Shown: one piece after another, positions 1 to 42,089 of the stretch
How the letters are laid out: each line of letters begins with the position of its first letter
How positions within the stretch are numbered: position 1 is the first letter of the stretch
Position numbers and translations under genes: made by a program
Notes under the pieces: generated by a model
The model's input: only the letters and a program-made list of their open reading frames with translations
Database searches by the model: none
What the model was told of the DNA's origin: nothing
Origin: Bacteroidaceae bacterium
Lineage (GTDB): Bacteria; Bacteroidota; Bacteroidia; Bacteroidales; Bacteroidaceae
Assembly: GCA_017965425.1 (NCBI GenBank)
Contig: JAGCPY010000044.1
Span: 1 to 42,089, forward strand
Direction of reading: 5' to 3'
DNA length: 42,089 bases

Positions 1-417
1 CACGTTCGGCGTCCACACACTCAGGCTGTGGAACTTCTCGTCCTCGCCGCCGTTCAGCATACGGTGGTTATACTGCGCACGAAATTCCGTGCTCGCCACG
101 TCGAAGACCTTGTACAGCAGGTCTGGGTTGAACGAGGCGGCCATCGCCACCGGTTCCGGGAACACCGTCACGTTCCCCATGTTCGCTGCGCCGTGCAAGG
201 CTTCGCTCCACCAAAAGAACTTCTTGATACCCAGACGCGGAACAGCCTGGCTCTCGTCTTGCATCAGCTGCGTCTTCTCTTCAAGCGTCAGCCGACCGCA
301 CAGGTCTGCAGCACGCTCTTTGGCACTCAGTTCAGGGTTTTGGTACGGCAGCCGCTGGGCAGTCGTGCACACGTTGGCGCTCAACGCCAGCACGGCAGAA
401 AGGAATAGTTTGTTCAT
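1..417 (-). CDS. GH3 family beta-glycosidase (beta-xylosidase/glucosidase type), N-terminal 139 residues only
   Basis: Reading leftward from an ATG at 415-417 gives an open frame of 139 codons that runs off the window edge. The first ~20 residues are a signal peptide ending near Thr-Ala-Gln. After it come LSAKERAADLCGRLTLEEK, then FFWWSEALHG, VTVFPEPVAMAASFNPDL and SVWTPNV, which are the opening blocks of the GH3 (beta/alpha)8 domain as found in Prevotella and Bacteroides Xyl3A-type enzymes; the family continues with a NIFRDPRWGR block just beyond the edge. The nucleophile Asp lies outside the window, so activity cannot be confirmed. Family knowledge suggests an exported exo-acting beta-xylosidase or beta-glucosidase. 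A TAACTTTG promoter motif sits 31 bp upstream. It is divergent from the GH2 gene at 784. Confidence 0.9.
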   Translation of the reverse strand, partial: MNKLFLSAVLALSANVCTTAQRLPYQNPELSAKERAADLCGRLTLEEKTQLMQDESQAVPRLGIKKFFWWSEALHGAANMGNVTVFPEPVAMAASFNPDLLYKVFDVASTEFRAQYNHRMLNGGEDEKFHSLSVWTPNV

Positions 418-448
418 GTTATTGTTGTTTTTAAAAGGATTTGCGCCG

Positions 449-456
449 CAAAGTTA
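449..456 (-). promoter_or_regulatory. Bacteroidetes -7 promoter motif for the GH3 gene
   Basis: On the minus strand the sequence is TAACTTTG followed by C, matching the TAnnTTTG -7 box of the Bacteroidetes primary sigma factor. It is 31 bp upstream of the ATG at 417. I see no clear -33 TTTG at the usual distance. Confidence 0.65.
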
Positions 457-538
457 CGAAAAAAAAAGAAAAAGTGTTCACGCTCACGTCTCACTTTTTT
501 GTGGATTTGTAGCAAAGGCATGGATGAACATGAAAACT

Positions 539-648
539 CGTATATCCATACATGGAAACTCGTATATACGAAAACCGAAACTCGTATATACGTTCGCGGC
601 AAAACGTCTATACATTCACGGCAGAACGTATAGACTTTCCTGCAAGAA
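539..648. repeat. Array A of 22-bp units with palindromic core CGTATATACG
   Basis: Cores start at 539 (CGTATATCCA), 561 (CGTATATACG), 583 (CGTATATACG), 605 (CGTCTATACA) and 627 (CGTATAGACT): five positions exactly 22 bp apart. The 12-bp stretches between cores are less conserved but A-rich on the 3' side. Units 2 and 3 carry the perfect 10-bp palindrome. Units 4 and 5 contain GTCTATAC and GTATAGAC, reverse complements of each other. The array fills most of the 366-bp gap (418-783) between the divergent GH3 and GH2 genes, upstream of both promoters. The same 22-bp period recurs at 24913 and 39983. Function unknown; 22 bp is about two helical turns, so repeated protein binding on one DNA face is one reading. 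Confidence 0.85.
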
Positions 649-705
649 AATATTCACGTGTCCGGGTTTTCGTCTCAAAAACTGGCAGGATAGTTGCATT
701 CGTGA

Positions 706-5340
<4,635 letters not shown>

Positions 5341-5345
5341 CTTGA

Positions 5346-6464
5346 CTACACTTTCAGGAAGATGCGCTTGCGGTAGAGGACATACAAGAACAGCCAGCAG
5401 GCAAAGATGTAGGACGCCTTTTCCCAAAACGGCTGGGCGTTCGCGGGCAGCAGTTGGATGAGTCCTCCGAACAGCTTCTCACCCGTGAAGGCAAAGTTGA
5501 TGAACTTCTGCCCTAAGTAGATGGTGATCGAGTTAAGACCGATGACCGTGAAGAACAACGTCCAGCGGCGCCACATCAACACATCTATTATATAATAGAA
5601 AAGAGCAAACATCAGCAGGGAATAAGAGGCCACCACCAGCACGAAGCTGCTCGTCCAAAGTTTCTTGTTGATGGGGAAGTCCAGGCTCCAGAGCAATCCA
5701 AGCCCTAAGCATACGATGCCGGCCAAAACCAAGCAGAGTGCTTTCTTACTGGGTGTCAGATCCTTGTGCTCCATCTTCACCCATTCGCCCGTGAACATGC
5801 CCAGCAAAGCCGTGGCGATGGCCGGCACCGTGCTTAGGATGCCTTCTGGGTCAAGGTTGCCATAATAAATCTTGCCGGGAAGGAGAAGACGATCTACATA
5901 TCCGATGAAGGAACCTTGGGCACTGAAGATGTCGGCACCGCCACCGTCGGGAGCCGGAACAAAGCGGGCGATGAGGTAGTAACCGACGAGGAGGATGGCC
6001 GTGATGCCGGCTCTCGTGCGCCAGCCTGTGTGCATGAAGATGAGGGCGGCGAACATCCAGGCAAAACCGATGCGAGCCAGCACGCTCGCGTAGCGCAGGT
6101 TGGCAAAGTCCCAAGTGCTCAGAAGACCATTGTAGAGCAAGCCGAAAAGGAAGAGCAACAGGCCACGCACGATGACCTTTCGGTGGATGGCGACTTCGCT
6201 CTTGCCGCTTTCACGCTGCTTCGCCAGCGAGTAGGGGAAAGAGATGCCTGCAATAAAGAGAAAGAGGGGGAAGATGGTGTCGTGGTGGGTCAGGCCGTTC
6301 CACTCCACGTGTTCCATCTGACGTGCCAGTTCCTCGGTGAACGGACACGGAAACCATACGGCCAGTGCGGCCAGCAGACCGGCTCCACCCATAATGAAAA
6401 ACATGTCGAATCCTCGCAGCGCGTCTAAGGATTGCAAGCGTCCTGCATTCTTCTGGTGTTCCAT
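5346..6464 (-). CDS. Multi-span membrane acyltransferase, DUF5009/HGSNAT-like
   Basis: A 372-residue inner-membrane protein with about ten hydrophobic segments. The N-terminus RLQSLDALRGFDMFF and the following HHDTIFPLFLFIAGISFPYSL block are typical of the DUF5009 / COG4299 group related to eukaryotic heparan-alpha-glucosaminide N-acetyltransferase. Members are thought to pass acyl groups across the membrane to sugars; the actual substrate here is unknown. The start at 6464 (MEHQKNAGR) was chosen because the upstream extension of the frame is low in hydrophobicity, lies across the promoter at 6495-6502 and runs antisense through the next gene. It is divergent from the GH43 gene at 6642 and convergent with the GH2 gene, which suggests a link to glycan handling, for example acetylation of wall or imported sugars. 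Confidence 0.8.
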   Translation of the reverse strand: MEHQKNAGRLQSLDALRGFDMFFIMGGAGLLAALAVWFPCPFTEELARQMEHVEWNGLTHHDTIFPLFLFIAGISFPYSLAKQRESGKSEVAIHRKVIVRGLLLFLFGLLYNGLLSTWDFANLRYASVLARIGFAWMFAALIFMHTGWRTRAGITAILLVGYYLIARFVPAPDGGGADIFSAQGSFIGYVDRLLLPGKIYYGNLDPEGILSTVPAIATALLGMFTGEWVKMEHKDLTPSKKALCLVLAGIVCLGLGLLWSLDFPINKKLWTSSFVLVVASYSLLMFALFYYIIDVLMWRRWTLFFTVIGLNSITIYLGQKFINFAFTGEKLFGGLIQLLPANAQPFWEKASYIFACWLFLYVLYRKRIFLKV

Positions 6465-6494
6465 GATGCTTCTGATGATTTGATGATGCCGCCG

Positions 6495-6502
6495 CAAAGG
6501 TA
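6495..6502 (-). promoter_or_regulatory. Bacteroidetes -7 promoter motif for the acyltransferase
   Basis: The minus strand reads TACCTTTG then CGG, 30 bp upstream of the ATG at 6464. It is paired back to back with the plus-strand motif at 6607, so 6465-6641 is a divergent promoter region. Confidence 0.65.
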
Positions 6503-6606
6503 AGGATTTCCAACGATAAAACGTCACACTCGCCCACATTTTTCCATTTGCAACATCTTCAAAAGAATCCGAAACACCAGAAGAAACAGACGATGGGCGA
6601 AAAGCG

Positions 6607-6614
6607 TAACTTTG
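6607..6614 (+). promoter_or_regulatory. Bacteroidetes -7 promoter motif for the GH43 gene
   Basis: TAACTTTG followed by C lies 27 bp before the ATG at 6642. The longer frame opening at 6612 would begin inside this motif, which decides in favour of the ATG at 6642. Confidence 0.7.
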
Positions 6615-6641
6615 CATCGCAAACCTAAAACGCAAAAGAAA

Positions 6642-8711
6642 ATGAAACGTATCCTCTTGCAATCCTTGTTCGTGGCGATGGCTGCAATGGCCAATGCCCA
6701 AAATCCTTACCTCCCGCTCTGGGAGCACCTTCCCGACGGAGAACCACGCGTGTTTGAAGACCCCGACGCTCCCGGAAAGTTCCGTGCATACATCATCGGG
6801 TCGCATGATACACACTATTCCGAGTACTGCGGCAACGATGTCCGCATGTGGTCGGCACCCGTCGAGGACCTCACGCAATGGCGTGACGAAGGTCCCATTT
6901 TCTCCTACTTCGTCGATGGACGTTGGGACACGATGTTCGCTCCGGACCTTGTGGAAGTCAAGGACAAGGCTACGGGCAAGAAGACATATTGGCTCTACCC
7001 ACACAGCCGTGGATGGAGGCGTGTGGCGATGGTCTGCAAAGGCGACCGGCCCAACGGCCCCTTCACGCCTGTCAACCTGACAGCCGATGGACGGGCGTGC
7101 GTCGAAGGCTCGCTCATTGACTTCGACCCCAGCGTCTTCGTCGAGAACATCACCGACAAGAAAGACCCCGACTTCGAAAGAGGATTCCGGGCCTATGTCT
7201 TCTATGGCTTCCAGCACAGCACCGCCTGTCAGTTGGACCAGAATACCATGTACAGCAAGCGCCCCGGGACAGAGCTGATTGACCCCTTCATCCCCGCCAG
7301 CAGTCATGACGGACGCCTCTTGGACAAGGAGGGCTCCACCTATCCCGCGCTTTATCAAGGACAGAATCCGCTCGACTTCAATTTCTTCGAAGCCAGCAGC
7401 ATTCGCCAAGTGGGCAACAAGTATGTCATGGTCTTCTCGGGCTACAGCGGAAAGGAATACGGACTCGGAAACACCAACAGCGCCCTCCGCTATGCCTACG
7501 GCGATACGCCCTTGGGTCCGTGGCGTTCCGGTGGCGTGCTCGTCGATTCACGTGGAGTCGTGCCTTCCGAGGACGGCACCCATTTGACCACCACCAACGC
7601 CGCCCACAACACACACGGCTCTCTGCAAGAAATCAATGGTCAATGGTATGTCTTCTATCATCGGCCTCCGCGTGGATTTGCCAATGCACGTCAGCCGATG
7701 GTCGCCCCTGTGAAGATAACCTGGGATAAGAAGAAGGTGGCCGACGGCGGCAAAGTGCGCATTGTGGCCTACGACCCCTTCACTAAGGGCAATGAATGGA
7801 CCGCAAAAGCCTCCAACGGACAAGAATATATGGGCGCTGAGGTGACCAGCGAGGGATTCCAAATCTTTGGACTGCCGCCCTACGCCTACTACTCTGCCGG
7901 CATCTGCTGCTGGATGTCAGGCCCCGGAAGCAACGAGTGGTTGCAGGATAACCACGACGTGTGGAACGACCACATGGATCTGGCCGGCATCAAGAACGGC
8001 GGCATCATTGGCTTCAAGTACTTCGGCTTCGGCGGCTTGGAAAAGACAACAAAGGGCGTTCCTGCCTTTGAGGGAACCAAGAAGGGCGACCACACACAGC
8101 TGGGCCTCTACCTCACGCCCAGCGGACGCGGCGCCTTCCGGATTCATGTGATGCTGGATGCGCCCTACGCCAATAGCGTGTGGAACGGTCGTGAGATTGG
8201 AGTCATTGAGGTGCCAGCAGACGCTCCGAAGGAAGCCCGCACATACGTCGTTCCCGTGAATGCCGTTGAAGGACTCACTGGCAAGCACGCCATTTATCTC
8301 GTCGCCGAAGGACCTGAGATTGAACAGCCTCAGCAGCCACAGCGTCCACAATTCGGTCGCCGACAGCAGCCGCAACGTCCGCAAGGTCTCTTTGACCTCC
8401 ACGGAATCGGCTTTGCCAAGAATGGTTCCTTCTCTTCACTCGTCAGTGAATCTACAAAAGTGCCAGAAGTCACCATCACAGCCAACGGACAGCGATTGAA
8501 TATCCCGAACGTACCTCTTTATAGCAGCAACGCCAATGGCTACACGGACGCCACACACTACCAGCTCTATGCGCCCCTGAACGGCGGGGCTGTACTGAAG
8601 GCTACGGCCAATGATCCCGACGTGCGCATTGACATTTCACCCGTGACAGATGGACGAGCTACCGTGCGTGCCACCTATCATGGCAAGCAAAAGGTCTTCC
8701 TCATCAACTGA
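6642..8711 (+). CDS. Secreted GH43-type glycosidase with C-terminal carbohydrate-binding region
   Basis: A 689-residue exported protein: signal peptide MKRILLQSLFVAMAAMANAQ, then a five-bladed beta-propeller of GH43 type (about 25-390). Visible landmarks are the early acidic RVFEDPD block (Asp40/Asp42 region), the WDTMFAPDLVEV segment, NFFEASSI with the likely general acid Glu, and a late GTHLTTTNAAHNTHGS block with a candidate metal-site His. Residues about 400-560 (GIKNGGIIGFKYFGFGG) resemble a CBM6-like beta-sandwich. A Gln/Pro/Arg-rich linker (QQPQRPQFGRRQQPQRPQ) separates a last small domain. Family activities are beta-xylosidase, alpha-L-arabinofuranosidase and galactosidases; the sequence alone does not say which. 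It is followed by a perfect 18-bp hairpin at 8752-8795. Confidence 0.82.
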   Translation: MKRILLQSLFVAMAAMANAQNPYLPLWEHLPDGEPRVFEDPDAPGKFRAYIIGSHDTHYSEYCGNDVRMWSAPVEDLTQWRDEGPIFSYFVDGRWDTMFAPDLVEVKDKATGKKTYWLYPHSRGWRRVAMVCKGDRPNGPFTPVNLTADGRACVEGSLIDFDPSVFVENITDKKDPDFERGFRAYVFYGFQHSTACQLDQNTMYSKRPGTELIDPFIPASSHDGRLLDKEGSTYPALYQGQNPLDFNFFEASSIRQVGNKYVMVFSGYSGKEYGLGNTNSALRYAYGDTPLGPWRSGGVLVDSRGVVPSEDGTHLTTTNAAHNTHGSLQEINGQWYVFYHRPPRGFANARQPMVAPVKITWDKKKVADGGKVRIVAYDPFTKGNEWTAKASNGQEYMGAEVTSEGFQIFGLPPYAYYSAGICCWMSGPGSNEWLQDNHDVWNDHMDLAGIKNGGIIGFKYFGFGGLEKTTKGVPAFEGTKKGDHTQLGLYLTPSGRGAFRIHVMLDAPYANSVWNGREIGVIEVPADAPKEARTYVVPVNAVEGLTGKHAIYLVAEGPEIEQPQQPQRPQFGRRQQPQRPQGLFDLHGIGFAKNGSFSSLVSESTKVPEVTITANGQRLNIPNVPLYSSNANGYTDATHYQLYAPLNGGAVLKATANDPDVRIDISPVTDGRATVRATYHGKQKVFLIN

Positions 8712-8751
8712 TTCTCTCAATTCTTCCGCCGTGAACATCTACACGGTTTAA

Positions 8752-8795
8752 CTGGAACGTGTACACCTTCATCCAGCAAGGTGTACACGTTCCAG
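8752..8795. terminator. Perfect 18-bp stem-loop downstream of the GH43 gene
   Basis: CTGGAACGTGTACACCTT at 8752-8769 is the exact reverse complement of 8778-8795, with an 8-nt loop. It starts 40 bp after the GH43 stop codon. There is no T-run after it, so it may be a processing or bidirectional end signal, or a small repeat, rather than a classical intrinsic terminator. Confidence 0.6.
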
Positions 8796-8853
8796 GCTAA
8801 TTATCAAGATGCAACGCGCCTCCTCTCCTATGCCTGTCTTTTCAGGTATAAAC

Positions 8854-9087
8854 CCCTCAATCCCTCACCTTTTGTGTCATTGAATTGTTATACAATGATT
8901 TACGGGTGAGGGATTGGTGAGGAATAGGTGAGGGATGGTGAGGGATATCTCGCTGAAAAGCACATAAAGCTCAGAAAACGAGGGAAATAACTAAATCCCT
9001 CACCATCCCTCACCTATCCCTCACCAATCTCTCACCTGCAAACGACTTTCTTTCAACAGATTATCGCAAAAGGTGAGGGATTGAGGG
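8854..9087. repeat. Nested inverted repeat made of GGTGAGGGAT units
   Basis: Inner arms at 8905-8946 and 8995-9036 are 42 bp each and are reverse complements with two mismatches, separated by 48 bp. Each arm is itself four tandem copies of GGTGAGGGAT(T/A) with 10-11 bp spacing. Outside them, 8854-8873 and 9068-9087 form a perfect 20-bp pair using the same GGTGAGGGA word. The element sits between the convergent genes ending at 8711 and 9154 and accounts for most of this 442-bp gap; the rest (9088-9153) holds nothing I recognise. There is no open frame of interest and no evident transposase. Confidence 0.85.
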
Positions 9088-9153
9088 ATTTTGATGAAAA
9101 AACAAAGGTAAAGGCGAAACCGCGAAGAACAGGTGCTTGCTACAGCCCTATTT

Positions 9154-10095
9154 TTAACCTTCAAAGAGGCTCGGGTCAAGCTCTTTGACCTTCAGGCTCC
9201 GCAGCCAAGTGGTGTCGTTGGATGGTACGCAGTCGTGGTGGAAGAGCCACCAACGGTCGGCATAGCGCACGATGCTGTGGTGGGTTGTCCATCCGACGAC
9301 GGGCTGGAGCAGTTCGCCGAGGAAGCGGAAGGGGCCGTAGGGCGATGTGCCCACAGCGAGACACAGCAGATGAGAGTCGCCGGTGGAGTAGGAGAAGAAA
9401 TACTTGCCGTCAGCCTTGTGCATCCACGATGCCTCGAAAAATCGGTGCGGGTCGTTGGCCTTCAAGGGGTTGCCGTTTTCATCAACGATGACGACAGGAC
9501 GAGGTGCTTCGGCAAACTGCAGCACATCGTCCGTCATGCGGACAACACGTGAAGGCAGGGCAGGCTCGTCGCCTTCGGGCAGGCGTTCGGCTTTCAGAGC
9601 CTTGTTGTCGGCATAGCGTTGGAGTTGCCCGCCCCAGAGACCGCCGAAGTAGCAGTAGATTTGCCCGTCGTCGTCTTTGAAGAGACAGGGGTCGATGCTG
9701 TAGCTGCCGCGGATGGGGTCGGCCTGCGGACGGAAAGGCCCTTCGGGGCGGTCTGCCACAGCCACGCCAAGGCGGAAGAGGCCGTTGTAGTCTTTGGCCG
9801 AGAAGACAAGATAGTACTGGCCGTTCTTCTCGACGACGTCGTTGTCCCACATCTGTTTTTCGGCCCAAGGCACATCATCTACATCGAGGATGACCCCGTG
9901 GTCGGTGACGTCGGCTGTCAACGGGTCGCCTTGCAGCGAAAGCACATGGTAGTCGCGCATCTGGAAGTGGCCGCCATCGTCGTCGAAGGCTTCACCGGAG
10001 TCGCGGTCGTGTGAGGGATAGATGTAGAGACGGTCGCCGAACACGTGGACGGAAGGGTCGGCCATGTAGTCAGAGGGAAAGAGATAGCGTTGCAT
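9154..10095 (-). CDS. GH43 family glycosidase, probably cytoplasmic
   Basis: A 313-residue single-domain GH43 with no signal peptide, so it probably acts inside the cell on imported oligosaccharides. The three catalytic acids are visible in their usual contexts: Asp13 (MADPSV, general base), Asp135 (YSIDPCLF, pKa modulator) and Glu221 (RFFEASWMH, general acid). TTHHS near residue 272 supplies the conserved His. Its closest kinds are the short bacterial beta-xylosidase / alpha-L-arabinofuranosidase subfamilies. The start codon is 20 bp after the stop of the GPH symporter gene on the same strand, so the two form a transport-plus-hydrolysis operon for a xylo- or arabino-oligosaccharide. Confidence 0.88.
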   Translation of the reverse strand: MQRYLFPSDYMADPSVHVFGDRLYIYPSHDRDSGEAFDDDGGHFQMRDYHVLSLQGDPLTADVTDHGVILDVDDVPWAEKQMWDNDVVEKNGQYYLVFSAKDYNGLFRLGVAVADRPEGPFRPQADPIRGSYSIDPCLFKDDDGQIYCYFGGLWGGQLQRYADNKALKAERLPEGDEPALPSRVVRMTDDVLQFAEAPRPVVIVDENGNPLKANDPHRFFEASWMHKADGKYFFSYSTGDSHLLCLAVGTSPYGPFRFLGELLQPVVGWTTHHSIVRYADRWWLFHHDCVPSNDTTWLRSLKVKELDPSLFEG

Positions 10096-10115
10096 GGAGA
10101 TGGATAGTTGATGGT

Positions 10116-11516
10116 TTAACGGTTGTTCTTCTGCTCGATCTCGCGGTTGATGCGGTCGATGACGTCGTCCGTGAGTTCATATTTCGAGATAATGAAGATG
10201 GCGAGGAGCAGTAGGGCGGCAGGAATCACGCAGACGAGCCATAGGATGCCTTCTTCGGCTTCGGGAGTCTGGTCGATGACATTCGGGTTATAAGCTACGT
10301 AGGCAAGGATGGCAGGAGCCACGACGCTGCCCAGGGTCATGCCTGCCTTGAAGAAGATGCCCGTGAGCGCGTTGACGATACCGGCGATGCGCTTGCCGCT
10401 GACATATTCACCGTAGGAAATCACCTCCGGCACCAGAGCCCACATATAGCCAGTGGACACGATCACACCGGTTGATTTCACGAACTGCGCCACATAGACG
10501 AGCGTCATGCTGGGGTTGTCCATCTTCGCAACGATGTACAGGAAGGCCATGCCGATGATGGCGATGCTGAGGAAAATGTAGAACATGTTCTTCTTGCCGA
10601 CCATCTTCTTGATCATCGGAACGAGCGGCATGAAGATGAACGAAGGTGCGGAGCCGAGACCCATGAAGATCGAGAGCTGGTCGGGCGTGCCGTGCATGTT
10701 GCTGTTGATGAAGTAAGCGCCGGCAGCGTTGCCGATGGACATCATCGCAAAGGCGGTAATGAAGAAGAACGCGATGACACGCAGGGGACGGTTATGGAAG
10801 AACTCCATCCAAAGGTCGCTGATCTTCACGTTCGCCGCCTCACTGGCATCCATGACCACACGTTCCTTGCACTGCGTGAAGCAGAACAGCAGAAGCGCCA
10901 AGCCCACCAAGGCATAGATGGTCATCGTCGTGAACCACGCAGCAGGGTCTTTCGGCAGTCCTTCCGAGGGCTGGTCAGTGAAGTGGGCAATCAGCAGCGG
11001 CAGACCTGACCCCACCGCCAGACCGCCGCAGTTGGCCATGAACATGCGAACGGAAGTCAGAATCGTAATCTCATCGGTGTCACGCGTCAGCGAGGAGTTC
11101 AGAGCCCCGTATGGGACATTGATGAAGGTATAAAGCAGCGTCATCGCTATATATGTCACGTAGGCATAGAGCAGTGACGGAGCAAAGCCGTTCCAGAAAC
11201 AGAGGATGGCAAAGCCCGTCAAAGGGATGCCGACCGTCACTAAATAGACGCGGTACTTACCTAAACGGGGCGAGCGCTTGTCGATCAAGGCTCCCACAAT
11301 CGGATCCCACAGCACGTTTGCCACGTTGCCCACCGTGAACATCACACTGACATCCACCGCATCCAATCCGTATATGTCTGTGTAGAAAAACAGCAGATAC
11401 ATGCAGACGGTTTGGAAAATCAGGTTCTGGGCAAGGTCGCCCGAACCGAAGCCGACGCGTTGAAGCCACGAGAGGCGGTAGAAGCCGCCAGTTGTCTTTT
11501 CGTTAGAAGGATTCAT
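10116..11516 (-). CDS. GPH-family (glycoside-pentoside-hexuronide) cation:sugar symporter
   Basis: A 466-residue MFS-fold transporter with about twelve hydrophobic spans. The N-terminal GFGSGDLAQNLIFQTVCMYLLFFYTDIYGL-type segment and the DPIVGALIDKRSPRLGKYR loop (Asp..Arg..GKYR) are hallmarks of the GPH family that includes XynP, XylT-like and melibiose carriers. It would import oligosaccharides or glycosides across the inner membrane with Na+ or H+. I prefer the start at 11516 (MNPSNEKTTGG) to an in-frame ATG ten codons earlier because the earlier codons (PVLNYKLNY) do not resemble the family; this is not certain. The promoter motif is at 11589-11596 and the cytoplasmic GH43 gene follows after 20 bp. 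Confidence 0.88.
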   Translation of the reverse strand: MNPSNEKTTGGFYRLSWLQRVGFGSGDLAQNLIFQTVCMYLLFFYTDIYGLDAVDVSVMFTVGNVANVLWDPIVGALIDKRSPRLGKYRVYLVTVGIPLTGFAILCFWNGFAPSLLYAYVTYIAMTLLYTFINVPYGALNSSLTRDTDEITILTSVRMFMANCGGLAVGSGLPLLIAHFTDQPSEGLPKDPAAWFTTMTIYALVGLALLLFCFTQCKERVVMDASEAANVKISDLWMEFFHNRPLRVIAFFFITAFAMMSIGNAAGAYFINSNMHGTPDQLSIFMGLGSAPSFIFMPLVPMIKKMVGKKNMFYIFLSIAIIGMAFLYIVAKMDNPSMTLVYVAQFVKSTGVIVSTGYMWALVPEVISYGEYVSGKRIAGIVNALTGIFFKAGMTLGSVVAPAILAYVAYNPNVIDQTPEAEEGILWLVCVIPAALLLLAIFIISKYELTDDVIDRINREIEQKNNR

Positions 11517-11588
11517 ATAGTTCAGTTTATAGTTGAGAACTGGCAAGAAGCGCCGTCAGCGTAGCGAGCTTAGCGCTGAATGGCGTTG

Positions 11589-11596
11589 CAAAGGTA
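11589..11596 (-). promoter_or_regulatory. Bacteroidetes -7 promoter motif for the symporter-GH43 operon
   Basis: The minus strand reads TACCTTTG then C, about 72 bp upstream of the symporter start. With 11695-11702 on the other strand it makes a divergent promoter region. Confidence 0.6.
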
Positions 11597-11694
11597 ATAC
11601 AATCTCGTGCAAAAGACTTTTGCTGATGTTCCAAAAGACATTGTCCGTTGTCTCATATCATGTTCCATGCGCGCGAAACGCGAAGAGAAAACCG

Positions 11695-11702
11695 TAACTT
11701 TG
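11695..11702 (+). promoter_or_regulatory. Bacteroidetes -7 promoter motif for the GH97 gene
   Basis: TAACTTTG followed by CAG, 33 bp before the ATG at 11736. Confidence 0.65.
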
Positions 11703-11735
11703 CAGCAGAAACCACATAAATAAATAAAAAAGTCT

Positions 11736-13625
11736 ATGAAAAAATTGAGTTTGCTGGCGTGTCTGGTTGTGGCCGCATGGATGGGGCTGCAAGCCAAGAC
11801 GGCGGTGCAGAAGTCGCCGAACGGAATAATATCTTTAAGCGCGAAAGGGGCTGGACTGACCGTCCGTTACCAAGGAACGCCCGTGCTTGAAATCCCCAGC
11901 TTGGGGATGGAGGGAACCAACGTACAGCCGAAGCTGAAGTTCACGCGCAAGGTGAAGGACGATTATCAGATGGTGGCAGGGAAGCGTCTGCACTGCAAGA
12001 ACGAGGCTAACGAGTATGCCGCTCCTCTCGGAAAAGATGCACGCTTGGTAATGCGCCTCTACAACGATGGGATTGCCTTCCGCTATGAATACACAGGTCT
12101 GCAGGACGTCAAGGCTCCAAAAGAGCAGACGGCATACATCATCCCTGAAGGCAGGAAACGCTGGATGCTGCAATGGAGCGACGGATATGAAGGCTTCTAT
12201 CCTATGACGACGACAGCCGAGGTGAAGACCCTGGGTGGTTTCGGCGGTTCGAGAGAACAGAAGGACATCAATACCCATTGGGGCTATCCGCTGTTGATGG
12301 AAGCCTCCGACGGCGTGTTTGCCCTCATTACCGAAGCCAACATCGAGCGTCGGCAGAGCGCTTCGAGCCTGTTCAACAAGGGTGAAGTGTTCCGTGTCGT
12401 TCCTGACCAGAACGATTTGCTGCTGGCAGGCGACTGGCATACCCCGTGGCGTGTTGTCATCATCGGACATCTGGCCGATATCGTGCAATCAACGCTGGTG
12501 ACCGATGTCAGTGAACCATCGAAGCTCGACGACAACAGCTGGATTCAACCAGGTGTGGTGTCGTGGATATACTGGGCAAACAACCACGGCTCAAACAACT
12601 TCAATATCATCAAGAAATATGTGGATATGGCCGTCACGCTGGGCTTGCCATACGTACTCATCGATGCAGAGTGGGACGAGATGGACAAGGTGGCTTCCAA
12701 CGAAGGAAAGACCATCGAAGATGCCGTGGCCTACGCCATATCCAAGGGCGTGAAGCCGCTCATCTGGTACAATTCATCGGTGGGGTGGGTGAACGGAGCC
12801 CCTGGTCCTATGTATCGTCTGAACAAGCCCGAAGACCGTGAGAAGGAGTTTGCCTGGTGTGAGAAAATGGGCGTGGCTGGCGTGAAGATCGATTTCTTCA
12901 GTGGCGACAATCAGGCCAACATGGACTATTGTCAAGATCTGATGGAGAGTGCCGCCCGTCATCATCTGTTGGTGAACTTCCACGGTGCCCCCATTCCTCG
13001 TGGATGGCAGCGAACCTATCCTCATCTGCTCTCGACAGAAGGTGTCTATGGAGCCGAGTGGTACAACAATGTTCCTCATTTTACGGAGAAAGCAGCCCGC
13101 CATAACGCGACACTTCCATTCACACGTAACGTTGTAGGGCCCATGGACTACACGCCCTGCGCTTTCAGCGACTCGCAACATCCTCACATCACCACCCACG
13201 CCCATGAACTGGCACTCACGGTTCTCTTCGAGAGTGGTTTGCAGCACCTGGCCGACCGTCCCGAAAGTTTCTTGGCCCAACCCAAGGAGGTGCAGCAGTT
13301 CCTTGGGCAACTGCCCGCCGCTTGGGACGAGACACGCTTGGTCAGTGGCTATCCTGGCGAACGTGTCGTCATTGCCCGTCGCAACGGCAACACGTGGTAT
13401 GTGGCAGGAATTAACGGACTTGACGAACCGCAGACCCTTTCAGTCGGTCTCGACTTCATCGGCAAACCGTCAAGCATTACTGCCTTCTATGACCGACCTG
13501 CAAGCACTGATGGCCAGCCTGTTGCCGATGCCACGAACCCTTGGGAAATCACCCATCCATACACCTTGCCTAAGACGTTGCCATGTCTGCCTCGTGGCGG
13601 CTTTGTTTTGGTTATCACGAAATAA
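11736..13625 (+). CDS. GH97 family glycosidase, retaining alpha-galactosidase type
   Basis: A 629-residue protein with a signal peptide (MKKLSLLACLVVAAWMGLQA), an N-terminal beta-sandwich (about 25-270), a TIM barrel (about 275-520) and a C-terminal beta domain. The family was first known from SusB. GH97 has inverting alpha-glucosidases and retaining alpha-galactosidases that differ in catalytic residues. Here Asp386 in GVKIDFFSGD and Glu441 in GAEWY are 55 residues apart, the same spacing as the nucleophile Asp415 and acid/base Glu470 of the retaining Bacteroides enzyme BtGH97b, so I infer a retaining alpha-galactosidase, periplasmic. It is divergent from the symporter operon, so the two may share regulation. 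The C10 peptidase gene follows 129 bp downstream with its own promoter. Confidence 0.88.
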   Translation: MKKLSLLACLVVAAWMGLQAKTAVQKSPNGIISLSAKGAGLTVRYQGTPVLEIPSLGMEGTNVQPKLKFTRKVKDDYQMVAGKRLHCKNEANEYAAPLGKDARLVMRLYNDGIAFRYEYTGLQDVKAPKEQTAYIIPEGRKRWMLQWSDGYEGFYPMTTTAEVKTLGGFGGSREQKDINTHWGYPLLMEASDGVFALITEANIERRQSASSLFNKGEVFRVVPDQNDLLLAGDWHTPWRVVIIGHLADIVQSTLVTDVSEPSKLDDNSWIQPGVVSWIYWANNHGSNNFNIIKKYVDMAVTLGLPYVLIDAEWDEMDKVASNEGKTIEDAVAYAISKGVKPLIWYNSSVGWVNGAPGPMYRLNKPEDREKEFAWCEKMGVAGVKIDFFSGDNQANMDYCQDLMESAARHHLLVNFHGAPIPRGWQRTYPHLLSTEGVYGAEWYNNVPHFTEKAARHNATLPFTRNVVGPMDYTPCAFSDSQHPHITTHAHELALTVLFESGLQHLADRPESFLAQPKEVQQFLGQLPAAWDETRLVSGYPGERVVIARRNGNTWYVAGINGLDEPQTLSVGLDFIGKPSSITAFYDRPASTDGQPVADATNPWEITHPYTLPKTLPCLPRGGFVLVITK

Positions 13626-13685
13626 GAAACAAAGGGAGAATGTTTAAAAAATTTAAGAAATCGTCGAGAAATGAGAAAAAAGACG

Positions 13686-13693
13686 TACCTTTG
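13686..13693 (+). promoter_or_regulatory. Bacteroidetes -7 promoter motif for the C10 peptidase gene
   Basis: TACCTTTG followed by CGG, 61 bp before the ATG at 13755. The leader holds a short perfect hairpin (TTCCTTC-GT-GAAGGAA, 13702-13717) just after the expected transcript start; its role is unknown. Confidence 0.65.
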
Positions 13694-13754
13694 CGGCAAT
13701 TTTCCTTCGTGAAGGAAGATTGCTCACGTAAGATGTAAATATAACTATCAGATT

Positions 13755-16700
13755 ATGAGAAAAATGATGCTTGTCCTGATGCTGTTGCTTCCTTTGATGG
13801 TGACGGCAGGACCAGTTAGCGAGTCCGAGGCACGACAGCGTGCACGTGCATTCCTTTTCGAGCGAGGCATCGCTCAGCTTGAAGCGCCCATGAAGCGCCT
13901 GATGTCGAAGAACCGTCGAGCACCTGGTGGTGCGGGTTCCGTATGCGATTACTTTGTGTTCAATATCGGTGTAGAGGACGGTTTTGTCATCGTCAGTGGC
14001 GACGATCGAACAGCTTCCATCTTAGGCTATGCTGATAGTGGAAGCATTGATGAGGGTTCCATGCCCGATGGCCTTCGTTATCTGCTTGATGGCTTTGCAG
14101 AGCAGATGGCCACATTGGATGAAGGGCGTCCCCAGGCAAAAGCCCCGTCATCCAGCCGTTCTCATATCTCTCCCCTTATCGTCAGCCGTTGGGATCAAAG
14201 AGCTCCTTTTAATGCCTACTGCCCCGTGATTGATGGCCAAAGGACGCCTACGGGTTGTGTGGCTACAGCCATGGCCCAGGTGATGTATTATTACCAATGG
14301 CCAGAAAATGCTACCACAGCCATTCCTGGTTACACCACACGAAATAATTACTTTACTCTGGATGCCCTTCCCGAGACAACCTTCAGTTGGAATGCCATGA
14401 CCCCGACCTACGGCCCTGTGTCCAGCGATTTTCCCACGGTCATCACAGATGCTGAGGCAGCTGTGGCTCAACTGATGCAATATTGTGGCACGTCTATTCA
14501 GATGAATTATGACGTAGGCGGTTCGGGGGCTTATAACGAGAGCCTTGTTGATGTGTTGAAATACAATTATGGTTACGATAGTGGCATCACGCACGCCTAC
14601 CGAAAGAACTACAGTTACCTCGATTGGGTGAATCTCATCTATGGTGAGTTGGCGGCCCATCGTCCTGTGGTGCTGGGCGGGCAAGGCACAGGAGGTGGTC
14701 ACTCCTTTGTTTGCGATGGTTATGACAGTGGCGACTATTTCCACATCAACTGGGGATGGGGAGGATTGAGCGATGGCTATTTCCGTCTCTCAGCCCTCAA
14801 CCCCGACGAACAAGGCACAGGTGGTTCTTCTACCCTCGATGGCTACAGCTATAGTCAGGATGCCGTCATCGGCATACAGCCTCCTGTCGGCGGGAGCAAG
14901 CGCTATTGTCTCTCCCTCGAAGGACTGAACTTTGGCTCACCTGACACTAAAGTGGCAAGCAAGACGTTCACGAGAGATGACGAATCAGCAGAATTCACGG
15001 GCATCAGCCTTTATCTCTCCCTCTTTAGCTATCAATACGGTCTTCATGCTTTCGACTATGCTGTGCAGTTGGTCGATGAGAATGGTAACGTGGAGCAAAT
15101 CCTCTATTCTGTCGAGAACCAAGAGATGAACTTTAATGATAGCAAAAAGCCCACGTTTTCCGTCAGCATTCCCTCGGGTGTGCCAGACGGAAACTATTAT
15201 GTGAAAGTGGTGAGCCGTCCGAACGGTTCTTCTGAGTGGCAGGAGTGCTTCGATGGCGACCGTTATCAGTTGGCGGCTGTCATCAGTGGCAACAACCTGA
15301 CCATCACCGTGCCCATCACGGCTGCCGTTTTGCCAACTGCTGTTGTCTTCAACGTCAAAGGTAATATGACGAAGGGCTATGAGCAGCAGGTCACAGCCAG
15401 TATCACCGGCGGAGCTGTGGATTTTCATGGCAACGTGATTCTTTGTGACAACCAAAAGGCAGTGATGGGCAAGATTCTCGACATTCCTGCTGGTCAAACT
15501 GTGGATGCTCATTTCACCTTCATCCCAACAGTGGCTGGCGAACACACGTTGGCTCTCTATCCTGCCACCAAGATATCCACTAACACAATGGTGGGGAGTG
15601 GGACAGTGATTGGCAGTTCCTCTACCGTCACCATCTTAGAGAGCGATGCCTCTGACACGCAGACCATCATCGTCAGTCCCGTCATTGCCAATATCAGTGA
15701 CGGCAAGCTCTATGGCAATGCCCTCCGAGTGACTGCCACGGTCACGAACCCTTCTGCCGACAACAGCTATGCCAGCCAGCTGAATTGTTCGCTGCGCACC
15801 TACGATAGTGCCGAAGACGCTGTCACCGACTATGTCAACGCCACCGTTCAGCGTCGCAACATCACGATTGAAAAGAACGGCACGACAAAAGTGTCCTTTG
15901 AATACACCGGCTTGCAGGTTGGTAAGTTCTACTGCCTCCGCTTCACCTATACCCAGGGCTACGACGACGGTGGCGTTACAAAGTATCGTACCCAAGAGGC
16001 GCTCATCACAGACCGTTATCAAATGGGTGAAGGTTATCTTGCTTATAATGCCGATGGCACCAGCACTATACTGCCCAAGCCGGCAGGCACCATCAATGCT
16101 GGCAATGCACTCTATCTCGACTTGCAAAGCCTTTCCACAGTCCCTGCTGTCACCCCCAGTTCCAATCCCAACTGCGTCTATCTGCTGCCCAGTGGTACCG
16201 CTGTTCCCGAGTCGCTGTCAGCTTGTAATGTGGTATGTGATGGAGTGGCCAACAACTTGAAACTGGTCGATGGTCATGATTTCTTCACGCCCATTGCCTT
16301 CACAGCAGACCATGCCACCTACACCCGCACCTTCAACCTTGCCGCTGCCCGCACCAGCGGCTGGAACACGCTCTTCCTGCCCTTCACTGCCACGGCAGTC
16401 ACCGTGCAGACGGGTTCTTCAGAGAAAAACGTGGATTGGTTCCACAGCGATTCCGATGCAGGGAAACATTTCTGGCTGCGCGAGTTCACGGCAGACGGTG
16501 AGGGCACTGTCACCTTTGCCGAGGTAGGTGATGACGAGATCGTGGCCAACACACCTTATATCATCGCTGTGCCTGGAGATACATGGGGCGACGAATGGCA
16601 GATAACGGGAAAGCCCGTTACCTTCAGCGGAACAGATGTGTACATAGACGCCAGCCCCTCTTCCGTCGAGATAGAAAAAGAGATCTTCTACGGAGTCAGC

Positions 16701-17039
16701 GGCAACAACTTCAAGTTCTGTGGCACCACCTCCACGATCAGCCTTTCCGAAGGCTATCTGCTCAACAGCGAAGGCAGCTGCTTCAAGAATCTGACCGAAG
16801 CCACCAACGTCGAGCCCTTCCGTGCGTGGTTCCTTCCTGTGAGCATCAGCTCACTCACGCGTCCGATGCTTACCATCACCAGCCCGGATGCCACAGGTAT
16901 CAACATGCCTCAGATGGCCAGCCTGGCATTCACTGGCAACGAGTCGGGGTGGTGCACCCTCGACGGACGTCGCCTTGCCGACAAGCCGACAGCAAGAGGC
17001 ATATATATTTATAAAGGTAAGAAGATTGCCGTTAAGTAA
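13755..17039 (+). CDS. Secreted C10 (streptopain-like) cysteine peptidase with large C-terminal extension
   Basis: A 1094-residue exported protease: signal peptide (MRKMMLVLMLLLPLMVTAGP), an inhibitory Spi-type propeptide (about 20-135, with VCDYFVFNI and DGFVIVSGDDR), then the papain-fold C10 domain. The catalytic Cys168 is in TPTGCVATAMAQV, the catalytic His316 in GGGHSFVCDGY, followed by YFHINWGWGG, the classic C10 block. About 700 residues of beta-sandwich segments follow, much more than streptopain itself, ending in LDGRRL..ARGIYIYKGKKIAVK, the short tail shared with other secreted proteins here. The family includes SpeB, interpain A and PrtT, which degrade host proteins after removal of the propeptide. 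The natural substrate is not evident. A 62-codon gene starts 12 bp after the stop codon and is probably co-transcribed. Confidence 0.92.
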   Translation: MRKMMLVLMLLLPLMVTAGPVSESEARQRARAFLFERGIAQLEAPMKRLMSKNRRAPGGAGSVCDYFVFNIGVEDGFVIVSGDDRTASILGYADSGSIDEGSMPDGLRYLLDGFAEQMATLDEGRPQAKAPSSSRSHISPLIVSRWDQRAPFNAYCPVIDGQRTPTGCVATAMAQVMYYYQWPENATTAIPGYTTRNNYFTLDALPETTFSWNAMTPTYGPVSSDFPTVITDAEAAVAQLMQYCGTSIQMNYDVGGSGAYNESLVDVLKYNYGYDSGITHAYRKNYSYLDWVNLIYGELAAHRPVVLGGQGTGGGHSFVCDGYDSGDYFHINWGWGGLSDGYFRLSALNPDEQGTGGSSTLDGYSYSQDAVIGIQPPVGGSKRYCLSLEGLNFGSPDTKVASKTFTRDDESAEFTGISLYLSLFSYQYGLHAFDYAVQLVDENGNVEQILYSVENQEMNFNDSKKPTFSVSIPSGVPDGNYYVKVVSRPNGSSEWQECFDGDRYQLAAVISGNNLTITVPITAAVLPTAVVFNVKGNMTKGYEQQVTASITGGAVDFHGNVILCDNQKAVMGKILDIPAGQTVDAHFTFIPTVAGEHTLALYPATKISTNTMVGSGTVIGSSSTVTILESDASDTQTIIVSPVIANISDGKLYGNALRVTATVTNPSADNSYASQLNCSLRTYDSAEDAVTDYVNATVQRRNITIEKNGTTKVSFEYTGLQVGKFYCLRFTYTQGYDDGGVTKYRTQEALITDRYQMGEGYLAYNADGTSTILPKPAGTINAGNALYLDLQSLSTVPAVTPSSNPNCVYLLPSGTAVPESLSACNVVCDGVANNLKLVDGHDFFTPIAFTADHATYTRTFNLAAARTSGWNTLFLPFTATAVTVQTGSSEKNVDWFHSDSDAGKHFWLREFTADGEGTVTFAEVGDDEIVANTPYIIAVPGDTWGDEWQITGKPVTFSGTDVYIDASPSSVEIEKEIFYGVSGNNFKFCGTTSTISLSEGYLLNSEGSCFKNLTEATNVEPFRAWFLPVSISSLTRPMLTITSPDATGINMPQMASLAFTGNESGWCTLDGRRLADKPTARGIYIYKGKKIAVK

Positions 17040-17051
17040 AGAAACAAGGAA

Positions 17052-17240
17052 ATGAAGTCAGCATATATAACGCCAACAATAGAAGTGAGGAGCATTTTGG
17101 CATCCCAGATTCTCTGCACCAGCGAGTCTCAATCCACTGGTGGCCCCACCTCTAACTTCATGTCGAACCCGACCATAGACATCGACGCAAATGTTTCTCC
17201 GTTTAATTGTGCCGTTCCCGTAGATTGGGACGAGGAGTAG
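17052..17240 (+). CDS. Small 62-residue peptide, unknown function, co-transcribed with C10 peptidase
   Basis: An ATG 12 bp after the peptidase stop codon, preceded by an A/G-rich stretch, opens a 62-codon frame that stops before the convergent dehydrogenase gene. It begins MKSAYITPTIEVRSIL. Short Bacteroidetes proteins that begin with a similar Lys-x-x-Tyr-x-x-Pro-x-x-Glu-Val block are common, often with variable Gly/Ser/Asp-rich C-termini and without known function. This one has two Cys (C22 and about C53), a Ser/Thr/Gly-rich middle and an acidic end (PVDWDEE). There is no signal peptide or membrane span. It could be a leader-bearing peptide processed by the neighbouring protease, or an unrelated small protein; I cannot decide. 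Confidence 0.7.
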   Translation: MKSAYITPTIEVRSILASQILCTSESQSTGGPTSNFMSNPTIDIDANVSPFNCAVPVDWDEE

Positions 17241-17250
17241 CATCTCACCC

Positions 17251-18210
17251 TTATCTGTTGACGACGTTCACGGGCTTCCGCTCAATGAAGGCGCGGAGGT
17301 TCGTGACGGCGATGCCGATAAGCCTTTGGCGTGCCTCGCGGGTTGCCCATGCGATGTGAGGCGTGAGGTAACAGCGGGGAGCTGAAAGGAGAGGATTGTC
17401 TGTGGATGGCGGCTCCGTGGAGAGCACGTCGGCGCAATAGGCCGCCAGCCGACCTTCTTGCAGGGCCGTTGCCACGGCTTGTTCGTTGACCAGCGGCCCG
17501 CGCCCTGTGTTGATGAGGATGGCCGTGGATTTCATCTGGGACAGCGTTTCGCCATTGATCATTTCGCGAGTATCGGTTGTGAGGGGGCAGTGCAGCGAGA
17601 GCACGTCTGCCTCCCGTAGCACGGTTGTCCATGAAGCTTTCGTGACACCGGCAGGCAGGGCTTCGGGCTCACGGCTGGAGACAGCCAGCACGTGCATTCC
17701 AAAAGCAAGGGCGATGTGGGCAACGGCTGTTCCGATGGCACCGAGTCCGAAGATGCCGAACGTCTTGCCTGCCAGTTCCGTGAGGGCCGTGTCAGACCAT
17801 GTGAAGTCGGGTGAAGCTGGCCATCGGCTGGCCGCTTCGGCATAGTGGGCAACGCTGTTGGTGATGTTCAGCAGATGGGCAAAGACCAGCTGTGCAACGG
17901 AGGCAGTGCTGTAGGCTGGAATGTTGGTGACGACGATGCCCCGTTGACGGGCTGCCTCGCCATCCACGACATTGTAGCCTGTAGCCAGCACGCCAATGTA
18001 TCGCAGACGGGGCAGGGCTGCCATGATTTCGTCCGTAATCACCACTTTATTCGTCAACACGGCATCTGCCTCGGCACAACGTTCGAGCGTCTCGTCTGCA
18101 CGAGTGCGGTCATAGATGCGCACGTCTGTCACGCCCTCAAGCGTTTGCAACTGTTGCCAATTCAGGTCTTCTTGGGTGACGGAGTAGCCGTCCAGAATCA
18201 CTATTTTCAT
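17251..18210 (-). CDS. D-2-hydroxyacid dehydrogenase (glycerate/hydroxypyruvate type)
   Basis: A 319-residue cytoplasmic NAD-dependent oxidoreductase. The Rossmann fingerprint is GLGAIG (155-160) within GKTFGIFGLGAIGTAVA. The catalytic set is Arg237 (NTGRGPLV), Glu266 (DVLSTEPP) and His285 (LTPHIAWAT). The sequence resembles glycerate dehydrogenase / hydroxypyruvate reductase (HprA-like) more than PGDH, because there is no C-terminal ACT domain. The start is 16 bp downstream of the leuB stop codon, so it is very likely in the same transcript. Its substrate is unproven; a role in handling D-hydroxyacids from sugar breakdown is possible. It is convergent with the small peptide gene. Confidence 0.85.
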   Translation of the reverse strand: MKIVILDGYSVTQEDLNWQQLQTLEGVTDVRIYDRTRADETLERCAEADAVLTNKVVITDEIMAALPRLRYIGVLATGYNVVDGEAARQRGIVVTNIPAYSTASVAQLVFAHLLNITNSVAHYAEAASRWPASPDFTWSDTALTELAGKTFGIFGLGAIGTAVAHIALAFGMHVLAVSSREPEALPAGVTKASWTTVLREADVLSLHCPLTTDTREMINGETLSQMKSTAILINTGRGPLVNEQAVATALQEGRLAAYCADVLSTEPPSTDNPLLSAPRCYLTPHIAWATREARQRLIGIAVTNLRAFIERKPVNVVNR

Positions 18211-18226
18211 CGTTCGTCAGCTTCTG

Positions 18227-19288
18227 TTATTTCTTCTTGCAGTAATCCACAATCCACTTGCCCACTTCTTTCGTGCCATATTTTGCTCCGCCTTCGACCT
18301 GAATCTCCGGCGTGCGCACGTTGGCGTCGAGGCTGGCTTTGACAGCTTCGCGTATGAGGCGGCCTTCAGCTTTGAGGTTGAAGTACTCGAAGAGCATGGC
18401 CACGGAGAGTATCTGAGCCAGGGGATTGGCGATGTTCAGTCCTTTGGCTTGTGGCCAAGAGCCGTGGATGGGTTCAAAGACGGGCGTGTGGTCTCCCGTG
18501 CTGGCCGATGGCAGCAAGCCCATGGAGCCGGTGATGCACGAGCCTTCGTCGGTGAGGATGTCACCAAAGGTGTTTTCCGTAACGATGACGTCAAAGAACT
18601 TTGGTTCCTGAATCATGCGCATGGCGGCGTTATCGACATACATGTAGTCGGTCAGGACATCGGGATATGCCGTGGCCATTTCTTTGGCAATCTGCCTCCA
18701 CAGACGGCTCGATGCCAGGATGTTGGCTTTATCCACGACGGTCAGGTGCTTGTGGCGTCGGAGGGCATATTCGTAGCCAACGTGCAGGATGCGTTCGATT
18801 TCGGGACGGGTGTAGGCGTTGGTGTCGAAGGCTCGGTCGTTGTCCTGATATTTCTCGCCGAAGTACATGCCGCCCGTGAGTTCACGGATGCAGATGAAGT
18901 CGGCTCCGCGCACCAGTTCGTCTTTCAGCGGCGATTTGTGGATGAGGCAGTCGAAGGTCTCGATGGGGCGCACGTTGGCATAAAGGCCGAGTCGCTTGCG
19001 CATGGCCAGCAGTCCTTGTTCCGGGCGCACCTTGGCTGTCGGGTCGTTGTCGTACTTTGGGTCGCCCACGGCAGAGAAAAGTACCGCGTCAGCGCGCATA
19101 CATGTCTGGAAGGTCTCTTCTGGGAACGGGTCGCGCACCTTCTCGATGGCATCGGCACCGCAGAGGGCATATTCATACTCGACTCGGTGGCCGAACTTCT
19201 CGCACACTGCCGACATCACGGCTACGCCTTGTGCCGAAATCTCGGGGCCGATGCCGTCACCGGCCAAAACTGCTATCTTGAAATCCAT
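18227..19288 (-). CDS. leuB: 3-isopropylmalate dehydrogenase
   Basis: A 353-residue enzyme that oxidatively decarboxylates 3-isopropylmalate to 2-ketoisocaproate in leucine synthesis. Visible features are the N-terminal [13 protein letters not shown], the substrate-loop [11 protein letters not shown], the [10 protein letters not shown] segment, [14 protein letters not shown] with the catalytic Lys, and the metal/NAD region [23 protein letters not shown] with FEPIHGSWP. The length is normal. The [10 protein letters not shown] loop favours LeuB over the related tartrate/D-malate dehydrogenases. Oddly, leuA, leuC and leuD are not adjacent, as they often are in Bacteroidetes; the gene lies 36 bp after rhaD and 16 bp before a D-2-hydroxyacid dehydrogenase gene, so a side function in the rhamnose operon cannot be excluded. 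Confidence 0.88.
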
Positions 19289-19324
19289 TATATGAGTGGG
19301 GTATCGTGAGGGTTGGGGTTTAGG

Positions 19325-20137
19325 TTACTTTGGCAACTTGAACACGTCGCTGAGCTCCTGCATCTGTTCGTCTGTCATGCCGTCGGGTTCGAATCCCATG
19401 TTCTTGGCGGCGATGTAGATGAGGGCTGCTTTGTTCAGCACATCCACCTGGTCGAAGGCTGCCATGATGTCGGTATCGACGGCAAACACGCCATGCTTCT
19501 CCCACATCACCACGTCGTAGTCGTCGTCCAGGCTCTTGATGGTGGCGTCGGCCAGTTCCACGCTCGAGGGTAGCATGTAGGGCACCATGCCCAGTCCCCT
19601 GGGGCAGAAGGCTTTCGTTTCGGGAATCATCGACCACAGCACTCTCGTGGCCACGTCTTTCTCCATGAAGCGCTTGTTGTGGGTCAGCGCCACGAGCTCG
19701 ATGGGATGGGTGTGCAGGCTGGCACGGTAGGGTGAGCCCTTGGCCAGCAGGTAGTCGTGCACGGCCAGGTGCGACGGCAGCTCACTCGTAGGTTTCACGG
19801 GTTTGTCGGCAATGATGACATAGCTGGCGCAGTCGTCAAGGATGCGGATGACCGACCCGTTGTCCATCGGCCAGCGAGCCAAGTCGCGCATTCGCATGTT
19901 CGTCCCTTTGCAGTAGAAGTAGCAGCCGCGCAGGTGGGGCAGGGTAGAGCCTATCTGATAGACGGGGCTGATGGCAGGCAGCGCCTTCACTGCCTCGTCC
20001 ACTTGTTCCGTAATGTTCACCGTGATGTTGCCGCCGTTGCGTTCGGCCCAACCTTTTTGCCACAGGTAGCCTGCCACTTCGGCCACGTCTGCCACCACTT
20101 TCTTCAATTCGTTTCTTCCGTCGAGAATACTTTTCAT
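19325..20137 (-). CDS. rhaD: Rhamnulose-1-phosphate aldolase
   Basis: A 270-residue class II, zinc-dependent aldolase that splits L-rhamnulose 1-phosphate into dihydroxyacetone phosphate and L-lactaldehyde in the cytoplasm. Residues match those of E. coli RhaD closely: Glu119 (PTSELPSHL), His142 and His144 (SLHTHPIELV) and His215 (EKHGVF) as zinc ligands/catalytic acid, and Glu173 (SMIPETKAF). The N-terminal WQKGWAERNGGNITVN block is also typical. The gene starts 51 bp after the stop of the polysaccharide-lyase gene, and leuB follows 36 bp on. rhaA/rhaI (isomerase) and the kinase are not in the window. It is the strongest metabolic pointer to rhamnose as a product of the nearby depolymerases. 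Confidence 0.92.
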   Translation of the reverse strand: MKSILDGRNELKKVVADVAEVAGYLWQKGWAERNGGNITVNITEQVDEAVKALPAISPVYQIGSTLPHLRGCYFYCKGTNMRMRDLARWPMDNGSVIRILDDCASYVIIADKPVKPTSELPSHLAVHDYLLAKGSPYRASLHTHPIELVALTHNKRFMEKDVATRVLWSMIPETKAFCPRGLGMVPYMLPSSVELADATIKSLDDDYDVVMWEKHGVFAVDTDIMAAFDQVDVLNKAALIYIAAKNMGFEPDGMTDEQMQELSDVFKLPK

Positions 20138-20188
20138 GTTTAAATATGTTTTCTTGTTAAGTGTTCAACAATGAATGTTTGCTGTCGG

Positions 20189-22069
20189 TTATCGCAGCAC
20201 TGCTTTCTTGCCGTTTCTGATGAACACGCCCTTGGGTTGCTGGGCGCTGTCCACGTTTCGTCCGCCCATGTCGAAGGTGCCACGTGTTGCCTGCTGTTTG
20301 TGTGTTTCCTCACGTTCAGTTCTCGGTGCACCGATGCCCACGGGCTGTCCTTTGTCTGTTGTCGCGATGAAGAAGGCCAATTGGCTTTGGATGCCTCGGG
20401 CGTTGGTGTAGGTGACGCGATAGACGTAGCTCCAGTCGGTGTTGACGGTGAGCTCGCGTGTCGTCTCGCCGGTGTTCCATTGCCACTGTCCCGTGTCCTC
20501 TTCTCCTTCGGGCAGTTGTGGGATCAGGCGCAGTGTCTTTCCTTTTGCCAGCGGTGTTGACTTGGTGGTGGAGAAGGTGTTCACGAGGCATCCCAGCTCG
20601 TTGTGGCGTGTCGTTTTTCCGTTCACCAGCCCTCGCTTTTTCTCTTGTGCGAAGCTGGGGATGAGGTTGGCCGTCAGCGAGGTGATGTATTCGATTTGTG
20701 GCGACAGTTCCGTGGGCACCTGTTCGGCGGGGCAGAGTTGAGGTTCGCGTGTGTTCATGAGCACCGAGTAGCCCAGATGGTCATATCCTCCGCTGGTGGA
20801 GCCTTTGCCGCCCTCGTCGATGCCCATTTCTTTGTATGCGTTTTCCGAGAAAGGCATCTTCACGCCCTTCACGCCTTCATAGAGTCCGATGACCGTTCCC
20901 CAGTAGGGTCTCATCTGTGCTCCCAGGGCGGGGCCTGTCATGACCCATGAGCGTCCGTCGCTGTAGTAATTGCCGTTGGTGCCATAGTGGTAGTTCGTCC
21001 AGGGCAGTCCTTCCACGCTCTGTGTCTGAGCGGCTACGTATTCGATGCCGGCTGCCAGTCGGTGGTTCATGTAGGCAAAGAGGTCGTCGCCCTGGTTGTA
21101 GGCCACCTTCGCAATGTCAATGGCCAATCCCAGTGCCATCGCCGAGTGACCCGTGTCGCGTCCGCTCTCGTTCATCTGTCCCAGCTCGCCGTAGGCACCT
21201 GTTTCCAGTTCGCTCTCCGAGGTGGTCACGATGAGGTTGCCCCAGAACTCGGTCAGTCCTTCGTTCCAGATGGCTTGTCCCGTGATGTCGTCGTGTCCCG
21301 TGATGTCGTGCAGCGTGGGCGGTTCTGTGTAGCTGCCCACTTGGTCATATTTGATGAACGAGAGTGCTTCGTTGTAGATTTGTACGTCGTCGCAGAGGAT
21401 GCCGATGGACATCACGCACAGGGCATTGCAGAGCCCCCAGTTCGACCAGTAGTGACCGGGTGCCCTCCACCACTTGCCGCTGTTTTCCCAAGTCCCGTTG
21501 CGTCCGCGCAGGAAGCCGATGGCCTTGGGGTACCACAGCGTGCGCATCCATTGCTGGAAGGCTTCGAAGTCCTCGCGTTTCCATCCGTCGTAGTCGCGCA
21601 TCAGCTCTGCCGCCTGTGCGAACTGGTAGCCGTAGAGTCCCACGGCCAGGCATTGGTCAGAGTTGCCGCTGATGGCTTTCGTGGCGTTGCACCATGCCAT
21701 GAGGATGCGCACCGCTGCCTTGGCATTGGCTGCCGTGCCGCCGATTTTCCAGCGCAGGGCGTTCTGATAGGCCATCGTCGCACCGCGTGCCGCGTTGATG
21801 TAGTTCTCGCCCGACCCGCCACCACGCACGATGGTCTCGACGGGATAGGTCTGCACGCCGCTCTGGGCATATTCGGCTGCTTTCAGCTTGTTCCACGCTT
21901 TCGTCACCGTCGTCTGTTTGGCTGCAATCTGAGCCTTCACGCGGTCGAAGTCGGCTTGTGTGTGCAGACCGCCCGGATGGATGAAACCACGCTCTTGTGC
22001 CAGGGCAGGGACGAGGTTGGACGTGAAGGGTAGAAGCAGCAACGTCAGGGTTAGGATTCTTGCTTTCAT
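20189..22069 (-). CDS. Secreted alginate-lyase-superfamily polysaccharide lyase (PL38-like)
   Basis: From the ATG at 22069 the protein has 626 residues with a signal peptide (MKARILTLTLLLLPFTSNLVPALA). It starts RGFIHPGGLHTQADFDRVK, as expected for the alginate_lyase (alpha/alpha)-toroid family; other landmarks are WENSGKWWRAPGHYWSNWGLCNALC and ESGRDTGHSAMALG with a candidate catalytic His, then a C-terminal region ending in DMGGRNV..PKGVFIRNGKKAVLR. Similar Bacteroides proteins are placed in PL38, whose known action is on glucuronate-containing chains; substrate here is inferred only. The frame extends 21 codons further upstream, but those lie across the TATCTTTG promoter, so 22069 is the preferred start. 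It heads a likely operon with rhaD, leuB and the dehydrogenase. Confidence 0.75.
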   Translation of the reverse strand: MKARILTLTLLLLPFTSNLVPALAQERGFIHPGGLHTQADFDRVKAQIAAKQTTVTKAWNKLKAAEYAQSGVQTYPVETIVRGGGSGENYINAARGATMAYQNALRWKIGGTAANAKAAVRILMAWCNATKAISGNSDQCLAVGLYGYQFAQAAELMRDYDGWKREDFEAFQQWMRTLWYPKAIGFLRGRNGTWENSGKWWRAPGHYWSNWGLCNALCVMSIGILCDDVQIYNEALSFIKYDQVGSYTEPPTLHDITGHDDITGQAIWNEGLTEFWGNLIVTTSESELETGAYGELGQMNESGRDTGHSAMALGLAIDIAKVAYNQGDDLFAYMNHRLAAGIEYVAAQTQSVEGLPWTNYHYGTNGNYYSDGRSWVMTGPALGAQMRPYWGTVIGLYEGVKGVKMPFSENAYKEMGIDEGGKGSTSGGYDHLGYSVLMNTREPQLCPAEQVPTELSPQIEYITSLTANLIPSFAQEKKRGLVNGKTTRHNELGCLVNTFSTTKSTPLAKGKTLRLIPQLPEGEEDTGQWQWNTGETTRELTVNTDWSYVYRVTYTNARGIQSQLAFFIATTDKGQPVGIGAPRTEREETHKQQATRGTFDMGGRNVDSAQQPKGVFIRNGKKAVLR

Positions 22070-22094
22070 CGTTTCGTTTCTTGGATTGATGCCG

Positions 22095-22102
22095 CAAAGA
22101 TA
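22095..22102 (-). promoter_or_regulatory. Bacteroidetes -7 promoter motif for the lyase-rhaD-leuB operon
   Basis: The minus strand reads TATCTTTG followed by CGG, 25 bp upstream of the ATG at 22069. It separates this unit from the upstream GH43 gene, whose stop is 142 bp away. Confidence 0.65.
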
Positions 22103-22211
22103 ATGTATTTTTCGTGAACCGACACCATACACGCATGTTAAAAAGTGTGTGCCACCTGCATTTTCCTTATGGGAATCCGCAATGATGCCGCGAAATGCCT
22201 GTGGGCGCTTG

Positions 22212-23828
22212 TCACTCGATTCTTATCCAGTCAATGTCCAGCCATCCCCGGTTGCCACGTCGCTGCCGTTGCTCTGCCATGAAGCCATATTTGGCTCCAA
22301 TCCATTTGCCTTCTTTCATCTGGAACGTCTCGCCAGCCTGGTGGAAGCGCTTGCCGTCGCGGCTGTAGGCGAAGGTGCAGCGTCCGTCCTTGACGGTCAG
22401 GCGCAGGAAGAGGTCGATGTAGGTGGCGGGCGAATAGGGGATGGTGTCGCGTGCCGAGGGTTCCAGGGTGGCGATGGCGGTCACTTGCTCGGTGTTGCCC
22501 TCATCGGCTCCCAGACAGGTGTGGCGTTGCAGCACGAAGCCCTCAGCGCGTCGCTCGATGACCAGGGCTGCGTAGTCGCGTCCCATCATGATCAGACCTC
22601 CCTGTTGCCCTTCTTCCTTGGCGGCAAAGCGCACGCGTGCGGTGGCAGTGAAACGGGGTGCCGTGGGCTTTTGCAACAACAGGTTGGGCGCTTCCCAGAG
22701 GTTCACCTGCCCGTCGCTCAGGTCGTGAGTGTAGAGCCGCATCGTGCCCTCGGCGGTGGGCATTCCGAAGGTCTGGTCATAGTTGGCGTGCCACTGCCAT
22801 TGCAGGCCCAAGGTGCCGCCAGCGAACTCGTCGCTCTCAGTTGGGTTAAAACGTGCTGTGGAGGAAGACTTGGGCTTGCGGTATCGTGCGCAGGGCTCGC
22901 CGCTGTTGCCCATCACAGGCCATCCCGATGTCCAATCGACAGGTTGCAGGCAGACAACCCGCCCGTAGGCTCCTTTGTCGTTGAAATGCAGGAACCAGTC
23001 TTCGCCCCACACCGTGTGCACCCATCCTCCCTGGTGCGGCCCGTTGATGTCGGTCCTGCCCTGTTGCATCACGCGCTTCCACTCGTAGGGACCGTATGGC
23101 GACTTCGAGCGCATGGCCAGCTGCCAGCCGGAGGTCACTCCGCCTGCCGGACACATGATCCAGTACCATCCCTCGCGTTTGTAGAACTTAGGCCCCTCGG
23201 CGGTGTGGTTCTCCTGCCCTCCGTCGAAGACGATGCGGGGCAGTCCTGTTGCCCGCGAACCGTCGGCAGACAGCTCACGCACCGTCAGCACTGAGTTGAA
23301 GCCTGCCCGCGAGGCAGCCCACGCGTTCACCAGATAGCAGCGCCCGTCGTCGTCCCACAGCGGGCACGGGTCTATCATCCCCTTGCCAGCCACCACGCAG
23401 ACGGGACGTTCCCACTCGCCTGCCACGTCTTTCGTCTTCACCATGAAGATGCCACGGTCGGGGTCGCCCCAGTAGATGCGGAACTCGCCCTCGTGGTAGC
23501 GAATCGAGGGAGCCCACACGCCCTGGCCGTGAGCCGGATGGTCGAAAACCTCGCGCGGTTCCAGCTCGCGCAGCGCATGACCCACGATTTCCCAGTTCAC
23601 CAAGTCCTTTGAGTGCAGGATCGGCAAGCCCGGGATGCAGTTGAACGACGAGGCCGTCAGGTAATAATCCTCTCCCACGGCGCACACGTCGGGGTCGCTG
23701 TAGTCGGCATACAACACGGGGTTCGAGTACCCGCCCCTGCCATCATCGGGCGACCACACCCGTGAAGGCGCCTGCCCGAAGGCCACGACAGCCATCAGGC
23801 AGCCTAAGAACACTAACTTCGCTTTCAT
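22212..23828 (-). CDS. Secreted GH43 (subfamily-12-like) beta-xylosidase/arabinofuranosidase with C-terminal lectin-like domain
   Basis: A 538-residue protein with a signal peptide (MKAKLVFLGCLMAVVAFGQA). The GH43 propeller (about 33-330) shows Asp45 (DYSDPDV, general base), Asp153 (GMIDPCPLWDDDG, modulator) and Glu211 (HTAEGPKFY, general acid), the usual triad. The C-terminal part (about 345-538, FAGGTLGLQWQWHANYD..) is a concanavalin-like beta-sandwich typical of the longer beta-xylosidase-type GH43 enzymes. I chose the ATG at 23828 because the signal peptide begins there; an eight-codon upstream extension is less likely. The 5' leader from the promoter at 24023 is about 190 nt and contains three GC-rich hairpins. 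Likely action: exo-cleavage of xylose, arabinose or galactose side chains in the periplasm. Confidence 0.88.
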   Translation of the reverse strand: MKAKLVFLGCLMAVVAFGQAPSRVWSPDDGRGGYSNPVLYADYSDPDVCAVGEDYYLTASSFNCIPGLPILHSKDLVNWEIVGHALRELEPREVFDHPAHGQGVWAPSIRYHEGEFRIYWGDPDRGIFMVKTKDVAGEWERPVCVVAGKGMIDPCPLWDDDGRCYLVNAWAASRAGFNSVLTVRELSADGSRATGLPRIVFDGGQENHTAEGPKFYKREGWYWIMCPAGGVTSGWQLAMRSKSPYGPYEWKRVMQQGRTDINGPHQGGWVHTVWGEDWFLHFNDKGAYGRVVCLQPVDWTSGWPVMGNSGEPCARYRKPKSSSTARFNPTESDEFAGGTLGLQWQWHANYDQTFGMPTAEGTMRLYTHDLSDGQVNLWEAPNLLLQKPTAPRFTATARVRFAAKEEGQQGGLIMMGRDYAALVIERRAEGFVLQRHTCLGADEGNTEQVTAIATLEPSARDTIPYSPATYIDLFLRLTVKDGRCTFAYSRDGKRFHQAGETFQMKEGKWIGAKYGFMAEQRQRRGNRGWLDIDWIRIE

Positions 23829-23873
23829 TCTATATATTATTGTTGAGTTCAAAAGAATAAAACGAATGCTTTT

Positions 23874-23953
23874 GCCCTTTCAGGGCGAAAAAACCGTGAA
23901 TCCTTGTACCCAGGGCGTTGCCCTGGGCTGACTGCTTGCTGCCCCGTTGGGGC
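23874..23953. repeat. Three successive GC-rich hairpins, REP-like, in the GH43 leader
   Basis: GCCCT-TTC-AGGGC (23874-23886), CCCAGGGC-GTT-GCCCTGGG (23909-23927) and GCCCC-GTT-GGGGC (23941-23953) lie within 80 bp. Two share the loop GTT. Together with the terminator and promoter they account for the 317-bp gap 23829-24145. Such palindrome clusters resemble REP/BIME-type elements; similar words occur in other Bacteroidetes genomes as far as I recall, but that needs a search. Confidence 0.65.
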
Positions 23954-24022
23954 GCTTCGTTGGCGCGTATTCATACCTCCGAAACAGGTGTTATTAGAGC
24001 ATATCGCAGTCTCTTTCGGCGG

Positions 24023-24030
24023 CAAAGTTA
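24023..24030 (-). promoter_or_regulatory. Bacteroidetes -7 promoter motif for the GH43 gene at 23828
   Basis: The minus strand reads TAACTTTG followed by CCG. If used, the mRNA leader is about 190 nt and includes the three hairpins at 23874-23953. Confidence 0.55.
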
Positions 24031-24085
24031 CCGTTTTTCCTGAATCCGTCCCCATGTTTTCCCTCCTTTTTTCACTTGCGCCTAC

Positions 24086-24118
24086 AAAAAAGCCGCCCCA
24101 CCTTCAATGGCAGGGCGG
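24086..24118 (-). terminator. Intrinsic terminator of the HU-like gene
   Basis: On the minus strand CCGCCC pairs with GGGCGG around a ~15-nt loop and is followed by six T (24086-24091 as A on the plus strand). It begins 28 bp after the stop codon at 24146. Confidence 0.8.
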
Positions 24119-24145
24119 TCGGGGAAAAAACGACAGGTCGTTTGC

Positions 24146-24637
24146 TTACCCTTCATCGTCAGGCGTCTGCTCCTCCTCGCCGTCGCCGTAGATCTCGTTC
24201 ATCTTCGCCTTCTCTTCCTTGCGTGGGAGGACACGCTGGAACTTCACGTCCTTGCGCATGTCGTCGAAGAATGCCGACATGGAGTAGATGGCGCGGTAGT
24301 CGGTGATGTTGTCCGCCGTGAAGCTTTCGAAGGACGTGGAGCCCACCTGACGGATGCTGGGCTCGAAGCTGCCCAGGTCGCCCAGATCCACCTTGAAGCC
24401 TTGGATGAGATACTCGCGGGTGCAGTCAACGATGGCCGTGAGCACACCCACCACCACGTCGCGCCCGTAAGGCGAACCGTGCTCCTTGATGTGCTTCGCC
24501 AGCTGAGCCAGCGTCACCGTGTCCGTCAGCTGCACGTTGGCATACACCTTTGCAGGGTCGTCCTCGCTCATCGGGTTCTTGCGGAAGCCGAGGCTGTAGC
24601 GCACTTTCTGAATGCTTTCATCTTTTGCCATATTCAT
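24146..24637 (-). CDS. HU-family DNA-binding protein (Bacteroidetes HU-like type)
   Basis: A 163-residue cytoplasmic nucleoid-type protein. The central part (VQLTDTVTLAQLAKHIKEHGSPYGRDVVVGVLTAIVDCTREYLIQGFKVDLGDLGSFEPSIR) has the HU/IHF order: helical dimer region, G-D-L-G-S-F beta-arm start, but the arm is followed by a longer C-terminal tail that is acidic (GDGEEEQTPDDEG). This type, longer than classic 90-residue HU, is common in Bacteroidetes, often near primase/helicase pairs like those at 27271-29753. The start could be ATG 24637 or the third codon (Met3). A strong promoter (TTTG, 20 bp, TATCTTTG) and an intrinsic terminator make it a single-gene unit. Confidence 0.82.
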   Translation of the reverse strand: MNMAKDESIQKVRYSLGFRKNPMSEDDPAKVYANVQLTDTVTLAQLAKHIKEHGSPYGRDVVVGVLTAIVDCTREYLIQGFKVDLGDLGSFEPSIRQVGSTSFESFTADNITDYRAIYSMSAFFDDMRKDVKFQRVLPRKEEKAKMNEIYGDGEEEQTPDDEG

Positions 24638-24736
24638 GGTGGTTCCCTGCTGACTTGCTTTCCTGGCAAGGACTCCGTGTCGGAACCTCGGGAGTCATGT
24701 TTTACTTTGTGTTTGTGTTGTTGCCTTAAGGCACTG

Positions 24737-24768
24737 CAAAGATAGTGATTTCCTTTGAATTACGCAAA
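24737..24768 (-). promoter_or_regulatory. Full -33/-7 Bacteroidetes promoter of the HU-like gene
   Basis: On the minus strand TTTG (24765-24768) is followed by a 20-bp spacer and TATCTTTG (24737-24744), matching TTTG-N19-21-TAnnTTTG. It is about 100 bp upstream of the ATG. Confidence 0.8.
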
Positions 24769-24800
24769 CATTTCACGACTTTTTCCATGTATTTTTCAGA

Positions 24801-24846
24801 CATCCACCGTAGGGTCATACACGGGGGTATGGCCCTACGGTGGATG
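24801..24846. repeat. 20-bp-arm stem-loop in the HU-ImmA intergenic region
   Basis: 24801-24820 (CATCCACCGTAGGGTCATAC) pairs with 24827-24846 across a 6-nt loop with a single mismatch that is a wobble pair in one RNA strand. It lies just upstream of the HU promoter. There is no T-run, so it is not a clear terminator. Confidence 0.75.
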
Positions 24847-24912
24847 CAATCAGTTTTGCGGCATAGGTACAACTTTTCCCGCAGAAAACTTTAAAAAACG
24901 AAAACGAAAACA

Positions 24913-24978
24913 CGTTTATACGAAAAGGCACACACGTATATTCGTGTAGGGGAATACGTATATACGTGTAAGGGAGAT
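24913..24978. repeat. Array B of 22-bp units with palindromic core CGTATATACG
   Basis: Cores at 24913 (CGTTTATACG), 24935 (CGTATATTCG) and 24957 (CGTATATACG) are exactly 22 bp apart, as in arrays A and C. The bases after the core (AAAAGG in unit 1, GTGTA-AGGG type in units 2 and 3) are partly shared. The array lies between the divergent HU-like and ImmA/IrrE genes. Confidence 0.82.
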
Positions 24979-24982
24979 GAAA

Positions 24983-25002
24983 CCGTAACCGTAACCGTAA
25001 CC
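24983..25002. repeat. CCGTAA hexamer repeats
   Basis: CCGTAA occurs three times in tandem (24983-25000) and then reads into CC; CCGTAACCACAT at 24995 recurs at 25124, where it is part of a GTGGTT-CCGT-AACCAC hairpin (25118-25133). The remainder of the 806-bp gap 24638-25443, apart from the elements listed, holds no gene I can support. Confidence 0.6.
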
Positions 25003-25359
25003 ACATGCCGCTCTATGTTCTGACGACTGTCTGCCGTGCTGCACTAAAATGGCTGGATTGGGATGGGGCGAGATGACGTAAACGGTGGCTGAATTGTCTG
25101 AAAAGGGGTGATTATGGGTGGTTCCGTAACCACATAATGGATGTTTTTGCAGGGCCTGGAAGATTTGTTTTGCTTCTTTTGGGGATTTTTATAGCTGATT
25201 ATCAGTAAGTTTGTTTGAATGAATACTACTATTGCCTTTTTTGCTGTTCCAGAACCAAGAGGCGTTGCTGGTGACGGTTACGTTTTCACGGCTTTTTGGG
25301 CGAAAAAAGTCGTTGTTTATCGATTCTTGGCAAATATTCAAAGATTACCAACCTTGTTG

Positions 25360-25390
25360 TTTGCCTTTCAGTTTTTTTTATGTAACTTTG
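25360..25390 (+). promoter_or_regulatory. Full -33/-7 Bacteroidetes promoter of the ImmA/IrrE gene
   Basis: TTTG (25360-25363), a 19-bp spacer and TAACTTTG (25383-25390), followed by C, fit the consensus well. The ATG at 25444 is 53 bp downstream. Confidence 0.8.
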
Positions 25391-25443
25391 CGCCCGAAAA
25401 CCTAAGATAAATTGTTGTAGTCAGTCATCAGGAGTAGAAACTT

Positions 25444-27126
25444 ATGTATATTCATTTTAAAGAGCTTGAACAAGGTCTGAGGGAATATGTTGCCAATGCG
25501 TCTGCCTTTGACGCGTGGGCGTGGGCTATTGTGGAACGCATCAAACCTGCTATGGATAAATGGGGGAAAGAGTATGGCAGCGGTGGCCGTGCCCTCTGGG
25601 ATGTGGTGCGCGTGGTCTCATGGCGACGCGGTGTCATCGTGAAGAATCTTTCGAGGAAAAAGTTTTCCGAGCTGGTTTGCACGGTGTGTCCAGAGTTGGG
25701 AGTTGCCAAGGCACTGAATGCCAGCCTGAAGAATTCGGAAGTCTCGAAGAAGCATATCCAGAACTATGATCAGCTATCAGAAACCGTATGGCTGAAGAAA
25801 TATGGTACGCGCGTGGAGTCTCTTTTCGAGGAGGCCGAAAACGAAGTAGGGAATGCTACGATCTGTCAGAAGACCCATGAGGACTACCTCGGCGACATTC
25901 TGCTTGCCCGACTGGGTGAAGGCAACACGCTGAACTGCTTGAGGCGGAGGCAAATCTATACGGTTGCCGGTGTGAGCGAACAGAGCGTGCAGCCTGCGTG
26001 GTCTATCGAGACGTACCTGAACGCCGCAGATAGGGAACAGGGACGATTCTCGCAGGTGATGGCCTTCGAGTGGGTCGATGAACATGTCACCGAGGAAACG
26101 TTAGCCATGCTGTTTTTGCGCTACAGCCGGTTCCTCTGCAAGCTCGTCGTTGTCAGCATACATGGTTTCTCGACCGGTAGCATCGCTGCCGCCACAAACA
26201 ATCATATCGGGCTGAGCCGCATGAACCCCGATGCTCCTTTCGAGGAGGCTCTCGAGGTGGTGGTGAGGCGTACTATCAACAACAGAGAGACGGAAAATCG
26301 CCTGAAGGAAGCCCTCACGGGCGGATGCATGAGCGGCAGGATGATTGTCTGTGACGGCGGGAAACTGACCACTTTGGCCGACATGATGCACTACTGCGGC
26401 ATCGCCGTGAACCAGAGATATGTGTGGACAGTACCCTATTACCAGAAGGAGCAGATAGAGGTGATGGCCGAGGATGTCAGGTCGCACATTCCCAACAGCC
26501 ACATCAACGAACTGGCTTTGACATTAGCCAGGAAATTCGGCACGACGAGCCAAGGCTATGTGACGGCCGATGTTAACGAAATGGCGCGCAGGATGGGACT
26601 GAAGATCATGATGAGCGATATGCCGTCCGATCAGTATGCGTGTCTGGACCTCGCAGGGAAGCGTATCGTCCTGAACTTGAAGATAGCCACCATGACCGTC
26701 AACCATCATGGAACCGTCAACCACATCATCCGCTTCTCCATAGCGCATGAACTGGGGCATTTCTTCCTCCATGCTCAGGCTCTCTGCGAACATATTGAAT
26801 CGTTCACCGAGACAGATGCCTCGCTGAGCGCCACTCCACAGGGCGACAATAAGGTGAAGCGCATGGAGTGGCAGGCCAATTACTTTGCTGCGTGTCTTCT
26901 CATGCCGAAGGAGGAGGTCCGACGGCTGTTCTGTCAGCTGCTCAAGCCAGATGAAAGACAACTCCTTGAGACGAACAAAGTCATCTATGAGGAGCAGCTG
27001 GGACGCGAAAGGCTCTACGCGATTCTGCTGCGTATGTCAGGCCGCATGGAGGTTTCCATGCAGGCCATGCGCATCCGTCTGAGTGAGTTGTCGTTGGTTC
27101 CACAACTCTCGGCGGAATGTGCCTGA
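25444..27126 (+). CDS. ImmA/IrrE-type zinc metalloprotease with a large unrecognised N-terminal region
   Basis: A 560-residue protein without signal peptide or membrane span. The C-terminal part (about 350-515) is an ImmA/IrrE (M78-type) domain: SIAHELGHFFLH gives the zinc motif His435-Glu436-x-x-His439, and MEWQANYFAACLLMP supplies the third-ligand acid around Glu475. Members of the family cleave repressors to release a response, for example ImmA for ICEBs1 and IrrE/DdrO in Deinococcus. The first ~340 residues contain no domain I can name; they are rich in Lys/Arg and aromatic residues near the start (AWAIVERIKPAMDKW, VVRVVSWRRG). The usual partner, a small Xre-type repressor gene, is not next to it. 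It is a single-gene unit by promoter structure, followed by a helicase-like gene with its own promoter. Confidence 0.8.
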   Translation: MYIHFKELEQGLREYVANASAFDAWAWAIVERIKPAMDKWGKEYGSGGRALWDVVRVVSWRRGVIVKNLSRKKFSELVCTVCPELGVAKALNASLKNSEVSKKHIQNYDQLSETVWLKKYGTRVESLFEEAENEVGNATICQKTHEDYLGDILLARLGEGNTLNCLRRRQIYTVAGVSEQSVQPAWSIETYLNAADREQGRFSQVMAFEWVDEHVTEETLAMLFLRYSRFLCKLVVVSIHGFSTGSIAAATNNHIGLSRMNPDAPFEEALEVVVRRTINNRETENRLKEALTGGCMSGRMIVCDGGKLTTLADMMHYCGIAVNQRYVWTVPYYQKEQIEVMAEDVRSHIPNSHINELALTLARKFGTTSQGYVTADVNEMARRMGLKIMMSDMPSDQYACLDLAGKRIVLNLKIATMTVNHHGTVNHIIRFSIAHELGHFFLHAQALCEHIESFTETDASLSATPQGDNKVKRMEWQANYFAACLLMPKEEVRRLFCQLLKPDERQLLETNKVIYEEQLGRERLYAILLRMSGRMEVSMQAMRIRLSELSLVPQLSAECA

Positions 27127-27236
27127 ATGCGGTTCATGCGGCAAGACTATGGTAAAACACGTTGGTAAATCTGAATTCTATCATTTGATACCTTAGCCAA
27201 TCCTTCCGATTGGTCGCGAGGGGGATGAAAAGGGAG

Positions 27237-27244
27237 TAACTTTG
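27237..27244 (+). promoter_or_regulatory. Bacteroidetes -7 promoter motif for the helicase-like/primase operon
   Basis: TAACTTTG followed by C, 26 bp before the ATG at 27271. A CCAAT-CCTTCCG-ATTGG hairpin (27197-27213) lies just upstream, where a regulator could bind. Confidence 0.65.
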
Positions 27245-27270
27245 CACCATGAACCCAAAACTATTGGTTT

Positions 27271-28746
27271 ATGGATAATAAGTTTTCTTCCTCCCAAGCC
27301 GCTCCCCTCACGGAGCGCCGCGCGGACAACACAGAGAGCCGCGCAGAGTTCATCAACCACACACAGGGCTTGAAGATGCCCGCCACGAAAGAGCTGCCTG
27401 CCGCAGTGCGTTCATTTGTGGATGCAATGCCGCCGGATTTCAGGCTGGAAACACTCATCGTGGCGCTGACATGCTTCGGCGTGTACATGCCTCGCTTGCG
27501 ACTGAAGTATTTCTATGACAAGCGTCTGCATGTGCCTGTGCTGCAAATCGTCGTCGTGGCACCGCAGTCGGGAAACAAGAGCGTGATAGACAACGTCGTG
27601 AAGCGCATCATGGGACGCCTCTGGCGCCGCGACAAGCTCTACCGCCGTGCCGAACAGGAATGGAAAGAGAATCCGACGAGCGAGCCAGACGCAAACGGAC
27701 AGACTCATCAGCGGCAGCGACCCATCAAGCCCATCATCAATCTCGGAGCCACCATGTCGCGCACACAGCTCGTCATGCGTGCCGATGCGCCGGAACGCCT
27801 CTGGAACGAGCCGCTGATCCTGTTCCTCTACACAGAGGAAGTGCAGGAGCTCGTAGATAACAACCGGAAGGACTTTGCCAAGATCGGCACCGCCATCCGC
27901 AAGGGCTTCGACTTTGGCTCGACACTCGATCAAGACTACGTCAGCAGCTACAGCGCCACTCCCGACCTGCTGCTGAGCCACGTCGTGATGGGCACGCAGG
28001 GCGGCATCGATAACTTCATGAACGCTACCGAACTGGAGCAGGGCGGACTGACCCGCAAGATTCTTCTGCGCCTGAAAGGTGAGCTGGGCGACGAAGCTCC
28101 CGTCATCCGCGACTTCACGCAAGAGGAGGAACACCTCATTGACGCAACCATCTCCACGCTGATGGCTCAGACCTACAGCCGCGACGAGAAGCAGCTCATG
28201 CCCGCAGAGAATTTCGACATGGCATGGATGGAAACGACGGTTAATCGGTGGTGCGACGGCATCCGGCGTGAGGTAAAGCTCTCCGGCAGCGTCGCCACAG
28301 GTACCTTCTACAAACGTGCCTCGGTCTCTGCTTTCCGCCTCACCGCCATCCTCGCCAAGCTCTACCAACTCGACCCCAACCGACCCGCGAATTGGCAGAA
28401 GCTTTGCAGCCATGCCTACCGTTTTCTGGCTGGCTACATCCTCGACAGCCTGCTCACGGAATGGGGAAGCCGCTACGAGGACATCGTGGCACGACAAGCC
28501 AAGGAACGCGAGGGCATGAAAGCTCCACTCTTCAGCGTCTGTCCCGATGAGTTCACACGCGAATGGTTCTACGGCATCGTCGCCGAAAGAGGCCTGGCCA
28601 AGAGTGCACGGCAGTTCCTGTACACCTGGAGGAAGAACGGCTGGATCGCGGAAAGCACAGAGGAAGCCAGCACCCTCTACCGCAAGACCGAGAAGGGCCG
28701 TAAGGCTCATGACCGGCTGCTTGGCAGGAAAGGAGGCGAGTCATGA
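27271..28746 (+). CDS. DUF3987-like replication protein (helicase-like), first gene of a two-gene operon
   Basis: A 491-residue cytoplasmic protein. Its layout resembles the DUF3987 / YfjI-like ATPases found in Bacteroidales mobile elements beside primases: a hydrophobic start (LETLIVALTCFGVYMPR), a P-loop-like segment IVVVAPQSGNKSVIDN (about 94-108) and an acidic LILFLYTEEVQELV (about 185) like a Walker B. The P-loop reads GNKS rather than GK[ST], so nucleotide binding may be altered. The C-terminal ~120 residues (EFTREWFYGIVAERGLAKSARQFLYTWRKNGWI) look like a winged-helix DNA-binding segment. The stop codon overlaps the start of the primase gene by 4 bp (ATGA), which implies translational coupling and joint function in DNA replication. 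Confidence 0.65.
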   Translation: MDNKFSSSQAAPLTERRADNTESRAEFINHTQGLKMPATKELPAAVRSFVDAMPPDFRLETLIVALTCFGVYMPRLRLKYFYDKRLHVPVLQIVVVAPQSGNKSVIDNVVKRIMGRLWRRDKLYRRAEQEWKENPTSEPDANGQTHQRQRPIKPIINLGATMSRTQLVMRADAPERLWNEPLILFLYTEEVQELVDNNRKDFAKIGTAIRKGFDFGSTLDQDYVSSYSATPDLLLSHVVMGTQGGIDNFMNATELEQGGLTRKILLRLKGELGDEAPVIRDFTQEEEHLIDATISTLMAQTYSRDEKQLMPAENFDMAWMETTVNRWCDGIRREVKLSGSVATGTFYKRASVSAFRLTAILAKLYQLDPNRPANWQKLCSHAYRFLAGYILDSLLTEWGSRYEDIVARQAKEREGMKAPLFSVCPDEFTREWFYGIVAERGLAKSARQFLYTWRKNGWIAESTEEASTLYRKTEKGRKAHDRLLGRKGGES

Positions 28747-29753
28747 CCGACTATGAATACCGCTGTCAGCGTCAACGGGCTATAGACAAAGACATGATGC
28801 TGGTTTGCAGGGATTTGGGCATCGAAGTGGGCACTCGTGGCAAGTGGCGCGAGTGCCGCTGCCCCAACCCGCAGCACGACGACCGCCACCCCTCCTGCCG
28901 CATCAACATACAGACAAACCGCTACCATTGCTTCTCCTGCGGCGCACACGGCAACAATATCGACCTCGTGCGCATGGTGCGCGGATGCAGCTACCTGGAG
29001 GCCGTGGCATGGCTGCTCGGCACCCATGTAGCCCTCCAGACAGATACGCCGCCGCAGCCAAGGACAACGATTGAGGAAGAGAAAACGGAGCACCTGGACG
29101 TGACGTGGCTGCACTCTCTGGTCTCGCCCCGCGAGTACTACCGCCTCCTCTCACCCTGGGCCAAAGACTTCCTCCGACAGCGCCGCATCGACCCGAATCT
29201 CATTGACGCCAAGGGTATTGTGAGCATCGACCGTCCCGTGGCTACTCAACGTGCACGGCGCCGTAGCAGCCAAGGTCACCTGTACACACCCGTCTTTCCC
29301 GCGCCGTCCCTGCTCTTTCCCTACCGTGACGAGAACGACATCTTCATCAACCTCCAGGCGCGCCTGCACCAGCCTAAGGAAGGGCAGCAGCGCTTCCACT
29401 TCCCGCCGGGAAGCCATACCGCACTTTGGAACCCGCACGATGCCCTCACGCTGCCCGACGGCGAGGACCTCTGGCTCTGTGAAGGCGTCAGCGATGCCCT
29501 GGCTCTCCTCACCTCTGGCCGTCCCGTCCTGGCCATCGCCTCTGCCACCAGTCTCACCCCCGATGCCGCCGACTTCATAGCCCGGCAAGCCGCACGACTG
29601 CGTCTGCATATCTATCCCGACAGCGACGACGCAGGGCAGCAGCTCTACCAGCAGCTCCTACAGCTCTGTCCCGCCCTCCGCCGCCACGACCTGCCCGCAG
29701 GATGCAAGGATTTTGCACAGGCCTGGGCACAGGGGTGTATAGAAGCCAGATAA
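28743..29753 (+). CDS. CHC2 zinc-finger/TOPRIM primase
   Basis: A 336-residue DnaG-related primase. The zinc finger is visible as CRCPNPQHDDRHPSC...YHCFSCGAHGN with Cys40, His44, Cys63 and Cys66; it is followed by IDLVRMVRGCSYLEAVAWL as in DnaG. The C-terminal TOPRIM part has WLCEGVSDALAL (Glu247) and YPDSDDAGQQL (Asp293, Asp295), the metal-binding acids. It is half the length of chromosomal DnaG and lacks a helicase-binding domain, which fits accessory primases of plasmids, phages and integrated elements. It overlaps the upstream helicase-like gene by 4 bp, and a promoter for the next unit follows, so the operon ends here. Confidence 0.85.
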   Translation: MTDYEYRCQRQRAIDKDMMLVCRDLGIEVGTRGKWRECRCPNPQHDDRHPSCRINIQTNRYHCFSCGAHGNNIDLVRMVRGCSYLEAVAWLLGTHVALQTDTPPQPRTTIEEEKTEHLDVTWLHSLVSPREYYRLLSPWAKDFLRQRRIDPNLIDAKGIVSIDRPVATQRARRRSSQGHLYTPVFPAPSLLFPYRDENDIFINLQARLHQPKEGQQRFHFPPGSHTALWNPHDALTLPDGEDLWLCEGVSDALALLTSGRPVLAIASATSLTPDAADFIARQAARLRLHIYPDSDDAGQQLYQQLLQLCPALRRHDLPAGCKDFAQAWAQGCIEAR

Positions 29754-29816
29754 CCCCTTTTGTGCTGTCTTGTTATTTTTTCCCTCCTTTTATTCTTTCA
29801 TTCTCAGATTTATTCC

Positions 29817-29824
29817 TAACTTTG
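29817..29824 (+). promoter_or_regulatory. Bacteroidetes -7 promoter motif for the restriction-modification operon
   Basis: TAACTTTG followed by C, 54 bp before the ATG at 29879. Confidence 0.65.
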
Positions 29825-29878
29825 CAGCGCATTTGAGCAAGAAGTGCCCATCACCCATTTTCTCATGATATTAAAAGT

Positions 29879-30739
29879 ATGCCCAATAATCCATTAGCTG
29901 AAATTTGCGGATTCCCTATAACAAATTCAACATCAACCGCAGTAAGTCACAGGGAAGGCTTATTATGTCCATTCCATAATGTTTGTCCCAATTGTACGAA
30001 GGACAAGGCAGACAATCCGCTTGCGGTTTGTAGCGTGAATTATAATGGACATGCGGTGATAACGTGTCCTGTACGCTTTAGGGAAGATTGGATTATTTTG
30101 AAGAATGCAGTGAAATTTGTTTGGCCCGATGGAGGGCGTTGGACGACTTTGCCCGAAGTGAAGCTGAAAGATGCTGACGGCAGTCAAGCAGGGAATATTG
30201 ATTATGTTCTTGTTAAATATAACGACAAAGGCAAGATCGTGGATTTTGCTTCGATTGAGGTGCAGGGAGTTTATATCAGTGGCAACCTAAGAAATCCATT
30301 TGAGAGTTATATGGATCATCCCACATCGCGTTTTAACTGGGACGGCGGCAAGAATCCTCATCCTGATTTCCTGTCTTCCTCTCGTAAACGTTTGCTGCCA
30401 CAATTATTGTACAAAGGCGGTATATTCAAAGCATGGAACAAAAAACAATGTGTGGTCATTCAAAAAGCGTTTTATGACACTTTGCCAGAACTGCCGCAAA
30501 CATCAAAAGAAAAAGCTGATATTGCGTGGTTTCTTTATGATTTGGAATATAACCGAAGGGAAAAGCGCTATCATTTGGTACTTGTTGACACGGTCTATAC
30601 AGACTTTGAGGCAGCATTGAACAAAGTCATCTTTACCAAACCTGGTAATGTTGTGGATTTCGTGAAAATCCTTCAAGACAAACTGGATGAGAAAATGTCT
30701 AATGTGCCCGAAACCCATTCTGTCTTTGAACTATTATGA
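29879..30739 (+). CDS. NotI-like type II restriction endonuclease
   Basis: A 286-residue protein with NotI-family features. A Cys cluster near the N-terminus (Cys30, Cys36, Cys39, Cys51 in LLCPFHNVCPNC...AVCSV) corresponds to the structural iron site of NotI. The PD-(D/E)xK-type active site is seen as Glu93 (LPEVKLKD), Asp108 (GNIDYVLV) and the E-x-Q pair Glu127/Gln129 (SIEVQGVYISG), as known for NotI. It should cleave unmodified DNA at a specific palindrome. The methyltransferase gene overlaps its stop by 4 bp (ATGA). Base composition is clearly more AT-rich than the flanking genes, which suggests recent horizontal gain. The recognition site cannot be read from the sequence. Confidence 0.75.
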   Translation: MPNNPLAEICGFPITNSTSTAVSHREGLLCPFHNVCPNCTKDKADNPLAVCSVNYNGHAVITCPVRFREDWIILKNAVKFVWPDGGRWTTLPEVKLKDADGSQAGNIDYVLVKYNDKGKIVDFASIEVQGVYISGNLRNPFESYMDHPTSRFNWDGGKNPHPDFLSSSRKRLLPQLLYKGGIFKAWNKKQCVVIQKAFYDTLPELPQTSKEKADIAWFLYDLEYNRREKRYHLVLVDTVYTDFEAALNKVIFTKPGNVVDFVKILQDKLDEKMSNVPETHSVFELL

Positions 30740-31677
30740 AGCGTCGTTTAGAAGTCCAGTTAGAAATGTTTCCCGAACAAAACTTGTCGTTGGACAAGCG
30801 CATTATCAATGTGGCATCGGTTCCGAAACGCAGTCCCTTCCGTTATCCCGGAGGCAAGACATGGTTAGTGCCAACAGCGAGGCGATGGTTTGGTCAAGCA
30901 ACAGAACATTCGGCACTGTTCGAGCCATTTGCAGGAGGAGGAATTATCAGCTTAACCGCCATTGCAGAGCACTATTTTCAGCATACGACAATGGTGGAGT
31001 TGGATGATGATATGGCTGCCGCTTGGCAAACGATATTATCTGAAGTGGATTGCCAATGGCTCATCAATAGGATACATGGTTTTACAGTAACTCCAGAACA
31101 GGTGGGCATGGCTATTTCAGAAAGTAAAAAGGGGCTGAAAGAGCTTGGATTTGCAACGATTATACGCAACAGAACCAATCATGGAGGAATCTTGGCAAAA
31201 GGTTCTGGACTCATCAAATCTGGCGAAGGTGGTCGCGGACTTGCCTCAAGGTGGTATCCTGTTACCCTCATCAGACGTATATTAGAAGTAAATAACATGC
31301 GTGACTGCATTTCTTTCATTCATGGCGACGCTTTTGATGTGATGAGGCAGCACTTGGATGATGAGAATGCTTTCTTCTTCATCGACCCACCATATACCGT
31401 AGCTGGCAAACGACTTTATAACCTCTTTGAGGTTGACCATCAACAGGTTTTCGAATTGGTGAGTCAAATGCGAGGCCATTTCCTGCTTACGTATGATGAT
31501 TGTGAAGAAGTACGCCAATGGGCACAAAGGTATGGCCTCTCTTTTAAGACCATTCCTATGCAGACAACCCATCTGACGAAGAAGGAGGAACTCTTGATTT
31601 CGGATAATCTTGATTGGTTGGATGATGACTACTTCATTCAATCAAAGGCCTACCAGACAACAACGACTTCAGTATAA
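30736..31677 (+). CDS. N6-adenine DNA methyltransferase (D12/Dam-like) of the R-M pair
   Basis: A 313-residue methyltransferase that adds methyl groups to adenine N6 using S-adenosylmethionine. Visible motifs are SPFRYPGGKTWLV (about 33-45), the SAM-binding LFEPFAGGG (61-69) and the catalytic DPPY (217-220), in the D12-class order. It is translationally coupled to the NotI-like nuclease upstream and has the same AT-rich composition, so it is the protective half of a type II R-M system. NotI itself recognises a site without adenine, so an adenine methyltransferase here implies a different target that contains A. The gene is convergent with the AlkZ-like gene, with 68 bp between. Confidence 0.85.
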   Translation: MKRRLEVQLEMFPEQNLSLDKRIINVASVPKRSPFRYPGGKTWLVPTARRWFGQATEHSALFEPFAGGGIISLTAIAEHYFQHTTMVELDDDMAAAWQTILSEVDCQWLINRIHGFTVTPEQVGMAISESKKGLKELGFATIIRNRTNHGGILAKGSGLIKSGEGGRGLASRWYPVTLIRRILEVNNMRDCISFIHGDAFDVMRQHLDDENAFFFIDPPYTVAGKRLYNLFEVDHQQVFELVSQMRGHFLLTYDDCEEVRQWAQRYGLSFKTIPMQTTHLTKKEELLISDNLDWLDDDYFIQSKAYQTTTTSV

Positions 31678-31745
31678 GGAAGACTTCAGGAATGAATCCA
31701 GCGCATCCCGCCGATTCGGTGCCTGCTGACACATCTGTCTCTTCT

Positions 31746-32414
31746 TCACCCGATGAGCCTCTGCAGCTGGCTGGTGGTGGCGTGTGGTAAGATGGTTTGG
31801 AAATGGGCTGTCAGGCGGTGGTGAGATTCTTCGGGCGTGCGGGTGGTCTTGCACGCCTCACGTCCGTACAATGCTTCGGGCGTGGTGAGCAGCGACCATC
31901 CCCAGCCATATTCCCGCCCGTGCTTGTCGATGGGATAGACAAAGTCCTCGGTGACAATCATGCAGCTCATCTGCAAGCGGGTGACGTAGGCATCGAACCG
32001 GCTTCGCATCTTGGGACCGTCGAAACCACAGGCGGCACGCAGTTCCCGCGTGATCAGGCTGCCGTGTTCCTGAAGTGTCAACAGGATGGTTTCTTCTATG
32101 GAGCCGCTGGCGGGTAGGGGGTGACGGCTGCGGCGATAGTTGTAGAAGTCTGGCCACCACTCGCGGCTGATGAAGCCTGCCTTGCCGGCAAAGAACTTGC
32201 CGTAGGCACAGTTGCCCTCCTTCACGATGGGGCCTTTCCATTTCCACAACGGCCAGTCCCACCCGCCGTCGGGAAACACCACGTAGCGGCAGTCATCTGT
32301 GACGGCCTCTTCTGCCGAGAAGCCTGCAATGCCACTTTCCAAGAGGGGCAAGAACCCCATTTCCTGTATGTAGGCTATCAAACTGGCTGCCGAAAAGATT
32401 TCTCTCTTCACCAT
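31746..32414 (-). CDS. AlkZ-related/winged-helix protein, about 222 residues
   Basis: A soluble 222-residue protein. It has aromatic-rich blocks WDWPLWKWKGPIVKEG, AYGKFFAGKAGFISREWWPDFYNYRRS and GREYGWGWSLL, and a middle segment (ETILLTLQEHGSLITRELRAACG) shaped like a winged helix. Similar Bacteroidetes proteins are called AlkZ-related, after the AlkZ/YcaQ DNA glycosylases that open interstrand crosslinks, but this protein is shorter than AlkZ and I do not see the Q-x-Q type catalytic motif. A role in DNA repair is thus only a family guess. It is not in the R-M operon (opposite strand), and its base composition is like that of the glycan genes. Confidence 0.5.
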   Translation of the reverse strand: MVKREIFSAASLIAYIQEMGFLPLLESGIAGFSAEEAVTDDCRYVVFPDGGWDWPLWKWKGPIVKEGNCAYGKFFAGKAGFISREWWPDFYNYRRSRHPLPASGSIEETILLTLQEHGSLITRELRAACGFDGPKMRSRFDAYVTRLQMSCMIVTEDFVYPIDKHGREYGWGWSLLTTPEALYGREACKTTRTPEESHHRLTAHFQTILPHATTSQLQRLIG

Positions 32415-32442
32415 ATTTCTGTTATTGCTTTGAATCTGGGCA

Positions 32443-32450
32443 CAAATGTA
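32443..32450 (-). promoter_or_regulatory. Bacteroidetes -7 promoter motif for the AlkZ-like gene
   Basis: The minus strand reads TACATTTG, 28 bp upstream of the ATG at 32414, and is back to back with the PL11 promoter. Confidence 0.55.
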
Positions 32451-32503
32451 AGGATAATCGTTGAAAAAGAAGCTAATGTTGGTGGTTTTTTATGATAAAT
32501 TCG

Positions 32504-32511
32504 TACCTTTG
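32504..32511 (+). promoter_or_regulatory. Bacteroidetes -7 promoter motif for the PL11-GH2 operon
   Basis: TACCTTTG followed by CGCC, 26 bp before the ATG at 32538; TTGG about 22 bp upstream may be the -33 part. Confidence 0.65.
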
Positions 32512-32537
32512 CGCCCAAGATCTTATCAATTATCCTC

Positions 32538-35500
32538 ATGAAGTTATCCCGAATCTTCCTGCTGGCAGGCATGATGGCGCTGCCGCAGATGGTGCCCGCA
32601 CAACGCTTGCAGCAACCGCTGGGACGTGGCGTGGTGGCAGTGAACAATGGCAGTAATGTGACTGTGACTTGGCGCCGTCTGGCGCAGGAACCCGAGAATG
32701 CCACGTACAATGTATATGTGAACGGCGCGAAGGTGGCCAGCACGGCTCACACCTTCTGGAAGACCACGAGCGCGAAGGTGCCCGTGGGTGCGAAGGTGAC
32801 GGTGGCGATGGTCACTGCAGAGGGCGACGAGTCGGCGCAGAGTGTGCCCTACGAGGTAAAACGCTTCGATATGCGAAACATCTTCGTAGATATCCTCTTC
32901 GAGACGGGCGGGTCGCCGCTCAAGTCGGCGGACTTCAACACGGCGTATGTATGGCCCATCGACCTCGACGGGGACGGCGAGATGGACTATGTGGTGAACC
33001 GCAAGTCGAACACGAACGCGCTGGATGGCTACGTCGAGGGCTACCTGCGCACGGGTCAGCATCTGTGGACGGTGAAGCTCGGCCCCAACGAGCTGTCGTG
33101 TGCCGGGCAGGACGACCAGATCACGGTGGCCGACATGGACTGTGACGGGCTGGGCGATGTCATCATACAGTCGTCGGACGGCACGCAGTTCTGGGATGCC
33201 GACAAGAAGGCTTTCGGCCTCTTCGTGAAGGGAAAGACGACGGGCGACACCGACGGAGACGGCATCATCGACTATGAGACGCAATCCACCCGCAACGCAC
33301 CACGCTATATCTCGATCATCGACGGCATGACGGGCAGCGAGAAGGCCAGCGTCGAGCAGAGCTACAACCAGCACTATAACCGCACGAACCGAGCCGCGTT
33401 GATGGGCGACGAGTATAACAAGCACGTGGGACACATGGGAGTGTTCTATCACGACGGCATCCACCCCGCCGTGGTCATGGAATGGCACATGCGCGGCACG
33501 GGCGGAGACCACCATTATTATAATATAGGTGTGGCCTACGACTTCAGCAGCGGCAAGGCTGGCAACCTGAAAGAGCTCTTCAACAAGCCGACGGGTGCTC
33601 CTGCCTTTCACCAGATTCGTGTGGGCGACATGGACGGTGACGGGCGCGACGAGATGATTGTGGGCGGTTACACGATGAACCACGACGGCAGCATCCTCTT
33701 CAACACAGGCATCGCCCACGGCGACCGCTTCCGCACCAGCGACATAGACCCCGAACGCCCAGGACTGGAGACTTTTGCCATCCAGCAGTATGCGGGCGAC
33801 ATGCTGGGGCAGGTGCTCTATGATGCCCGCACGGGCGAGTTCATCAAGAAGTGGTATCTCTCGGCGGTGGGCGACATCGGACGCGGCGAGTGCATGGACA
33901 TCGACAAGAACCACTTGGGTTGGGAAATGTGGTCCACGATGGACGGAAAAGTCTATGATGCGCAGGGCAACCCCATCAACGAGTACGGCAACCAATATCC
34001 ATGCGAGGGAATCTGGTGGGACAACGAGCTCGACCGCGAGGTGGTGCAGACGAGCGACAGTCATTACAACGTTTATATCCAAGACTTCTTCAAAGGGCGC
34101 GAGGTGGAGTTTGCCAAACTCAGCAACTACCGCTACACGACTGTCTATGCCAAACGCGCTGCTTTCTGGGGCGACATCATCGGCGACTGGCGCGAGGAGC
34201 TCATCTTGCTGCACAAGGAGAATGGCGTCATCGTGGGCATCACGGGTGTCACGACGGACTACGCCTCGGACACCGACCTCATCTACTGTCTGCAACAAGA
34301 CCCACACTACTGCGGCGACTGCACCACGAAAGGCTACTACCAGAGTCCCAATCCAGGCTTCTATCTGGGCTTCGACATGCCGCGTCCCCAGCTGCCACCC
34401 TGCATGGTCACTGACCTTGTGGCACGGGCAGACGGCCAGTTCGTGAACTTCGACCGCTCAGCCGTTGCCACTTACGCCGATGGCAAGAGCCTTCTCTTCG
34501 ACCTCACCTACGCGGACAAGGCATTCACGATCAACAGCGCTTTCTCCCCCTCCGTCATATATGCGATGCCCGTTCGCAATCAGAGTATTACCATCAGCGG
34601 TACGGGTAGGGTAGAGGGCAACCTGCCACTTTGGAAGAGCCAGCAAGGGCGATTGGTGGTCAACGTTCCGCTGAACCACACGGGCGGCACCTTCATCTCC
34701 GAGGGCGTGCTGGAAGTGAACAGCACCATCCAGGGCGATGTCGATTTGCGTGCCCGTGGCACCCTGGCCGGTAATGCCGTGATGGCTGGCAAACTGAACA
34801 TCGAGGGTGCGCTGAACTATGAGGGTTGCCGACTGATGCCAGGCGGCGAGAAGGGCAACGTCGGCGTCATCACCTTGCAGCAGGGGCTCACCATCAATAA
34901 GCGTCTGTTTGTGGAAGCAGACATCAAGGATGCCGACGTCAACGCTGCAAGCAGTGTGCCCGTCGGTTTTGCCGACGGGAATACGGCAGTAGGGCAACAA
35001 GCATCTTCCGACTTGATTCTCGTTGAGGGCGACATCACCCTCGGCGGCAGCGGACAGCTTGTCTTCACCATCGTGCCGGATGTTGCCAAGCCACAGCCCG
35101 CACGTTATAAGCTGATGGCTTATACGGGCGAGTTTAAAGGCAACCTTGCACAAGTCTCTGTGCGCGGCTTGCAAGGCATCTCCTACAACGTCATCCACGA
35201 GCAGCAAGCACTCTGGCTTGTCATCAACGAACAGCGCAGTGCCGCGACGGGTGTGCGCTGGACGGGTGCCGAGAGCAACCTGTGGGACTATCAGACAGCC
35301 AACTTCACGCTCGACGGTGAGAGTACCGAATTTGTGGCGGGCGACGCCATCATCATCGGCGACGATGCCGCGAAGACTACCATCCAGCTCAGCGAGTTGA
35401 TGCCTGTGGGAGGCGTGACTTTCGAGAACGACACCAAAACCATCACCCTCAACGGCACGGGTGGCATCACGGGCCGTGGCGATGTGGTGATGAACGGCAG

Positions 35501-36902
35501 CGGGCGTGTGACGCTCAACGCCACTGGCAGCAACTACACCGGCAAGACAATCATCAACAGCGGCACCGTCACCGTGGCAGAGCTGGCTGACGGAGGACTG
35601 CCCAGCAGCATCGGTGCTGCCAGTGCTGCTGCCGCAAACTGGCAGTTGGGAAAGGCCACGCTCATTGTCAACAACGCAAACACCGCCACTAACCGAGGCC
35701 TCACCCTCAATGACACTGCCACCATACAAATCTCCAGCGGTGTGACTGCCCTCAAAGGCATCATCCAAGGCAATGGACGCCTGGTGAAGAAAGGCAGTGG
35801 ACAGCTCAATATCACCTACGCCGGCAACAACACGTGGAAGTCTACCGAGCTCGCTGCCGGCACTCTGGCTATGGGCGTGTGGAATACCACCTTCGGCACT
35901 GCCAACTCTACCATCGACGTGACGGGAAACGCTGCCATCACCATCTTCAACAACAACTCCACAGGTTCTGTGCCCTCGCTGGGCAACACCATCAACATTG
36001 CCAAGGGAAAGACGCTCACCGTCAACGCCGGACAGCGCTGCAACGTCCGCGGTAAATGGACGGGAGAGGGCACGGTGAAAATCAGCTTCCCCTACGTGCG
36101 TGGCGACTTTTCCACCAACATGTCCGACTTTCAAGGCACGCTCAATCCCACCAGCGGACAGTTCCGCTTGGTCAGCGCCATGAACATGCAGAAGGGCACC
36201 TTCACGCTCGGTGCAGGTGTCTATGCCGTTGGTGTGCAGAGCCAAAGCGGAACGGAAACAAGCCTGACACACAAGATCGGGGCGTTGTCTTCGTCTGCTG
36301 CTGATGCCCAACTGTCCACCAGCGTCTGGAATGTGGGCTATCTTGGCACGAACACCACTTTCGCCGGCATCATTGGAGGTGGCGCCACGCTGAACAAATA
36401 CGGAGAGGGAACGCTCACCCTCACAGGCACAAGCACGGGTAAGGTGGTGGTCATCGAAGGTGCCGTGGCTGGCACGGGCACCGTGGGCTCCCTTACCGTC
36501 CAGAAAGGCGGTGCACTGCTCGTGCGGGCTCGCGGCACCAGCGGACTCGACGTGCTGAAAGTCAGCGGAAAAGTCATTCTCAATAATCCCGTCCTTCGCA
36601 TGGAGCGCACCTCTGGCACTTGGAAGACCGACACTGACTACCAGCTCTTCACTGGCGCGGTTACCCTCAACGGCACTCCCGTCTTTGAACCCGCCATCCC
36701 CATGGAGGGCTACAGGTGGGATTACAGCCAGCTCTCCAGCGATGGAATCCTGCGTGTGGTGAGTGACCCCACGGGAATCGGGGAGGTGAAGAGAGAAGGA
36801 GAGGAACGCGAACAGTACATGTATGACCTCAGTGGTCGTCGCATTGAGAAACCACGAAAGGGAATTTATATCAAGGGTGGTAAGAAAAGCTATATAGAGT
36901 AA
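32538..36902 (+). CDS. Secreted PL11 rhamnogalacturonan lyase fused to autotransporter-type beta repeats
   Basis: A 1454-residue exported protein: signal peptide (to about residue 22, ..MVPAQ), then a complete PL11 catalytic region (about 25-620). The calcium-binding propeller repeats are evident as DLDGDGEMDY, DMDCDGLGD and DMDGDGRDE, with the late AFWGDIIGDWREELIL block typical of PL11. The enzyme cleaves the GalA-Rha backbone of rhamnogalacturonan I by beta-elimination. From about 645 to 1410 the sequence changes to short T/G/N-rich beta-strand repeats (NHTGGTFISEGVLEV, GNGRLVKKGSGQLNI) like the autotransporter-associated beta-helix repeat, more than doubling the usual PL11 length. It ends YDLSGRRIEKPRKGIYIKGG.., the shared tail. 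The GH2 gene starts 3 bp after the stop codon, so they are an operon. Confidence 0.9.
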   Translation: MKLSRIFLLAGMMALPQMVPAQRLQQPLGRGVVAVNNGSNVTVTWRRLAQEPENATYNVYVNGAKVASTAHTFWKTTSAKVPVGAKVTVAMVTAEGDESAQSVPYEVKRFDMRNIFVDILFETGGSPLKSADFNTAYVWPIDLDGDGEMDYVVNRKSNTNALDGYVEGYLRTGQHLWTVKLGPNELSCAGQDDQITVADMDCDGLGDVIIQSSDGTQFWDADKKAFGLFVKGKTTGDTDGDGIIDYETQSTRNAPRYISIIDGMTGSEKASVEQSYNQHYNRTNRAALMGDEYNKHVGHMGVFYHDGIHPAVVMEWHMRGTGGDHHYYNIGVAYDFSSGKAGNLKELFNKPTGAPAFHQIRVGDMDGDGRDEMIVGGYTMNHDGSILFNTGIAHGDRFRTSDIDPERPGLETFAIQQYAGDMLGQVLYDARTGEFIKKWYLSAVGDIGRGECMDIDKNHLGWEMWSTMDGKVYDAQGNPINEYGNQYPCEGIWWDNELDREVVQTSDSHYNVYIQDFFKGREVEFAKLSNYRYTTVYAKRAAFWGDIIGDWREELILLHKENGVIVGITGVTTDYASDTDLIYCLQQDPHYCGDCTTKGYYQSPNPGFYLGFDMPRPQLPPCMVTDLVARADGQFVNFDRSAVATYADGKSLLFDLTYADKAFTINSAFSPSVIYAMPVRNQSITISGTGRVEGNLPLWKSQQGRLVVNVPLNHTGGTFISEGVLEVNSTIQGDVDLRARGTLAGNAVMAGKLNIEGALNYEGCRLMPGGEKGNVGVITLQQGLTINKRLFVEADIKDADVNAASSVPVGFADGNTAVGQQASSDLILVEGDITLGGSGQLVFTIVPDVAKPQPARYKLMAYTGEFKGNLAQVSVRGLQGISYNVIHEQQALWLVINEQRSAATGVRWTGAESNLWDYQTANFTLDGESTEFVAGDAIIIGDDAAKTTIQLSELMPVGGVTFENDTKTITLNGTGGITGRGDVVMNGSGRVTLNATGSNYTGKTIINSGTVTVAELADGGLPSSIGAASAAAANWQLGKATLIVNNANTATNRGLTLNDTATIQISSGVTALKGIIQGNGRLVKKGSGQLNITYAGNNTWKSTELAAGTLAMGVWNTTFGTANSTIDVTGNAAITIFNNNSTGSVPSLGNTINIAKGKTLTVNAGQRCNVRGKWTGEGTVKISFPYVRGDFSTNMSDFQGTLNPTSGQFRLVSAMNMQKGTFTLGAGVYAVGVQSQSGTETSLTHKIGALSSSAADAQLSTSVWNVGYLGTNTTFAGIIGGGATLNKYGEGTLTLTGTSTGKVVVIEGAVAGTGTVGSLTVQKGGALLVRARGTSGLDVLKVSGKVILNNPVLRMERTSGTWKTDTDYQLFTGAVTLNGTPVFEPAIPMEGYRWDYSQLSSDGILRVVSDPTGIGEVKREGEEREQYMYDLSGRRIEKPRKGIYIKGGKKSYIE

Positions 36903-36905
36903 GGC

Positions 36906-39905
36906 ATGAGACGGAAGTTTTTGTTTTGTCTGTTGTTCTCGCTGACCATTGGCGTGCAGGCGGTGGAACGCATGAAGTTGAACTTCAACGCCGATTGGCG
37001 ATTGTTTGTGGGCGATGTGCCAGAGGCTTCTGAGCCTGCTTTCAACGACAGACGGTGGAAACCCGTCACTCTTCCCTATGCCTTCAACGGCGATGAGGCA
37101 TTTCGAAAGGATATCGTCGAGCTCACCGATACGGTGGTGTGGTATCGGAAAGAGTTTAAGGTGGAGGGCTCAGAGTTGGGAACGCAAAAATTCTTCATCG
37201 AATTTGAAGGTGCCCGTCAGGGAGCTGATGTCTATCTGAACGGCCATCATCTGGGCTTCTCTGACAATGGTGTGATGGCTTTCGGTTTCGACATGACACC
37301 TTATATACAGAAGGGCAGGAACGTGTTGGCCGTGCGCTGCGATAACAGCTGGACCTATCGTGACCGTGTGCTCAACAGCCGTTACCAGTGGAACGACCGC
37401 AACTTCAACGCCAACTACGGCGGCTTGCCGAAGAACGTCTGGCTACACGTGACGGGCAAGCTCTACCAAACGCTGCCGCTATACTCTAACCTCGGAACCA
37501 CGGGCACCTACATCTACGCTTCCGACTTCGACATCCCCAGCCATAAAGCGGTGATACACGCTGAGAGCCAGGTGAAGAACGAGGACACAAGGACGCACAC
37601 TTTCACCTTTATCGTCCGCGTGCTCGATATCGAAGGCAAGGAGGTGGCTCGGTTCCGCAGCGAGTCCATCACCATGCAACCTGGTGAGACGCGCATCGTC
37701 AGAGCCCAACAGAAAGTCGAGGGTCTGCATTTCTGGTCGTGGGGCTACGGCTATCTCTACACTGTCAATACCTGTATTGCGGTCAACGGTTTTCCCGTTG
37801 ATTCACAGTCCCTGCAAACAGGCTTCCGCAAGACCCGTTTCGGCGATGGCAAGATATGGTTGAACGACCGCGTGATGATGGTGCATGGCTACGCTCAGCG
37901 CACCAGCAACGAGTGGCCAGGTGTGGGCATCAGCGTTCCTGCCTGGCTCAGCGACTACAGCAACGGACTGATGGTGGAGAGCGGTGCCAACATGGTACGC
38001 TGGATGCACGTCACACCGTGGAAGCAGGACGTCGAGTCGTGCGACCGCGTAGGACTGCCGCAAGCCATGCCTGCCGGCGATTCTGAGAAGGATGTGGAGG
38101 GAGCCCGCTGGCAGCAGCGAACTACCCTCATGCGCGATGCCATCATCTATAACCGCAACAACCCCTCGATTCTTTTCTATGAGTGTGGCAACGAGAGCAT
38201 CAGCCGTGAGCACATGCTCGAAATGAAAGCCATCCGTGATGAGTTTGACCCACATGGCGGACGCGCCATCGGCAGCCGCGAGATGCTCGACATTGACGAA
38301 GCGGAGTATGGCGGAGAAATGCTGTATATCAACAAGTCTAAGAAGCATCCCATGTGGGCAATGGAGTATTGTCGTGATGAGGGACTGCGTAAGTACTGGG
38401 ACGAGTGGAGCTATCCCTTCCACAAGGAAGGCGACGGACCGCTCTATCGTGGCAAACCCGCTACAGAGTACAATCATAACATGGATCAGTTCGCCATCGA
38501 GATGGTGCGCCGTTGGTACGACTACTGGCGCGAACGTCCCGGCACCGGCCCCCGAGTCTCGTCGGGCGGCGTGAAGATTGTCTTCTCCGACACCAACACC
38601 CATCATCGTGGCGAGTCGAACTACCGCACCAGCGGCGTCACCGATGCTATGCGCATACCCAAGGATGCCTTCTTCGCCCATCAGGTGATGTGGAGCGGAT
38701 GGGTGGAACCCGAAGAGACAAGGACCTACATCATCGGGCATTGGAATTATCAACAGGGAACAACAAAGCCTGTCTATGTCGTTTCCACCGCCGACGAGGT
38801 AGAATTGTTCTTGAATGGCTCCTCATTAGGTAAAGGGAAGCAACAGTATCGCTATCTCTACATCTTTGACAACATAACCTTTGAGCCAGGCACCCTGGAG
38901 GCGGTTGGCACCGACGGCAGTCGCTACAAACTGGAAACGGCAGGCGACCCCAATCAGCTAAAGCTCTCTGCCATCACAAATCCCGAGGGCACGAAGGCCG
39001 ACGGCGCCGACATGGTGCTGTTCCAGGTGGAAGTGATGGACAAGCAGGGACGCCGCTGCCCGTTGGACGACCGTATCATCAGCTTTGAACTCTCGGGTGA
39101 AGCGCAATGGATCGGTGGCATCGCTTCCCGCAACAACAAGGATTTGCAGCGACCCGATGTCAATCGCCACGAGGGCTTGCTGGACGCTGCCGCCACGAAA
39201 AACGTCTCTGACAACTATGTGGGTGCCACCTCTCTACCGGTGGAGTGTGGCGTGAACCGTGTGCTTGTCCGCACGACCACCAAGGCTGGCGACATCCACC
39301 TCACTGCGCGTGCAGAAGGGTTGAAGCCTGCCAGCGTTCACGTGAAAAGTGGAAATAAACATCCTTCATCTTTCGTCCCTCATCTTTCATTCATGAGGGG
39401 TGAAACGCCCCTTACTCCCTCTTACACCGAACGCGCCCGCGGCATCAACATCGTTTCAGCCACTGCAGGCTTTGACAGTGAACATGCTGCGCGCAGCTTC
39501 GACGACAACGAGCTCTCGGAGTGGAAGAACGACGGACGCCTCTCTACCGCCTGGATTACCTACAAACTGGAGAAGGAAACCATCATCGAAGACATCTGCC
39601 TCAAACTCACTGGTTGGCGACTGCGCAGCTATCCGCTGGAAATCTATGCAGGCCAGCAACTCATCTGGAATGGTGAGACGGAACGCAGCCTCGGCTACAT
39701 ACACCTGAAACCCACCCAGTCCGTCAAAACTCGTGAAATAACTATCCGACTGAAAGGTGCTGGCAAGGACGAAGATGCCTTCGGCGGCATCGTGGAGGTG
39801 GCGGAACCCGCTGCCGGAGAGCTCGACCTCTTCAAAGCCAAGAATGGCGGCGAAACCAAGAATGAGCTTCGCATCGTGGAGATAGAGCTTTTGGAATCAC
39901 TTTAA
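36906..39905 (+). CDS. Secreted GH2 beta-galactosidase/glucuronidase-type enzyme with F5/8 domain
   Basis: A 999-residue protein with a signal peptide (MRRKFLFCLLFSLTIGVQAV). Sugar-binding (about 25-180), Ig-like (190-305) and TIM-barrel domains (310-600) are followed by Ig-like segments and a C-terminal discoidin/F5/8 region (about 843-999). Glu430 in YECGNESIS is the acid/base and Glu487 in PMWAMEYC the likely nucleophile. The sequence around the nucleophile differs from LacZ, so the specificity (beta-galactoside, beta-glucuronide or other) is open; the pairing with PL11 suggests side-chain removal from rhamnogalacturonan I. Between the domains, residues about 816-840 (HPSSFVPHLSFMRGETPL) are encoded by repeated CATCTTTC words that look like non-coding repeat DNA read through in frame. 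Confidence 0.88.
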   Translation: MRRKFLFCLLFSLTIGVQAVERMKLNFNADWRLFVGDVPEASEPAFNDRRWKPVTLPYAFNGDEAFRKDIVELTDTVVWYRKEFKVEGSELGTQKFFIEFEGARQGADVYLNGHHLGFSDNGVMAFGFDMTPYIQKGRNVLAVRCDNSWTYRDRVLNSRYQWNDRNFNANYGGLPKNVWLHVTGKLYQTLPLYSNLGTTGTYIYASDFDIPSHKAVIHAESQVKNEDTRTHTFTFIVRVLDIEGKEVARFRSESITMQPGETRIVRAQQKVEGLHFWSWGYGYLYTVNTCIAVNGFPVDSQSLQTGFRKTRFGDGKIWLNDRVMMVHGYAQRTSNEWPGVGISVPAWLSDYSNGLMVESGANMVRWMHVTPWKQDVESCDRVGLPQAMPAGDSEKDVEGARWQQRTTLMRDAIIYNRNNPSILFYECGNESISREHMLEMKAIRDEFDPHGGRAIGSREMLDIDEAEYGGEMLYINKSKKHPMWAMEYCRDEGLRKYWDEWSYPFHKEGDGPLYRGKPATEYNHNMDQFAIEMVRRWYDYWRERPGTGPRVSSGGVKIVFSDTNTHHRGESNYRTSGVTDAMRIPKDAFFAHQVMWSGWVEPEETRTYIIGHWNYQQGTTKPVYVVSTADEVELFLNGSSLGKGKQQYRYLYIFDNITFEPGTLEAVGTDGSRYKLETAGDPNQLKLSAITNPEGTKADGADMVLFQVEVMDKQGRRCPLDDRIISFELSGEAQWIGGIASRNNKDLQRPDVNRHEGLLDAAATKNVSDNYVGATSLPVECGVNRVLVRTTTKAGDIHLTARAEGLKPASVHVKSGNKHPSSFVPHLSFMRGETPLTPSYTERARGINIVSATAGFDSEHAARSFDDNELSEWKNDGRLSTAWITYKLEKETIIEDICLKLTGWRLRSYPLEIYAGQQLIWNGETERSLGYIHLKPTQSVKTREITIRLKGAGKDEDAFGGIVEVAEPAAGELDLFKAKNGGETKNELRIVEIELLESL

Positions 39906-39982
39906 TCCCTAAGCAATATATATGTACACGTGCCTGCCAAGCCGTGTGCATGTTCACCCGTTCACTTGTCTTTCTGTGGACA

Positions 39983-40048
39983 CGTATATACGAGGTCGTG
40001 TTTTCGTATATACGCGTCTGCATTTTCGTATATACGCGTCTGGCGACT
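39983..40048. repeat. Array C of 22-bp units with palindromic core CGTATATACG
   Basis: Perfect CGTATATACG cores start at 39983, 40005 and 40027, exactly 22 bp apart. Units 2 and 3 share CGTATATACGCGTCTG, and the two core-flanking stretches before units 2 and 3 end in TTTT. Compared with array A on its minus strand the order TTTT-core-(A/C)GT(T/C)T is the same. Confidence 0.88.
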
Positions 40049-40065
40049 CTATTGTGGCAGAATAG

Positions 40066-40080
40066 TGGACAAAATGTCCA
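40066..40080. promoter_or_regulatory. Possible activator site upstream of the sigma-54 promoter
   Basis: TGGACA and TGTCCA are a perfect 6-bp inverted pair with a 3-bp spacer, centred about 87 bp before the expected transcript start. This is the usual place for an enhancer-binding protein that activates sigma-54 polymerase. A further half-like TGTCTA is at 40087. Confidence 0.45.
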
Positions 40081-40133
40081 GAAAGATGTCTATTTGGCAT
40101 GATAATGAAAGGATTATGCGGCAATAATGCAAT

Positions 40134-40149
40134 TGGCACGCCTGTTGCA
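40134..40149 (+). promoter_or_regulatory. Sigma-54 (-24/-12) promoter of the hsp20 gene
   Basis: TGGCACGCCTGTTGCA agrees at every defined position with TGGCACG-N4-TTGC(A/T), with GG and GC 12 bp apart. The expected start is near 40160, giving a leader of about 108 nt before the ATG at 40268. Confidence 0.75.
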
Positions 40150-40267
40150 TCTTAAAGGGTGAACGCCGATGCGACGAGCAGACGAACAACAAAAGGAAGC
40201 GACGAGCGGAAGCGGTCAAGAAAAGAAAAACAAATGTTTAACCCTTAAAGTATAGGAGATTTAAATC

Positions 40268-40687
40268 ATGTTACCAGTAATGTTTAAGAACAGTTGGTTC
40301 CCCACCGTATTCGATGATTTCTTTAACACAAATATGACCACACAGCGCACGGCACCTGCCGTCAACGTTAAGGTCGATGAGAACGCCTACACGATGGAGG
40401 TCGCAGCTCCTGGATTGAAGAAGGAATACTGCCGTATTAGCATCAACGACGAAGGCAACCTCAACGTCGCCATTGAGAACAAGTTCGAGCACAAAGAAGA
40501 GGACAAGAAAGAGCACTATCTGCGTCGCGAGTTCTCTTACACCAACTATCAGCAGGCTTACACGTTGCCGGAAGACGTTGACAAGAACGGCATTTCGGCC
40601 AAGGTCGAAGACGGTGTCTTGACCATCGTGATGCCGAAGGTGAAGAAAGAGGAAGTCAAGGTCTCACGTCACATTGACATCGCTTGA
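40268..40687 (+). CDS. Small heat-shock protein, Hsp20/alpha-crystallin family
   Basis: A 139-residue cytoplasmic chaperone that holds unfolding proteins until ATP-dependent chaperones act. The alpha-crystallin domain covers about residues 28-135: PAVNVKVDENAYTMEVAAPGLKK, the LRREFSYTNYQQAYTLPEDVD region and the AKVEDGVLTIVMPK signature (A-x-x-x-x-G-V-L-x-[IV]). The N-terminal arm has WFPTVFDDFF and the C-terminus ends VKVSRHIDIA. An AGGAG stretch just upstream of the ATG is unusual for Bacteroidetes, which rarely use Shine-Dalgarno sequences. It is a single-gene unit between a sigma-54 promoter and an intrinsic terminator, which implies induction by an activator rather than constant expression. 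Confidence 0.93.
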   Translation: MLPVMFKNSWFPTVFDDFFNTNMTTQRTAPAVNVKVDENAYTMEVAAPGLKKEYCRISINDEGNLNVAIENKFEHKEEDKKEHYLRREFSYTNYQQAYTLPEDVDKNGISAKVEDGVLTIVMPKVKKEEVKVSRHIDIA

Positions 40688-40710
40688 CGATAGTTCCTTA
40701 CGAACCAGAA

Positions 40711-40746
40711 AAAGCGGAAGCCTCATCACGGGGCTTCCGCTTTTTT
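40711..40746 (+). terminator. Intrinsic terminator of the hsp20 gene
   Basis: AAAGCGGAAGCC (40711-40722) pairs with GGCTTCCGCTTT, starting at 40732, around a 9-nt loop and ends in a run of six T. Confidence 0.9.
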
Positions 40747-40865
40747 AGGTTCATTCCGCAGTTTTCAGGCTTCTTTTCTCCACATTATAGTGTTCAGATG
40801 AATAAAAAAGCCATCCAGATACAAAAAAGTTGCAGAATCGTTGTTCTCGGTTCAAATATTATTCC

Positions 40866-40873
40866 TACCTTTG
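40866..40873 (+). promoter_or_regulatory. Bacteroidetes -7 promoter motif for tRNA-Ser
   Basis: TACCTTTG, 15 bp upstream of the tRNA 5' end, with TTGT (40841-40844) at a 21-bp spacing as the -33 part. Confidence 0.7.
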
Positions 40874-40888
40874 CACCGCAAATCACCC

Positions 40889-40973
40889 GGAGAGGTGGTA
40901 GAGTGGTCGATTACAGCGGTCTTGAAAACCGCCGTACCGCAAGGTACCGGGGGTTCGAATCCCTCCCTCTCCG
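40889..40973 (+). tRNA. tRNA-Ser (anticodon TGA)
   Basis: The 85-nt gene folds as a class II tRNA: acceptor GGAGAGG pairs with CCTCTCC, the anticodon stem-loop is CGGT-CTTGAAA-ACCG with anticodon TGA, the variable arm is GTACC-GCAA-GGTAC, and the T arm contains GGTTCGAATCC. The discriminator is G. CCA is not fully encoded (next bases are CAA), so it must be added after transcription. It reads serine codons UCA and UCG. Confidence 0.95.
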
Positions 40974-40974
40974 C

Positions 40975-41012
40975 AAAGAGTTCAATGAGTAACATCGTTG
41001 GACTCTTTTTTT
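40975..41012 (+). terminator. Likely terminator after tRNA-Ser
   Basis: AAGAGT (40976-40981) and the ACTCTT near 41002-41007 pair around a partly matched loop, and seven T follow. The rest of the gap up to the transposase start (about 220 bp) is AT-rich; it must hold the IS left end, which I cannot place exactly. Confidence 0.6.
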
Positions 41013-41198
41013 ATGTCCTGATCAAGCGATCTTCTCTAATGACTTGAACTGGCACAGTCGTTTTTTCATAGGGGTAAACTATTTTTTCGATTAAAATTAT
41101 TACCTTTCCTCTATAAATAGGGTTTACTAAAATAAGCTATCCATCTGATATTTAATAAAATATAACATTGATTATTTCTCTGTTTCAAGAAATATGCC

Positions 41199-41206
41199 TA
41201 CCTTTG
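41199..41206 (+). promoter_or_regulatory. Bacteroidetes -7 promoter motif for the transposase
   Basis: TACCTTTG followed by TGTG, 25 bp before the ATG at 41232. Confidence 0.55.
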
Positions 41207-41231
41207 TGTGTTAAAATCAGCGTATAACGTC

Positions 41232-42089
41232 ATGAAATACTACTCACAATACCGCACTCACGACCTGTTTGAGTTGCAGCAGTCCCTCTCCGGGTTGAGC
41301 AAGTCAAACCGTTGGGTTAAGCTGGCAGACAACCTTCCCTGGGACAAGATAGAGAAGGAATACAACAAGCGCCTTCGTAATGCCCATCACGGGGCAGGTA
41401 ACAAACCTGCCCGCATGGTAGTTGGCGCACTGATTGTAAAACACGTCGAGAACCTGAGTGACGAGAAGACCATCCAGGTAATCCAGGAGAATCCCTACAT
41501 GCAATATCTGTTGGGCCTTCCCTGTTTTACGGAGAAGCCTGTTTTTGTTCCGGAATTGTTCGTATTGATTCGCAAGCGCCTTGACGAGAAGTTCTTCAAT
41601 ATGCTGACATTGATGCTTGCGGAGGCCGACGGCAGCAAGCCGAAGGCGGAAGATACAGACGATGAAGGTCATGAGCACGGGGGTACGCTGAAAGTGGATG
41701 CCACCTGTTGTGATGCCGAGGTTCGTTATCCGACCGACACGAATCTGCTTGAAGACGGCAGCCGTCTGATAGACCGTCTGCTTGACAAGTTCTGTGCCCG
41801 CCATCATATCAGGAAGCCTCAGACGCATCGCGTAGAAGCCCGTCAGGCTTTCATCAGCTGCACCAAGAAGAAACGCAAGAGCAAGAAGCAGATAGACAAG
41901 ACCAAGCTGACGCTGCTTCGATGCCTCCAGGCTGATATCCAGATCTTCCTGGATTTCCTTGGCCGCCATGCGAGCAATTTGCTGGAATGTTTCAGCCGTC
42001 ATGACCACAAGTGTCTGCAGGCAGCCTTCAAGATGTTCGAGCAGCAGAAGATGATGTTCGAGGAGGGTGTCCGCACGTGTGCCGACCGC
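41232..42089 (+). mobile_element. IS1182/IS5-type insertion sequence, N-terminal 286 codons of the transposase
   Basis: An ATG at 41232 opens a frame without stop to the window edge (286 codons, C-terminus missing). MKYYSQYRTHDLFELQQSLSG and the DNLPWDKIEKEY, KPARMVVGALIVKH and IQENPYMQYLLGLP blocks are typical of the N-terminal domain of IS5-superfamily IS1182-like transposases. The DDE catalytic start is seen in TLKVDATCCDAEVRYPTDTNLL, with the first Asp near residue 155. The second Asp and the Glu lie beyond the edge. The element begins within about 260 bp after tRNA-Ser, in an AT-rich stretch. Terminal repeats and target duplication cannot be shown without the right end. Confidence 0.85.

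What the first reader, a model, noticed from the sequence alone, without database searches (positions are those of the whole stretch)
539..648. A 22-bp-period palindromic repeat family (core CGTATATACG), array A
Five core positions (539, 561, 583, 605, 627) are exactly 22 bp apart, and the same core and the same period recur at 24913/24935/24957 and 39983/40005/40027, far away in other intergenic regions. The spacers between cores vary while the core and the period stay fixed, which is unlike a simple slipped repeat. 22 bp is close to two helical turns, so palindromic cores would face the same side of the DNA, as for a row of bound dimers. All three arrays lie upstream of genes. This is seen in the sequence; a role in regulation or nucleoid structure is inference. 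Tandem-repeat-bearing MITEs (BrickBuilt, with repeats of about 23 bp) are known in Porphyromonas gingivalis, so a related mobile-repeat explanation is also possible.
Basis: partly seen in the sequence, partly recalled or inferred. Interest (0 to 1): 0.85.

Follow-up and report, generated by a model that had tools for sequence, protein, structure and literature searches.

The report
Phased palindrome arrays in Bacteroidales intergenic DNA
Short palindromes repeated exactly every 22 base pairs, two turns of the DNA helix, sit between genes of this bacterium, and relatives carry similar arrays built from other palindromes, which suggests rows of an unknown paired DNA-binding protein.

Summary
All 11 cores are in place at 22 bp; 6 are exact CGTATATACG. 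The genome has 35 exact cores (control 2) and 11 exact pairs, all with a 12-bp gap although 10-14 was allowed (control 0).

The reading changes. (1) Arrays are not mainly promoter elements: 10 of 24 here lie between convergent genes, and 49 of 121 in other Bacteroidales, with 5 of 121 divergent. (2) They are neither RNA hairpins nor BrickBuilt: mismatched half-site pairs (20) outnumber C..G pairs (4), and in two orthologous array pairs 1 of 60 core bases changed against 19 of 60 spacer bases. (3) The period is wider than the core: in stretches not chosen for arrays, 22 bp is the commonest or joint commonest intergenic self-match period in the genus, family and order samples, and 15 of 31 such arrays are palindromic (5% expected) with other words.

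Best explanation: rows of DNA-binding dimers, one per 22 bp, placed like REP/BIME repeats at gene ends. The protein and the function are not shown. Nine literature searches found no description.

The parts
539..636 (.). Array A: five cores at 539, 561, 583, 605, 627, 22-bp period, between a gene on the - strand (1-417) and a beta-galactosidase gene on the + strand (787-5340)
24913..24966 (.). Array B: three cores at 24913, 24935, 24957, between an HU-HIG gene (24146-24637, - strand) and a gene with an IrrE-like peptidase domain (25444-27126, + strand)
39983..40036 (.). Array C: three exact cores at 39983, 40005, 40027, between two + strand genes, the second an HSP20 gene (40268-40687)
8736..8789 (.). 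Array D, not in the finding: CATCTACACG, CGTGTACACC, GGTGTACACG at 8736, 8758, 8780, same 22-bp period, GTGTACAC class
   Evidence: sequence; class counted
748..755 (+). TATATTTG, fits the Bacteroidota -7 promoter box TAnnTTTG (motif recalled); array A ends about 110 bp before it
   Evidence: read; motif from memory, not tested
449..456 (-). TAACTTTG on the - strand, same recalled -7 box, for the divergent gene left of array A
   Evidence: read; motif from memory, not tested

Best explanation
Each 22-bp unit is a binding site for a dimeric DNA-binding protein that reads two half-sites (here CGTAT, CGTCT and the like) around a dyad. Neighbouring dimers sit two helical turns apart on nearly the same face and probably cooperate. 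Arrays grow and shrink by tandem duplication; afterwards spacers drift and cores are kept. They lie mostly at gene ends and between convergent genes, so the likely job is architectural (chromosome folding, handling of supercoils, or blocking read-through), as proposed for REP/BIME repeats, and not operator control of single promoters. Shown: spacing, dyad symmetry, mixing of half-sites, core conservation in two orthologous pairs, placement, gain or loss between species. Inferred: that a protein binds, cooperativity, the architectural role. Not known: which protein.
For: All 11 exact pairs have a 12-bp gap although 10-14 was allowed. The 86-unit profile is dyad-symmetric, with a weaker G|C dyad midway. 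Of 116 wider-core units, A-type and C-type half-sites mix as C..T 11 and A..G 9, against C..G 4, which base pairing would not favour. In two orthologous array pairs 1 of 60 core against 19 of 60 spacer positions changed, p 8.6e-6. Convergent placement is enriched: odds ratio 6.8 (p 0.0018) in the own genome, 8.9 (p 3.4e-14) in other Bacteroidales. Arrays of other palindromes at the same period occur in relatives.
Against: No binding protein was found: HU-HIG genes show no association and no neighbour family recurs. The inner pair of the core does covary (z 8.05) and one flank pair too (z 2.87), because GTAT and GTGT half-sites seldom mix; in other Bacteroidales several pairs reach z 2 to 2.9. 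In arrays found without a core the convergent excess is weaker (10 of 37 placed, background 62 of 510) and divergent gaps are not avoided (8 of 37, background 122 of 510). Divergent depletion is not significant in the own genome (p 0.41). So many different words are hard to explain by one protein.
Confidence: 0.45

Rival explanations
1. Selfish or neutral minisatellite: arrays ride in short mobile elements or arise by slippage, have no role for the host, and survive best at gene ends where they do least harm.
For: In Phocaeicola massiliensis and P. faecalis the arrays end a mosaic of about 400 bp with tens of matches per genome. At the mutY gap 2 of 9 loci have an array and 7 do not. Two own-genome arrays lie inside genes. 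Spacers are more alike within arrays (0.50) than between (0.38), so units duplicate.
Against: Cores are kept while spacers change. Own-genome flanks share little: 5 match rows from 3 flank pairs among 52 flanks. The same period with unrelated words is not expected of one element.
Confidence: 0.25
2. REP-type or RNA-hairpin elements: each palindrome acts as a hairpin in RNA or single-stranded DNA (terminator, mRNA stabiliser, or target of a REP-associated tyrosine transposase).
For: Placement at convergent and tandem gene ends is that of REPs (PMC3733652, passages). Several words in relatives could be 5-6 bp stems with 4-nt loops (by eye). Terminator-like hairpins are commoner in array-bearing gaps. 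The inner core pair covaries.
Against: C..T and A..G half-site pairs (20) outnumber C..G (4). Flanks do not covary in 86 own units, all |z| below 2. The conserved core would give only a 3-bp stem. No Y1 transposase match in G110, G334, G316 and G062, which have arrays; no core within the 4 Y1 loci checked. These are incomplete genomes.
Confidence: 0.12
3. Operator arrays of a promoter-acting regulator.
For: The window's three arrays lie upstream of genes, two between divergent genes.
Against: 49 of 99 arrays placed between two genes in other Bacteroidales are convergent and 5 of 99 divergent. Neighbouring genes show no theme by eye, and the largest neighbour cluster is 9 of 539 proteins.
Confidence: 0.1
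4. An enzyme builds the arrays: a dimeric nuclease or nickase recognises the palindrome, cuts with a stagger of about 22 bp, and filling-in duplicates the unit.
For: It would explain one period with many words, and alike spacers within arrays.
Against: No such enzyme was found or is known to me. Arrays at 21 bp also occur in relatives (12 unique, against 31 at 22 bp), which fits helical phasing better than one fixed stagger.
Confidence: 0.08

Closest known systems
REP / BIME elements (repetitive extragenic palindromes; bacterial interspersed mosaic elements)
   Same: Extragenic palindromic repeats, many per genome, at convergent and tandem gene ends, some inside genes, sometimes in mosaics (PMC3733652 and PMC1525189, passages).
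   Different: REPs are 20-40 bp palindromes able to form hairpins, many with a GTAG or CGTC tag and a RAYT transposase; here the core is 10 bp, the period is fixed at 22 bp, and no hairpin pairing or RAYT link was found.
BrickBuilt MITE / minisatellite of Porphyromonas gingivalis
   Same: Intergenic tandem repeat with a unit of about two helical turns in a member of the same order (passages).
   Different: 23-nt unit without spacers, another consensus (AGAYCATARTATCCTCTCRTRTG), leader and tail with terminal inverted repeats; the arrays here have none of these in the own genome.
Iteron and centromere arrays of plasmids (Rep, ParR and similar; recalled)
   Same: Short sites repeated at about 11 or 20-22 bp so that bound proteins share one face.
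   Different: Those are few per replicon, beside rep or par genes; here there are tens of arrays over the chromosome and no recurrent neighbour.
TAACTGA direct repeats of Beggiatoaceae and some Bacteroidetes
   Same: Intergenic short-repeat arrays without known mechanism (PMC4679880, passages).
   Different: A 7-nt direct repeat, mostly just upstream of start codons; not palindromic.

Membership tests
REP / BIME | extragenic, mainly between convergent or tandem genes | tested here: met
   own 16 of 24 and others 94 of 121 convergent or tandem; one search shows a weaker trend for arrays found without a core
REP / BIME | palindrome able to form a hairpin, arms kept complementary | tested here: not met
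   C..T and A..G pairs 20, C..G 4; own flanks |z| below 2. Against this: inner pair z 8.05
REP / BIME | association with a RAYT (Y1) transposase gene | tested here: not met
   5 of 12 genomes without any match, 4 of them with arrays; no core in the 4 Y1 loci checked
BrickBuilt | 23-nt unit of consensus AGAYCATARTATCCTCTCRTRTG | tested here: not met
   (compared by eye)
BrickBuilt | leader and tail with terminal inverted repeats shared by copies | tested here: not met
   own genome: 5 match rows from 3 flank pairs among 52 flanks. In Phocaeicola a shared flanking element exists but its ends were not defined
cooperative operator or iteron array | sites of constant sequence at a helical multiple | tested here: met
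cooperative operator or iteron array | a protein that binds it | not testable with these tools
   no candidate survived

The most novel reading that the evidence does not exclude
Bacteroidales chromosomes share an undescribed lattice system: palindromic sites repeated every two helical turns (22, sometimes 21 bp), mostly at gene ends, in which the period is kept across families while the recognised word is replaced from species to species and several words coexist in one genome. This would imply a fast-diversifying family of dimeric architectural proteins, or an enzyme that builds 22-bp palindromic arrays.
Probability: 0.3. Interest if true: 0.9.

Novelty: new variant of a known kind. Interest (0 to 1): 0.72.

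Why it matters
How Bacteroidales fold their chromosomes and keep convergent transcripts apart is, as far as I know, little studied. A kept period with changing words gives a direct handle: arrays can serve as bait for the protein, and word changes between species can be matched with changes in a DNA-binding domain. In genus stretches not chosen for arrays there were 9 lag-22 arrays in about 29 kb of intergenic DNA, so the feature is common there, yet nine full-text searches found no description of it.

Tried and rejected
HU-HIG (HU_rel) proteins as binders, because array B lies beside one and the own genome has 9 matches, 1 over the cut-off. Lag-22 arrays near 30 HU-HIG loci (three of them own) were 10 per 32.2 kb intergenic, against 3 per 19.1 kb at 29 mutY loci and 9 per 29.1 kb in random stretches: no association.

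A recurrent neighbouring gene as the cognate: 539 proteins near arrays clustered at E 1e-8, largest cluster 9; the cluster with the window's HU-HIG protein has 4 (eight places fetched twice were not removed).

Arrays in place of terminators: terminator-like hairpins are commoner, not rarer, in array-bearing gaps (convergent: own 6 of 10 against 2 of 5, others 18 of 28 against 6 of 19), but these gaps are mostly longer.

A phage origin: only 2 contigs of the viral collection have an exact pair. Plasmid and phage record collections were not searched.

A general CGTNNNNACG pair over order and phylum: 10 of 149 and 10 of 118 genomes, own included in each, mostly one or two hits, at the level of the reversed control.

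Arrays inside genes: L136 in a folylpolyglutamate synthase, L155 in a CobB/CobQ-like gene, between its two domains (one search found no solved relative). Not pursued.

A linked RNA: Rfam search of 12 sources gave tRNAs only.

Literature: nine searches listed no paper describing 22-bp palindromic arrays in Bacteroidales; the library lacks most subscription papers. Papers seen only as passages: PMC4596501, PMC5771137, PMC3733652, PMC1525189, PMC4679880.

Limits. Genes come from a small hexamer-based finder that I wrote, not from annotation. One search counted eight places twice; one search repeats it without them. One search lists L196, L220 and L222 twice; one search gives unique counts. One search left out 7 fetched loci of 3 kb or less. 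Spacing counts come from loci that were chosen for 22-bp pairs; one search is the fairer test.

Full report
OBSERVATION. Of 11 cores 6 are exact, 2 have one mismatch and 3 have two. The window holds 8 matches at up to one mismatch against 0.27 expected. It is contig C37 of a 3.73-Mb genome in 96 contigs, 95% complete. That genome has 35 exact cores (control 2), 11 exact pairs, all with a 12-bp gap although 10-14 was allowed (control 0), and 67 pairs at up to 3 mismatches (control 0). A fourth array, of GTGTACAC words, lies at 8736-8789 (by eye).

ANATOMY. Printed in 22-bp phase, arrays trail off into degenerate copies that keep the phase. Over 86 units of 26 arrays the profile is symmetric about the core, and a weaker dyad, G|C, lies midway between cores. 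Among neighbouring cores (up to 2 mismatches, within 120 bp) 60 of 70 in own-genome loci and 343 of 396 in other Bacteroidales are 22 bp apart, in loci chosen for such pairs. With the wider core GTNNNNAC and a neighbour at 22 bp, 116 own-genome units give GTATATAC 51, GTGTACAC 23, GTCTATAC 7, GTATAGAC 7. The inner pair is A..T 52, G..C 24, C..T 11, A..G 9, G..T 5, C..G 4, others 11. A and C half-sites mix, which base pairing would not favour; G half-sites mostly keep to themselves, as if there were two site classes, and for that reason the inner pair covaries strongly (z 8.05). One flank pair also covaries (z 2.87). With the narrower core, 86 own units show no covariation (all |z| below 2), while in other Bacteroidales several pairs reach z 2 to 2.9.

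PLACEMENT. With my own gene finder, 24 own-genome arrays fall 10 convergent, 6 tandem, 5 divergent, 2 inside genes, 1 at an edge; array-free gaps are 6, 26 and 19 (convergent odds ratio 6.8, p 0.0018; divergent depletion p 0.41). In 112 loci of other Bacteroidales 121 arrays fall 49 convergent, 45 tandem, 5 divergent, 2 inside, 20 edge; array-free gaps are 22 convergent, 142 tandem, 57 divergent (convergent odds ratio 8.9, p 3.4e-14; divergent 0.15, p 5.4e-6). These loci were chosen for arrays, so the background is their neighbouring gaps. Arrays found without knowledge of a core (lags 21, 22 and 44) fall 10 convergent, 19 tandem, 8 divergent, 4 edge of 41, against gaps of 62, 326 and 122: a weaker convergent excess and no avoidance of divergent gaps. 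The window's three arrays, all upstream of genes, are not typical of the core family.

EVOLUTION. Spacers are more alike within arrays (0.50) than between arrays in the same orientation (0.38; 0.46 when the better of two orientations is taken), so units duplicate in tandem. In two orthologous pairs (L067/L124, last four units aligned by position; Parabacteroides L058/L130) cores changed at 1 of 60 positions and spacers at 19 of 60 (p 8.6e-6), with 8 units in one species and 5 in the other at L067/L124. At the gap after a mutY-like gene (HhH-GPD and NUDIX domains), the 30 best of 60 matching genomes were fetched; 9 loci, own included, keep the convergent CorC-like neighbour. The own genome has this array; G341 (L196) has a 22-bp array of another palindrome, TGGAACCATCGTTCCA; 7 have none. 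Elsewhere arrays persist at what look like orthologous gaps (L126 with own L150; L091 with own L158).

REACH OF THE CORE. Exact pairs occur in 105 stretches of the species-level genome collection. By title 104 are Bacteroidales (unnamed Bacteroidales, Bacteroidaceae and Prevotellaceae MAGs, Bacteroides, Phocaeicola, Parabacteroides, Porphyromonas, Prevotella), many from a few genomes, and 1 is an Omnitrophota MAG. At up to one mismatch 8 of 301 genomes of the family have pairs. With CGTNTANACG and one mismatch 9 of 61 genomes of the genus do, with different favourite words; the reversed control also hits in some (5 in G341, against 13). The viral collection has 2 contigs.

THE PERIOD WITHOUT THE CORE. 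I took stretches of up to 20 kb from relatives, not chosen for arrays, and counted intergenic self-matches (23 of 33) at lags 9-60. Genus, 11 loci: lag 22 nine times, 44 six, 21 once, 23 none. Other genera of the family, 27 loci: 22 seven, 44 seven, 21 five, 23 none. Other families of the order, 18 loci: 22 four, 21 three, 44 two. Same class, 9 loci: 22 once, 34 twice. Same phylum, 8 loci: 22 none, 21 once. The outer samples are small. In 113 loci of genus, family and order (random stretches plus mutY and HU-HIG loci, own genome left out), 31 unique lag-22 arrays were found; 15 are more palindromic than column-permuted versions at p 0.05, where 5% is expected, as are 4 of 12 at lag 21 and 7 of 22 at lag 44. 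The words differ: TTTGACTCGAGTCAAA, CAACACGTTG, AAGACGCGCGTCTT, TTCGACCTAGGTCGAA, ACCTATATAGGT. The other 16 lag-22 arrays are not significantly palindromic.

MOBILITY. Own-genome flanks share little (5 rows from 3 flank pairs among 52 flanks). There the arrays ride in a dispersed element; here no such element was found.

MECHANISM. I commit to rows of dimers, one per 22 bp, with an architectural or barrier role at gene ends (0.45). Spacing, symmetry, mixing of half-sites and core conservation are shown; the protein, cooperativity and role are inferred. Selfish repeats (0.25) are the strongest rival. I could not name a protein: HU-HIG genes showed no association, no neighbour recurs, and Y1 transposases have no match in 5 of 12 genomes, 4 of them with arrays.

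KNOWN THINGS. Placement and mosaic habit are those of REP/BIME (PMC3733652, PMC1525189, passages), but the hairpin and RAYT features were tested and not met. BrickBuilt differs in unit, consensus and ends (PMC4596501, passages). Nine searches, listed under Tried and rejected, found no description of these arrays. I call it a new variant of a known kind, extragenic palindromic repeats that work more like a phased protein-binding array; the lattice with changing words could be more than that.

Noticed in passing
window 8855-9085: A roughly 230-bp near-palindromic dispersed element with 10/11-bp GGTGAGGGAT repeats; 93 matches in the own genome on the two strands together (roughly half as many places, not counted exactly). 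Copies lie beside arrays D, L145 and L151.
   Followed up: partly
L160-L170 (Phocaeicola massiliensis and P. faecalis): A mosaic dispersed element of about 400 bp that carries the 22-bp array at one end; its ends and any target duplication were not defined.
   Followed up: partly
L155 2982-3057 and L136 2962-3015: Arrays inside coding genes of the own genome: in a CobB/CobQ-like gene between its two domains, and in the 3' part of a folylpolyglutamate synthase gene.
   Followed up: partly
L176 1233-1387: An 11-bp direct-repeat array in G010 built of two unit types, TTGCCATCTCC and TTGCGAAGTAC, in a mixed order.
   Followed up: no
L101 300-331: The only exact pair outside Bacteroidales by title, in a Candidatus Omnitrophota MAG; chance or contamination was not tested.
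   Followed up: no
L157 3024-3200: In the own genome one array continues in the same phase with another core, CCCTTAAGAG-like, and similar spacers.
   Followed up: no
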